Positions 1 through 40,652 of a stretch of DNA of 40,652 bases are shown here, in pieces. Source of the stretch: a virus. Positions within the stretch are counted from its first letter, which is position 1. Each line of letters starts with the position of its first letter. The DNA is taken from the IMG/VR virus record IMGVR_UViG_3300049046_000087, positions 1-40,652 of that record; one strand, written 5' to 3'. The notes beneath the pieces were generated by a model, which saw only the letters and a list, made by a program, of their open reading frames with translations, was not told the DNA's origin and made no database searches. Made by a program: the position numbers and the translations under genes.

Positions 1-255
1 GCGTCCTGCTTAAAATTCTTCTGCCGCGTATACGCAGCTTTCGAGAAATGCTGCACGTGCACGATCCAGTCGGCGTCACGCAGCCGCTTCGTCCATGGCG
101 GGACGATCACAAAGCGCGGGTGGATCGAATCAAAGAGCACCTCTTTCCGATCCTGATCCCAGTACGTCTTTACGATCGCTTTTGCGTCCTGCAGCATCGT
201 GTCGATGGCGGACGTAATTTCCTCCTCGAAATTGCTTTCCTGCTTCAGCTTGTAG
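1..255. repeat. Terminal direct repeat, left copy (circular join)
   Basis: Bases 1-255 are the same as 40398-40652 except at position 128 (A here, C at 40525). The repeat lies wholly inside the portal gene, which becomes complete when the ends are joined over it. This fits redundancy from opening a circular or circularly permuted molecule better than a true physical terminal repeat, which would not normally interrupt an essential gene. The mismatch changes portal residue 136 (Ser here, Ala in the other copy). Confidence 0.95.
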
Positions 256-533
256 TCAAACCACTGGCCCGCCGCCGATTGGTACGCCGCAACCTCCTGC
301 GCGAGCGCGGCAAACGTCGCCACCGTGTCCGTGGCGAAGAGCTGCTGAATGTAGAACGGCTTCTGCTTGTCGATCTGCATGTCAACAAGCGGATAGTGCA
401 TGTCCGCGGCGTTCTTCCACGGCTTCCACTTACGGCGCAGCCCCTGGTGCCGCATCGTGTACCAGGTCGTCAGACGATCTTCCCACGTTTTACGGACCCG
501 CAGCGCGCTTAAAATTTCGTCGTGTTTAACCAT
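1..533 (-). CDS. Portal protein, N-terminal part (continues across the join)
   Basis: The portal is the dodecameric ring at the capsid vertex through which DNA is packaged and ejected. This part encodes residues 1-177, starting at ATG 533-531, with no stop before base 1. Over the join (base 256 to 40652) the frame runs on to the stop at 39020, giving 636 residues. The start lies just downstream of the large terminase stop at 540, the usual terminase-portal order. Codon 136 is TCG (Ser) in this copy and GCG (Ala) in the right-end copy. The portal call rests on length, position between terminase and scaffold/capsid, and an acidic, Gln-rich C-terminus; no short diagnostic motif exists for the family. 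Confidence 0.85.
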   Translation of the reverse strand, partial: MVKHDEILSALRVRKTWEDRLTTWYTMRHQGLRRKWKPWKNAADMHYPLVDMQIDKQKPFYIQQLFATDTVATFAALAQEVAAYQSAAGQWFDYKLKQESNFEEEITSAIDTMLQDAKAIVKTYWDQDRKEVLFDSIHPRFVIVPPWTKRLRDADWIVHVQHFSKAAYTRQKNFKQD

Positions 534-539
534 GGCTCA

Positions 540-2054
540 TCACTCGAAGTTAACTTCCACGCCTCCGGAATTAATGCCCGCTTCCTCGAACGCGCGTTCC
601 ATGAAGGTCTGCTGAAAATCACCCATGGCGTGAATCGGGCGCATGTCCTTGGGTTTGCGCATCGCGCCAAAAACCGCATCGGCGCGGTCGGGAGATTCCA
701 CGCCGCGCTTTTTCATGTCTTCTTTCGACTCCACGCCGAGCTTGCCGCTCGAAGGGACTTTGCCCTTGCGTGCGCACATCTGGCCAATCGTCGCCTCGTC
801 GATACCCTCCAGAATCACTTCGTTTTTGGAGAGCTGCTTGCCGCCCTCCCACCAGGTCTCGGCGCCGTAGTTCATGTAGGCGTCCGAATCCTGCGCGGCT
901 TCGCCGTTGTTCTCGCGGCGGATCTGCCAGCCGAGCTCGTGCATGCGATCGATCACCGGCTTTCCAAGTCCGGAATTGTCGCCACCGATCAAATACGCGC
1001 GTTCAGGCGTAAGACCGAGGCGGCGAAAAAGCAGAATGAACCGGCCGCACGCGGCCATCGTGTCCTTGTCGCGCCAGGCCTCCACGATCCGCACACGGTT
1101 GCCGCGGCGAGCCGCCAAAACGTTCTCGTCACCACCCGCAGCGAAGTCGCAGAAATAGTTTTCGTCCTCACCCTGGAACCGAGGCGGACTCTGCAGCGCG
1201 CGATCAATCCACGATCTGGATACAATCGAACCCTCCGCGTCCGTCATGAATTCCGCAAAAACCTTGGAGCGCACGAGCGGGTCGCCCAGTCCGCGCTTCT
1301 GGATCAGTTCGAGGTTTTTGGCGTGGTCAGCATGCGGACAGACGGCAGCCGGTGCGTGCACCGTCTGGAAAAACCGGGCGTTCTTCGTGTGGCTCGCGTG
1401 GAATTCACCTTCGCCGGCGCCGCAAGACGACGCGTAAAGCAGGTGCTGATAGGTGCACCGGTCGATCGCGTCGAAAATGTCCTGGATAACGCTCTTGGCC
1501 TCATCGACCACGATCAGCAGCGGGCCGTCATGCTCGAACAGCTTGTACAGCTGATCCTTGTTGCCGTGCCAGCCTTCGAAGTATCCGCCCTCTTTCGTGG
1601 TAAAGCCGACCGCGTGCGAGCCGTTCGGCGCATCAATGCTCGTGTCGCTGAACGTCCAGCCTTCAAGCCGCGGCGCGCACGCGCGCAGGCTCGGAAAAAT
1701 CTGCTCCCGCACCTGACGATCCACGCCCGAGGTGATTACCACCTTGGCCCGCGGAAACATCGTCATAAACCAAAAGACCGCGCCCGGGATGATCACGCTG
1801 GTCTTGCCGGCTCCGTTCGCCGTGCGCACCGATGTCTTGCCGCCGTGGCGTTCGAGCGCGTTCAAGGCGCGTTTCTGCCAGTCGTCCTTCCGGATCTGGT
1901 AGTACGTGCCTTTCTCGTCGGCGACCTCGCCAACAATCACGCCAGACGGGTCGTCGTAGACCGGCAGCCCCAAATAGTATTTGGCGAACCCATACGGGCT
2001 CGTCAGCAGCGCTTTTTCTTCGAGGGACAGACCGGCTTTGCCGAGGGCAACCAT
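540..2054 (-). CDS. terL: Terminase large subunit (packaging ATPase/nuclease)
   Basis: This is the motor of DNA packaging: an N-terminal ATPase translocates DNA into the procapsid through the portal, and a C-terminal RNase H-like nuclease cuts concatemers. The 504-residue protein shows a Walker A loop TANGAGKTS (about residues 78-86), a Walker B LLIVVDEA with D184 and E185, and C-terminal acidic patches (FCDFAAGGDENV near 285-296, the IGGDNSGLG segment near 360, and SPDRADAV near 470) consistent with the nuclease fold. The start ATG at 2054 shares one base with the stop of the small subunit (TGATG). It is followed 6 bases downstream by the portal start, so packaging genes are translated together. 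The length is usual for podoviral TerL. Confidence 0.93.
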   Translation of the reverse strand: MVALGKAGLSLEEKALLTSPYGFAKYYLGLPVYDDPSGVIVGEVADEKGTYYQIRKDDWQKRALNALERHGGKTSVRTANGAGKTSVIIPGAVFWFMTMFPRAKVVITSGVDRQVREQIFPSLRACAPRLEGWTFSDTSIDAPNGSHAVGFTTKEGGYFEGWHGNKDQLYKLFEHDGPLLIVVDEAKSVIQDIFDAIDRCTYQHLLYASSCGAGEGEFHASHTKNARFFQTVHAPAAVCPHADHAKNLELIQKRGLGDPLVRSKVFAEFMTDAEGSIVSRSWIDRALQSPPRFQGEDENYFCDFAAGGDENVLAARRGNRVRIVEAWRDKDTMAACGRFILLFRRLGLTPERAYLIGGDNSGLGKPVIDRMHELGWQIRRENNGEAAQDSDAYMNYGAETWWEGGKQLSKNEVILEGIDEATIGQMCARKGKVPSSGKLGVESKEDMKKRGVESPDRADAVFGAMRKPKDMRPIHAMGDFQQTFMERAFEEAGINSGGVEVNFE

Positions 2055-2674
2055 CAGCTCCGCCCTCCGGTCGTCGTCATCACGGCCGATGCCAGGCGCG
2101 CCTGCACAACGTCGCGTCGCATCTGGGCCAAAACCGGCAACGCCGCTTGCGGTACCGCCACCTCCACCTTGCCCGTGTGGTTGTGGTTGATCGTGCCGTT
2201 AACCGTCACGCTCACCTTCCCGAGCAGATTTGCCAGCAGGGAATCGGTTTGATTTACGCACGTCAGCAGTTCGCGTTCTCGTTTCCAGTCGCGCAGCACG
2301 CGCGTCCGCAACTCCTCGAGCTCCGTATGCAAATCACAACTACGCTGGGCCACGCGCGTAACCAACGCTTCCGCGTTGTGCGCAACCTTGGTCAGCGCCG
2401 GCGCGAGGAAGCGCAAAATGTCCGTTCTTTTCAGTAACTTTGCCGAGTTCCCGCGCGGATCTGAATAACCGGCCTCCTCTGCGGCACGGGTCGCGTTCCC
2501 TGTGCGCAGGTACGCCACGGCAAACGCCAATTCTTTCTTGGTCAGCCTCTCCGCACCGTGCGGCAACTCCGCCAGCCCCACGGCTGCAAACATTTCCGAG
2601 GCTCCGGGCAGGCTAAGTTGCTGCTCCTGTTCGGAAACAGCGGGGTCAGCCAGCAGTTGCTCGGGCGCGCTCAT
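2054..2674 (-). CDS. terS: Terminase small subunit
   Basis: This is the DNA-recognition subunit that binds phage DNA and hands it to TerL. The 206-residue protein has the typical small-terminase helix-turn-helix at about residues 43-72 (LTKKELAFAVAYLRTGNATR followed by AAEEAGYSDP), then a long helical oligomerisation region. The C-terminus is basic/Thr-rich. It sits directly upstream of terL with a one-base overlap. No good ribosome binding site is visible before ATG 2674. The 44 bases before it separate it from the early-gene cluster. Confidence 0.85.
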   Translation of the reverse strand: MSAPEQLLADPAVSEQEQQLSLPGASEMFAAVGLAELPHGAERLTKKELAFAVAYLRTGNATRAAEEAGYSDPRGNSAKLLKRTDILRFLAPALTKVAHNAEALVTRVAQRSCDLHTELEELRTRVLRDWKRERELLTCVNQTDSLLANLLGKVSVTVNGTINHNHTGKVEVAVPQAALPVLAQMRRDVVQARLASAVMTTTGGRS

Positions 2675-2718
2675 GCGCCACTACAGCCGCACGCGCGGAC
2701 TCTCGACCCAACCGCGAA

Positions 2719-2955
2719 CTAGGAGTTATTACGTAATAACTCTTCTTTTTTCAGCATCGCTCGCACTGCGCCTTCGGTCTTGTGGATCAGCACGGCGATT
2801 TCAGCCGTGCTCAGCTTCGCCTCGCGATACAGCATACTCGCCACCTTCGCCCTACTGGCCGCGGTCTCCGCGTCACGCGCAGCGCTCTGAACTGTGGCCA
2901 GACCAATACCCACGTGTTTGCAGGCCTCCACCAAAATGTACGTGTGGCGCGTCAT
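2719..2955 (-). CDS. Small helix-turn-helix protein
   Basis: A 78-residue protein. The C-terminal half contains a likely helix-turn-helix (LSTAEIAVLIHKTEGAVRAM, residues 48-67), like the tetra-helical or sigma-4-type fold that reads DNA. The N-terminal half is helical and Ala-rich. ATG 2955 overlaps the upstream stop in an ATGA arrangement. It is the last gene before the terminase genes, so a role in turning on late genes or in DNA packaging recognition is possible; both are inference. The exact family was not recognised. Confidence 0.7.
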   Translation of the reverse strand: MTRHTYILVEACKHVGIGLATVQSAARDAETAASRAKVASMLYREAKLSTAEIAVLIHKTEGAVRAMLKKEELLRNNS

Positions 2956-3293
2956 TTGACTTCTATCCCGTGGGTACGAAGCAGGGCGATGCAGGCGGCG
3001 AGCGGGAAGGTGGCGGCCTGACCCAGATACGTCTGGCCGTTGAGAATCGAGACAAGCCAGACGCCGGTGTAGGGGTTGAGATTAGCGTCAACGTACCCGG
3101 CCTTCCGCAGCAGCGGCAGCACGGCGTCTGCGCTGGTGGTGTAGGATGGAACGCGCTCGCGTTTGTCGAGGCCGGGAAGCGTTCCGAGTACGAGGCCACC
3201 CATTCCAAAGCGGATCTCCGTCCACCCCGCGACACACTCCGCCACGGCTGCGCTGATCTGCTCTGGGGTCGCTGTCTTTAAATCGATTGTCAT
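2952..3293 (-). CDS. Phage ABA-sandwich-domain-like protein
   Basis: A 113-residue protein. The middle and C-terminus (PSYTTSADAVLPLLRKAGY, then a GVWLVSIL strand, then FPLAACIALLRTHG) follow the pattern of the small phage 'ABA sandwich' family: a Tyr-x-Thr-x-Asp/Ala start, a helix, an aromatic strand, and an Ala-rich final helix. Function is not known for this family. ATG 3293 was chosen because it overlaps the upstream stop as ATGA; a longer frame reaching 3341 would run deep into the upstream gene. It is part of the tightly coupled early operon. Confidence 0.7.
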   Translation of the reverse strand: MTIDLKTATPEQISAAVAECVAGWTEIRFGMGGLVLGTLPGLDKRERVPSYTTSADAVLPLLRKAGYVDANLNPYTGVWLVSILNGQTYLGQAATFPLAACIALLRTHGIEVK

Positions 3294-3562
3294 GCTACTC
3301 TTTCCATCCCGAGTTCCCGGGCTGCCTTGGTTTCCTTCCACATGGTTTCAAGCTCCGGGTTCCACGTGGCACATTGTTTCAGCTGGAACACCTGGGCATC
3401 CGTCAACAGCGGCAGCACGTGTTTCCACGTATTGCGCCCGCGCCGCTGGCCCTGCATGACCTGCGTCAGGTGCGATCGCCCGACACGGGCACGCATGGCC
3501 AGGTCTGAAATATTCGTCATGCGCAGGAACTCGGCCCACGCGTTTGATTTGATTCCGCTCAT
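3290..3562 (-). CDS. Cro/XRE-like helix-turn-helix protein
   Basis: A 90-residue protein with a helix-turn-helix of the lambda-repressor type at about residues 17-40 (ISDLAMRARVGRSHLTQVMQ, then GQRRG). The second half is helical with several Trp and Met residues. It overlaps both neighbours by ATGA junctions. It lies in the replication/methylation part of the early operon, so it may be a Cro-like or auxiliary regulator, but its target cannot be read from the sequence. Confidence 0.65.
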   Translation of the reverse strand: MSGIKSNAWAEFLRMTNISDLAMRARVGRSHLTQVMQGQRRGRNTWKHVLPLLTDAQVFQLKQCATWNPELETMWKETKAARELGMERVA

Positions 3563-4266
3563 GATTCTTGCTGCTCCTCTCGCAGCTCGGCTTTGGCGCT
3601 CTTCACGATCTTCAGCAGCTCCTGGCGCTGTTCGGCCAGTTTGTTGAACCTCGTGAGCTTTTCGCCTTCCGGCTGAATGTTGTACGCTACGCCACCAGGG
3701 CGCAGAATTTCTTCCATCTCGCGTTCCACCTGCACCAGCTCGTCACGCGAGGCAGCCAAAGCGCGCTCCGGCGAACGTCGACGGCGGGTCTTCGGTTTTT
3801 CAAGACCAGACAAATTTGAAGGAAGGCCCCCCGCTGGGGGGCTTTGGGGGGATTTCTCTTCTTTCTTTCCTTCCGCAGAAAAAAAAGAAGAAGCAACCTC
3901 TGTGAATAAGTCCGCCGGCGGCGGGTCGTCTTCGTCCTGTGGATACAAAGCACGGCGCTTTTGCAGCGTCTGCCGGAAATTGTTCACTTTCCCATATCCC
4001 CGGCCCCGCACCGTGTAGAGCTTGACTAGCCCGATGTCTGTCTGCGCCAAGCGCATCAGAGCACCTTGCACATCCCGCACCGACACTTTTGCAAGGCACG
4101 GTCCATACAAGACCGAGCGCAACAGTTCCGGATCTGCTTCAAAGCGGCCGTAATCGTCCGCCACGTGTATCAAACTTCTAAATACGTCACGCTCGAACCA
4201 CGACAGCCGCGCCATGCGCCGGCTTGTCTGGATCCCCGCGTATACCATGCGATCGCGCAGCGTCAT
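3559..4266 (-). CDS. Putative replication initiation protein (winged-helix)
   Basis: A 235-residue protein. Residues 1-100 look like the N-terminal winged-helix domain of phage replication or replisome-organiser proteins (segments SRRMARLSWFERDVFRSLIH and DDYGRFEADPELLRSVLYG). This is followed by a low-complexity linker rich in Lys, Ser and Pro (about 125-165) and a basic, coiled-coil-prone C-terminus (170-235). The ATG at 4266 follows the methyltransferase TAG with no gap. No polymerase, helicase or primase gene is recognisable here, which makes this the best candidate for the replication start factor, by inference. The linker DNA contains an A8 tract (plus strand 3879-3886) and a perfect GC hairpin (3826-3842). 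Confidence 0.55.
   Translation of the reverse strand: MTLRDRMVYAGIQTSRRMARLSWFERDVFRSLIHVADDYGRFEADPELLRSVLYGPCLAKVSVRDVQGALMRLAQTDIGLVKLYTVRGRGYGKVNNFRQTLQKRRALYPQDEDDPPPADLFTEVASSFFSAEGKKEEKSPQSPPAGGLPSNLSGLEKPKTRRRRSPERALAASRDELVQVEREMEEILRPGGVAYNIQPEGEKLTRFNKLAEQRQELLKIVKSAKAELREEQQES
3826..3842. repeat. Perfect GC-rich inverted repeat inside a coding linker
   Basis: The sequence GCCCCCC-GCT-GGGGGGC forms a 7-base-pair stem with a 3-base loop inside the linker of the putative replication protein. On the coding (minus) strand it lies about 36 bases after a run of eight T. It is not followed by a T run, so it is not a standard terminator. It may pause RNA polymerase or ribosomes, or be an inserted palindromic element. 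Confidence 0.6.
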
Positions 4267-5361
4267 CTATCCTCGTCCTCTCAACGCCCCGACGCTGGCC
4301 TGGATGAACTGCGCCGCGAGTTCCGGCACGATTGCATTGCCGTAGCCCCGCAAGAGCCCCACTCGGCCGGGTACCCCATGAGCCAGCGGGAATGATCCGG
4401 GTTCAATGCGCCGCGCTTTGCCGTCGGTGCAGAGCACGAGATCGAAGGCGCTCCAGAAATCCGCGCCTGATCCGTCAACGTCTGCCCCGAATGGCCCGGC
4501 GACGAATGCCGCGTGGCCGTTGCGTTGCACGTGCTGGAAGAGTCCGCAACAGTCGGTGTTGCCCAGCCCGACAGCATCGCCACTTCGTTGAGCGGTCTCG
4601 AGTTCTGGCCGTGGAGATTGCTCTGGCCGTTCTTCCAATCGCGTGCCGCGCAAGTCGGCCAGCCGGCTACGAGCCCCGCTACGCTTTGCGGAGTTTTTCG
4701 AGCACGCAGCTCCCCCTGTCCGCGATTCTGCGACATATTTGGCGCGTCCGTGGTCGTTGGAGTCGGCCAGCCCGCGAGCAATGCCCTGTCGTTTAAATTG
4801 CTGCGATGTGTTTCGAAGGCGCGACGCTCCATTGCTCCGTTTACGTCCGACGTTTTCGGCGTGGGCCATCCAGAAAATTCGCTGGCGGATATGCGGCGCG
4901 CCGACGCCCGCAGCGCACAAATCGGCGGCCCCGACCTCATAGCCCAATGCTTCCAGGTCAACTCGTACTCCAGCGAGCCAATCACGCCCAGCCGCGCTCG
5001 CAACCTGCTCTCCAAACGCGCTTGGAGTTCCGAGGAACGTGAGGATATTTCGGAGGACTGGCCAGAGGTGGCGCTCGTCTTTTTCGCCGAGCTGCTTGCC
5101 CGCCGCGCTGAAAGGCTGACAAGGACAGGAGCCGGTGACGACACGTCGATTGTCGGGCCATCCTGCAAGGCGAAGGGCGTAAGCCCATCCGCCGATACCG
5201 GCGAAGAAATGATGTTGTGTGTAGTGCTGGAGTTCATACGGGTTTACGTCGACGATTGAACGCTCGTCCACATCGCCGGGCGGGATCAGCCCGGCTTTGA
5301 TGAGTTCGCGGAGCAAGGCAGCTGCCTTTGGGTCGAACTCGTTGTAGTATACGAGGCTCAC
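4267..5361 (-). CDS. C-5 cytosine-specific DNA methyltransferase
   Basis: The enzyme transfers a methyl group from S-adenosylmethionine to C5 of cytosine, probably protecting phage DNA from host restriction. In the 364-residue protein the family motifs are clear: motif I (FFAGIGGWAYALRLAGW, residues 52-68), motif IV GSCPCQPFSAAGK with catalytic C81, motif VI as GEQV (118-120; the usual Asn of ENV is Gln), motif VIII RQR (159-161), and motif X GYGNAIVPELAAQF near the C-terminus. The target-recognition part (about 170-300) is low in complexity and repeats a LADS/LADL/LGNT pattern. GTG 5361 is the start because it overlaps the upstream stop as GTGA. A second long frame (4281-5237) is open within it. 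Confidence 0.9.
   Translation of the reverse strand: MSLVYYNEFDPKAAALLRELIKAGLIPPGDVDERSIVDVNPYELQHYTQHHFFAGIGGWAYALRLAGWPDNRRVVTGSCPCQPFSAAGKQLGEKDERHLWPVLRNILTFLGTPSAFGEQVASAAGRDWLAGVRVDLEALGYEVGAADLCAAGVGAPHIRQRIFWMAHAENVGRKRSNGASRLRNTSQQFKRQGIARGLADSNDHGRAKYVAESRTGGAACSKNSAKRSGARSRLADLRGTRLEERPEQSPRPELETAQRSGDAVGLGNTDCCGLFQHVQRNGHAAFVAGPFGADVDGSGADFWSAFDLVLCTDGKARRIEPGSFPLAHGVPGRVGLLRGYGNAIVPELAAQFIQASVGALRGRG
4281..5237 (-). CDS. Overlapping +1-frame ORF inside the methyltransferase (GW[PA]T[PC] repeat protein)
   Basis: A 318-residue frame is open without a stop inside the methyltransferase gene, shifted +1. Its product is not random-looking. It has ELTWKHWAMRSGPPICALRA (about 92-111) and four spaced repeats: GWPTPKTSD (123), GWPTPTTTD (156), GWPTCAARD (192) and GWATPTVAD (224). 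The end is LNPDHSRWLMGYPAEW (278-293), followed by an Arg/Ser tail. From memory, similar GWPTP proteins are often annotated at phage cytosine methyltransferase loci. No clear ribosome binding site sits before ATG 5237. It could be a real second gene, or the shadow of a repetitive target-recognition region. Function unknown. Confidence 0.4.
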   Translation of the reverse strand: MNSSTTHNIISSPVSADGLTPFALQDGPTIDVSSPAPVLVSLSARRASSSAKKTSATSGQSSEISSRSSELQARLESRLRARLGVIGSLEYELTWKHWAMRSGPPICALRASARRISASEFSGWPTPKTSDVNGAMERRAFETHRSNLNDRALLAGWPTPTTTDAPNMSQNRGQGELRARKTPQSVAGLVAGWPTCAARDWKNGQSNLHGQNSRPLNEVAMLSGWATPTVADSSSTCNATATRHSSPGHSGQTLTDQARISGAPSISCSAPTAKRGALNPDHSRWLMGYPAEWGSCGATAMQSCRNSRRSSSRPASGR

Positions 5362-5633
5362 GCCTTCTTCTCCCAATACGCGCACGCCGGCGCCCTTGCG
5401 CGGATGTCGGTTCCCGGCCCGTGCGTCCATGCGTGCCGGATCTTCGCGCACTTCAGGTATACCTTTGCATACCGAATCCGGCAGCAGTGTGCGCACGTGC
5501 GGCACGTCTCGCCCTTCGGTCCAGATCCAGGAAGCGCGGCGTAGCCCTTCGGCCGCGTCTGCCGGCGCTTCTTCACACCGGGTGGTACCGGATCAAGCTC
5601 CACAATTGGATTGCCGAACAGATCCAAGCTCAT
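5358..5633 (-). CDS. Small cysteine-rich (zinc-ribbon-like) phage protein
   Basis: A 91-residue protein. Residues 40-91 carry Cys in the pattern ETCRTCAHCCRIRYAKVYLK, then a further Cys (KCAKI) and a final ACAYWEK. The segment HGPGTDIRARAPACAYWE is a conserved signature I recognise from many small phage proteins that sit next to cytosine methyltransferase genes. A zinc-bound nucleic-acid or protein contact is likely. ATG 5633 overlaps the upstream stop (ATGA) and its stop overlaps the methyltransferase GTG. A helper of the methyltransferase is possible, judged only by neighbourhood. Confidence 0.75.
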   Translation of the reverse strand: MSLDLFGNPIVELDPVPPGVKKRRQTRPKGYAALPGSGPKGETCRTCAHCCRIRYAKVYLKCAKIRHAWTHGPGTDIRARAPACAYWEKKA

Positions 5634-5794
5634 GACTCGCCGTCGCGCTCGATCGCCCGCGCCTTGAAGCAGTGCTGCGCCGCCTTGTCGAAGTGGCGGA
5701 GTGCCGCCTCTGACGTCCTATCGTCCGAGGTGAGCCACCGTTCGGCGTGCCACTCGGCCCAAAATTTGTGCCAGGTCCATTTAAGAAAGTTCAT
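5630..5794 (-). CDS. Very small hypothetical protein (54 aa)
   Basis: A 54-residue frame starts at ATG 5794 (MNFLKWTWHKFWAEW...) and ends at a TGA that overlaps the next ATG (ATGA, 5633-5630). The N-terminal 20 residues are rich in Trp, Phe and His; the rest is an acidic/basic helix with one Cys. It fills the only gap between its neighbours and joins them by the same coupling used elsewhere, which supports it as real. Function unknown. Confidence 0.65.
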   Translation of the reverse strand: MNFLKWTWHKFWAEWHAERWLTSDDRTSEAALRHFDKAAQHCFKARAIERDGES

Positions 5795-5812
5795 GCGTCG
5801 GGTTCTCCTCGC

Positions 5813-6256
5813 TCACTCCATCCAGTTTAAGCAGTTCTCGGTTTCACATTTGCCGTGCACATGGCCGTTATAGCCCGAGTGACTCATGTGAAGTCTGCCG
5901 CCGCACACGGGACAGGTTTTCACGCCATACCACGACTTCCCGGCGTGCTCGCGTTTCACCTCAGAAATCACCTTGCTCGCTTTCATCATGCGGCTCACGG
6001 CGGCGTCTGTCTCGCGCTGATCCTCCGCGATCTCTTCGGCTGTAGGCTCGCGATAGTGCGGGCACATCCCTTTTTTTGCGTGCTCGGCAAGCTGACTGGC
6101 GGATGGGGCCTTAAACTGAAGCGATTTCCAGCACGGGGCACGAAGGGCTGAGCCGTCGATGCGATTGGGCTCCGGTGTGACAGATTTCCAGGCAATATCC
6201 GCCCCGCAGGTGGCGTGCTGGAAACCGCGAAAGTGGAAACAGCAGCCTGGCTTCAC
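5813..6256 (-). CDS. Zinc-finger-like phage protein
   Basis: A 147-residue protein. The N-terminus has CCFHFRGFQHATCG, a short Cys/His cluster. The C-terminus has a clear treble-clef or ribbon-like motif: CPVCGG, then NGHVHGKC, then ETENCLNWME. The middle is helical and charged. The GTG at 6256 was chosen because it overlaps the preceding stop as GTGA; the frame extending to 6289 would overlap the upstream gene. It resembles a common phage family with a C-terminal 'NGHVHGKCET..C..W.E' signature. Role unknown. Confidence 0.75.
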   Translation of the reverse strand: MKPGCCFHFRGFQHATCGADIAWKSVTPEPNRIDGSALRAPCWKSLQFKAPSASQLAEHAKKGMCPHYREPTAEEIAEDQRETDAAVSRMMKASKVISEVKREHAGKSWYGVKTCPVCGGRLHMSHSGYNGHVHGKCETENCLNWME

Positions 6257-6747
6257 GACTGTTCTTTCTCCTGGGTGGCAGGCAGCCACTTCATTTCCCG
6301 GAGCGTGTTCGCAAGTATGGCCACCAATTGAGGGCTGAGATTAAAGCGCGTAGCATTGATCTCCAGTGAGAGCCATATGTCGCCACCACCCTTCATGCGT
6401 TCGGTAGCGGCCTTCCAGTCCATCAGCATTTCGATCACGTCGAAGAGGCTCATGCCCTCGATCCCATTTGGATAGTGCTCCGGGTGGTGCGAATTCGCCG
6501 CGTAGTGGTGCTGCAGCGCAGGCCTTAACTCAGCTAGTGCCGCTTTGTATTCGTCCGACCCATACGCCATCGCCTTTAGTTTAAGCGTGCACTGGTCGAA
6601 CAGAGATTTCTCCGGCTCTTTCAGCTTACTGGCGTCGTGAATCAATCCGCGACAGAAAAGGTTCCGCTGGCAGTCCCCCAACAGGTCACTGACGCGGTTG
6701 ATGTGCGCCAGCGTATCGGCCCGACTGTCATATTGGGCTGCGCTCAT
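6253..6747 (-). CDS. DUF5662-like phage protein
   Basis: A 164-residue protein that matches the DUF5662 pattern as I know it. It has a His-containing start, a CRGLIHDASKLKEPEKSLFD segment, then HHYAANSHHPEHYPNGIEGM, EMLMDWKAATERMKGG, and a final INATRFNLSPQLVAILANT. The many conserved His and Asp residues suggest a metal-binding, HD-like site, but no activity is known. ATG 6747 is chosen because it overlaps the upstream stop as ATGA. It sits in the run of small early genes. Confidence 0.85.
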   Translation of the reverse strand: MSAAQYDSRADTLAHINRVSDLLGDCQRNLFCRGLIHDASKLKEPEKSLFDQCTLKLKAMAYGSDEYKAALAELRPALQHHYAANSHHPEHYPNGIEGMSLFDVIEMLMDWKAATERMKGGGDIWLSLEINATRFNLSPQLVAILANTLREMKWLPATQEKEQS

Positions 6748-7136
6748 CGTGCCGCCTCGGTTGTTCCACTCGCGAGTGAATCGCCCCAATTGCCGGCTTC
6801 GGCGACGTAGTGCTGTCCAACTTTCAGCGTGGCCCAGTAATTCTGCGGCACGTCGATGGACCTCTGGCGCACCTTGTTATTACGGCCCATTCCCTCGATC
6901 ACGATATACCATCTCTCCGGGTGAAAAATCGGTGTCGTGATTGTGTAGCTGCCGCCTCGCCCATCGCTGTGGGAATGGTGCTGGATCTCCGTCCAAGCGG
7001 CCGAGTAGCGGCGCGCCACAATTGTGCCTTCGCGCACAAAAGACGCGTCATAGTGGTCCCACACCGCGAATCCGAAGACGCCGATAAGCGCAGAAATCGT
7101 TAATACTATCACCCATTCCGTCAGTGTGTATTTCAT
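6744..7136 (-). CDS. Membrane-anchored hypothetical protein
   Basis: A 130-residue protein. Residues 7-26 form a hydrophobic segment (EWVIVLTISALIGVFGFAVW), so the protein is probably anchored in the inner membrane with the rest outside. The outer part is beta-rich (a YTITTPIFHPERWYIVIEG segment). It could be an early protein acting at the envelope, for instance in superinfection exclusion, but nothing shows this directly. Its stop overlaps the start of the DUF5662-like gene. Confidence 0.65.
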   Translation of the reverse strand: MKYTLTEWVIVLTISALIGVFGFAVWDHYDASFVREGTIVARRYSAAWTEIQHHSHSDGRGGSYTITTPIFHPERWYIVIEGMGRNNKVRQRSIDVPQNYWATLKVGQHYVAEAGNWGDSLASGTTEAAR

Positions 7137-7152
7137 GGGGGTAGCGCCGCCT

Positions 7153-7323
7153 CTACTTCGTCAGGTCGACGATTCGCGTCCGCGGCATGATCTTTCGTGC
7201 AGTCTTGGTCGCGTCATACTTGCGCGTATAGCTTTCGCTCTGCGCAACAATACGGTGGTTGTTCGAGCGGATTCGGAAAAAGAATCCGCGGCTCTTCTCA
7301 CTCCTGAATATTTCGATTTTCAT
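7153..7323 (-). CDS. DUF1508/YegP-like small protein
   Basis: A 56-residue protein beginning MKIEIFRSEK. The pattern is that of one DUF1508 (YegP-like) unit: an initial strand KIEIFRS, aromatic FFFRIRSNN, then HRIVAQSESYTRKYDATKTA. DUF1508 proteins are usually two such units; here there is one. Function of the family is unclear. An in-frame upstream ATG at 7347 is also possible and would add 8 residues; I chose the shorter form because the domain begins at once. Both starts overlap the upstream gene (stop at 7298). Confidence 0.75.
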   Translation of the reverse strand: MKIEIFRSEKSRGFFFRIRSNNHRIVAQSESYTRKYDATKTARKIMPRTRIVDLTK

Positions 7324-7606
7324 GGGTATTACTGAGAAAGTACGCATCGAGTTTTTGCATCAGCTCCACGGCCAAGTGCTCGCTGTTAAGAAAATACGCG
7401 GCTTGCCCTCCCCGAAGGTCGCTCATCCACACCTTATTGAACTCCCTGCCGTATGCGCAGACTGTTGCCAGCCGCCGCCGCTGGCTTTGATAGTGCAACC
7501 ACACGCCCACAATCCGCGGCGACTCTTCGCCCCGCGCGGAATACGGCTTCGGCGGATTAATCAGGTCAGCCGGTACCGGCACTGTGCACGGGAAAACCAT
7601 AGTCAC
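7298..7606 (-). CDS. Hypothetical early protein (102 aa)
   Basis: A 102-residue protein of unrecognised family. It starts at GTG 7606, overlapping the SSB stop as GTGA. The centre is rich in aromatic residues (VGVWLHYQS, KVWMSDLRGGQAAYF) and the C-terminus is helical. It overlaps the DUF1508-like gene downstream by about 26 bases. No function can be given. Confidence 0.6.
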   Translation of the reverse strand: MTMVFPCTVPVPADLINPPKPYSARGEESPRIVGVWLHYQSQRRRLATVCAYGREFNKVWMSDLRGGQAAYFLNSEHLAVELMQKLDAYFLSNTHENRNIQE

Positions 7607-7932
7607 ACATCCCCCACTTTTGCCGGCACTCCGGTGCGGTTCGGTATTTCCATTTCCAATACGCGAATTTCACGCGTGATGAATTTCACCACGTCGCGTT
7701 CCTTCACGGCGCGGGAGCACAGTTCGCCGGCAATCACCACCGCGCGGCCGGCATCCAGCAAGGGCTCGTAACGCTTGATCAGGTCCGAATCCTCGAGCAC
7801 GCACGGCTGCCTCGTGGATTCGCCGTGGCTGTCATGCGAGACCACCTCAAACGTGAGCTTCTGCGCACCCGTACAGGTCGCGCGAGCCACGGCATCTTTA
7901 GGCAAATAGCCCGTCAGGTGTACGGCGTTCAT
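7603..7932 (-). CDS. ssb: Single-stranded DNA-binding protein (OB fold)
   Basis: A 109-residue protein that would coat single-stranded DNA in replication and recombination. The N-terminus MNAVHLTGYLPKDAVAR and the strands LTFEVVSHD, RAVVIAGELCSRAV and KFITREIRVLEM follow the SSB OB-fold order. It is short and lacks the acidic 'DDIPF'-type tail by which host-type SSBs recruit partners; it ends AKVGDV. ATG 7932 overlaps the upstream stop as ATGA. It is one of very few replication-type genes here. Confidence 0.75.
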   Translation of the reverse strand: MNAVHLTGYLPKDAVARATCTGAQKLTFEVVSHDSHGESTRQPCVLEDSDLIKRYEPLLDAGRAVVIAGELCSRAVKERDVVKFITREIRVLEMEIPNRTGVPAKVGDV

Positions 7933-8381
7933 CGTTTTGACTGAATCAAGAGTCGATCGATCTGCCGGCCGCAGGCGTATGCCTTGGCGAGCATCCGTCC
8001 GGCGGTGGGACCATGCCCGCAGCGCAGCTGCCGGTCCGACTCGGCCATGTACAGCGCGCCCGCCTTTTCAAGTTCACGCACGCGACCTTCCACGCCATCT
8101 TTCCGCGTCGACGGTTTCCACCAGCGAGGCTCCCAAGGCCACGACTTCGGCACACGCACGGGCACGCTCCGAATCGATTGCGGCTCGCCAAGATCCCGTA
8201 CCAGCATCGACGTGCGACGATAATGACGCAGTGCCGGCGCCGTGGCGTAGCACTCCGCGGCCTTGCGCAGCTCGCAGCACGCGTGCGCATCGTCATGCGC
8301 TGCCGTGTATCCCTCTTCCTGCATCTGGCGCGTGCGCTCGCGCAGAATCCGAGTAATCCCCGTTTCAGCTTGGATGTTCAT
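7929..8381 (-). CDS. Widespread phage protein of unknown function
   Basis: A 150-residue protein resembling a common phage family. It has an N-terminal ILRERTRQMQEEGYTAAHDD, then ELRKAAECYATA, a PWEPRWWKPS centre, and a helical end RVRELEKAGALYMAESDRQL. In relatives this HDD/WKP/aGAL pattern is very regular, though no activity is assigned. ATG 8381 overlaps the previous stop as ATGA, and its own stop overlaps the SSB start, so it is translated together with SSB. Confidence 0.75.
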   Translation of the reverse strand: MNIQAETGITRILRERTRQMQEEGYTAAHDDAHACCELRKAAECYATAPALRHYRRTSMLVRDLGEPQSIRSVPVRVPKSWPWEPRWWKPSTRKDGVEGRVRELEKAGALYMAESDRQLRCGHGPTAGRMLAKAYACGRQIDRLLIQSKR

Positions 8382-8800
8382 ACCTCGGCAAACATTTCGA
8401 CTTGGTGACGGTGCACCGCGACCGAACGCGGGACCGCGTTGGCCGGGCTAAAAGCTGGTGCAGGGGCTTCGCCGGTTGCGTTAGCGGTCTTTCCTTCGAG
8501 CACTTCGGCAATTGGTTTTGCGGCTCGCCCCTGCAAAAATTCCTTGGTCGGTCCGCCGGCAGTAATCCACTGCACCTCGGCATGTGCGACCGAGCGCGCC
8601 CGCCACTGCCGCGGCGCCGTCTGCTTTACGAAGTAGTGGCCAGCCAGCCAGTGCAGCGCCTCCGCGATCTCTTCAGCGGAGTACGGCGCCGCCACCTCGA
8701 GCAACACGCCAGACGAGACCTCGCCGCGCGAGATCAACGAATCAAACACCGCCAGACGTGCGCGCGTAAGTTGGGCCATGACTGTATGCCACTCTTTCAT
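8378..8800 (-). CDS. Winged-helix-like hypothetical protein
   Basis: A 140-residue protein. Residues 9-65 (ARLAVFDSLISRGEVSSGVL, then AEEIAEALHWLAGHYFVKQT) look like a winged-helix DNA-binding fold. The C-terminal half is Ala/Pro-rich and flexible. ATG 8800 overlaps the previous stop as ATGA. It is probably a small early regulator, on fold alone. Confidence 0.55.
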   Translation of the reverse strand: MKEWHTVMAQLTRARLAVFDSLISRGEVSSGVLLEVAAPYSAEEIAEALHWLAGHYFVKQTAPRQWRARSVAHAEVQWITAGGPTKEFLQGRAAKPIAEVLEGKTANATGEAPAPAFSPANAVPRSVAVHRHQVEMFAEV

Positions 8801-9075
8801 TTCTTATTCCCGTCCAGCACCGCGCTGGCGTACTCCTGTATCCAAAATTTCACTTTTCCAGGATTCAGACGCATCTGCTGCGAGATCTGGTAAATAGACT
8901 GACCGTTCAAAAAGCGCTTCACGGCTCGGCTCTTCTGATCGTCTTGACCCGAGAGCGGCACCCGCCGGAGCGAGCGCCGCTTTTTCCGGGCCTCCGGTAC
9001 GCGATAGAGGTTCCGGGACGCGTGCTTTTCCATCATCGCTTCCAGGGACCGCACGGTTTCGCTTACCGTATCCAT
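8797..9075 (-). CDS. Small helix-turn-helix protein
   Basis: A 92-residue, strongly basic protein. Residues 49-80 (SRAVKRFLNGQSIYQISQQM, then RLNPGKVKFWI) look like a helix-turn-helix of the homeodomain/transposase type. The middle contains an Arg/Lys run (KKRRSLRR). It is linked to the next gene by an ATGA overlap. Likely DNA-binding; the target is unknown. Confidence 0.6.
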   Translation of the reverse strand: MDTVSETVRSLEAMMEKHASRNLYRVPEARKKRRSLRRVPLSGQDDQKSRAVKRFLNGQSIYQISQQMRLNPGKVKFWIQEYASAVLDGNKK

Positions 9076-9078
9076 GAT

Positions 9079-9312
9079 TCAGTACAGGTACTTCACCCGA
9101 CAGCGGCGGATGGAATAACCGATCACGATCCGCCGCCGTCCGGCTTTCGTGTGCGTGCGCTTTTCGCGCTTCTTTTTCGAGGGCTCAGCTCTCACCGAGC
9201 CAAAGGCACCCGAGGGCGCCTGCAGCGACGGCTGCTCGATCGCCTGCGGGCTGAGCACACCGCCCAGCCCGACAAGTCCGAGCGCCGCCGCGAATAGTGA
9301 CTTCGCGCGCAT
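9079..9312 (-). CDS. Small secreted or membrane-targeted basic protein
   Basis: A 77-residue protein. It opens with a signal-like stretch MRAKSLFAAALGLVGLGG, suggesting export or membrane insertion. The C-terminal half is very basic (PSKKKREKRTHTKAGRRRIV). It starts 2 bases after the stop of the DUF2303-like gene. Function not recognised. Confidence 0.5.
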   Translation of the reverse strand: MRAKSLFAAALGLVGLGGVLSPQAIEQPSLQAPSGAFGSVRAEPSKKKREKRTHTKAGRRRIVIGYSIRRCRVKYLY

Positions 9313-9314
9313 CG

Positions 9315-10178
9315 TCAGTTGACCGAACCGAGGTGCAGCTTGAAGCCGGTCTCGGTCTCCACCGTCTGACGGATGTCCCTAAACGCGTCTTCCACGATCT
9401 TGTGCGGGCGCTCGATCTCATACCGAAACGCCAGCTTGCCACCACCGAGGCGGTACTTGAGCCGCGCCTTCACGAGATATCGAGGCGTGCCAACGAACGG
9501 CGCCACACTGAGGTAAAACACCTCGGGAATGGTCATTCTGCCGTCTGCGCCAGCCCCAGCCTGGATCTGCTCGTTATAGGTGAGCTGCGTCTGGCCGTTA
9601 GAAAGCCGCGTTGCGCTCGAAAACTGCACGTCCGTGCGAGCCTGCAGGGTGAGTGCGACGTCCAGCATTTGAGTGCTATTCGGCGCCTTGGGATCAGTCG
9701 GGGGCACGACGATATCGCTAGCGTTCTCCTCGAGGTACTCCGCAAACTCGCGCTGCGTTTTCTCGCTGTTGCTGTGCTTAATCCACCGGGCCCATTCCGG
9801 AGTCGGACGCAGCTCGAGCGCCGCACGGTGATTAGCCCACTGCGCTTTGTCCGCGCTGTGGTAATCGAGCACCGCCAGGATCTTTCCGCCCGTCTCACTG
9901 ACCTCACCGAAAAGGTGCGTCCCCGCGGTTTTGTGTGTATTCACATACTGGATCAGCGACGCAGTTTCAATCAGCGTCACGTACGCGCGCTTGCGCAACG
10001 GCGCCGGCAGGTAGCGCTCCAGGTCGGTTGGTTCCGATTTGCCCGGCAAGAGCAGCATCGGAGGGCAGTCAGGGTTGATCTGATATTGCGAGGGCAGCAG
10101 CGCAGCCTGCGCGAGTTTGGCGATTTCCAAGACCTGCGTGGCCTCGGGCGTTTTGGGTTTATTGTCGTCGTATGCCAT
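9315..10178 (-). CDS. DUF2303 (YfdQ-like) protein
   Basis: A 287-residue protein. The family pattern is clear: an early LERYLPAPLRKRAYVTLIET, then IQYVNTHKTAGTHLFGEV, then ILAVLDYHSADKAQWANHRA, and a long beta-rich second half ending in VETETGFKLHLGSVN. DUF2303 proteins are common in temperate phages near SSB and recombination genes; the function is not established. The ATG at 10178 follows the upstream stop by 7 bases. It is the largest of the early-operon proteins besides the methyltransferase. Confidence 0.88.
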   Translation of the reverse strand: MAYDDNKPKTPEATQVLEIAKLAQAALLPSQYQINPDCPPMLLLPGKSEPTDLERYLPAPLRKRAYVTLIETASLIQYVNTHKTAGTHLFGEVSETGGKILAVLDYHSADKAQWANHRAALELRPTPEWARWIKHSNSEKTQREFAEYLEENASDIVVPPTDPKAPNSTQMLDVALTLQARTDVQFSSATRLSNGQTQLTYNEQIQAGAGADGRMTIPEVFYLSVAPFVGTPRYLVKARLKYRLGGGKLAFRYEIERPHKIVEDAFRDIRQTVETETGFKLHLGSVN

Positions 10179-10185
10179 GGCGAAT

Positions 10186-10551
10186 TCAGCCGTTCACGAT
10201 CTTGGGCGCGGCGGGCTGTTCGTCCGCGACCGTGGTAAAATTCATTTCCGACTGATTCGGATCGTTCCGCAGAAGCGTGCCGCTCGCATCCGTGAAGAAG
10301 AAAGAAACGCCGGTTTCCATCTTCGGCTCTTTCACCGAGACCTCATCCTCAATGCGCACACCGCGCTTCGCGTTGGGTGACACTTTGATTTTCAGGGTCA
10401 ACGTGCCGGCGCGGCCGGCGCATTGCACCTTCTGAACCAGCATCGCCAGTTCGCGGTCGAGTTGCGGGATCGTGACGCCGCCGGTTTTACCCTGCAGCAT
10501 CGAGATAAAATGCCCACTGGGCGCGGGCGTCGTTGTATTGGTTTGAGACAT
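10186..10551 (-). CDS. Hypothetical protein paired with DUF2303
   Basis: A 121-residue protein. The start was set at ATG 10551 (MSQTNTTTPAP), because the longer frame would run through a GC hairpin at 10574-10601. It has strands typical of a small beta-sandwich (GTLTLKIKVSPNAKRGVRIE) and ends Pro/Ala-rich. Proteins of this character are commonly encoded next to DUF2303 genes, suggesting a shared role; this is inference. Confidence 0.6.
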   Translation of the reverse strand: MSQTNTTTPAPSGHFISMLQGKTGGVTIPQLDRELAMLVQKVQCAGRAGTLTLKIKVSPNAKRGVRIEDEVSVKEPKMETGVSFFFTDASGTLLRNDPNQSEMNFTTVADEQPAAPKIVNG

Positions 10552-10573
10552 ACAGAGAAAAATAGGGCCGCCG

Positions 10574-10601
10574 CACCCGGGCCACCTATGCGGCCCGGGT
10601 G
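10574..10601. terminator. Strong hairpin between early genes; possible terminator/attenuator
   Basis: CACCCGGGCC and GGCCCGGGTG form a perfect 10-base-pair stem with an 8-base loop. On the transcribed minus strand it is followed, after about 9 bases, by TATTTTT. An alternative pairing using GGGCCGC and GCGGCCC is also possible. It lies in the 63-base gap between the zinc-ribbon gene and the DUF2303 pair, so it may set the level of downstream early expression. Confidence 0.45.
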
Positions 10602-10614
10602 GGTCCAGCTTCAA

Positions 10615-10896
10615 CTAACAACCAGGGGAGCTCTTCCCCCTGGAATTCTTGGGCTTGTCCTTCTCCTCGATCGCCTGCCACTTGGCGCACCAATCGGATT
10701 CGTGCGTCTTGGGCCATGTGTAGTTACCCTTCGGGGTATCGCCGCGGCATTGTCCGCACGCATTGCGGATCGCTTCGCCGGGCGCCGTCTTCACCCAGTG
10801 ACGGCACGTCGCACATCGACGCGACGACGTGCCGTCCTGTTTTTCTATGCCTGTTGCCGCCGGGGTCTCCAGCGGAAGTTGAGAAGGTTCGGCCAT
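10615..10896 (-). CDS. Small zinc-ribbon protein
   Basis: A 93-residue protein. Cys pairs are seen in RRCATCRHWVKTAPGEA, ACGQCRGDTPKG and SDWCAKWQAI, a pattern typical of phage zinc-ribbon proteins with a 'W.K.....WC..W' end. The start at ATG 10896 (MAEPSQLPL) gives a compact product; a longer frame to 10947 is open. The C-terminus is Lys-rich. Probably nucleic-acid or protein binding; no activity is known. Confidence 0.65.
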   Translation of the reverse strand: MAEPSQLPLETPAATGIEKQDGTSSRRCATCRHWVKTAPGEAIRNACGQCRGDTPKGNYTWPKTHESDWCAKWQAIEEKDKPKNSRGKSSPGC

Positions 10897-10971
10897 GGGG
10901 ATTAAGTGTCCTGCTCCGCGCATCGGGCTGGTTCTACCAGAGCGCAAAATGGGCTTTAGCTGCGGGCAGGT

Positions 10972-11238
10972 TTACTCAGGGATGCCTTGCATCTCCCGAA
11001 AGGCTTTGACGTGGAGCAGAAGCATCTTCGCGATTCCATCGAGCTGCGCCGCGTGCGCTTCAGCAGAGACGGATGCATCCCTAGATGCATCCGCAACCTG
11101 TGCGTAAAGCCTAGCGACAACACACGCGCTGCGCGCACCAACCTTACTGGTTATCTCCGCTCCGATCTTGCGGCACTCGACATCCAGCCACGCCGGCGCT
11201 TGCGGAACCGCAGCTTCCGCTGAAAAATCGTCTTTCAC
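10972..11238 (-). CDS. Small helical hypothetical protein
   Basis: An 88-residue, Ala-rich helical protein starting at GTG 11238, which overlaps the upstream stop (GTGA). A long helix covers most of its length (SEAHAAQLDGIAKMLLLHVK style). No family recognised. About 75 bases without a gene separate it from the zinc-ribbon gene downstream. Confidence 0.5.
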   Translation of the reverse strand: MKDDFSAEAAVPQAPAWLDVECRKIGAEITSKVGARSACVVARLYAQVADASRDASVSAEAHAAQLDGIAKMLLLHVKAFREMQGIPE

Positions 11239-11531
11239 GCGCGTACCCCCGCGGGCTTCGAAATTATCTGCCAAAGCGCAAAGCCCATCGTGGCACACGC
11301 CACCGCCTCGTGCGCCAATTCCCGCAGACGATTCCGCAGACGCCGCGCAAGCACTTCGTCGCGCCCGGCCGCGTGATAAAAACCACCGCAAATATCAGCG
11401 AGCACACCGCGGTGCGACGCCATTTTCCGCGCGTCATGGAGCAAGTTTAAAGCGCGCGTAATCCACCGCCACGCCATTCGCAGCGCGGGCGACATACGCA
11501 GCACTAGCTGGCATCTGTCATCGTGTTTCAT
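11235..11531 (-). CDS. Hypothetical early protein (98 aa)
   Basis: A 98-residue basic protein. It is helical, with Arg-rich segments and a moderately hydrophobic end (HEAVACATMGFALWQIIS). It overlaps its upstream neighbour by ATGA and its downstream neighbour by GTGA. No family recognised. Confidence 0.5.
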   Translation of the reverse strand: MKHDDRCQLVLRMSPALRMAWRWITRALNLLHDARKMASHRGVLADICGGFYHAAGRDEVLARRLRNRLRELAHEAVACATMGFALWQIISKPAGVRA

Positions 11532-11794
11532 CGGCTGCCCTCCGCGCTGAGTTTGAAGCCGTGAGCGCAGGCCTTCAACACCACGCCCGGGACGAACTGC
11601 AGCGCCTCGGCTGCGATGTTGTTACCGATTCGCCGCGAGCACGTATTTACGAGCACGCCGGATCCCGCCTGCATGGCACGGGTGGTTTTGATCCACCCGG
11701 AGGTTTTGTCGGTCACCTTCTGCAAAGTGACCCAAAGGCCAGGATCGCCCACTGTGACGATCTGCGGCCGTCGTTTTGTCGATGTTTCAGGCAT
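11528..11794 (-). CDS. Conserved-type small phage protein (GW[IM]K-T-AM family)
   Basis: An 88-residue protein. The segments VGDPGLWVTLQKVTDKTSGW, IKTTRAMQ, GVLVNTCSRR and AEALQFVPGVV match the pattern of a small phage family that typically reads 'GWMKSTKAM...GGCLVQV...AEALTFVPG'. Function is not known; it is common in early regions of temperate phages. Its stop overlaps the next ATG. Confidence 0.65.
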   Translation of the reverse strand: MPETSTKRRPQIVTVGDPGLWVTLQKVTDKTSGWIKTTRAMQAGSGVLVNTCSRRIGNNIAAEALQFVPGVVLKACAHGFKLSAEGSR

Positions 11795-11802
11795 AAAAAT
11801 TA

Positions 11803-11913
11803 TTATCGCCGCCTATCGCGCATCATGCGCCACACGTTCGCGGCCATTTCGAGGAGTGTTTCCAGCACGACAGAGAGTCCGATTGCGCCGAGTACGAGGA
11901 TCACGCCATCCAT
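11803..11913 (-). CDS. 36-residue membrane peptide
   Basis: An ATG at 11913 opens a 36-residue frame ending TAA at 11805-11803. It contains one hydrophobic segment (VILVLGAIGLSVVLETLL) and a basic end (RMMRDRRR), like a single-span membrane peptide with the C-terminus in the cytoplasm. It fills the gap between two genes. Function unknown; small membrane peptides of phages may act in exclusion or lysis timing. Confidence 0.5.
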   Translation of the reverse strand: MDGVILVLGAIGLSVVLETLLEMAANVWRMMRDRRR

Positions 11914-11928
11914 GGCTCACCTCGCACG

Positions 11929-12075
11929 TTACCGTGCGGCCCTCCCCCATAGCCGCAGGCCGTACACCAGCCCGCCGGCGTAGTACATGGTCACCACCCA
12001 GCGGTTTTGCATGGCGTAGTCGTGCCACTGCACCACCTCTTCAAAGAGGCCGAATTCCACACGAAGCGGGCTCAC
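11929..12075 (-). CDS. 48-residue hypothetical protein, possible membrane segment
   Basis: A GTG at 12075 overlaps the upstream stop (GTGA) and opens 48 residues. The second half (NRWVVTMYYAGGLVYGLRLW) could lie in or on a membrane. It is the middle one of three tiny membrane-prone proteins between 11803 and 12706 (with a larger soluble protein among them). Confidence 0.5.
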   Translation of the reverse strand: MSPLRVEFGLFEEVVQWHDYAMQNRWVVTMYYAGGLVYGLRLWGRAAR

Positions 12076-12527
12076 GGCGACGCCTTTCCGGTGGTGGGTT
12101 TTCCGCCGCCCTGCTCGAACCACTTTTCAAGCCACGCAATTACCTTGGGCACGTTGTACATCGGCGTACCGGTGGCACGAATACACGGCATGCCCAGATT
12201 CGTTAGCCGATCGACATACCGTTCCCGGTCCGTCACCTCGGAAAACTTCGGCAGGAGCTCGGCCAGCTCATAGCGCGAGACGTAGAGGCGGTTTGTCTCG
12301 AGCGCCTCCACCTCGAAGGTGCCCGGCGCCACCGACGTGACGCGAACCTTGCGCACGCCCATCAGCCGCATCTGCTCGAGCAAAGGCGTGATCATCGCCG
12401 GCGGGATCGCCGGAGACTCCGGCGCAATCTCACGCGCAGAAGCCGCTGCAGCTGCATCGTCTGCCGAACGGAACGAACGCACGTGCAGCGCGTTGTCCTC
12501 ACCTCGAACAAGGGCAGCGTGGCTCAT
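12072..12527 (-). CDS. Hypothetical early protein (151 aa)
   Basis: A 151-residue protein. The N-terminal third is Ala-rich and flexible. Residues 47-100 show strands (RKVRVTSVAPGTFEVEALET), and the end PMYNVPKVIAWLEKWFEQGG is amphipathic. It is joined to both neighbours by 4-base overlaps. Family not recognised. Confidence 0.55.
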   Translation of the reverse strand: MSHAALVRGEDNALHVRSFRSADDAAAAASAREIAPESPAIPPAMITPLLEQMRLMGVRKVRVTSVAPGTFEVEALETNRLYVSRYELAELLPKFSEVTDRERYVDRLTNLGMPCIRATGTPMYNVPKVIAWLEKWFEQGGGKPTTGKASP

Positions 12528-12706
12528 CGCAGTTCCCTTTCGTTCGCGCGGCGGATCTGGTACGCGAGTTCCTCGAGCTTCGCTTCGTTCTCACGCTGCT
12601 TCCGCTGCTGCTCGCGAGATTCCCGGACATCGATCCAAGTCGCGTACGCCAGCCACGCGAACGCCCAAGCGCCGAGAGAGGCAATGACGATTTCCAGCAC
12701 GATCAT
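12524..12706 (-). CDS. Small membrane protein with coiled coil
   Basis: A 60-residue protein. One hydrophobic segment (IVIASLGAWAFAWLAYATWI) is followed by a charged helix rich in Glu, Gln and Arg (REQQRKQRENEAKLEELAY). This layout is seen in inner-membrane spanin-like or regulatory peptides, but its early position argues against lysis. ATG 12706 overlaps the upstream stop. Confidence 0.6.
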   Translation of the reverse strand: MIVLEIVIASLGAWAFAWLAYATWIDVRESREQQRKQRENEAKLEELAYQIRRANERELR

Positions 12707-13146
12707 ACCGCCCCTTTCTTTTCGCTACTCGGGACGTCGGACCAAAAATGCACAATCACCTGCTCCTCGAGCTGATCGGCGACCGCTAGGCCATTGCTGT
12801 CCCACACCCAGCCTTCCCAGCCCTTCGTGCCGGCGTCGTCATCCTTCGACTTCCAGCGGATCGTGCCAGAGAACGGCTCAGAATAGCCGCCGTGGTCGTC
12901 CGCATAGACGATATTGCCAACAGCAATAAAGCTGCGATCCTTGGGCGGGTTAACTGTGTTCCAGCTGGGCAAGCCCGATTGGCCGGCAGTCGCGAAGGAA
13001 ACGCCTTCGGCATCATCCCCTTCCAAACGCGAAATGACACCTTCAATTTCACGCGTGTACCTACGTGCTAACTTCTTCTCCACTTCCTTGCCGTGATTTG
13101 CGGCAAGACGTAGCGTTTGACGTAGCATCTCCGGTATGTTGCTCAT
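12703..13146 (-). CDS. First gene of the long leftward operon; hypothetical
   Basis: A 147-residue protein. The N-terminus is helical and basic; the second half is beta-rich with many Trp and Gly residues (GWEGWVWDSNG). A GAGGG ribosome binding site lies 4 bases before ATG 13146. It is the first gene leftward of the repressor-side control region, the usual place for a first-expressed early gene (Cro, antirepressor or host take-over), yet it does not look like a known repressor. Function unknown. Confidence 0.55.
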   Translation of the reverse strand: MSNIPEMLRQTLRLAANHGKEVEKKLARRYTREIEGVISRLEGDDAEGVSFATAGQSGLPSWNTVNPPKDRSFIAVGNIVYADDHGGYSEPFSGTIRWKSKDDDAGTKGWEGWVWDSNGLAVADQLEEQVIVHFWSDVPSSEKKGAV

Positions 13147-13255
13147 TTAACCCTCAGTTGATTTCCCGTTCAAACATGTAGCGGTTTTCCCTAAATGCAA
13201 GCGCATTCTTGCTATTTTTAGCAAGTTCGTGCTGTTTTTCCCTAACGAGCCTCCC
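13147..13255. promoter_or_regulatory. Divergent control region between repressor and early operon
   Basis: These 109 gene-free bases separate the leftward operon from the rightward repressor. They hold a perfect inverted repeat CTTGCT-ATTTTT-AGCAAG (13208-13225), flanked by two direct copies of TTTTCCCTAA (13185-13194 and 13236-13245). This is the expected layout of a lysogeny switch with repressor operators and two opposed promoters. I cannot fix -35/-10 boxes with confidence. Confidence 0.6.
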
Positions 13256-13813
13256 ATGACAAATACCGCCGTAACCCTGGTCTCTCTCCTGCGAGTCCTA
13301 AATATGTCGCAGACCCGCCTCTCAGAATTGACGGGAATTGATAGGCCAACTCTTTCGCGCTACTGTAACGGAGTCCTCCGTCCCACGCCGGACAAATTAG
13401 CCGCCATTTGCCAGCACATCTCCCCCGATGCAGGGCCGCGCGCAGAACTCATCGTCGCACATCTTCGAGATGAGCTCGAGGAACTACGGAGCGCCAATGT
13501 CCCATCCTCGTTAATCAACATTGGTCTCAGCAGCGACACAGACGGCGCGAACCCGCTTGTAGTGCCCGCTACACTACAAGACATTTTCAGTCCTCTGATT
13601 CGGGATGCGGCGCGAGCCGAGTTTCAAGACCTCCGCGAACTACTCCGCTGCTTAGGGCGCGTCATCAATAACCCTGAAGACATCTGCCACCCCTCGCTTG
13701 AAACTGAGATTTTGAATGGGCCTACCGCCCAAGAAATTCTCGAGGCTGAGAAGCAGGCACGGGCAAAGGCGAACCGCCCTCAAACCACGGCTGAGGCCGG
13801 CGGTCACAACTAG
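13256..13813 (+). CDS. Lysogeny repressor (XRE helix-turn-helix)
   Basis: A 185-residue protein. Residues 8-52 form a lambda-repressor-type helix-turn-helix (LVSLLRVLNMSQTRLSELTG, then IDRPTLSRYCNGVLRPTPDK). The rest is helical and charged, without the Ser/Lys peptidase site of LexA/CI-type self-cleaving repressors, so induction would need another route, such as an antirepressor. It is the first plus-strand gene and faces away from the long leftward operon across a palindrome-bearing gap. The start ATG 13256 was preferred to 13229 as it puts the palindrome outside the gene. Confidence 0.75.
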   Translation: MTNTAVTLVSLLRVLNMSQTRLSELTGIDRPTLSRYCNGVLRPTPDKLAAICQHISPDAGPRAELIVAHLRDELEELRSANVPSSLINIGLSSDTDGANPLVVPATLQDIFSPLIRDAARAEFQDLRELLRCLGRVINNPEDICHPSLETEILNGPTAQEILEAEKQARAKANRPQTTAEAGGHN

Positions 13814-13970
13814 CGGACCGTTCCAGCTCAAACTGGATCAGCTGCTTTTTCGAAAGCAGTCGGAGCACTATAGCCAAGTCACGGCGTAGCTCCTTAACCA
13901 CCTTTTCTGGAATCCTTCTCCGGCCGCTCACGTTCGAGAACATTGCGGAGAATACGGCGCGATTGCCCAC
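13722..13970 (-). CDS. Doubtful small ORF antisense to the repressor end
   Basis: An 82-residue frame from GTG 13970. Its first half (AMFSNVSGRRRIPEKVVKEL) looks like the second part of an XRE-type helix-turn-helix, and its last 92 bases are antisense to the repressor's 3' end. Without upstream helices it could be a truncated regulator, or chance. Confidence 0.25.
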   Translation of the reverse strand: MGNRAVFSAMFSNVSGRRRIPEKVVKELRRDLAIVLRLLSKKQLIQFELERSASCDRRPQPWFEGGSPLPVPASQPREFLGR

Positions 13971-14091
13971 TTTTATAAGGAAATTTCCCGATGGTCATTA
14001 GGGGATTTTTCCTATTCGTTCATCCGCGTACACTAAGAACAGGTATTTTTTCCAACTTGGGACATCCGGTAAAGGCGAAAGGCTCCGGGAC

Positions 14092-14319
14092 GTGGCAAAA
14101 GCCAGGCCGAAAAAAAAATCCACCTCCCTTTCGGGCGACCCAGAGCTTTTGGCAAAGGTCGAAGCGCGGGTTAAGCAGCTGGGCCTAAAAAACAGGAGCG
14201 TCTACCTGACAATCCTTGCGTGGAATGACCTCGTAAAGGCAGACGCCACGCTGGCAATATTGCCACACCCCGAGGAGCAGAGTCCCGTGCCGCCAGTTTC
14301 CGCCAAACCCAACGTGTGA
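14092..14319 (+). CDS. Small ribbon-helix-helix-like protein
   Basis: A 75-residue protein starting at GTG 14092. The segment KKKSTSLSGDPELLAKVEAR, then VKQLGLKNRSVYLTIL, fits a short ribbon-helix-helix DNA-binding domain: a polar strand, a helix, a turn with Asn-Arg-Ser, and a second helix. The end is Pro-rich. It lies between repressor and integrase, so it may be an excisionase-like or auxiliary switch protein; this is inference. Its stop lies inside a hairpin terminator. Confidence 0.55.
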   Translation: MAKARPKKKSTSLSGDPELLAKVEARVKQLGLKNRSVYLTILAWNDLVKADATLAILPHPEEQSPVPPVSAKPNV

Positions 14320-14337
14320 CCGCTTTTTTTCGGTCAC
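14316..14337. terminator. Bidirectional hairpin terminator
   Basis: GTGACCG and CGGTCAC form a perfect 7-base-pair stem with a loop of one C and seven T. It contains the stop codons of both converging genes (TGA at 14317-14319 on plus and at 14336-14334 on minus), so it would end transcription from either side. Confidence 0.6.
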
Positions 14338-14657
14338 TTTAGGGGAGCACCACTCCGGCGGAGCCACGCGATAACCTTTTCACTGAATCCAGCGATCAAC
14401 ATCACGGCGATTCCGATTGGCAGAAGGTGCAGGTAGTACCCAGCTGACGACTCATCGCGGAATACGTGGTTTCCAAAGCCATCCTCGCGCGTGCTAGGAC
14501 CGATCCGACGAACCATTACGACCATCACAAAGGAATACGCGAGTATCCCCGCACAACAAATCTGCACTAATCGGAGCACGCCGATGCAAGCCCGTCTCAA
14601 CATTTTTAACAGCCAGCCAGAATTACCCTTGTTCGCAACGCTCTTTTTCTTTGCCAC
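14334..14657 (-). CDS. Small two-span membrane protein
   Basis: A 107-residue protein read from GTG 14657 (an upstream TTG at 14669 is also open). It has two hydrophobic segments (VQICCAGILAYSFVMVVMV and LHLLPIGIAVMLIAGF) separated by a polar loop, with basic ends. It is one of the few minus-strand genes inside the lysogeny island, so it may be expressed in the prophage, as exclusion or conversion proteins are. No family is recognised. Confidence 0.5.
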   Translation of the reverse strand: MAKKKSVANKGNSGWLLKMLRRACIGVLRLVQICCAGILAYSFVMVVMVRRIGPSTREDGFGNHVFRDESSAGYYLHLLPIGIAVMLIAGFSEKVIAWLRRSGAPLK

Positions 14658-14680
14658 CAAAATTGCCAAATAGCGTGTTT

Positions 14681-14710
14681 TTTGGTGTCCTTTGCTGTCC
14701 TTTGGTGTTT
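14681..14710 (+). repeat. Three tandem 10-base repeats beside attP
   Basis: TTTGGTGTCC (14681), TTTGCTGTCC (14691) and TTTGGTGTTT (14701) follow one another without gaps, about 55 bases before the attP core. Phased short repeats in this place are what arm-type integrase or excisionase binding sites look like. Confidence 0.55.
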
Positions 14711-14764
14711 CGCCCCGCTGCGTTCACCTTTCCCGTTTCCCTCTGATATTCAGGGATTTAACCC

Positions 14765-14808
14765 TGGAGGCGCGGGCCGGAATCGAACCGGCGATAGAGG
14801 TTTTGCAG
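14765..14808 (-). other. attP: attP core: 3' half of a tRNA-Cys gene
   Basis: On the minus strand this reads as the 3' part of a tRNA: anticodon loop CTGCAAA (anticodon GCA, Cys), the 3' side of the anticodon stem ACCTC, variable loop TATC, T arm GCCGG-TTCGATT-CCGGC, acceptor strand CCGCGCC, discriminator T and CCA. The U discriminator also fits tRNA-Cys. The 5' half is absent and the bases beyond do not complete the anticodon stem. It therefore is not a working tRNA but the copy that restores the host gene on integration. The integrase gene starts 68 bases further on. Confidence 0.85.
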
Positions 14809-14875
14809 CCCTTTGCCTCTCCTCTCAAACGTGTAAAATCTTGTCACGACTTATGAGATGGGGCATTTTTTGGGC

Positions 14876-16174
14876 ATGCCTCGCCTAGGGACCCTTTCCA
14901 TCAAATCTCTGCTCCTTCACAATTCAGGAAGCACCGTTTACGTACTCTCCGGGAAGCTGCCGGGGAAGCCCAGAATCCGCGAACGGCACAAGACTTTGGC
15001 CGCCGCGGAGGCCGCGCGGCTCAATTACGAACACGAGACCGGCATTTTTAAGCGGGTCGAGACAAACGTAGTCAGCACATGGCTCACCACGGCTCAGGTG
15101 CGCGAGTGCGAGCAACTCGTCGCCATGATCGGGAATCGATCCATTATTTCCGCCGGCCGAGCGATTCTCGATCGTGACCCCGGCACGCGTGACCACCGCG
15201 AGCTAAAACCCTTCATCGAGTCGTTTCTACGGGAAGTGAAGATCAAGCGCGCGCACCACACGTGGCGCACCCTTGAAACGCGGATTGACCAAATGCTCCG
15301 GGAAACCGGCATCAAAGAGGTGCGAGAGTTCACTCCGGACAACGTGGAACCATGGATCCATGCGCCGATGCTCAAGGGCCGGTCCAAGATCAACCGCCGC
15401 GCGGTCGTCACAAACCTGGCGCGCTGGCTCGCTCACCCCAAGCGCAAGATCATCACGCGCGATCTCTTCGGCTCTCTCGATGAAATCCAGGCAACTGACT
15501 CCGAGGCGCAGCGGCGCCTCAGCACGGCGCAAGTGGCCGACCTTCTGCGCGTCGCGGCCGAGCTCACCGGACTTGACCGCACCACGGGTAAACGCGTCCG
15601 CATGCTCTACAATTTTGCCCTTCGGACGTTTGCAGGACTTCGGCCCAGCGAAGTGGAAGACTTGGCCACACACCCGGACCGGGTGAACATGGCCGAGGGG
15701 TATATTTTTGTTGGCGACGCCCGCACCCGTACGCACCGCGCGGTTAAGATCACCCCGAACGCCCGGGCGTGGTTCGAATACTGCCAGGCACACTGCCCGG
15801 AAGTCGTATTCAAAGCGCGACTACACGAGCGCATCAAGGCGGCAACCGGGCTCGGCGAGATTTGGCAGCCTGATATTTGCCGCCACACGTTCGGATCCTT
15901 CTACCTGCGGCGCACAAAGAACGTAAACACAACGGCCGAGGAAATGGGCAATTCGCCGCGGGTAATCCGCAGCTTCTACGCCGTCCCACTGACAGACGAG
16001 GAGCTCAAGGCCTTTGACCTACTTCTGCCGCCGGGGTACTGCTGGGCCACTCGGTACAGCAAGGATCCGTCCGAGCGGCTGCCGCTGGCGGTCAAATATC
16101 AGGACGTGCCGCCACCCACACCGGTGGAAACGATCGAGGAGCAAGCCGGCGACGCGGACACGGAAACCGTCTGA
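14876..16174 (+). CDS. int: Tyrosine-type integrase
   Basis: This enzyme joins phage and host DNA at the tRNA-Cys site. The 432-residue protein has an N-terminal arm/SAM-like region and a C-terminal catalytic domain. Catalytic residues visible are R256 (FAGLRPSEVED), R336 in DICRHTFGSFYL, and Y368 in VIRSFYAVP. Two usual His positions read Asp333 and Asn359 (MGNSPRVI). Such changes occur in divergent recombinases and may still be active. The ATG at 14876 (MPRLGTLSIKS) was preferred to the in-frame ATG 14858, since related proteins begin in this way. It lies next to attP. Its last 76 bases are antisense to a small helix-turn-helix gene. Confidence 0.9.
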   Translation: MPRLGTLSIKSLLLHNSGSTVYVLSGKLPGKPRIRERHKTLAAAEAARLNYEHETGIFKRVETNVVSTWLTTAQVRECEQLVAMIGNRSIISAGRAILDRDPGTRDHRELKPFIESFLREVKIKRAHHTWRTLETRIDQMLRETGIKEVREFTPDNVEPWIHAPMLKGRSKINRRAVVTNLARWLAHPKRKIITRDLFGSLDEIQATDSEAQRRLSTAQVADLLRVAAELTGLDRTTGKRVRMLYNFALRTFAGLRPSEVEDLATHPDRVNMAEGYIFVGDARTRTHRAVKITPNARAWFEYCQAHCPEVVFKARLHERIKAATGLGEIWQPDICRHTFGSFYLRRTKNVNTTAEEMGNSPRVIRSFYAVPLTDEELKAFDLLLPPGYCWATRYSKDPSERLPLAVKYQDVPPPTPVETIEEQAGDADTETV

Positions 16175-16398
16175 GATTCCTCCGCTCGGCGGTAAGAGTA
16201 CGACCACTCGCCCACGTTGCGCAGGCGCGCCAAATAATCGCGGCGCCGATCGACGATCCCCAGCCGCAGCAGATGCCTCAACGCTTGCGCCGCTTGGTGG
16301 TTCGTCAGCCCGGTTCTTTCCGCAATGTCACGAGCCTTTAGCTCACCGTCGTGAGATTCGAGGCAGCGCCGAGCCTGTTCTGTAACGGGTAAGCGCAT
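16099..16398 (-). CDS. Winged-helix protein at the end of the late operon
   Basis: A 99-residue protein. Residues 15-60 (DGELKARDIAERTGLTNHQA, then AQALRHLLRLGIVDRR) form a typical MarR/ArsR-like winged helix. The C-terminus is Ser/Val-rich. ATG 16398 is 8 bases after the stop of the giant virion gene, making it the last gene of the leftward unit. Its 3' end overlaps the integrase end tail-to-tail by 76 bases, so each transcript would be antisense to the other. Confidence 0.6.
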   Translation of the reverse strand: MRLPVTEQARRCLESHDGELKARDIAERTGLTNHQAAQALRHLLRLGIVDRRRDYLARLRNVGEWSYSYRRAEESQTVSVSASPACSSIVSTGVGGGTS

Positions 16399-16405
16399 GA
16401 GCGCA

Positions 16406-19400
16406 TCACCGGCGCGACGGCGCCAAGCTTTGCTGCAGCGCGCGATCGGCGCGCCGGCGACGCTCCTCCTCGCTCTGCTGCTGCGATGCCTCGAAGAGTC
16501 CTTGCAGGTACTTGAAGCGCGGCCGTTCCTGGTAGCTGCGCAGACCAGCCTTACCCCATCGCTCACTCGGGAAGAGGAGTTTTTCCCGGCCACGAATTGA
16601 GTTCATCTTGTCGTAATAGATGAACGCCTTTCGTAGCTGCTCGCGGTCGAATTCGCTCAGCGACTGCACAAACTCGCGGCGCAGTCCGTCTTTCTTCTTC
16701 AGCGCTCCAAGCGGATCCTGACCACGCACACTGCTAGCAAAGTTTTCAGATGTGTATCCATAATCCAATGCGCGCTTGTAGAAGTGCATAGCCGCTTCGA
16801 CGTCCCCGCGGTACACGGCTTTGCGAAAATTGCGCAAAACTTCCTCGTTTTTCTTATCACGGTCGGTGCGTGCAGCCGAATCACCGGTTTTAGCCTCAAG
16901 GAAGTCTGCCGCTTTATCCCGAATTGAATAATACGCCCACGACTCCGCGTCACGCTGCCGGACCTGCAAGATCAGCTGCTGCGCCCACGTTCCAAAGTCC
17001 TTCGGCGCATAATAGTCCCTATTCACAGTGCGCTCGACCACGTCCGCAGTAAACTCATCCGTGAGCATCGAAAGAATGGTGCGGCGCATGTCATACGCGG
17101 GAATCTTGCCGGGCTGCGTCACATCCGGGAAAATCCGTTTCTTAAAAAACAGCGCGGCAGGGATCTGAACTAACGGACCCGCTTGACCAAAAGTATTGTT
17201 TGCAAGGTCTGGCAGCAGTCGATCGCGCCAAGTGGCAACCGCGGTTGGAAAATCCATCTGCCCGCGCATCCACGCCGTGGATACGCGCACAAACTCGGGC
17301 CCCGAAAACCACTTCATCACGTCCATGAGCGCCAATGGGGCGTACATGACTTGCGCTTTGCCTTCACTGTCACGCCCGAGGATCAGGTGAAACCGACGCT
17401 TATCCTCTTCGCTCAGCTCGTCCTCGACGTCCTTATGCATCGAGTTGTTCCAGATCGCCACGGCGATATACGGGAGCGCCAGCCGTAGCACGATCGCGCC
17501 TGCCGCTCGCGCAGTGAAACCGCTAGCAAACACCGCTGCAGCCCGCGTTCCCGCCTCCAGCGCTTCGGCCCTGCTTTTTTCTCCGGCAATGGTCATGTCT
17601 CGCAGGTTTCGCAGCAGGTTGGCGTGATACTTAAAGTTCACCTCGAGCCAGCTGTAGAACGGGATAAATTTATCGCGCAGCGTGGAGCCCAACACGGAGA
17701 TATCCGCGTAATCGCCAAACGTCGCCTTGCTGATTGCCGCCGCCTTGCGCACGTCTGCGTCGTTTGCCCCGGGCTCACTGTCCTGGATCGCCTCAACGTC
17801 ACGCCAATACGCGCCGGCATACTCCGGCCGCGACCCACTCCGGATCCGTTCGAGGTCCGCTTTAAACTTCGCATACCGGGTGATTGCTTCACGCAGCGCG
17901 CTTTGCTCCACGCTGGTGACGCGGCCGGCCACGCCCCCATCCATAAAGAGGCGCGTCAAGTTCATCATCGGTGCGCTCACTCCGGCCTTGAACTCATTCC
18001 ACGCCTTTTTGCCACGGGTTTCAAACTCCGCAAAATTCGGCATCTGCGGCAGCGCCTTCATCTCTTGTGCAGTGATCGCGTTTAAGACGCCTTCTTTCAA
18101 CGCCGCCTGCAGATCCGGGCCAGGCGCGGCCCCCTTCCAGAAAGCCACCAGCTCTCTCGCGGACGGGATGAACTGTTTAAACGTAGCTGGATCCGCGGAA
18201 AAAATTTTCTCCAGGTCCGCGGAAATATTCCCGTACTCGTAGCGGATGTGGTTATGCGGGGTAAATAGCTTCCATTTCTTCCAGTAGCCAAGCGCTGCCT
18301 TTACAGCCACGTCTAGCGCTCCATTACGAAGATCCTCCCGCTCAGAAATCCCACGCAGCGCCTCTGCTACCTTGGCAGGCAGAATCCAAACTTCCTTGCC
18401 GCCAAGCTGCATCGTTTCCTTCAGATCCTCGGGCAAAAGTCTGATCCCGCGCAGGCCGAGATCGTGCAGTTGCTTTTGCAGATCTTCGCTCGTGAGCATT
18501 ACCCCCAGCCGCTGCGCCAGTCGCTCACGGTCGACGGTAACGGTCGGAAACGCGTCCTGGCTATCCGTCCCGTAAAGAACGTATCCGTTCGGTCCATACT
18601 CCTCGTGAAACGCAGCTTCCCAACTGACGCTATACCCTCGCTCTTTGGAGAGTTCTCGGGCCCGTTTCTCCACTTCCGCGCGCACGTCATACACCCGGAA
18701 ATTCTTTCTCACGATGTCTGCCCGGGCGTTGTGCGCACCCACCTGCACCAGGTGATAATACATCGCGCGCACGTAGTCGGTTTCAATGGGCTTATCGCTG
18801 CCCACTGGATCGATCAGGTAGCCGCGGAAATCGGCCTCGGTACTCGGACGCACTTTTTCTATCCGCAGCTCACGCTGCACAATCTTGTCGCCCTTGCGTG
18901 CCTCGAGCGTGACGTGCGGGAAATAGAATGGGTTGGCCAGTTCGTCGCCGGCCATCAGGTCCCGGCTCTTCAGATCATCGGCCACTTCCTTTACCAGCGC
19001 CATGTGCTGTTTAAGGGCCGACGCAATCAGATCCCGGTGCGGACTCGCCTCAAGCATCCCGGACAACCGGTCTAGCTCTGCTTCCACCTCGGCCGGGTTC
19101 AAATTGTACGGCAGGCGGATGGGTTTACCTTCGGAGTCCTTCAGGTTCTGCTGCCGCCAATTCAGATCCAAGAAAAGCACCAGATTCTGGAAGAGCACGT
19201 ACGGGTGCGACTCGGCCTCACTCGCGAGCGCCTCGAATGTCGCCAGCTGCTGAGCGGACGGCGTCCGCCCTTCCGCGCGCGCCTTGCGTATCGACTCCTG
19301 AATCTTCTGCGCCCGTGCGTACTTGTTCGCATCGAACTTTTCCACCTCGAGGAGCTTTTTCGTGATGGCGGCGACTTTCATCTCCGCAGTTTTTTGCACA

Positions 19401-22400
19401 TGGTCGCCGATCGACTTAAAAGCGCGGTACCCTTCCTTGGCGCGGTTGTAGAAGCTGGCGCCAAATTGGCGGATAAAGCGGTCTGTGGCGTTCCATGCTG
19501 CAGCCGGGAACGTCGGCAGTTCCGGCAAGGGACCGCGGATCCCAGTGAGAACGTTCCGCACCTTTTCCCACGCACCGTGTATCGCAGACGGCGTGACGGC
19601 GGTCTGGAACATGACTTTACGCGCGAGCGCCGGACGCACCGGCATGGGCACATCGGGCTGGGCGAATGGGGAAGGCTCGGAATCCTCCGGATTCGCGCCC
19701 TCGGTAACGATTGGCGGGACCGGCGGCTTGCCGGGAGGCGTGGCGTGGCCGCTTTCATTCCAGCCAGGGAATTCGCGATCGAGCGTTTGGCGCAGCTGCG
19801 CGGCACGTTTCTCGTGCCACGCGGCATCCACCTCCGACTGCAGCGAATCCTTGGCCCTCATCTGCCGCCCGCTGGTCTCGGCCTTATTCAGCTCCTCGAC
19901 CAATGCCGCTTTGCGATCGACCTGGGGCAGAGCCTCGACCTTTGCCGACGCCGCGATGATTTCGGCCGCATTGGGAATCTTCGTTTTGGGCGCTTCTGCT
20001 GCGCGTAGGGCGTCCATCTGCTTCGCCAGCTGCTTTGCCCTACGTTCGGCATTTCGCAGCGTCTGCTGCAGCCGTTTGCCCTGTTCTTCCACGTCTGGCT
20101 CCTGACTCTCGCGCAACGATTCCAATTCTGTGCGGGCGCGGTCAGCCTCCGCTACCGCAGCGTCAAATTCCGCGCCGAGGCGGCCGTAGGATTCACCAGG
20201 CGACGGCCCATTGCGCGCCTGTTCATTCAGGCCCGCGGGGAGACTTCCACCGGGTGGTTTTTTGTTTTTGCGGGCGGCGAATTGGACCTGGGCGCCCGGC
20301 TTGACGCCTCCGAAGAGATCCCCCAATGTGATGATTGCGCCAGGTGCAGGCCGATGGACCAACGCTGAGTCCTCCCCAGTGCGTCCCCGGAGATTCGTAC
20401 CGCCTGGCGCATCAATTTCTGTCGCGCTGTGGTCATACAGCAGCCGACCATCAGGGAGCTCGTTAACCGTGAGTTTAACACGGTAGATCCGCGGCCCAAT
20501 CGAGAGAGCTGCCGCAAAGCGGTGAACAGCTCGAACCTGGGGACGGTTTCTCTTATCCGCCTCTTTTGCGATATGTACCGCGCTGCGGAGCAACTCCGGC
20601 AAGGCCAGAGCAGCGTAAACGTTCTGCGGGCCCATGTGCTGGAAACCATGTGCGAGTGAGGCTTTGTTGAACGCGATTTGCGCGCCCGTGTCCTCATTCT
20701 TCACCGGCACATTGAACTTGTCCCGCATTGCCTCGATCACGGCCGCGCGCACCTCGGATGGATTGCGACCGCTGGCCGGGCGCTCAGGCAGCGCCACGAC
20801 GGCAACCTGCTTTGCCGCCAATTCCGGCGTTATTTGAAACGTCCGCTCTGGCTTCGGCGCCGGCGCCGGCTGCGACGCAAACGCGACCGCCTCCCGGTTC
20901 GGCGAGTACGTGCCGCCGGACTGCCAAAACTTCCGGAAGCCCTGTTCGAACAGCGCGCTTTCCGGGCTGATGCCTTGCCGGCGACTGATCCGCGCAAAAA
21001 CGCGGCGGAGCATGTCCCGGATATCAGCGGCGAGCCGGACGAGGAGCGGCTTTTCCGCACGGTTTACCCGCCCTTCCGCCCACTGCTGATTGATCAGCCG
21101 CACGCGTTCGGCGAACCACTCGCCAAAGCCGCGCTCGTTTAGATCCGTCACAAAACGCAGATCTGTGCGCAGATTCCTGTGCTGATCGAAGAGCGGTCCC
21201 GTCTTGTGCATCACTTCGGCGCGGTGCATCGCCTTCAGCGTGTCGACGGTTTGCTTGGGCAGCGCGTTTAGATACAGGTGGGCCACTTCGTGCGCCAACC
21301 GGGCAACGCCCGTTTCCCGGTTCCGGTACGCGCCGGAATCAATTACGATCGCGCCATGCCCCACGGCAGCTTCGGCGCCCTCCGGGATTTCGCCCTGGTA
21401 ACCGCGGGAACGCAGCTCGCGGGAGATCTCGCCAATGACGAGGTCATAATGCTTCGAAAGTTCACTGGCCGCAGCCTGTAGCAGTCCCTGCTCACGCTGC
21501 AGATTCACCGGAGCCGGAGCGGGCGCGGGCGAGGGCGCGGCGCCCTGCTGCTGGGAACCTGCGGCAAAGTCCACCTGCTGCGGTGAACCACCTTGAGACC
21601 AAACCGGTTTACCACGCAGGGCAATCCCGGCCCATTTGATCACGTCGTCAGGCGTCTGGATCTGCGAAAACCCGCGATCCCGGAGCGTTTCCGCCAAACG
21701 ATCGAGAGAGCCGCGCTGCGTATCAATGAACCGCATGCGCTGCGCTGGCTTCATCTCCTCTTTCAGTTGCGCGAGTTCGCCTCCGAACTTGGGATCCGTG
21801 GCCGGTAGTTTGAGCTCCGCCAAAACGTCAATGAGGCTCTCTGCCGTCGAAGGCTCGTCGCCCACCATCACCCGCCGGTCCATTTCCCGCTCGGCGCGAC
21901 GGTCACCAGCCTGCGCGCGCTGCGCCAGCTGCTGCTCAGAAAGTCGCGCGTAATCGATTCCCCCGGATGCGCCGATCCCCGCCGCTTCGGCCGCGGCCAC
22001 GCTCTTTTTATCTGCGGCAATCTTCGCCTGCTGCACGGCAGCCTGCTGCGCTTCCAAGTTCGCCCGCGCCGCAGCCAGCTTTTCGCGCCGGGCGTTCTCC
22101 GCCGGCGCCATCTGATTGGCCATATTCTGCAGCACCTTGACGGCACGCAGCGCGATTTCGCGCTGCTCCTGACTCAGCCCAAGAGAATTGTCGTCGGCGT
22201 AAAACTTTGCCGACTCGAGCGCACCTTGCACCGCCGCAAAGCTGCGCTGCGGATCCTTCGCCAGTTTGACCGCCGCCTGCATGGTCTCGTCAAACCGGCC
22301 GCGCTTCTGCGCGAGCTCCTGCTGGCGAGCTTCACGCTCGGCGCGCTCCCTGGCTTCAGCTTCCGCGCGCTGGCTCTGCTGCTGCTTGTCCGCCTGTAAC

Positions 22401-23929
22401 AGGTCCCCCACTACGCCGCCGCGGCTCTCCACAACAGACTGGGGCGATTTTGTGACTATCTTGCTGTCGGGCGCCTTCCGCGCCGTCATCTCGGACGCGG
22501 TTTCCTTCAGCGTCGTTGGTGTGGCCAACGCGGCTTTGATCTCGGTACCGTTCGGCGCCTGCTCCACAACGGCCGTAACCGGTTCGCCTGTGGCAGCGCG
22601 CGCATCAATGTCCGCCTTGCTGGCTGGCCCAAGTCCGAGGATTTCGTTTTCCCGGCCAGACTTGCTGGCCTCCACGATCGTGCCGGCGTCGATCTTCTCC
22701 GGGTTGAAGTGAAATATCCCGCGGTCCGTCTCGACGCGGCCGAAACCCTCCGGGAGCGGGAGCTCTTTTGTCCCTTTGGGAAACATCTGCACTTCTTGCC
22801 TGCCCTCGACCAACGCAGCCTGCTGCCGCTTCAGCGTGTCGACACTTTCAGGCGTGTTTCTGCCGGTATCCGCAGCGAGCCTACGAGTAGCGCCCAGCGT
22901 CACTTCGCCGAGACCGGGCACCAGTTCGCCGATACCCTCGGCCACAATGTCTTTCACGCTCAGGTCATCCACTCGGCCCTTGGTCGCGAGCTGCTCCGAC
23001 ACTTGCCCCGCAGCTTCGCCAGCCATGCCAAGCCCGGCCTGCTCGGCCAGCTCTTTGCCCACGCTCTTGACCAGCTTTTTCACGCCCTGCTTAGCCGCGG
23101 GTGCGGCCAGGCGCCCACCGATTCCGGCGGACAACGCGTCAAACACTGCCACCGGGATGCCGCGCGCCACACCTCGCTTTCTCGCTTCTGCTTGCACCTC
23201 CGGATCGGCGAAGGCGGACATGAGCGCGTCTCCGTCGCGAATATCAATTTTGCGGTCCCGCGCCACATCGAGCCAAGTCGACGCGTACTCAGAGCCGAAT
23301 GATCCCATGCCCGCACCCAGCGCTGTGCCAGCGGGCCCGGCGCCAGATCCAAGAGCGGCAAGCGCCAGCGCCGGCGCGCTGCCCACCATGCCTTCGGTGG
23401 CGATATTCAGCGGCACCTCAACGGGATTTTTGAGGAACTCGACGAACGCCTGCCCGCCCTTCGCGTCCTGGTATTTCTGGTAATCGTCAGAAACTGGAAT
23501 CTTCTCGGCGGCAGCGTTCGACTCTGCAGCGCGCGTGAGCGCATTTTTCACGGATCCTTGCATGCCTTCCGCGCGTTCGCGCAGTCCGCGAGCTGTCTTC
23601 CGGGCCCGCTCGGCCCACGCGGCGCGATTCTCCGGAGACCACGACGGCTGCAACTGATCGATCGTATCCGCCTGCTTTTCGAGCCGCTCGGCGTCGGTCA
23701 GGTAGTCATCACGGCGCCCACCCGCGCCAACCGCGCTGGCCACATTGACGGTGGACAGCGCACTGTGCCCAGCACGGCGCGCCGTGTTCACCAGCCCTTT
23801 GACGGCGCCGATGTCCTCAAATTCGGAATACGGATTCGGCGCGGAGTCCTTCTCCTCGCCTTCCCATCCAAAGTTTGAATACGGGTTTCCTTGCTCTTCG
23901 ACGCCGAACTGCTCGTAGGGGTTTTTCAC
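16406..23929 (-). CDS. Giant internal virion/ejection protein with zincin and nuclease-like domains
   Basis: A 2,507-residue protein, probably packed in the capsid and injected with the DNA. The N-terminus repeats NPYEQFG, NPYSNFG and NPYSEFE (residues 3, 15, 32). Then come a hydrophobic Gly/Ala-rich stretch (about 185-215), a long Gln/Ala/Glu coiled coil (about 500-670), and a zinc-peptidase-like domain with H880-E-V-A-H884 and later Glu 937 or 941. Residues 1030-1190 resemble the 'large polyvalent protein' nuclease-like domain (SLAHGFQHMG, IYRVKLTVNEL). Further regions are helical, with a hydrophobic segment near 2130-2163 that could span a membrane. GTG 23929 overlaps the previous stop as GTGA. 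Domain calls in the centre are by pattern only. Confidence 0.8.
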   Translation of the reverse strand: MKNPYEQFGVEEQGNPYSNFGWEGEEKDSAPNPYSEFEDIGAVKGLVNTARRAGHSALSTVNVASAVGAGGRRDDYLTDAERLEKQADTIDQLQPSWSPENRAAWAERARKTARGLRERAEGMQGSVKNALTRAAESNAAAEKIPVSDDYQKYQDAKGGQAFVEFLKNPVEVPLNIATEGMVGSAPALALAALGSGAGPAGTALGAGMGSFGSEYASTWLDVARDRKIDIRDGDALMSAFADPEVQAEARKRGVARGIPVAVFDALSAGIGGRLAAPAAKQGVKKLVKSVGKELAEQAGLGMAGEAAGQVSEQLATKGRVDDLSVKDIVAEGIGELVPGLGEVTLGATRRLAADTGRNTPESVDTLKRQQAALVEGRQEVQMFPKGTKELPLPEGFGRVETDRGIFHFNPEKIDAGTIVEASKSGRENEILGLGPASKADIDARAATGEPVTAVVEQAPNGTEIKAALATPTTLKETASEMTARKAPDSKIVTKSPQSVVESRGGVVGDLLQADKQQQSQRAEAEARERAEREARQQELAQKRGRFDETMQAAVKLAKDPQRSFAAVQGALESAKFYADDNSLGLSQEQREIALRAVKVLQNMANQMAPAENARREKLAAARANLEAQQAAVQQAKIAADKKSVAAAEAAGIGASGGIDYARLSEQQLAQRAQAGDRRAEREMDRRVMVGDEPSTAESLIDVLAELKLPATDPKFGGELAQLKEEMKPAQRMRFIDTQRGSLDRLAETLRDRGFSQIQTPDDVIKWAGIALRGKPVWSQGGSPQQVDFAAGSQQQGAAPSPAPAPAPVNLQREQGLLQAAASELSKHYDLVIGEISRELRSRGYQGEIPEGAEAAVGHGAIVIDSGAYRNRETGVARLAHEVAHLYLNALPKQTVDTLKAMHRAEVMHKTGPLFDQHRNLRTDLRFVTDLNERGFGEWFAERVRLINQQWAEGRVNRAEKPLLVRLAADIRDMLRRVFARISRRQGISPESALFEQGFRKFWQSGGTYSPNREAVAFASQPAPAPKPERTFQITPELAAKQVAVVALPERPASGRNPSEVRAAVIEAMRDKFNVPVKNEDTGAQIAFNKASLAHGFQHMGPQNVYAALALPELLRSAVHIAKEADKRNRPQVRAVHRFAAALSIGPRIYRVKLTVNELPDGRLLYDHSATEIDAPGGTNLRGRTGEDSALVHRPAPGAIITLGDLFGGVKPGAQVQFAARKNKKPPGGSLPAGLNEQARNGPSPGESYGRLGAEFDAAVAEADRARTELESLRESQEPDVEEQGKRLQQTLRNAERRAKQLAKQMDALRAAEAPKTKIPNAAEIIAASAKVEALPQVDRKAALVEELNKAETSGRQMRAKDSLQSEVDAAWHEKRAAQLRQTLDREFPGWNESGHATPPGKPPVPPIVTEGANPEDSEPSPFAQPDVPMPVRPALARKVMFQTAVTPSAIHGAWEKVRNVLTGIRGPLPELPTFPAAAWNATDRFIRQFGASFYNRAKEGYRAFKSIGDHVQKTAEMKVAAITKKLLEVEKFDANKYARAQKIQESIRKARAEGRTPSAQQLATFEALASEAESHPYVLFQNLVLFLDLNWRQQNLKDSEGKPIRLPYNLNPAEVEAELDRLSGMLEASPHRDLIASALKQHMALVKEVADDLKSRDLMAGDELANPFYFPHVTLEARKGDKIVQRELRIEKVRPSTEADFRGYLIDPVGSDKPIETDYVRAMYYHLVQVGAHNARADIVRKNFRVYDVRAEVEKRARELSKERGYSVSWEAAFHEEYGPNGYVLYGTDSQDAFPTVTVDRERLAQRLGVMLTSEDLQKQLHDLGLRGIRLLPEDLKETMQLGGKEVWILPAKVAEALRGISEREDLRNGALDVAVKAALGYWKKWKLFTPHNHIRYEYGNISADLEKIFSADPATFKQFIPSARELVAFWKGAAPGPDLQAALKEGVLNAITAQEMKALPQMPNFAEFETRGKKAWNEFKAGVSAPMMNLTRLFMDGGVAGRVTSVEQSALREAITRYAKFKADLERIRSGSRPEYAGAYWRDVEAIQDSEPGANDADVRKAAAISKATFGDYADISVLGSTLRDKFIPFYSWLEVNFKYHANLLRNLRDMTIAGEKSRAEALEAGTRAAAVFASGFTARAAGAIVLRLALPYIAVAIWNNSMHKDVEDELSEEDKRRFHLILGRDSEGKAQVMYAPLALMDVMKWFSGPEFVRVSTAWMRGQMDFPTAVATWRDRLLPDLANNTFGQAGPLVQIPAALFFKKRIFPDVTQPGKIPAYDMRRTILSMLTDEFTADVVERTVNRDYYAPKDFGTWAQQLILQVRQRDAESWAYYSIRDKAADFLEAKTGDSAARTDRDKKNEEVLRNFRKAVYRGDVEAAMHFYKRALDYGYTSENFASSVRGQDPLGALKKKDGLRREFVQSLSEFDREQLRKAFIYYDKMNSIRGREKLLFPSERWGKAGLRSYQERPRFKYLQGLFEASQQQSEEERRRRADRALQQSLAPSRR

Positions 23930-24615
23930 TTCAGGTACTCTTCAGGATCGACGCCGTAAAACGCTTTGAACTGCTCCGCGGTCTGCGGATTTTTCCGCAG
24001 GTACTGTATCGCCGAAAGCGGCACGTTCTTTTTTGCGGCAAGCTTCGCTCCGGGGTTCATCGTTTCGGCCGCGGCCGGCGCCGCAGCCGGGCCACCCGCC
24101 ATCGGCTGCACGACCTTTCGGCCGACAAGATTCCCCTCCGGGTCGTACTCCAGAGTTTCGCGAGGAGATTGGCGGCCGGCCGAGTAATACTCCGACTGCG
24201 AATTCAACACCTTGTTGTGCGGGTTCTCCGGATCCATCTCCCAAGCGAGTTTCTTTCCGCCAAAGAGCACACCAGCATCGGAGGCGCGCTGGTGCGTGTC
24301 GGCGTTCTGCTTCGCAATGGCGCGATCCGCCGCCGATTCCGTCGACCGGAAGCCCCGGTCTTTCTCACTTTCGCCGGAGCGCCAGCCGCGGTCTTTGTCG
24401 CCTTCGCCGGACCGCCAGTTTTGTTCCGCCATCAGCTTTTTCATGTCGTGGTCCATCTGCAGCGCATCGCGCGTCCGCTGCAGTTCCTGCGATTTTTGGA
24501 ACTGCTCCTTGTCCATCGCCATCCGCGCCTCCTCGATCTTACGGCGTTTGCCGTTGTCGCGAATGCGCGAACCGAGTTCCAAACCTGAAGTAAAACCGTC
24601 TCCAATGCCTGCCAT
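23926..24615 (-). CDS. Internal virion protein (229 aa)
   Basis: A 229-residue protein. It has a Met/Lys/Gln-rich helix (25-65) followed by three near-copies of an 11-residue unit (WRSGEGDKDRG, WRSGESEKDRG, FRSTESAADRA). A Gly/Pro/Ala linker and a C-terminal helical part (IQYLRKNPQTAEQFKAFYGV) follow. A GGAG ribosome binding site lies 9 bases before ATG 24615. Its place between two ejection proteins suggests it is one of the set injected into the cell, like the T7 gp14-16 or P22 gp7/16/20 groups; no sequence match to those is claimed. Confidence 0.65.
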   Translation of the reverse strand: MAGIGDGFTSGLELGSRIRDNGKRRKIEEARMAMDKEQFQKSQELQRTRDALQMDHDMKKLMAEQNWRSGEGDKDRGWRSGESEKDRGFRSTESAADRAIAKQNADTHQRASDAGVLFGGKKLAWEMDPENPHNKVLNSQSEYYSAGRQSPRETLEYDPEGNLVGRKVVQPMAGGPAAAPAAAETMNPGAKLAAKKNVPLSAIQYLRKNPQTAEQFKAFYGVDPEEYLK

Positions 24616-24636
24616 GGTAGTGTCTCCGTTTTTTGG

Positions 24637-26589
24637 TTACATCATCATTCCCGCGGCGGCGCCGGCAGCGCTGCCGGCGAGCTGCATCCATTGATTCTGA
24701 TTGTCCGCCTTTAGCTGCTGGTTCTGCTGGTAGATCTGGCTCTGAGAGCCGTAAATCTGCCCCGCGGCGGTCGACGGATCTGCGGTACCGGGCCCGGACT
24801 TGTAGCCGATGTTATTGAAACCCACGGAGCCCTGCTGCGCGGAAGCGAGGCTGCCAAATTGATTCGTGATGGGCTGCCCGAGAATGAAACTCGAAGCGTT
24901 TGCCAGTTTCTGCTGCTCGCGGCCGTAATTCTCGTTTCGAGTGGTCCGGTTCTCGTTGACCTGCTGGCCGCGGAGGGTCGCCTCCGTGCCGATCTTGGTC
25001 AGGTTGTTTTGGAAGTTCTGCTGATCCTGCGCGACATCCGAACTCACCAGACCCGACAACAGACCAAAGCGGGAAGCCGCGGCGTTGAGGTTCGATATGT
25101 CCGCACCCTGCAACAAGCCGAAGCGCTGGTTGACGTCATCACGACGTGCCGAGTCATTGTACCGGGTGTTATCCGTCACACGGCCCGCGACGTCGCCCAC
25201 GGCGCCCAGCCGGGTTGCCGCCTGACTCTGCTTCTGTCCAAAATCCTGGCCTTGCAACTGCGCCAGAAGTTCGTCGTTGGACATCGAACGGTCAAAAGCC
25301 GTCGTATCCAGATTTTGGAGCGTACCGAGTCGCTGCGCGACCGCGCTGCGCTCTTCGTCCCGCAGGGACTGATTTTGACCGAACGCTTTTCCCTGCACGT
25401 CCAAGAGCTGCTGTAGCCGCTGCGCCTTGCGCGCCTCGGCAGCTTTGCCCAGCTCCATCGCTTCCACGAGCGTGGCCGAGTCTCCCAACACATTGCCGCG
25501 TGCCGCCTGCGAGGCGCGCACATCCTGCATGATCTGGTTTTTCGTTTCCGGATCCAGTTGGCCACCCAGCTTGTACTCGTCGACTGCCTGCTGCAGCCCC
25601 ATGTTTAGAGCCGCGTTGCTCGGGTCGTTAACCTCGCCCGTGAGCCGTCTGTCCGCCTCACTCGCAAGTTCGCCCAAACGCCCGTTGCCCCGGCCGGAGG
25701 CGCGGGAATAAATATCGCCAAGCCGCACGTCGCCGCCGGTTGGCGTAAGCCGGTCAACTTCCGAGGCGTACTTCATCAGCACCGGATCGAAAGCGGAGCG
25801 CCCTTGCAGGCGCGTGGCCGCGTCGATTTCGCCGGTGCGATCCCTCGGCATCGAAAGCTGCGTCTTGGCCTCGTCGAAGAGCGAACCAAACCGGGCATCC
25901 TTTCCAGGCGCGTTGATCCCGGCGGTTTGGTCCGCGAGTTTTCCGAACGATTCATCCGCCGCGACCCTTTCGGCCGGCGTATTCAGATCGTTCATCACCT
26001 TCTGCGTGAGATCCTGGCGCGCCTGATACGCCAAAGGATCTGCGCCGCGGATCTCGCGCGCGGTCTGAAGCGCAGCCATTTCGCCGCGTGTCAGTTTCTT
26101 GCCGGTCTCCGGATCAGTCACCAGCTCCTGGCGCAAGTCCAACTGCCCGCGCTGCACGCGGTCGTTTGTTTCAACGGCCAAGTTCGCAGCCTGCTGCGCA
26201 TACGCCAAATCACCACCCGCGCGGCGGTAAGTGTCCATCTCGGACGGATCCCGTCCGGACCACTGCAGCCATTGTTCAACGAACGTCTGCGGGTCGCGCG
26301 CCTTTAAGATCGTGCCATCCCCGCGGTCGTACCCGTTGTTGCGCTGCTCCTCGAGCCAGCCGGCCTTCGCCTCGGGATTATCCTTAAAAAACTTGTCGGC
26401 ATCAAAGCCGCCGCGGAAATCCGCCGTTTTTGTCTCGCCGGTTCTCGGGTCTTGGTACGTGACGACGTCGCCAAAACGGGAGGCCTGCTCAATCCGCGCG
26501 CGATCGGGCAGCGTAGCGAAGTCCGAGTAAACCGCCTCTTGGTTAGCTTTGCCGTAGTCCGGCGCCTCAACATCTGGTGGTGAGCCCAT
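24637..26589 (-). CDS. Internal virion/ejection protein (650 aa)
   Basis: A 650-residue, Gln/Ala/Asn/Asp-rich helical protein. The N-terminus is Pro/Asp-rich; the middle has several RxGxL/FGLLQG-type short repeats (QRFGLLQGADISNLNAAASR, FGLLSGLVS). The C-terminus (QLAGSAAGAAAGMMM) is a short hydrophobic Gly/Ala segment as in proteins that insert into membranes. ATG 26589 overlaps the GNAT-like gene by 23 bases. By place and composition it belongs to the proteins that leave the capsid with the DNA. Confidence 0.7.
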   Translation of the reverse strand: MGSPPDVEAPDYGKANQEAVYSDFATLPDRARIEQASRFGDVVTYQDPRTGETKTADFRGGFDADKFFKDNPEAKAGWLEEQRNNGYDRGDGTILKARDPQTFVEQWLQWSGRDPSEMDTYRRAGGDLAYAQQAANLAVETNDRVQRGQLDLRQELVTDPETGKKLTRGEMAALQTAREIRGADPLAYQARQDLTQKVMNDLNTPAERVAADESFGKLADQTAGINAPGKDARFGSLFDEAKTQLSMPRDRTGEIDAATRLQGRSAFDPVLMKYASEVDRLTPTGGDVRLGDIYSRASGRGNGRLGELASEADRRLTGEVNDPSNAALNMGLQQAVDEYKLGGQLDPETKNQIMQDVRASQAARGNVLGDSATLVEAMELGKAAEARKAQRLQQLLDVQGKAFGQNQSLRDEERSAVAQRLGTLQNLDTTAFDRSMSNDELLAQLQGQDFGQKQSQAATRLGAVGDVAGRVTDNTRYNDSARRDDVNQRFGLLQGADISNLNAAASRFGLLSGLVSSDVAQDQQNFQNNLTKIGTEATLRGQQVNENRTTRNENYGREQQKLANASSFILGQPITNQFGSLASAQQGSVGFNNIGYKSGPGTADPSTAAGQIYGSQSQIYQQNQQLKADNQNQWMQLAGSAAGAAAGMMM

Positions 26590-27001
26590 GGCTTGTAGGA
26601 TTCTGCGTTAAACGTTCCACGACGGAGAACGGCAGCATCCGGAGCTCGCCAGCCCGAGAGAAAACACGGCCTGCAAACGCGTCGCGTCGTCCGAAACGTT
26701 GCATTGCCTGCGTGAGCAACACCCCGATTCCCGCAGGGTGCAAGCTCACGATGTTTTCCACCCAAATTACTTTGCCCGCGTCCTCGTCGTGCGCCCACGG
26801 CTCTTCAAGAGCCTGCGCGATCGACTGCACGCAGCGGGCCATCGCAATGGCCACAAGCTTCCCGTCCACGCGCATGACGCCAAGTCCTGCCACATGCGCG
26901 TACCAATCCACCATCTTGACGAGCGGCTCGCGGCGCGTGTAGCGGAGCGCCCTCAAGTGACGCTTGGCAAACGCGGCAAGCTGTATGTTCGACGGCTTCA
27001 C
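26567..27001 (-). CDS. GNAT-like (acyltransferase-fold) virion-region protein
   Basis: A 144-residue protein. It has the rough order of a GNAT fold: a strand with GLGVMRVDGKLVAIAMAR, then KVIWVENIVSLHPAGIGVLL as the core strand and helix leading to an Ala/Gln-rich helix (TQAMQRFGRRD), with later strands. The acetyl-CoA P-loop is only partly conserved, so it may have lost catalysis. Similar small GNAT-like genes are common between tail hub and ejection genes of podoviruses. GTG 27001 overlaps the tail gene stop as GTGA. Confidence 0.6.
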   Translation of the reverse strand: MKPSNIQLAAFAKRHLRALRYTRREPLVKMVDWYAHVAGLGVMRVDGKLVAIAMARCVQSIAQALEEPWAHDEDAGKVIWVENIVSLHPAGIGVLLTQAMQRFGRRDAFAGRVFSRAGELRMLPFSVVERLTQNPTSHGLTTRC

Positions 27002-28644
27002 AGAACATTGACTGTTTCCACAAATGCAGCCGCCATCACTTCTCGCAGGCGAATCTTTCCCTTCTTCGAAACAACCTGAATCTGCAGCTCATTGAATTTC
27101 GGAAACTTCATGAGCAGCCATTTTCGGCGGTAGATATTTTGCGAGGAAAACTTGAGCGGGAGCTTAAACGGGAACTTCGGCTGATTGCTGCCGCTGAAAC
27201 CCATTTCGACACACCGGTCGCCCCCCAGCGCAATTTTGGGGTAACTGACTGCCGCGTCCGGAACCAAGCACACCGTCAGGTCCGAAGACGTGCACTTATC
27301 GAACTCCACCCAAAGGCAGAACGGCTGCTTACGGTTCTCTTTTTCGCCAAACTCAAACGCCCGCAGCAGCACCCAGGATTCAATATCCTGGCTCGTCGCG
27401 GACGTTAGGTCGTCTTTGTCGTAGGTATCATCGAGTCGATGGAGCCGGCCGCACGTATCACCGATGATCGTTTCCTGCGTTCCCGAAAAGTACGTGGTGG
27501 CACCGGCGGAAAACCCGCTAAACGTGGCCGTGGTTCCGGTGTCGATCGATAGGTCCCCGAGTGGGATTTTCCACTCAGGCATCCACCGCTTGGTAATGAG
27601 GTGAAACGCAACCGCGTAGTTGCAATACGTGCTGGAATCGAGAGGCAGAAATAGCACGTAGTAGTTTTTCCACACTACACCGAACGCGACATCCGGCGCA
27701 GCTGTCCAGTTGATCCGGTCAATGACCGGCTGAATCGGAGCCGACAGCGTCGCAGTCGCGTTGATCGCGTCCGTGGTGCTGAGTCCGCCCAAGCTAACGA
27801 CGCCGTATCGGCTGAGGAAATACACATCCTGCCCAGCCTGCACCGCGGTTTTTCCGGCCGCACAGCCGACCTTGTCGGAAATCTTGCGAATGGTCCAATT
27901 TGCCGAGCTGGACTCTGTCGTATCGACAGACCATGCGCTGCCCTCTTTTAAAACGAGGAGATTGCTGTCCTGGCCGGAGATCAGCCGGCGAATCGAATCA
28001 CCGCCGCCTGTGCCAACTCGGATAGACTGAAGTTTCACCCAGTCTGCCGCGGTACTGGCCGCCAATATCCCGGACGGATAGATGACGTCCGAGTCTTTGG
28101 CGACCGCGAAAAGCCGGAACCGGTGCGCCTCGAGAATGGCAAAGCCCGGCATGGCGCTTGCGTCGCTGAACGTTGTCACGCTGCCGTGCGACCATCCGGC
28201 GCTGTTGCTCGAAAAGCGCAGCGTCGTGCCGTCCGTGTAGAACATTTTATCGACGAGCTGCGCAAAGGTCACATCTGCCGTGGCGCTGAGTGAGACTCCG
28301 CTGACCACCGCATTCACCGCGGAGACTCCCGCGCCCTGGATCTCGTACAGCCGGCCATTGCGTGCCGCCAGTGTGCGCTCGAAGTTCGGGATGTCGTAAT
28401 ACCCCAGGCCCTGCACGCGGTAGGTTCCCGCGTTTAAAGGCAGCGTATTTAGCGCGGAGTTAAACCGCCAGCCCGGGCGCGTATCGGCCAAAAGGTTTAC
28501 GTCACAGACGATGTTAGAACCGCCCGCGAGCATTCCGGGCGGCAGCTCTGCCGCCTTCTGGGCGTTGTCATACCCGACAAAGCCGCGCTCCCGCTCTTTC
28601 TGCGGCTCTTCGTCTATCGCGTCGTTCTGAAGGCGTAGTGACAT
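26998..28644 (-). CDS. Tail hub/stabilisation protein (beta-propeller type)
   Basis: A 548-residue protein from ATG 28644 (MSLRLQND). It is rich in beta strands with recurring blocks ending in Trp or Tyr and small residues (e.g. LVDKMFYTDGTTLRFSS, LFAVAKDSDVIYPSGI, GCAAGKTAVQAGQDVYFLS, VAFHLITKRWMPEW), as in the propeller-like tail proteins of podoviruses. It follows the adaptor-like gene by 2 bases. The C-terminal 100 residues form a separate beta domain. It likely closes or extends the tail tube below the adaptor. Confidence 0.7.
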   Translation of the reverse strand: MSLRLQNDAIDEEPQKERERGFVGYDNAQKAAELPPGMLAGGSNIVCDVNLLADTRPGWRFNSALNTLPLNAGTYRVQGLGYYDIPNFERTLAARNGRLYEIQGAGVSAVNAVVSGVSLSATADVTFAQLVDKMFYTDGTTLRFSSNSAGWSHGSVTTFSDASAMPGFAILEAHRFRLFAVAKDSDVIYPSGILAASTAADWVKLQSIRVGTGGGDSIRRLISGQDSNLLVLKEGSAWSVDTTESSSANWTIRKISDKVGCAAGKTAVQAGQDVYFLSRYGVVSLGGLSTTDAINATATLSAPIQPVIDRINWTAAPDVAFGVVWKNYYVLFLPLDSSTYCNYAVAFHLITKRWMPEWKIPLGDLSIDTGTTATFSGFSAGATTYFSGTQETIIGDTCGRLHRLDDTYDKDDLTSATSQDIESWVLLRAFEFGEKENRKQPFCLWVEFDKCTSSDLTVCLVPDAAVSYPKIALGGDRCVEMGFSGSNQPKFPFKLPLKFSSQNIYRRKWLLMKFPKFNELQIQVVSKKGKIRLREVMAAAFVETVNVL

Positions 28645-28646
28645 TA

Positions 28647-29297
28647 TCAATACTCCCAGTTCCACTCTGGCGGTTCCACGTTCGGAATGATCTTGGCGAC
28701 GGCGCCGGTTTGCACCGTCTCAAGATTCTTCATCGCCTCGAGTAGGCCCATCGCCTCTTGGAACTTTATCTGTGCGCGCGAACCCTGGCGGGCCCACTGG
28801 TACAGATCCCCCAGCGTGTACGCGATCAGGCATTGATCCACGCCATCGAGAGTCGGCGAGTCCGAGTCATTCACGAGCGGCGTGCACTTCGCCTTGCAGA
28901 TCAAAAGTAGCGTGCAATTGGCGAGCGGCGGCCGGTGCAAGCGGATCCGGGCGTTGCCGGACGAGTCGCTCGGCTCCGGCATAAACGCCACGGCATCCCC
29001 GGAGGTATCGGCGCCGGCGGGATCCAGCGCCATTTGCGCGAGATCATCGCTCGGCATCAGCTCTCGCTGCCCGTCGATTCTCACGGCCAAGACCTTTTGC
29101 ACGTCGCTGTCCATCGTCACCACCTGCGTGCCCGCCGTGACGCTCATTGTCTTACGCACGCGCGACTGGCGCCAGATCAGGGCATCCCAGATCATTTTCC
29201 AGCGGAGCCTGGCGAACTCCTTGGCCTGGGTTTTCGTTGTCGCATCGGGAAATCCGAGGGACGCGGCGCAATAGTCTGAGATTTCGAGGAGAGTCAC
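28647..29297 (-). CDS. Head-to-tail adaptor-like protein
   Basis: A 216-residue protein starting at GTG 29297, with an AAAGGA ribosome binding site 4 bases before. The N-terminal helices (TLLEISDYCAASLGF and FARLRWKMIWDALIW), the strand-rich middle and the helical end near TLGDLYQWARQGSRAQIKFQ fit the tail-tube/adaptor proteins of short-tailed phages (gp4/gp11-like). The following tail hub gene begins 2 bases on. Family-level match is by pattern only. Confidence 0.7.
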   Translation of the reverse strand: MTLLEISDYCAASLGFPDATTKTQAKEFARLRWKMIWDALIWRQSRVRKTMSVTAGTQVVTMDSDVQKVLAVRIDGQRELMPSDDLAQMALDPAGADTSGDAVAFMPEPSDSSGNARIRLHRPPLANCTLLLICKAKCTPLVNDSDSPTLDGVDQCLIAYTLGDLYQWARQGSRAQIKFQEAMGLLEAMKNLETVQTGAVAKIIPNVEPPEWNWEY

Positions 29298-29311
29298 GGG
29301 ATCCTTTCGAG

Positions 29312-30454
29312 TTACTGGAGAACCTGGTCAATTTGTACGGAGCCGTCGCCGCCATTGCCGCCGCTCCAAGTGGCATCCGCACCGCCGGTACCGCCCGGCG
29401 CAGAAACTACGCCGCTATTGCTGAGGCTGCCGCCGTAGAGAACCAAAATCGCGCCGCCGCCGGATGCGCCGCCGCCACCGGTGCCGTTGCCGCCATTGGA
29501 TCCGCCCGAGACGATCGAGCCCGATGCGCCAATGGTCAGGGTACCGCGCACACACAAAACCAAGAGTCCGCCGGTGCCATCACCGCCCGCGGGCCCGCCG
29601 TTGTGGCCAGCGCCGCCGGGATTGCCGGCGCCACCGCCGGGAAGATCGAACGGACCGCCTTCGCCGTTGGCCGCGCCACCCGCGCCGCCATTGGTCGCCG
29701 CATTGAATGCGGTCACTGCACCCTTTGATCCGCCGCCGCCGGAACCACCCGAAAAGCACGTACCCGCGGCGCCATTACCAGCCACGCCAGCGACGCCGCC
29801 GCTGTCTCGGTTCCCACCGCCGCCACCGCCGCCGGTCTGTCCGGTGGATCCTGCAACGCCCGCTGTGCCGGCGCCGCCGCCCGGATTCGAACCACCAGCA
29901 CTCCCAGAAGCACCCGCGCGCGCGATCGAGTAAATATTGCCGTCCGAGGAAAGCGGCGCCTGAAGGTTTTCAGCGTCGACGGCCGCGGTACCGCACCCGG
30001 CCAAAAGATTGGTCGACGAATCCGACGACGTTCCGCCCGTCTTGCGTCTGCGGAAACGTAACCCGCTCGCGGATACGCCCGCTGCGACGGGATCCACGGC
30101 CGCACCCCGTGCGGTCATGCTCAGCGTGCCATTGATCGTGCAGTTTCCGTTGACGTAGACCAGGAGGCCCTTGCAGCGATTCGACACGGTGAGCGTGTGC
30201 CCTGCGTTGATCGTCAAATCTGTGTACTGCTTCACGATCACATCCCCGTCCGTGGTCGAGGGCAGCGACACGTTGCCAGACGTATTCAGGGATCCGTCAG
30301 AGCCGAGTCCCCAAAAATTGATATCGAGAAACGGCTTCCAGACGCCACCCACGCGGACGTACGCCTGTAGTGCGCGTTTCCATACGCCGCCCACGCGCAC
30401 GTGCAGTGCGTTAAACGGCCGATACGTCCCCGAAACTTTTACGCTCCCGCTCAT
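29312..30454 (-). CDS. Glycine-rich tail fibre/adhesin protein
   Basis: A 380-residue protein. The N-terminus repeats VRVGGVWK (19-26 and 33-40), a beta-hairpin motif known from phage fibre ends. Then comes a beta-helix-like part (GDVIVKQYTDLTINAGHTLT). Residues 185-370 are very Gly-rich, with GG-x-GG stretches broken by short hydrophobic strands (GGLLVLCVRGTLTIGASGS, GGAILVLYGGSLSNSG), a pattern that can form packed polyglycine helices, as in some phage adhesins. ATG 30454 overlaps the preceding fibre gene stop as ATGA. A receptor-binding tip role is likely. Confidence 0.75.
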   Translation of the reverse strand: MSGSVKVSGTYRPFNALHVRVGGVWKRALQAYVRVGGVWKPFLDINFWGLGSDGSLNTSGNVSLPSTTDGDVIVKQYTDLTINAGHTLTVSNRCKGLLVYVNGNCTINGTLSMTARGAAVDPVAAGVSASGLRFRRRKTGGTSSDSSTNLLAGCGTAAVDAENLQAPLSSDGNIYSIARAGASGSAGGSNPGGGAGTAGVAGSTGQTGGGGGGGNRDSGGVAGVAGNGAAGTCFSGGSGGGGSKGAVTAFNAATNGGAGGAANGEGGPFDLPGGGAGNPGGAGHNGGPAGGDGTGGLLVLCVRGTLTIGASGSIVSGGSNGGNGTGGGGASGGGAILVLYGGSLSNSGVVSAPGGTGGADATWSGGNGGDGSVQIDQVLQ

Positions 30455-31221
30455 GTGTACTGTATGTGAATATCCCCATCAGCGCCGCCGCTGGGCGTGC
30501 CTGTGGAGATTGTGACCTCACGCAGCGCCATGCTGCCGATGGCCAGCGCGGATCGAGCCGCGGAAGCCGTCGTTGCGCCCGTGCCGCCTTTGGCAATCGG
30601 CATGGTGCTTTCGACTGCGGCCGTTCCCAACCCCAAATTGTTTCGCGCAGTGGCTGCGTCCGTCAGGTCGGACAGATTACTCGCCTTCGCGAGTTTACCC
30701 GCGAGCGCATTGGTGACGGTCGTTGCAAAGTTCGGATCACTGCCAAGGGCGGCGGCTAGCTCATTGAGCGTGTCCAGCGCGCCAGGCGCGCCCGAGATCA
30801 GGAGCGCAATCGCTGCCTGCACAAACTGCGTCGTGGCCAGCTGCGTGCTGTTGGTGCCGTTCGCCGCGGTTGGCGCAGTCGGCGTGCCCGTCAATGCCGG
30901 CGAATTCAGCGGAGCGGCTCCTATGTCGCTTGGCGCGAGCGCGCGGTTACTCGCGGCCGTCACGCGTCCCTTAGCATCGACGATGACACTCGGCACGTTC
31001 GCGCCGGTTGCGCCATAGCTGCCGGCGGCTACGCCGGACGCGGCAAGCGCAGGAGCGGATGCTGCGCCTGTCAGATCTCCAGCCAGGCGCACCACGCCTT
31101 CCGTGGAACCGGAAGCGTCAGGAACCTGGACCGCCAGAGCACTGGCAGCGTTGTACGCTGAGGGGCTGATCTCGTCATCCACCACATACGTGGTGCGGGT
31201 GATGGTGGCATTAACGGGCAT
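30451..31221 (-). CDS. Tail fibre protein
   Basis: A 256-residue protein. The segments NSPALTGTPTAPTAANGTNS, QLATTQFVQAAIA, LDTLNELAAALGSDPNFATT and LSDLTDAATARNNLGLG are the standard repeats of phage tail-fibre shafts. The N-terminus (TRTTYVVDDEISPSAYN) would attach to the tail; the end TGTPSGGADGDIHIQYT is a usual fibre C-terminus. A GGAG site lies 9 bases before ATG 31221. Confidence 0.88.
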   Translation of the reverse strand: MPVNATITRTTYVVDDEISPSAYNAASALAVQVPDASGSTEGVVRLAGDLTGAASAPALAASGVAAGSYGATGANVPSVIVDAKGRVTAASNRALAPSDIGAAPLNSPALTGTPTAPTAANGTNSTQLATTQFVQAAIALLISGAPGALDTLNELAAALGSDPNFATTVTNALAGKLAKASNLSDLTDAATARNNLGLGTAAVESTMPIAKGGTGATTASAARSALAIGSMALREVTISTGTPSGGADGDIHIQYT

Positions 31222-31227
31222 GGCTTT

Positions 31228-31506
31228 TTACTCCGTGGGATCCGGCATTGCGCAGATTTTTTTGATTTCGGCCGCACTCGGATCCGCTGCGCTCCGTTGC
31301 GAGTACGAGCCGTTAAAGTCCTCGTGCTTCTTCCATCCCTGCATAAGGACATCGCCGTGCGTCGGCGGCTTTGCCCCGGTGCCCACACTGACGGCGCGAG
31401 GAAAGCCGCGGCGCCGCAGCACGATCTCTTCCGGCCGGGCATCGACCGGCAGGAAGACTTCCACATTTACCCCGTATTCGGGGTTAAAATACTCGTACAG
31501 CGGCAT
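31228..31506 (-). CDS. Small FmdB-like N-terminus protein without cysteines
   Basis: A 92-residue protein. It opens MPLYEYFNPEYGVNVEVFLP, like FmdB-type zinc-ribbon proteins (MPLYEYxCxxC), but the metal-binding cysteines are missing (one Cys remains near the end). Next to a fibre gene, it may be a small structural part or a decayed zinc-ribbon. Function unknown. Confidence 0.5.
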   Translation of the reverse strand: MPLYEYFNPEYGVNVEVFLPVDARPEEIVLRRRGFPRAVSVGTGAKPPTHGDVLMQGWKKHEDFNGSYSQRSAADPSAAEIKKICAMPDPTE

Positions 31507-31510
31507 TGGC

Positions 31511-31801
31511 TTAAGCGGTCACTGACGCCTGATCTTCCTCCTCGGCCATCTTTCGGAGGTCATCAAAGCCGGGCTCTTTGGTTTCGGCAGGTGCGCTCAC
31601 GGGTTCGCCGTTCACGCTTTCGACGCTCACGTAGGCGTTTCCGCCCTCGGTGCGCGTCTTCCTACCTTTCACGGTAAATTCCACTTCGTCGCCGTCGCTG
31701 GGCGCGGTTCCATCAATCGCGAGCACTGATTCAGGCAGGGCGATTTCTATGCCCTTCGCGGGCGCCGCTTCGTTGCTCTCGTCTTCCATTCCCATCATCA
31801 T
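31511..31801 (-). CDS. Small acidic beta-rich protein
   Basis: A 96-residue protein. ATG 31801 is preceded by a strong AAGAGGAG ribosome binding site, which supports this start. It has an acidic N-terminus, a beta-rich centre (DEVEFTVKGRKTRTEGG, YVSVESVNGEPV) and an acidic helix at the end. By position it is structural or assembly-related; family not recognised. Confidence 0.55.
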   Translation of the reverse strand: MMMGMEDESNEAAPAKGIEIALPESVLAIDGTAPSDGDEVEFTVKGRKTRTEGGNAYVSVESVNGEPVSAPAETKEPGFDDLRKMAEEEDQASVTA

Positions 31802-31826
31802 GACGCAAACTCCTCTTGGTTGTTGG

Positions 31827-32330
31827 TTACTTGCCGGTGAGCGTTTGCACCACCGAGCGAAACAAAAAGTAGGCGTAGACCTTCCACCGGGGGACGGTCA
31901 CAACGCGCACGAACGGTGGGACGTATTTCGGGTACTCGGCCCACCAGAGCTCAACTGTGCCGCCGGCATCATCGCTGAAATCAATCCGGCTCTTGGGACC
32001 GCGCAGCCATCGATCGTAAATCGAATACTGCCCGATTACCGCCCGGCCAAAGTCGCCGCGGAGAATCGAGTACGCGCCCGCCTTCGACGTGATATTCTGC
32101 TGCGCCCTCGATCGCGAATGATCGTTCGGGCCGAGGTAGTACGGCCCACCGCGCACCACGTCTATATCGTCCTCTGAGGGCGAGCCGACAAAGGTCTTGT
32201 TCGCAATCTCGATGTTCTCTTTCAGGGACGCTTTGCACGTCTCCGAAAACCCCGTGCCATCGAGCGTTTCCGGCTCAACGTCGGCGATATTGTTAGAGGC
32301 GTAGACCCGGAAATGCGTGTCGGCGCTCAT
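31827..32330 (-). CDS. Hypothetical late protein (167 aa)
   Basis: A 167-residue protein from ATG 32330 (MSADTHFRVYASN). It has a strongly aromatic C-terminal half (TVELWWAEYPKYVPPFVRVV, RWKVYAYFLFRSVVQTL) that could lie along a membrane. The ATG overlaps the upstream membrane-protein stop (ATGA); frames reaching 32459 would run into that gene. It is next to the probable lysis group, so a lysis role is possible but unproven. Confidence 0.5.
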   Translation of the reverse strand: MSADTHFRVYASNNIADVEPETLDGTGFSETCKASLKENIEIANKTFVGSPSEDDIDVVRGGPYYLGPNDHSRSRAQQNITSKAGAYSILRGDFGRAVIGQYSIYDRWLRGPKSRIDFSDDAGGTVELWWAEYPKYVPPFVRVVTVPRWKVYAYFLFRSVVQTLTGK

Positions 32331-32560
32331 GGTTTGGGCAGGAGGCGTTTTACGTTCTCGTCGATGCGGATCGTGCGTTCGCGCGTCTCTTTCTGCTCCG
32401 AGCGAATTTCCGCAATGGCAGCTTCTGCTAGCGTGAGCCGGTACGGAATTACGAACCACGCGCCCACGACGCTGGTAATGCTCGCGAGCAGCGCCACGGC
32501 GATGCCGGCCTTGGTCAAACTCACCCTGATGTCATTGCCGTCTTCTTTGTCGCGCGTCAT
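32327..32560 (-). CDS. Holin-like or spanin-like single-span membrane protein
   Basis: A 77-residue protein. One hydrophobic segment (AGIAVALLASITSVVGAWFVI) follows a charged N-terminus; a coiled-coil-prone tail (EIRSEQKETRERTIRIDENV) follows. This layout is common in small lysis proteins and in phage DUF-type holin partners. It lies beside another membrane coiled-coil gene. The call is by shape only. Confidence 0.55.
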   Translation of the reverse strand: MTRDKEDGNDIRVSLTKAGIAVALLASITSVVGAWFVIPYRLTLAEAAIAEIRSEQKETRERTIRIDENVKRLLPKP

Positions 32561-32561
32561 T

Positions 32562-33272
32562 TTATTCCTCTGGGTCCGGTGCCTTCAGCCGCGCAATGCG
32601 TTTGACCAACTTCTGCTGGTACATCGTCGCAACGCCATCCAGAGCCGTGATTGCTTTCGCACCGCCGCGGATATCCACGGCAGCCTGTGCGATCTGCGCC
32701 GGCGAAAAGTGCGTGTATTTGGCCCAGCCATACAGCAGGATCAGCAGTACTGCCACGGCCACCATCGCGTTGCGCTGGCGCTCCGCGCCAAGCCTCTCCG
32801 CAGCGACGCTCTGCAGCTCCTGGTCTACGCGCTGGCGTTCGGCCATGGCCGCCGCCTTCTCTCTCTCGAGCGTTTCGGCGCGTTTGAGCGCCTTGTCATA
32901 CAGCCTCGCCGCTTCTTCGAGCCGTCCTTCCATCACGGCAACCTTGCGCCGCTCCGCTTCGATCAGCGCGGACGGATCCGGGGACGGCAGCTTGGCCAGC
33001 GCCACAGGAACTTCCCGGGTGATAAACGTCCGCTCCGGCGATTCCGGCGCCGTGGCAGCTGCCTCCCCGATCTTCACGACAGACGCGGCTGCTTCTGCAC
33101 TCTGCTTCGTGGCTGCCTCCTGCAGTGCAGCGCTTGCCTCTTGGGACTGGCGCGCCCGGCGTGAGTCGCCGTGCATGAATCGAGGCTTGGCGATGAACAG
33201 ACCGAGACCGCCAAGAAGCAGGCCCACAACCACCACCAAAACGGCCGCGCCGTGCTTATTGCGTAGACTCAT
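32562..33272 (-). CDS. Two-span membrane coiled-coil protein (possible spanin/lysis accessory)
   Basis: A 236-residue protein. It has a hydrophobic segment near the N-terminus (AAVLVVVVGLLLGGLGLFI, about 9-27) and another near 168-185 (NAMVAVAVLLILLYGW). The long helix between them is Ala/Glu/Arg-rich (about 100-165). Such a protein could bridge the envelope like an i-spanin. With the 77-residue gene it forms the best lysis candidate in the genome, but no endolysin is seen nearby. Confidence 0.5.
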   Translation of the reverse strand: MSLRNKHGAAVLVVVVGLLLGGLGLFIAKPRFMHGDSRRARQSQEASAALQEAATKQSAEAAASVVKIGEAAATAPESPERTFITREVPVALAKLPSPDPSALIEAERRKVAVMEGRLEEAARLYDKALKRAETLEREKAAAMAERQRVDQELQSVAAERLGAERQRNAMVAVAVLLILLYGWAKYTHFSPAQIAQAAVDIRGGAKAITALDGVATMYQQKLVKRIARLKAPDPEE

Positions 33273-33283
33273 GGATTGGGATT

Positions 33284-34396
33284 TCAGGGATACGTGGTGA
33301 CCTTAAAGTCTTTCACGATGAAAGCCTCGGTACCGTTGCTCCAATTCATGTTCACGAGGCCGGCGTAGCGACCGGCTGCGCTGCCAATCGCGGAATCAAT
33401 CGCGAGCTTCAGCGCCCCGTTGGCCCATCCCTCTACACGCGTTGGCGTGACCTTGAGCTTCATCGCTACATCACCCCCAGGCCACGCTTGCACGAGCGTG
33501 CTAGCGGCTCCAAAATCTTTCAGTTCGAGTGACCACCCACCAATTCCGTTGTCATAGGTGAATGAGCACCGCTCTAATTGCGAGTTCGTGCCGCTGCTTT
33601 CTAGGCGAGCCATAACCCCGACGGCTGCGCCGCCTTGCGTGCTGGCCTGGTTGATCGTGGCATCCACGTCGTAAGTCTCACCAGAGATCGACGGCGTAGC
33701 ACGGTAGCGTCCTGCGCCAGCCGCAGCTGGATTGCGCACCGCGCTGCTGGTTGAATTAATCGTCAGATCAGACGAGCCCGTGAACTTCACCCAGGCGGTT
33801 CCTGTATCCGGCGTGTGGATACTCAGCTCAGGATTACTCGCCTGAACAAAGAGATCGTTGAACACGATCGTAGATCCCGCAGCGATCGTAACGGTGAATG
33901 TGTCGTCAACCGTGAGGCCGCCCGCGTCCGTCGCACGAATTGTGACCGACTCCGTGACAGCCGCCGCCTTGGAAACAGTGAGCGTTTTATTGCGCGTTCC
34001 CGCCAACGAAGCAGACGCCGGAGATCCAACAATTGAATACGTCAGATTTGTATCTGCGCCGTCGTCGTCGAAGTAGGTGTCTAGGTCTAGCACGGCGTCC
34101 GAATCGCCGGCGACGCCGGTCTGGTCCGGAATCACCGTGCCGACCGTCGGCACCTGATTCGCTCGCAGCACGTTTGAGAGACTGCTCGAAACGTCCGGGT
34201 CAGGCGTCTGATTGACTGCGCGCACTGCGATGTAATCCGTGCGAGCGCCGCCCGCGACGGTTGTTGATTGACTCGCTCCGAGAGTGCCGACCGCGACGGT
34301 TGCCACGACGGAAGACGGAGGATTAGTGGCCGCGCGCAGCACTTCGATGTGCGTCGCGTTAGCGGGTGGGTTGGTCCATGTGACGTTGTGGCTCAT
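33284..34396 (-). CDS. Ig/cadherin-like plus lectin-like virion protein
   Basis: A 370-residue secreted-type beta protein. Residues 1-80 look like a fibronectin-III-like fold (ATHIEVLRAATNPPSSVVAT). Residues 82-172 look like a cadherin/He_PIG domain (LDLDTYFDDDGADTNLTYSI, SVTIRATDAGGLTVDDTFTV). Residues 175-370 look like a concanavalin-type jelly roll. The set suggests carbohydrate or surface binding. ATG 34396 overlaps the hydrolase stop as ATGA, so the two are coupled and probably sit in the same tail structure. Confidence 0.7.
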   Translation of the reverse strand: MSHNVTWTNPPANATHIEVLRAATNPPSSVVATVAVGTLGASQSTTVAGGARTDYIAVRAVNQTPDPDVSSSLSNVLRANQVPTVGTVIPDQTGVAGDSDAVLDLDTYFDDDGADTNLTYSIVGSPASASLAGTRNKTLTVSKAAAVTESVTIRATDAGGLTVDDTFTVTIAAGSTIVFNDLFVQASNPELSIHTPDTGTAWVKFTGSSDLTINSTSSAVRNPAAAGAGRYRATPSISGETYDVDATINQASTQGGAAVGVMARLESSGTNSQLERCSFTYDNGIGGWSLELKDFGAASTLVQAWPGGDVAMKLKVTPTRVEGWANGALKLAIDSAIGSAAGRYAGLVNMNWSNGTEAFIVKDFKVTTYP

Positions 34397-35955
34397 GAGA
34401 ATTCGACTGAGGTTAGAACGGGCGCGTCCGGAGTATCGTCGACGAATGTCACCGCGGTGAGTGTTGGTGCGTCAGGCGTTCCGGCCGGTGGAACCAAATC
34501 AAAAGCATACGAGGTTACGCATTCGGCCGGGAGCGCGACGGTGATGCTGGTCGATCCAATTGAGGGAGTTGGCGGAGTGCCCCAGCGGGTGGCAGCCCCT
34601 TCCGAGTGTTCGCCGCTGTAGGTGCCTACTAGAGTCCCGCCAGTAAGGTTGATTGTAATCGCACGGGCCGTGCTCGCGTTGTTGATGAGCACGACAGAAA
34701 ATTTATTCGTCGATTTGAATGCTGTGACCTGCACAAGCGAATCGTTCGAGGAACTGCTGACGACTTGGGAGCCTACCGGCGCGACACGCGAATAATGTCC
34801 AATCGCCCGGGACATCCCGGTTTTCGTCAACACACTCGTGTCATTGTGCAGGAGTGCGATGGTCGACTGTTCGTCGAAGTAGTTCGTGTTCCCGAAGTGG
34901 TCGATGTGGCTATTTCGGTCCCAAATCAGGAGCATTCCGAAAAACGCGGAGGCCCGAGCATAGCGCATTTCGTCGTGAATGTGGATGGCGCGAGCGCGCA
35001 AGTAGCGGATGTCTTCGGGGTCTGGATACGACGAATTTCCCGGACCTTCGGAGACTTCGGTCATCCAGAGTTTCTTGCCGTATGTGTTCGCGAGGCTTAG
35101 CAAATTCGCCCGCGAGGCGTTCGCCGTAGCGTTGGGCGTTCCCGCTCCTGACTGCGCCAGAATATTTACCACAGAGGCGTACGCTGAGCCGTAGGGGTAC
35201 GGGTGATACGAGATCGCGCCGACGTACTGGCGAGCCGTCGCGTCTGCTAGAATCGCCGTCGCCGACTCGATGGACTTATCCATCGTTTCTTCGCTCGGCA
35301 CCACCAGCATGACGTTATTGTAGCCGCCTGCGCGGAAACGTGCGCCAACTGCTTTGACGATGTCTACGAGGTCCTGCGTAATACCGCCTTCGATTTCCTG
35401 CCCTCCAGAAAGTGGCTCGTTGTAGAGGTGGTAATAATCGGGCTCGTATCCCATCTGATTGACCCACCGCTGAAATCCGACGAAGGCGAATTCGGCACAC
35501 TCGGACAGATAGGTGTTGTAATTCGAGGCTCGGATGGTGCGCAGCCACGCCATCACGGTGCCTTTCGTCCACAACCGCACACCGCCTACACGCATCGTGA
35601 CTCCGCGGCTTGCGGCACCGCTCGCGATGCCGCTTACATAATTATCGACTCCGCGAAAATCGAACGTCCCTGCTGTATTCGCGTCGCTGTCGTCATTCGC
35701 GTTTGCTTCCATCGCGCCGTCGTCGCAGTAGGGCAGATTGATTTTACAATCGCCGAACACGTAATCGAGCAACGCAGTGCGCTGCGGCGCGGTCAGGTAA
35801 TCTAAACTTCCGCCGCCGCCTTGCGCGTAAATGAGCGGACGTCCGGTCGCACCGAAGCCGTCCAACGTTTGGTAAGCGGTCGCCAAATCGACCGCCACCG
35901 TCGCCGCGGTGGCTTGGCTAAGGTTGCGACGGTGCGCAGCGGCAAGAAGCCTCAT
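34393..35955 (-). CDS. GH30-like glycoside hydrolase in the tail region
   Basis: A 520-residue protein. It has the (beta/alpha)8 barrel signatures of the GH30/clan-A type: QTLDGFGATGRPL near the N-terminus (29-41), YHLYNEPL with E180 as likely acid/base, WMTEVSEGPG with E300 as likely nucleophile, and ISYHPYPYG (249-257). A beta-sandwich follows (about 385-488). The C-terminus holds two near-copies of TPDAPTLTAVTF and TPDAPVLTSVEF. ATG 35955 overlaps the previous stop (ATGA). Among fibre genes it is probably a tail enzyme cutting the host's surface polysaccharide; the substrate is not known. Confidence 0.75.
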   Translation of the reverse strand: MRLLAAAHRRNLSQATAATVAVDLATAYQTLDGFGATGRPLIYAQGGGGSLDYLTAPQRTALLDYVFGDCKINLPYCDDGAMEANANDDSDANTAGTFDFRGVDNYVSGIASGAASRGVTMRVGGVRLWTKGTVMAWLRTIRASNYNTYLSECAEFAFVGFQRWVNQMGYEPDYYHLYNEPLSGGQEIEGGITQDLVDIVKAVGARFRAGGYNNVMLVVPSEETMDKSIESATAILADATARQYVGAISYHPYPYGSAYASVVNILAQSGAGTPNATANASRANLLSLANTYGKKLWMTEVSEGPGNSSYPDPEDIRYLRARAIHIHDEMRYARASAFFGMLLIWDRNSHIDHFGNTNYFDEQSTIALLHNDTSVLTKTGMSRAIGHYSRVAPVGSQVVSSSSNDSLVQVTAFKSTNKFSVVLINNASTARAITINLTGGTLVGTYSGEHSEGAATRWGTPPTPSIGSTSITVALPAECVTSYAFDLVPPAGTPDAPTLTAVTFVDDTPDAPVLTSVEFS

Positions 35956-36518
35956 TGCTGCGCCCCCCACCAGTACACCACACCGGCTTCGGTCGCATCG
36001 GTGCAGAATATTTCTACGACCACTTTCTTATTTGCCGGCACAGTAGCCAGCGCGCCTTCGATAGGCACCCAGCCGGCTGGCAATGTCATCGTCCGCTGCG
36101 AACCGTCACCCGTCAGAATTAAACGCATGCGACGGCCGGCCGCGTATCCACTGGCTGTATACGTCGTGTTGCCGCTGAGGCTATGCAAATGCACTTTTTC
36201 AGGCGCAGCAAAGACCAGCGCAGGCGACGTTCCCGTAAGGGCACTTACCGGCAGTGTGACCGCATCCGCGACTGTCGCCTGGTCCGCGACTTCGGCGGCA
36301 TCCACCTTGCCATCGAGATCCGTGTCATAGACGGAACGCGTCATATCGCCGGTACCAGCCAGCCCGATGATGGCGCCCGTAGGCGTGATACGGACGATAG
36401 CGTTGCCGTCGTAGTCTTCGACGCGCAGCATATCCTCCTGCTGCAGCTGATCCTGGCCGCCGCCGAGGATGTTTTTCTGCGGGCGGATTGTGATTTGGTG
36501 AAAGTCGATGGAACTCAT
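35952..36518 (-). CDS. Fibre-type virion protein with an EF-hand loop
   Basis: A 188-residue protein. The N-terminus (DMLRVEDYDGNAIVRITPTG) is typical of fibre base parts. Residues 65-76 (DTDLDGKVDAAE) form a perfect calcium-binding EF-hand/dockerin-like loop with D65, D67, D69, G70, D73 and E76. The second half is a beta-rich tip (HLHSLSGNTTYTAS, RMRLILTGDG). It may need calcium to fold or attach. ATG 36518 overlaps a possible minigene's stop and its own stop overlaps the hydrolase ATG. Confidence 0.65.
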   Translation of the reverse strand: MSSIDFHQITIRPQKNILGGGQDQLQQEDMLRVEDYDGNAIVRITPTGAIIGLAGTGDMTRSVYDTDLDGKVDAAEVADQATVADAVTLPVSALTGTSPALVFAAPEKVHLHSLSGNTTYTASGYAAGRRMRLILTGDGSQRTMTLPAGWVPIEGALATVPANKKVVVEIFCTDATEAGVVYWWGAQQ

Positions 36519-36601
36519 GCTGGGAGGCGCGGCGCGCCAAGAAATTGTGGTTTGTGGAACTTGGGCGCCGGCAGCTGCATGAGCTCACCGGCGCCCTCCA
36601 T
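36515..36601 (-). CDS. Possible 28-residue minigene
   Basis: ATG 36601 opens 28 residues (MEGAGELMQLPAPKF...RLPA) ending in a TGA that overlaps the next ATG (ATGA), the coupling used through this genome. A perfect inverted repeat (GGGCGCCGG and CCGGCGCCC, at about 36563-36595) lies inside it and could instead be a processing hairpin after the capsid gene. Either reading is possible. Confidence 0.35.
   Translation of the reverse strand: MEGAGELMQLPAPKFHKPQFLGAPRLPA
36563..36595. repeat. Inverted repeat downstream of the capsid gene
   Basis: GGGCGCCGG and CCGGCGCCC can pair as a 9-base stem with a loop of about 15 bases. It lies about 35-70 bases after the major capsid stop on the transcribed strand. 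No T run follows, so it is more likely an RNA-stabilising or attenuating hairpin than a full terminator. Confidence 0.5.
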
Positions 36602-36630
36602 TCCTGTATTTATCCGGTAACTACCCCAGT

Positions 36631-37617
36631 TTACCGGAAGGTGGTGCGAGAGCGCAGGGCAACGCCCCAGTCGCTCTTGAGAATCGCGTTACCCCAGAAA
36701 GTCTTCCAACCGATGTAGATTTTCTGGCCCAGTGGGTTATTGGAGTCCGGCTTATCCACGATGATGAGCTTGGGCCCCTTCAGCGAAGAGCCGAGCGACG
36801 CGAGATTGACCGCGCCGAACGCCTCTTTGCCGAGCACCAGACCCACGTGAATATTGTCCGTGCCGCTGAACGTGCCTTCGGTGGCGTTCTCGGTGAACGG
36901 CACCGAGGTGGTGCACACCTTCGTGCCGTAGTATTCTCCGACCTCGCCGTTGAAAATGCGCTCGGCATTGTTTTGGCGGACCACCTCGCGGAATTCCGCG
37001 TTGTCCATGAGGTCCGCACACTGGCCGGCGCTGAGGATCGCACCGTACTTGCCTGCCGTGGCCGATCCGAAGCGCGGCGCGCGGGTCTTGTACAGGTACG
37101 TCGAAGAAATCAGGAGATCCTTCGGGACGATCTTGCCGGCGGAGTCAGAGGCGCCCGTGAGTGCGGCATAGTTCGCCAGCGCCTGCGCGTAGCGCTTCGT
37201 GAGGCCCGTGGTCGCGTTGCAGAGCGGATTCCGCAGTCGCACGTCAATATCCAGCGTGAATTCATCCGCGGCGAGATCCGTGGCAGCCTTGATGGTATTC
37301 AGCAGGGCCGTCTGCGACACGACATCCGTGACGCTCATTTTCTGGCCAATCTGCACCAGCGGGACGTCGATCGTCGTGAACGAAATGTCGCGTTCGGTCG
37401 AAGGCGCGACGCCTTCAGTGAGGGTTGCTGGCGCGCCGGCAGCGGACAAGTCAGCAGTCGGCGGACGGAAAAAGCGAATCGTCGTGGCGCCGGCATTTTT
37501 CGGCATGTCCTCGAGCTTCGCAAAGGCAAGGAGCTGCGTTTCTTGCTTTACGCGATTGAGCAGCTGTTTGGAAAAGAACGTCTGATACGTGTTGGAAAGA
37601 GTCGTCGTGGTATTCAT
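36631..37617 (-). CDS. Major capsid protein (N4-gp56-like)
   Basis: A 328-residue protein that builds the capsid shell (HK97-type fold). The pattern fits the N4-gp56 family: an N-terminus with TYQTFFSKQLLNRVKQETQL, then AGATTIRFFRP, the middle IGQKMSVTDVVSQTALLNTI, and the C-terminus QKIYIGWKTFWGNAILKSDW. There is no long scaffold-like extension, in line with a separate scaffold gene upstream. Length is usual for the family. Confidence 0.88.
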   Translation of the reverse strand: MNTTTTLSNTYQTFFSKQLLNRVKQETQLLAFAKLEDMPKNAGATTIRFFRPPTADLSAAGAPATLTEGVAPSTERDISFTTIDVPLVQIGQKMSVTDVVSQTALLNTIKAATDLAADEFTLDIDVRLRNPLCNATTGLTKRYAQALANYAALTGASDSAGKIVPKDLLISSTYLYKTRAPRFGSATAGKYGAILSAGQCADLMDNAEFREVVRQNNAERIFNGEVGEYYGTKVCTTSVPFTENATEGTFSGTDNIHVGLVLGKEAFGAVNLASLGSSLKGPKLIIVDKPDSNNPLGQKIYIGWKTFWGNAILKSDWGVALRSRTTFR

Positions 37618-37643
37618 CTAACAAGAGTGAGTTCGTCTGTCGT

Positions 37644-38615
37644 TTAGACTGACTCGCCTCTGTCCACCGCCGCTGCCAGTTCGCGCAATTCGTCGAAGCT
37701 CTGAACGTTGTTCGGATCCTTCGGCGTCGGCGTTCCAGCAGGGTTGCTTCCAGAAATGCCAGTCAGTTTGTTGAGGCGGCTGATTTCGGCTTTGGCCTTG
37801 TCCAGTTCGCCTTGCAGCGCCTTAGCCTGTCCGGCGGCGTGCATAATCCGGGCAACCTCGTGGGCAGCTTTGATTCCGTCCGGAGCGGACAGAAAAAACC
37901 GACTCCACGTTTTATTGTGCAGGAGTTCCTGCGTAACCTTAACGATCGGGTTGCTCGGGTCGTTAAGCGACGGATCGGCGTCGATTAGACCGGCGGTGTG
38001 CTTCTGCCACTCGGTTTGAAACTCCGGCGTCTTCCAGTTCTCGCTGCTCGCCCGGGCTTCGGCCTTCGGCTGCTGCGCTTCCTGTGCGCGGAGTTCCTTC
38101 GCCTTGTCGCGGGCCAAGCTCGCCATCCGCTCGTTGCCCTCTTCCTCGTACATCTTCGCCAAGTCATCGAGGAGCTCCGGATCTTGATCGGCCTTTTTGG
38201 GCTTTTTCAGTTCCTGCATCTCCTGGCGCATCTTCGCCATTTCGGCGTCGTATTTCGCCTTCTCAGCGCGAAACGCTTCCTTTTCCTTCTGGAATTCGGC
38301 CCAGTTGCGGTCAAAGCGTTCCCGCTCTTTCTGCTTCTTCTGGAACTCGGATTCCTTGGGCTTCGCCTCCTGTTTCTTGTCTGCGTTGTCCTTGGCCTCG
38401 GGCTCTTCCTGCGATTCTTTGCCGGCATCGGCCGGCGCGTCTTTTTGATCAGTCGCAGCCTGATCGTTGTCCTTGGCCTTGGGTGTGTAGTCGCGTCCAT
38501 CGTCCGCCGCTTTCGCCATTGCCTCGAGATCGGCCATGGAAAAATCAGCGTCCGCAGGTGCGGGCGTTGCCGTTTCGTTCGCTGTGCTTGTCGCTTCTTG
38601 TACGATTCCGTCCAT
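37644..38615 (-). CDS. Scaffold protein
   Basis: A 323-residue, strongly charged protein rich in Lys, Glu, Asp, Ala and Gln. It has an acidic N-terminal half, a long coiled coil (about 75-185; RFDRNWAEFQKEKEAFRAEK) and a helical C-terminal end with NKLTGISGSNPAGTP. This composition, and its place directly before the capsid gene, are those of an assembly scaffold. ATG 38615 comes 3 bases after the previous stop. Confidence 0.85.
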   Translation of the reverse strand: MDGIVQEATSTANETATPAPADADFSMADLEAMAKAADDGRDYTPKAKDNDQAATDQKDAPADAGKESQEEPEAKDNADKKQEAKPKESEFQKKQKERERFDRNWAEFQKEKEAFRAEKAKYDAEMAKMRQEMQELKKPKKADQDPELLDDLAKMYEEEGNERMASLARDKAKELRAQEAQQPKAEARASSENWKTPEFQTEWQKHTAGLIDADPSLNDPSNPIVKVTQELLHNKTWSRFFLSAPDGIKAAHEVARIMHAAGQAKALQGELDKAKAEISRLNKLTGISGSNPAGTPTPKDPNNVQSFDELRELAAAVDRGESV

Positions 38616-38618
38616 TTA

Positions 38619-39023
38619 TTACGGGTTTAGATGTTCGAGATCGTCGGCGCCCGTGTCGCCGTCTCTCTCGCTTTCCCGCGTCTCCGTGAGCGGGATCACG
38701 CTTAAAGTCTTAAATGCCTCCCATCCGGCCTTGTAGCCGGCGGCAAATTTGATGAACGCCAGCGTGTCACTGTTCTGTGAATACGCGGCCTGCGTCATCT
38801 GCTGCAGAGATTGGTTGTACATGATCACGTCGACCTTCTTCAGAACAGGTGACGCGAGCATTTCCCGGATCTGCTTCTGCTCGTTTTCGGTGAGCGGGTC
38901 CACGGGCTGCCACCGTGCCGGGCGCTGCAACGCCTCGACAAACGGCGCCAATTCCAGCGGAACTTCCATGGTGCGGGTGAGCCGCTGCGGCTTCCGCGCG
39001 AAAAGTGATTTGAGCCAGTTCAC
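38619..39023 (-). CDS. Hypothetical protein between portal and scaffold
   Basis: A 134-residue helical protein. It starts at GTG 39023 (M/V-NWLKSLFARKP), overlapping the portal stop as GTGA. The N-terminus is basic, the centre (LASPVLKKVDVIMYNQSLQQ and FIKFAAGYKAGWEAFKTLS) helical, and the end acidic. Similar small proteins with 'aGyk.G..af...' helices sit beside portals in other phages and may help head assembly; function not established. Confidence 0.6.
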   Translation of the reverse strand: MNWLKSLFARKPQRLTRTMEVPLELAPFVEALQRPARWQPVDPLTENEQKQIREMLASPVLKKVDVIMYNQSLQQMTQAAYSQNSDTLAFIKFAAGYKAGWEAFKTLSVIPLTETRESERDGDTGADDLEHLNP

Positions 39024-40652
39024 AGTGAATTCTCCATTGGGACCACGTCACCAAGCTGCTGCCCCGGCGCTGGCGGCATCCCTTGCTGCGGCTGCATCCG
39101 CGCTTGCTGCGCCTGTTCCACCATCTGCGCGAGCTTCGCCAGTTCGTTGACGAACGGCTCGAACTGCTGGCGTGCCTGTTGGTAGGCCTGCGGGTTTTTC
39201 TTCTTCAGCGCCTGCAGGTGCATGGCGCCGTGCTGCGATATCTGCCGCATCTGCTCGGGCGTGAGCGGCTCGCGCAGCTTGTTACGCCGATCGACAAAGC
39301 CGAACAGGCTCTGCAGGTGCGCAGGGTCGTCGTCATTCGGGCGAACCTCAGCCGGGAAGCCGAGGAGCATGATCGAAATCTCTTGCGCCTGATCTTCGAT
39401 TTGCTCCGCCTGCTGCGTGCCGGCGTTCTTAAGCAGCCGCTTCACTAGCCGGGGGTCGTCGGCCTCGAGCACCGATTTATCCAGCTCGTACTGGTCAATA
39501 TTCGGGTTGCCCTGGAACATCTGCTTGCGCGCGGAGGCACGCTGCAAAACGAGCTGGCGGTTGGTGTTGTCGCCGCTGCCGCTGGGCTCGATCAGGAACT
39601 TTTCCGACAACGCCTCTTTCGGCAGATTCTGCAGCTCCTCGAGCCAGAAAAAGCTCAGCGACTCGCCGGCGTATTGAACGTACAGCGCCCACGCCATGCG
39701 GAGGAGCAGGCCCATTTCACGGCGGAAGGTGCGCACACGGCTGTCGGTCCCTTGACCACTGACAGAACCAGCCAAATTCACTTCCGCGGCCGTGCGCGGC
39801 TTGTTCGCCCCCTGCATTTGTTGGGTGCCGAACAGCGGCGAGCCGCTCACCTCTTCCGCTACTTGGCGCGTCTGGTTCATCTGCGCCTGCAGATCGAATG
39901 GGATCTGCGGGAAAGGAACCGGCTTCAGCTCAAACGGCACAATGTCACCCGGCTGCAGCCTGACGTTTTGCTGACCGCCAAGCCCGTTGGGCGCTGAGTA
40001 CACGTCCGCCGTGGCGCGGGTCTGCAGATCCTTCTGCGCGTTCCAGTCGCGGCACAGCGAAGCCTCGAAGGGCGCGAGCTTCTCCGCGAGTCCGCGCGGC
40101 GCGTAATAGCCCTTGTCCTTCACCTCGGCGTTCATCTCCGCAAACGGCGGCACGCCCCTGGCGAAAATCCCCTTGTTGTACGGCAGTCCGAACTTGGGAC
40201 GCACGTCGACGTCCGGGCGAAGTGGTGAATACGTGCGCACTTCCCAGCTGCCGTTTTCCGTGCGGTCGTACACCTCCCAAATCACAATTTCTTCCTCCGT
40301 GGTGCCGTACGTCAGACCCTCACGGCGCAGCTTCTCTTGGTCCTGCGTGGTCGACTGTTCGTCCGCACCCTTGCCGCAGATCGACTTTATAAACGCCGCG
40401 TCCTGCTTAAAATTCTTCTGCCGCGTATACGCAGCTTTCGAGAAATGCTGCACGTGCACGATCCAGTCGGCGTCACGCAGCCGCTTCGTCCATGGCGGGA
40501 CGATCACAAAGCGCGGGTGGATCGCATCAAAGAGCACCTCTTTCCGATCCTGATCCCAGTACGTCTTTACGATCGCTTTTGCGTCCTGCAGCATCGTGTC
40601 GATGGCGGACGTAATTTCCTCCTCGAAATTGCTTTCCTGCTTCAGCTTGTAG
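39020..40652 (-). CDS. Portal protein, C-terminal part
   Basis: This is the open frame running in from the window end to a TGA at 39022-39020, encoding about residue 94 to residue 636 when joined over the repeat. Visible features are an aromatic-rich middle region, a segment around SGSPLFGTQQMQGANKPRTA typical of podoviral portals, and a C-terminal Gln/Met/Pro-rich tail, as often seen in the portal barrel or tail end. The stop overlaps the GTG start of the next gene (GTGA, 39023-39020). It is followed by a small protein, scaffold and major capsid protein, the expected head gene order. The assignment as portal is by context and overall character. Confidence 0.85.
   Translation of the reverse strand, partial: YKLKQESNFEEEITSAIDTMLQDAKAIVKTYWDQDRKEVLFDAIHPRFVIVPPWTKRLRDADWIVHVQHFSKAAYTRQKNFKQDAAFIKSICGKGADEQSTTQDQEKLRREGLTYGTTEEEIVIWEVYDRTENGSWEVRTYSPLRPDVDVRPKFGLPYNKGIFARGVPPFAEMNAEVKDKGYYAPRGLAEKLAPFEASLCRDWNAQKDLQTRATADVYSAPNGLGGQQNVRLQPGDIVPFELKPVPFPQIPFDLQAQMNQTRQVAEEVSGSPLFGTQQMQGANKPRTAAEVNLAGSVSGQGTDSRVRTFRREMGLLLRMAWALYVQYAGESLSFFWLEELQNLPKEALSEKFLIEPSGSGDNTNRQLVLQRASARKQMFQGNPNIDQYELDKSVLEADDPRLVKRLLKNAGTQQAEQIEDQAQEISIMLLGFPAEVRPNDDDPAHLQSLFGFVDRRNKLREPLTPEQMRQISQHGAMHLQALKKKNPQAYQQARQQFEPFVNELAKLAQMVEQAQQARMQPQQGMPPAPGQQLGDVVPMENSL
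40398..40652. repeat. Terminal direct repeat, right copy (circular join)
   Basis: This is the second copy of the 255-base repeat at the window start. It carries C at 40525 where the left copy has A at 128. Joining base 40652 to base 256 keeps the portal reading frame open and gives a 40,397-base circle. Confidence 0.95.

Follow-up and report, generated by a model that had tools for sequence, protein, structure and literature searches.

Nested genes in phage C5-cytosine methyltransferase loci and the two-subunit enzyme that they are predicted to encode

A 40,652-base phage record from IMG/VR, the whole of which is referred to here as the window, carries on its minus strand a C5-cytosine methyltransferase gene (here alpha) and, entirely within it, a second gene read in the +1 frame (here beta). 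Dual coding of the stretch 4281-5237 is real, a conclusion that we regard as virtually certain. The two products probably form a C5 methyltransferase with two subunits from nested genes, comparable to M.EcoHK31I, a reading to which we give a probability of roughly 85%, with both the activity and the complex predicted from sequence. According to this model, the main frame would yield alpha, with motifs I-VIII, which serve cofactor binding and catalysis, and motif X. The nested +1 frame would yield, from its own ATG, beta, in which a small conserved core is followed by a few recognition modules of the form GW[PA]TPxxxD, four of them in the query phage, and then by motif IX. Beta would be translated in the query phage, assemble with alpha into one active enzyme, and supply a small DNA-reading domain, with the module set determining which sequences get methylated; the phage would likely use the enzyme to guard its own DNA against host restriction. 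New here are the scale of the phenomenon, the embedded start sites, and the apparently TRD-like modules in beta, while M.EcoHK31I is a known two-polypeptide precedent. To our knowledge, long gene-in-gene overlaps with both products conserved are rare.

Features of the locus in window coordinates:
5358..5633, minus strand: upstream 91-aa ORF with a 4-nt overlap (GTGA) with the alpha start, read from the sequence
4267..5361, minus strand: alpha, C5-cytosine methyltransferase with motifs I-VIII and X, no IX (PF00145, phrog_363)
4846..5361, minus strand: alpha catalytic large domain, motifs I-VIII (HHFFAGIGG, PCQPFS, GEQV, APHIRQRIFW), ORF residues 49-220
4456..4845, minus strand: overlap of alpha with the beta modules, residues 221-350, predicted disordered linker (AlphaFold)
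4327..4353, minus strand: alpha motif X (LRGYGNAIV), with invariant columns L385, G389, N390, and I392 in alignment A2
4281..5237, minus strand: beta, nested +1 gene of 318 aa with GWPTP modules and putative motif IX (phrog_1008, stop depletion, fixed residues, shuffles)
4884..5045, minus strand: beta conserved core, residues 65-118, helix plus beta hairpin, LESRLRA..EYELTWK..PPICALRASARR (alpha wobble 0.07 per codon, pLDDT 57-82)
4773..4871, minus strand: beta module 1 (GWPTPKTSD...); the alpha frame reads MAHAENVGRK
4665..4772, minus strand: beta module 2 (GWPTPTTTD...); the alpha frame reads LADSNDHGR
4569..4664, minus strand: beta module 3 (GWPTCAARD...); the alpha frame reads LADLRGTR
4413..4568, minus strand: beta module 4 (GWATPTVAD...) and linker; the alpha frame reads LGNTDCCG
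4356..4412, minus strand: putative beta motif IX (GALNPDHSRWLMGYPAEWG), with a profile match to actinophage motif IX; the alpha frame reads PLAHGVPGRV

Two coding frames under selection

The 412-codon ORF at 4267-5505 (minus strand) matches PF00145 (E 9.4e-12) and phrog_363 (E 2.9e-70). Alpha probably starts at GTG 5361 rather than GTG 5505, because that start overlaps the upstream ORF in GTGA and aligns with the YYNEF start of its homologues; the 4-nt overlap with 5358-5633 suggests translational coupling of alpha. An earlier note on this DNA had claimed a 318-residue open +1 frame at 4281-5237, and that claim is exact: a 318-codon ORF with an ATG start lies there on the minus strand, in +1 relative to the ORF 4267-5505 and wholly nested with either methyltransferase start. 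Its product carries the four repeats described, GWPTPKTSD, GWPTPTTTD, GWPTCAARD, and GWATPTVAD. The sequence given as its ending, LNPDHSRWLMGYPAEW, is present too, but 25 residues from the C-terminus and not at the very end. A search of protein sets with the product, as had been proposed, returned two database families, phrog_31772 and phrog_1008, the latter matching beta residues 4-300 (E 9.4e-35).

The earlier note had proposed either true dual coding or one repeated DNA unit that gives structure in both frames. To examine homologous loci, we retrieved 80 viral loci by querying with the methyltransferase only, so that the +1 frame had no role in their choice, and all 80 have a long open +1 frame similar to the window's +1 product (P0001). 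Across 71 nonredundant loci (the window plus loci from both the methyltransferase and the +1 queries), we observed 34 stops in the +1 frame against 258 expected from synonymous permutation and 363 expected from neighbor codon usage. The +2 frame is not depleted (786 stops observed, 735 expected). Many of the 34 stops are probably the frame's own terminator, as is the one in the window. Stops in many close homologues, the result that would have spoken against a coding +1 frame, are therefore not what these loci contain.

Synonymous change in alpha is reduced within the overlap. In close pairs of aligned loci, alpha wobble changes per codon amount to 0.18 before the overlap, 0.15 in its first part, where the poorly conserved beta N-terminus lies, 0.07 over the beta core, 0.065 in the C-terminal part spanning motifs IX-X, and 0.26 past the beta stop. 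There is thus a 2- to 3-fold drop over the beta core with recovery after the beta stop, and the synonymous constraint is confined to the overlap while the frame stays open across homologues, as expected of an overlapping gene. Changes at first positions (the beta wobble) exceed those at third positions in the modules and C-terminus; in these parts, the constraint that the +1 protein places on the DNA is no weaker than that of alpha. Most of the repetition in the LADS/LADL/LGNT region of alpha is accordingly a side effect of the GWPTP modules.

The same pattern is evident at single residues in an alignment of 68 loci, in which beta keeps its W, T, P, and D where the methyltransferase residues vary. 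Where alpha has L, M, or V, beta has the W of LTWK (frequency 1.00), and where alpha has L or V, beta has the W of GWPTP (1.00). Alpha G/S corresponds to beta A (1.00), alpha A/T/S to beta L (0.94), alpha H/N/D to the M of WLMG (0.97), and alpha P/A/S to beta P (0.97). One glycine uses GGG in 96% of cases.

These data also bear on the possibility that the +1 frame is untranslated and only a by-product of GC-rich codons at the LAD[ST]/LANT repeats or of a repeat at the DNA level. LAD[ST] written in the preferred codons CTG GCC GAC TCC does read GWPTP in +1, and a +1 profile still gives the methyltransferase gene 93 bits (93.5 +/- 16.9) after synonymous shuffling (2,000 shuffles). From that profile, which leaves out the window and its closest relative, the window's +1 frame receives 336.9 bits, however, and the shuffle maximum is 158; codon bias as the source of the frame is rejected by this comparison and by the stop counts under synonymous permutation. 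Moreover, the +1 signal holds at GC 0.43-0.5, the wobble constraint extends to the unrepeated parts LTWK..ICALRASARR and WLMGYP, Shine-Dalgarno sites are embedded in the gene, and GGG and AGG codons persist at places where nothing but the +1 reading or its Shine-Dalgarno calls for them. A repeated DNA unit shaping both frames fails as a full account, since the +1 amino acids are conserved and nonrepeated parts are constrained, and we consider the chance that beta is an untranslated by-product to be negligible. The earlier suggestion of true dual coding is instead borne out, by the stop depletion, the lower synonymous change in the overlap, and the database families for the product. The length of the frame is only suggestive, since a 318-codon open run arises in 0.7-1.8% of shuffles (13 of 2,000 with the gene's own codon pool and 36 of 2,000 with phage codon usage); conservation is decisive.

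Beta also appears to have its own translation start. Counting as Shine-Dalgarno a 4-mer about 5-10 nt upstream of a +1-frame ATG, we found such a pair inside alpha codons in 48 of the 68 loci, versus 12.3 +/- 3.1 expected from synonymous choice. Two start sites are common: alpha V-D-E (GGAGTTGATG) and alpha E-R-S-I-D. An example of the latter, GAA AGG AGC ATT GAT G, uses the rare AGG. The beta ATG of the window (5237) lies at a third position with no recognizable Shine-Dalgarno, which makes its initiation the weakest point of the case.

Ribosomes might instead make a canonical one-chain enzyme through two shifts, the first (+1) bringing them into the GWPTP frame once motif VIII has been read and the second returning them ahead of motif X, and the order of motifs is indeed split across the frames exactly as two compensating shifts would need. 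Such a scheme needs both shifts within one gene, however, and it leaves without purpose both the openness of the two frames through the entire overlap and the Shine-Dalgarno-ATG that the +1 frame has for itself in the 48 loci above. Programmed frameshifting is disfavored by these conserved internal start sites, and we regard it as very unlikely.

Division of the methyltransferase motifs between alpha and beta

Alpha has recognizable PF00145-type motifs I, IV, VI, VIII, and X (HHFFAGIGG, PCQPFS, GEQV, APHIRQR, and GYGNAIVP), all in invariant or nearly invariant columns. Its catalytic part is predicted by AlphaFold with a pLDDT of mostly 80-96 (residues 51-200), and the C-terminal helix is also confident. 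Residues 221-350 have a pLDDT of about 36-53 with hardly any secondary structure, and alpha alone is therefore without a predicted recognition domain. At the position expected for motif IX, alpha reads PLAHGVPxRVG; of the motifs by which membership in PF00145 is judged, IX is absent from the query phage's own alpha chain. Since this motif is found in +1 and not in the alpha frame, alpha appears to be a partial, split member of PF00145.

We compared beta with C5 methyltransferases of actinophages. Some of these have LLPTPxxxD modules and, after them, L[NS]xxFxEWMMxLPxGWVT, all in one frame and lying between motifs VIII and X; the modules are not in all of these enzymes. Fancypants gp73, Derg gp4, and JKSyngboy gp4 resemble beta in having such modules and such a segment, but unlike the query locus they encode a single chain whose motif IX shares its frame with I-VIII and X. 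In profile-profile comparisons, the beta modules align to the in-frame actinophage modules (E 7.5e-08, probability 94.5), and the beta C-terminus aligns collinearly with the actinophage segment. Taken alone, this C-terminal segment matches over 23 columns (E 9.4e-09, probability 95.7), versus E values of 0.0045-0.52 for eight column-permuted controls of the motif IX match. By position, the C-terminal segment of beta (LNPxHSRWLMGYPxEW) thus corresponds to motif IX, and the GWPTPxxxD modules together with it are homologous to the VIII-X region of the actinophage enzymes.

The frame that carries the motif IX core separates the two types of locus. It lies solely in +1 in 218 of 247 nested-type loci and in the alpha frame in one, whereas 29 of 34 actinophage enzymes have it in frame and none has it in +1. 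Our motif IX regular expression missed 27 nested loci, and the nine of these that we inspected had the +1 motif with small substitutions. Each locus thus appears to have a single motif IX, either in +1 or in frame. Enzymes with an in-frame motif IX have z values of 1.3-4.3 for the +1 score, which is little or no signal of a nested gene. In the single exception (L176:2832-3943), the alpha frame crosses into the beta frame before RLTxSG..WLMG and so brings motif IX in frame, through either a natural frameshift or an assembly error.

Two further short C5 methyltransferase genes have no in-frame motif IX. In Mycobacterium phage Rialto gp76 (L271:1720-2433), the +1 frame has a motif IX-like end, PNPTWLAWLMGFPVEW (z 4.5), and in Stenotrophomonas phage SBP2phi2 (L270:1771-2535) it ends in LNPCFGDWVMGWVTGW (z 2.3); the statistics of both are weaker. 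These +1 ends suggest nested beta genes outside the methyltransferase family considered here.

The AlphaFold model of beta alone has a mean pLDDT of 56 and a pTM of 0.23, with moderate confidence for the helix-hairpin core and the motif IX helices and poor confidence for the modules; such a poor model might be expected if beta folds on a partner. Foldseek with this low-confidence model gave no match at E <= 0.001. PDB searches with beta, alone and as a profile, gave no meaningful match, and the search with a profile of just the motif IX segment gave no methyltransferase. Pfam matched the 54 beta proteins only sporadically and weakly, with no methylase model among the matches, and Rfam had no match across the locus. 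With neither a PDB methyltransferase nor a Pfam methylase among its matches, the designation motif IX rests on homology to the actinophage enzymes and on position.

Dual coding by itself gives no function, and beta could be a translated overlapping gene whose product is an accessory protein acting by itself, such as an anti-restriction or regulatory factor, and is no subunit of the methyltransferase; its model, without a significant fold match, would fit this as well. Against such a role, beta is never found apart from alpha. All 266 records, which include some redundant loci and count the window twice, have both frames with a +1 overlap, including loci found by the methyltransferase query only and by the +1 query only. 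In addition, the beta modules and motif IX are homologous to and collinear with the VIII-X region of one-chain enzymes, and alpha is without motif IX and without a folded recognition domain. We therefore consider an accessory protein unlikely and favor the two-subunit methyltransferase. The earlier note had offered no function for the +1 product, for which the beta subunit of a split methyltransferase is the role that these findings favor.

A further step is to propose that beta, not alpha, carries the TRDs, and that these loci form a widespread class in which specificity evolves by shuffling of dual-coded cassettes, each obliged to remain open in both frames, with similar modules in different slots and alpha's copy of them reduced to a disordered linker. 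We put the chances of this proposal at about even. If beta is the recognition subunit, then cloning such enzymes, or predicting them, from alpha alone misses half, and M.EcoHK31I becomes one case of a large class.

Relation to known multipart and multispecific methyltransferases

M.EcoHK31I is the one nested enzyme known to us: its small polypeptide, of 176 aa, is encoded within the large gene in a different frame. The small gene here (4281-5237) is likewise nested, in +1 in 4267-5361. Multispecific phage methyltransferases of the SPR and phi3T type have tandem TRDs in the catalytic frame. The query phage similarly has several tandem putative recognition modules, of about 38 aa, here in +1 and not in the catalytic frame.

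M.EcoHK31I (YGGCCR) consists of two polypeptides, a large one with motifs I-VIII and X and a small one with motif IX (Lee, Kam and Shaw 1995, summarised in PMC3404938), and both are needed according to the title of Lee et al. as cited in PMC3404938. Compared by description, the query locus is alike, with I-VIII and X but no IX in alpha and a putative IX in beta. It differs in that its genes are phage genes with no restriction partner seen, that beta is longer (318 aa), and that beta has several GWPTP modules. The TRD-like homology also lies in beta in the query phage, whereas the predicted TRD of M.EcoHK31I is placed in the large subunit (PMC3404938). No cognate restriction enzyme is annotated near the Klebsiella aerogenes and Citrobacter freundii plasmid matches.

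M.AquI (CYCGRG) is split in the variable region, its small subunit having the distal variable region plus IX and X (PMC3404938); there, too, two polypeptides make one C5 methyltransferase, but the query locus keeps X in alpha, and its genes are nested. Complementation by fragments of M.SssI is best when the C-terminal piece begins between VIII and the TRD (PMC3404938), which is near where the beta modules begin. M.BatI, a prophage C5 methyltransferase, is reported to fall 20-30% short of the usual length and to have a very short TRD (PMC8936443). The literature that we searched contained no description of nested phage methyltransferases, and the main text of the GeneTack frame-transition paper does not describe a nested methyltransferase. 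REBASE curators may already recognize many such pairs.

Spread, annotation, and module variety

Using +1 proteins as queries, we identified at least 591 related viral stretches and at least 227 in bacterial genomes, the latter including Proteobacteria, Planctomycetes, Verrucomicrobia, relatives of Desulfovibrio, and a Bacteroidetes MAG. The nested arrangement is thus conserved in hundreds of phages and bacteria, and the phages are those of several bacterial phyla. Measured against synonymous shuffles, the +1 score reaches z values of 8.9-14.4 in N15, epsilon15, K1ind2, Bas74, LASTA, SalP219, 6947, Alma, PhiXhv-28, and the low-GC Paenibacillus phage Xenia.

Database annotation of the nested pair is haphazard. 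Only alpha is annotated in N15, epsilon15, and Bas74, only beta in PMG1, and both under one name in K1G, K1ind2, and PhiXhv-28. Both phrog_1008 and phrog_31772, labelled "DNA methyltransferase," match all 54 beta proteins of alignment A1; they are clusters of the same beta product, and the name gives no indication of the frame relation, the split, or the mechanism.

Most beta proteins have 2-5 modules, with a median module length of 38 aa. Modules that share 70% identity or more are found at different slots in different phages, which fits cassette exchange; the 70% threshold was used since single linkage at 45% merged nearly all modules, and the largest 70% cluster may be chained. Two loci have unusual layouts. 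One is a tandem pair of nested alpha/beta loci, the end of one overlapping the start of the other (L031:507-2224). In the other (L067:2568-4553), the beta frame runs stop-free into a downstream sequence that by eye resembles a phage protein of the sliding-clamp type, leaving 662 codons open; the two may be naturally fused, or the downstream gene may be in frame by chance.

Elsewhere in the window, all on the minus strand, a terminase small subunit (PF03592) is encoded at 2054-2674, about 1.6 kb downstream of the methyltransferase end. A 525-aa protein at 34393-35970 has a marginal match to a glycosyl hydrolase 30 C-terminal domain (22.3 bits, cutoff 22), and a 2507-aa phage protein at 16406-23929 has a single match to the LPD3 polyvalent-protein domain.
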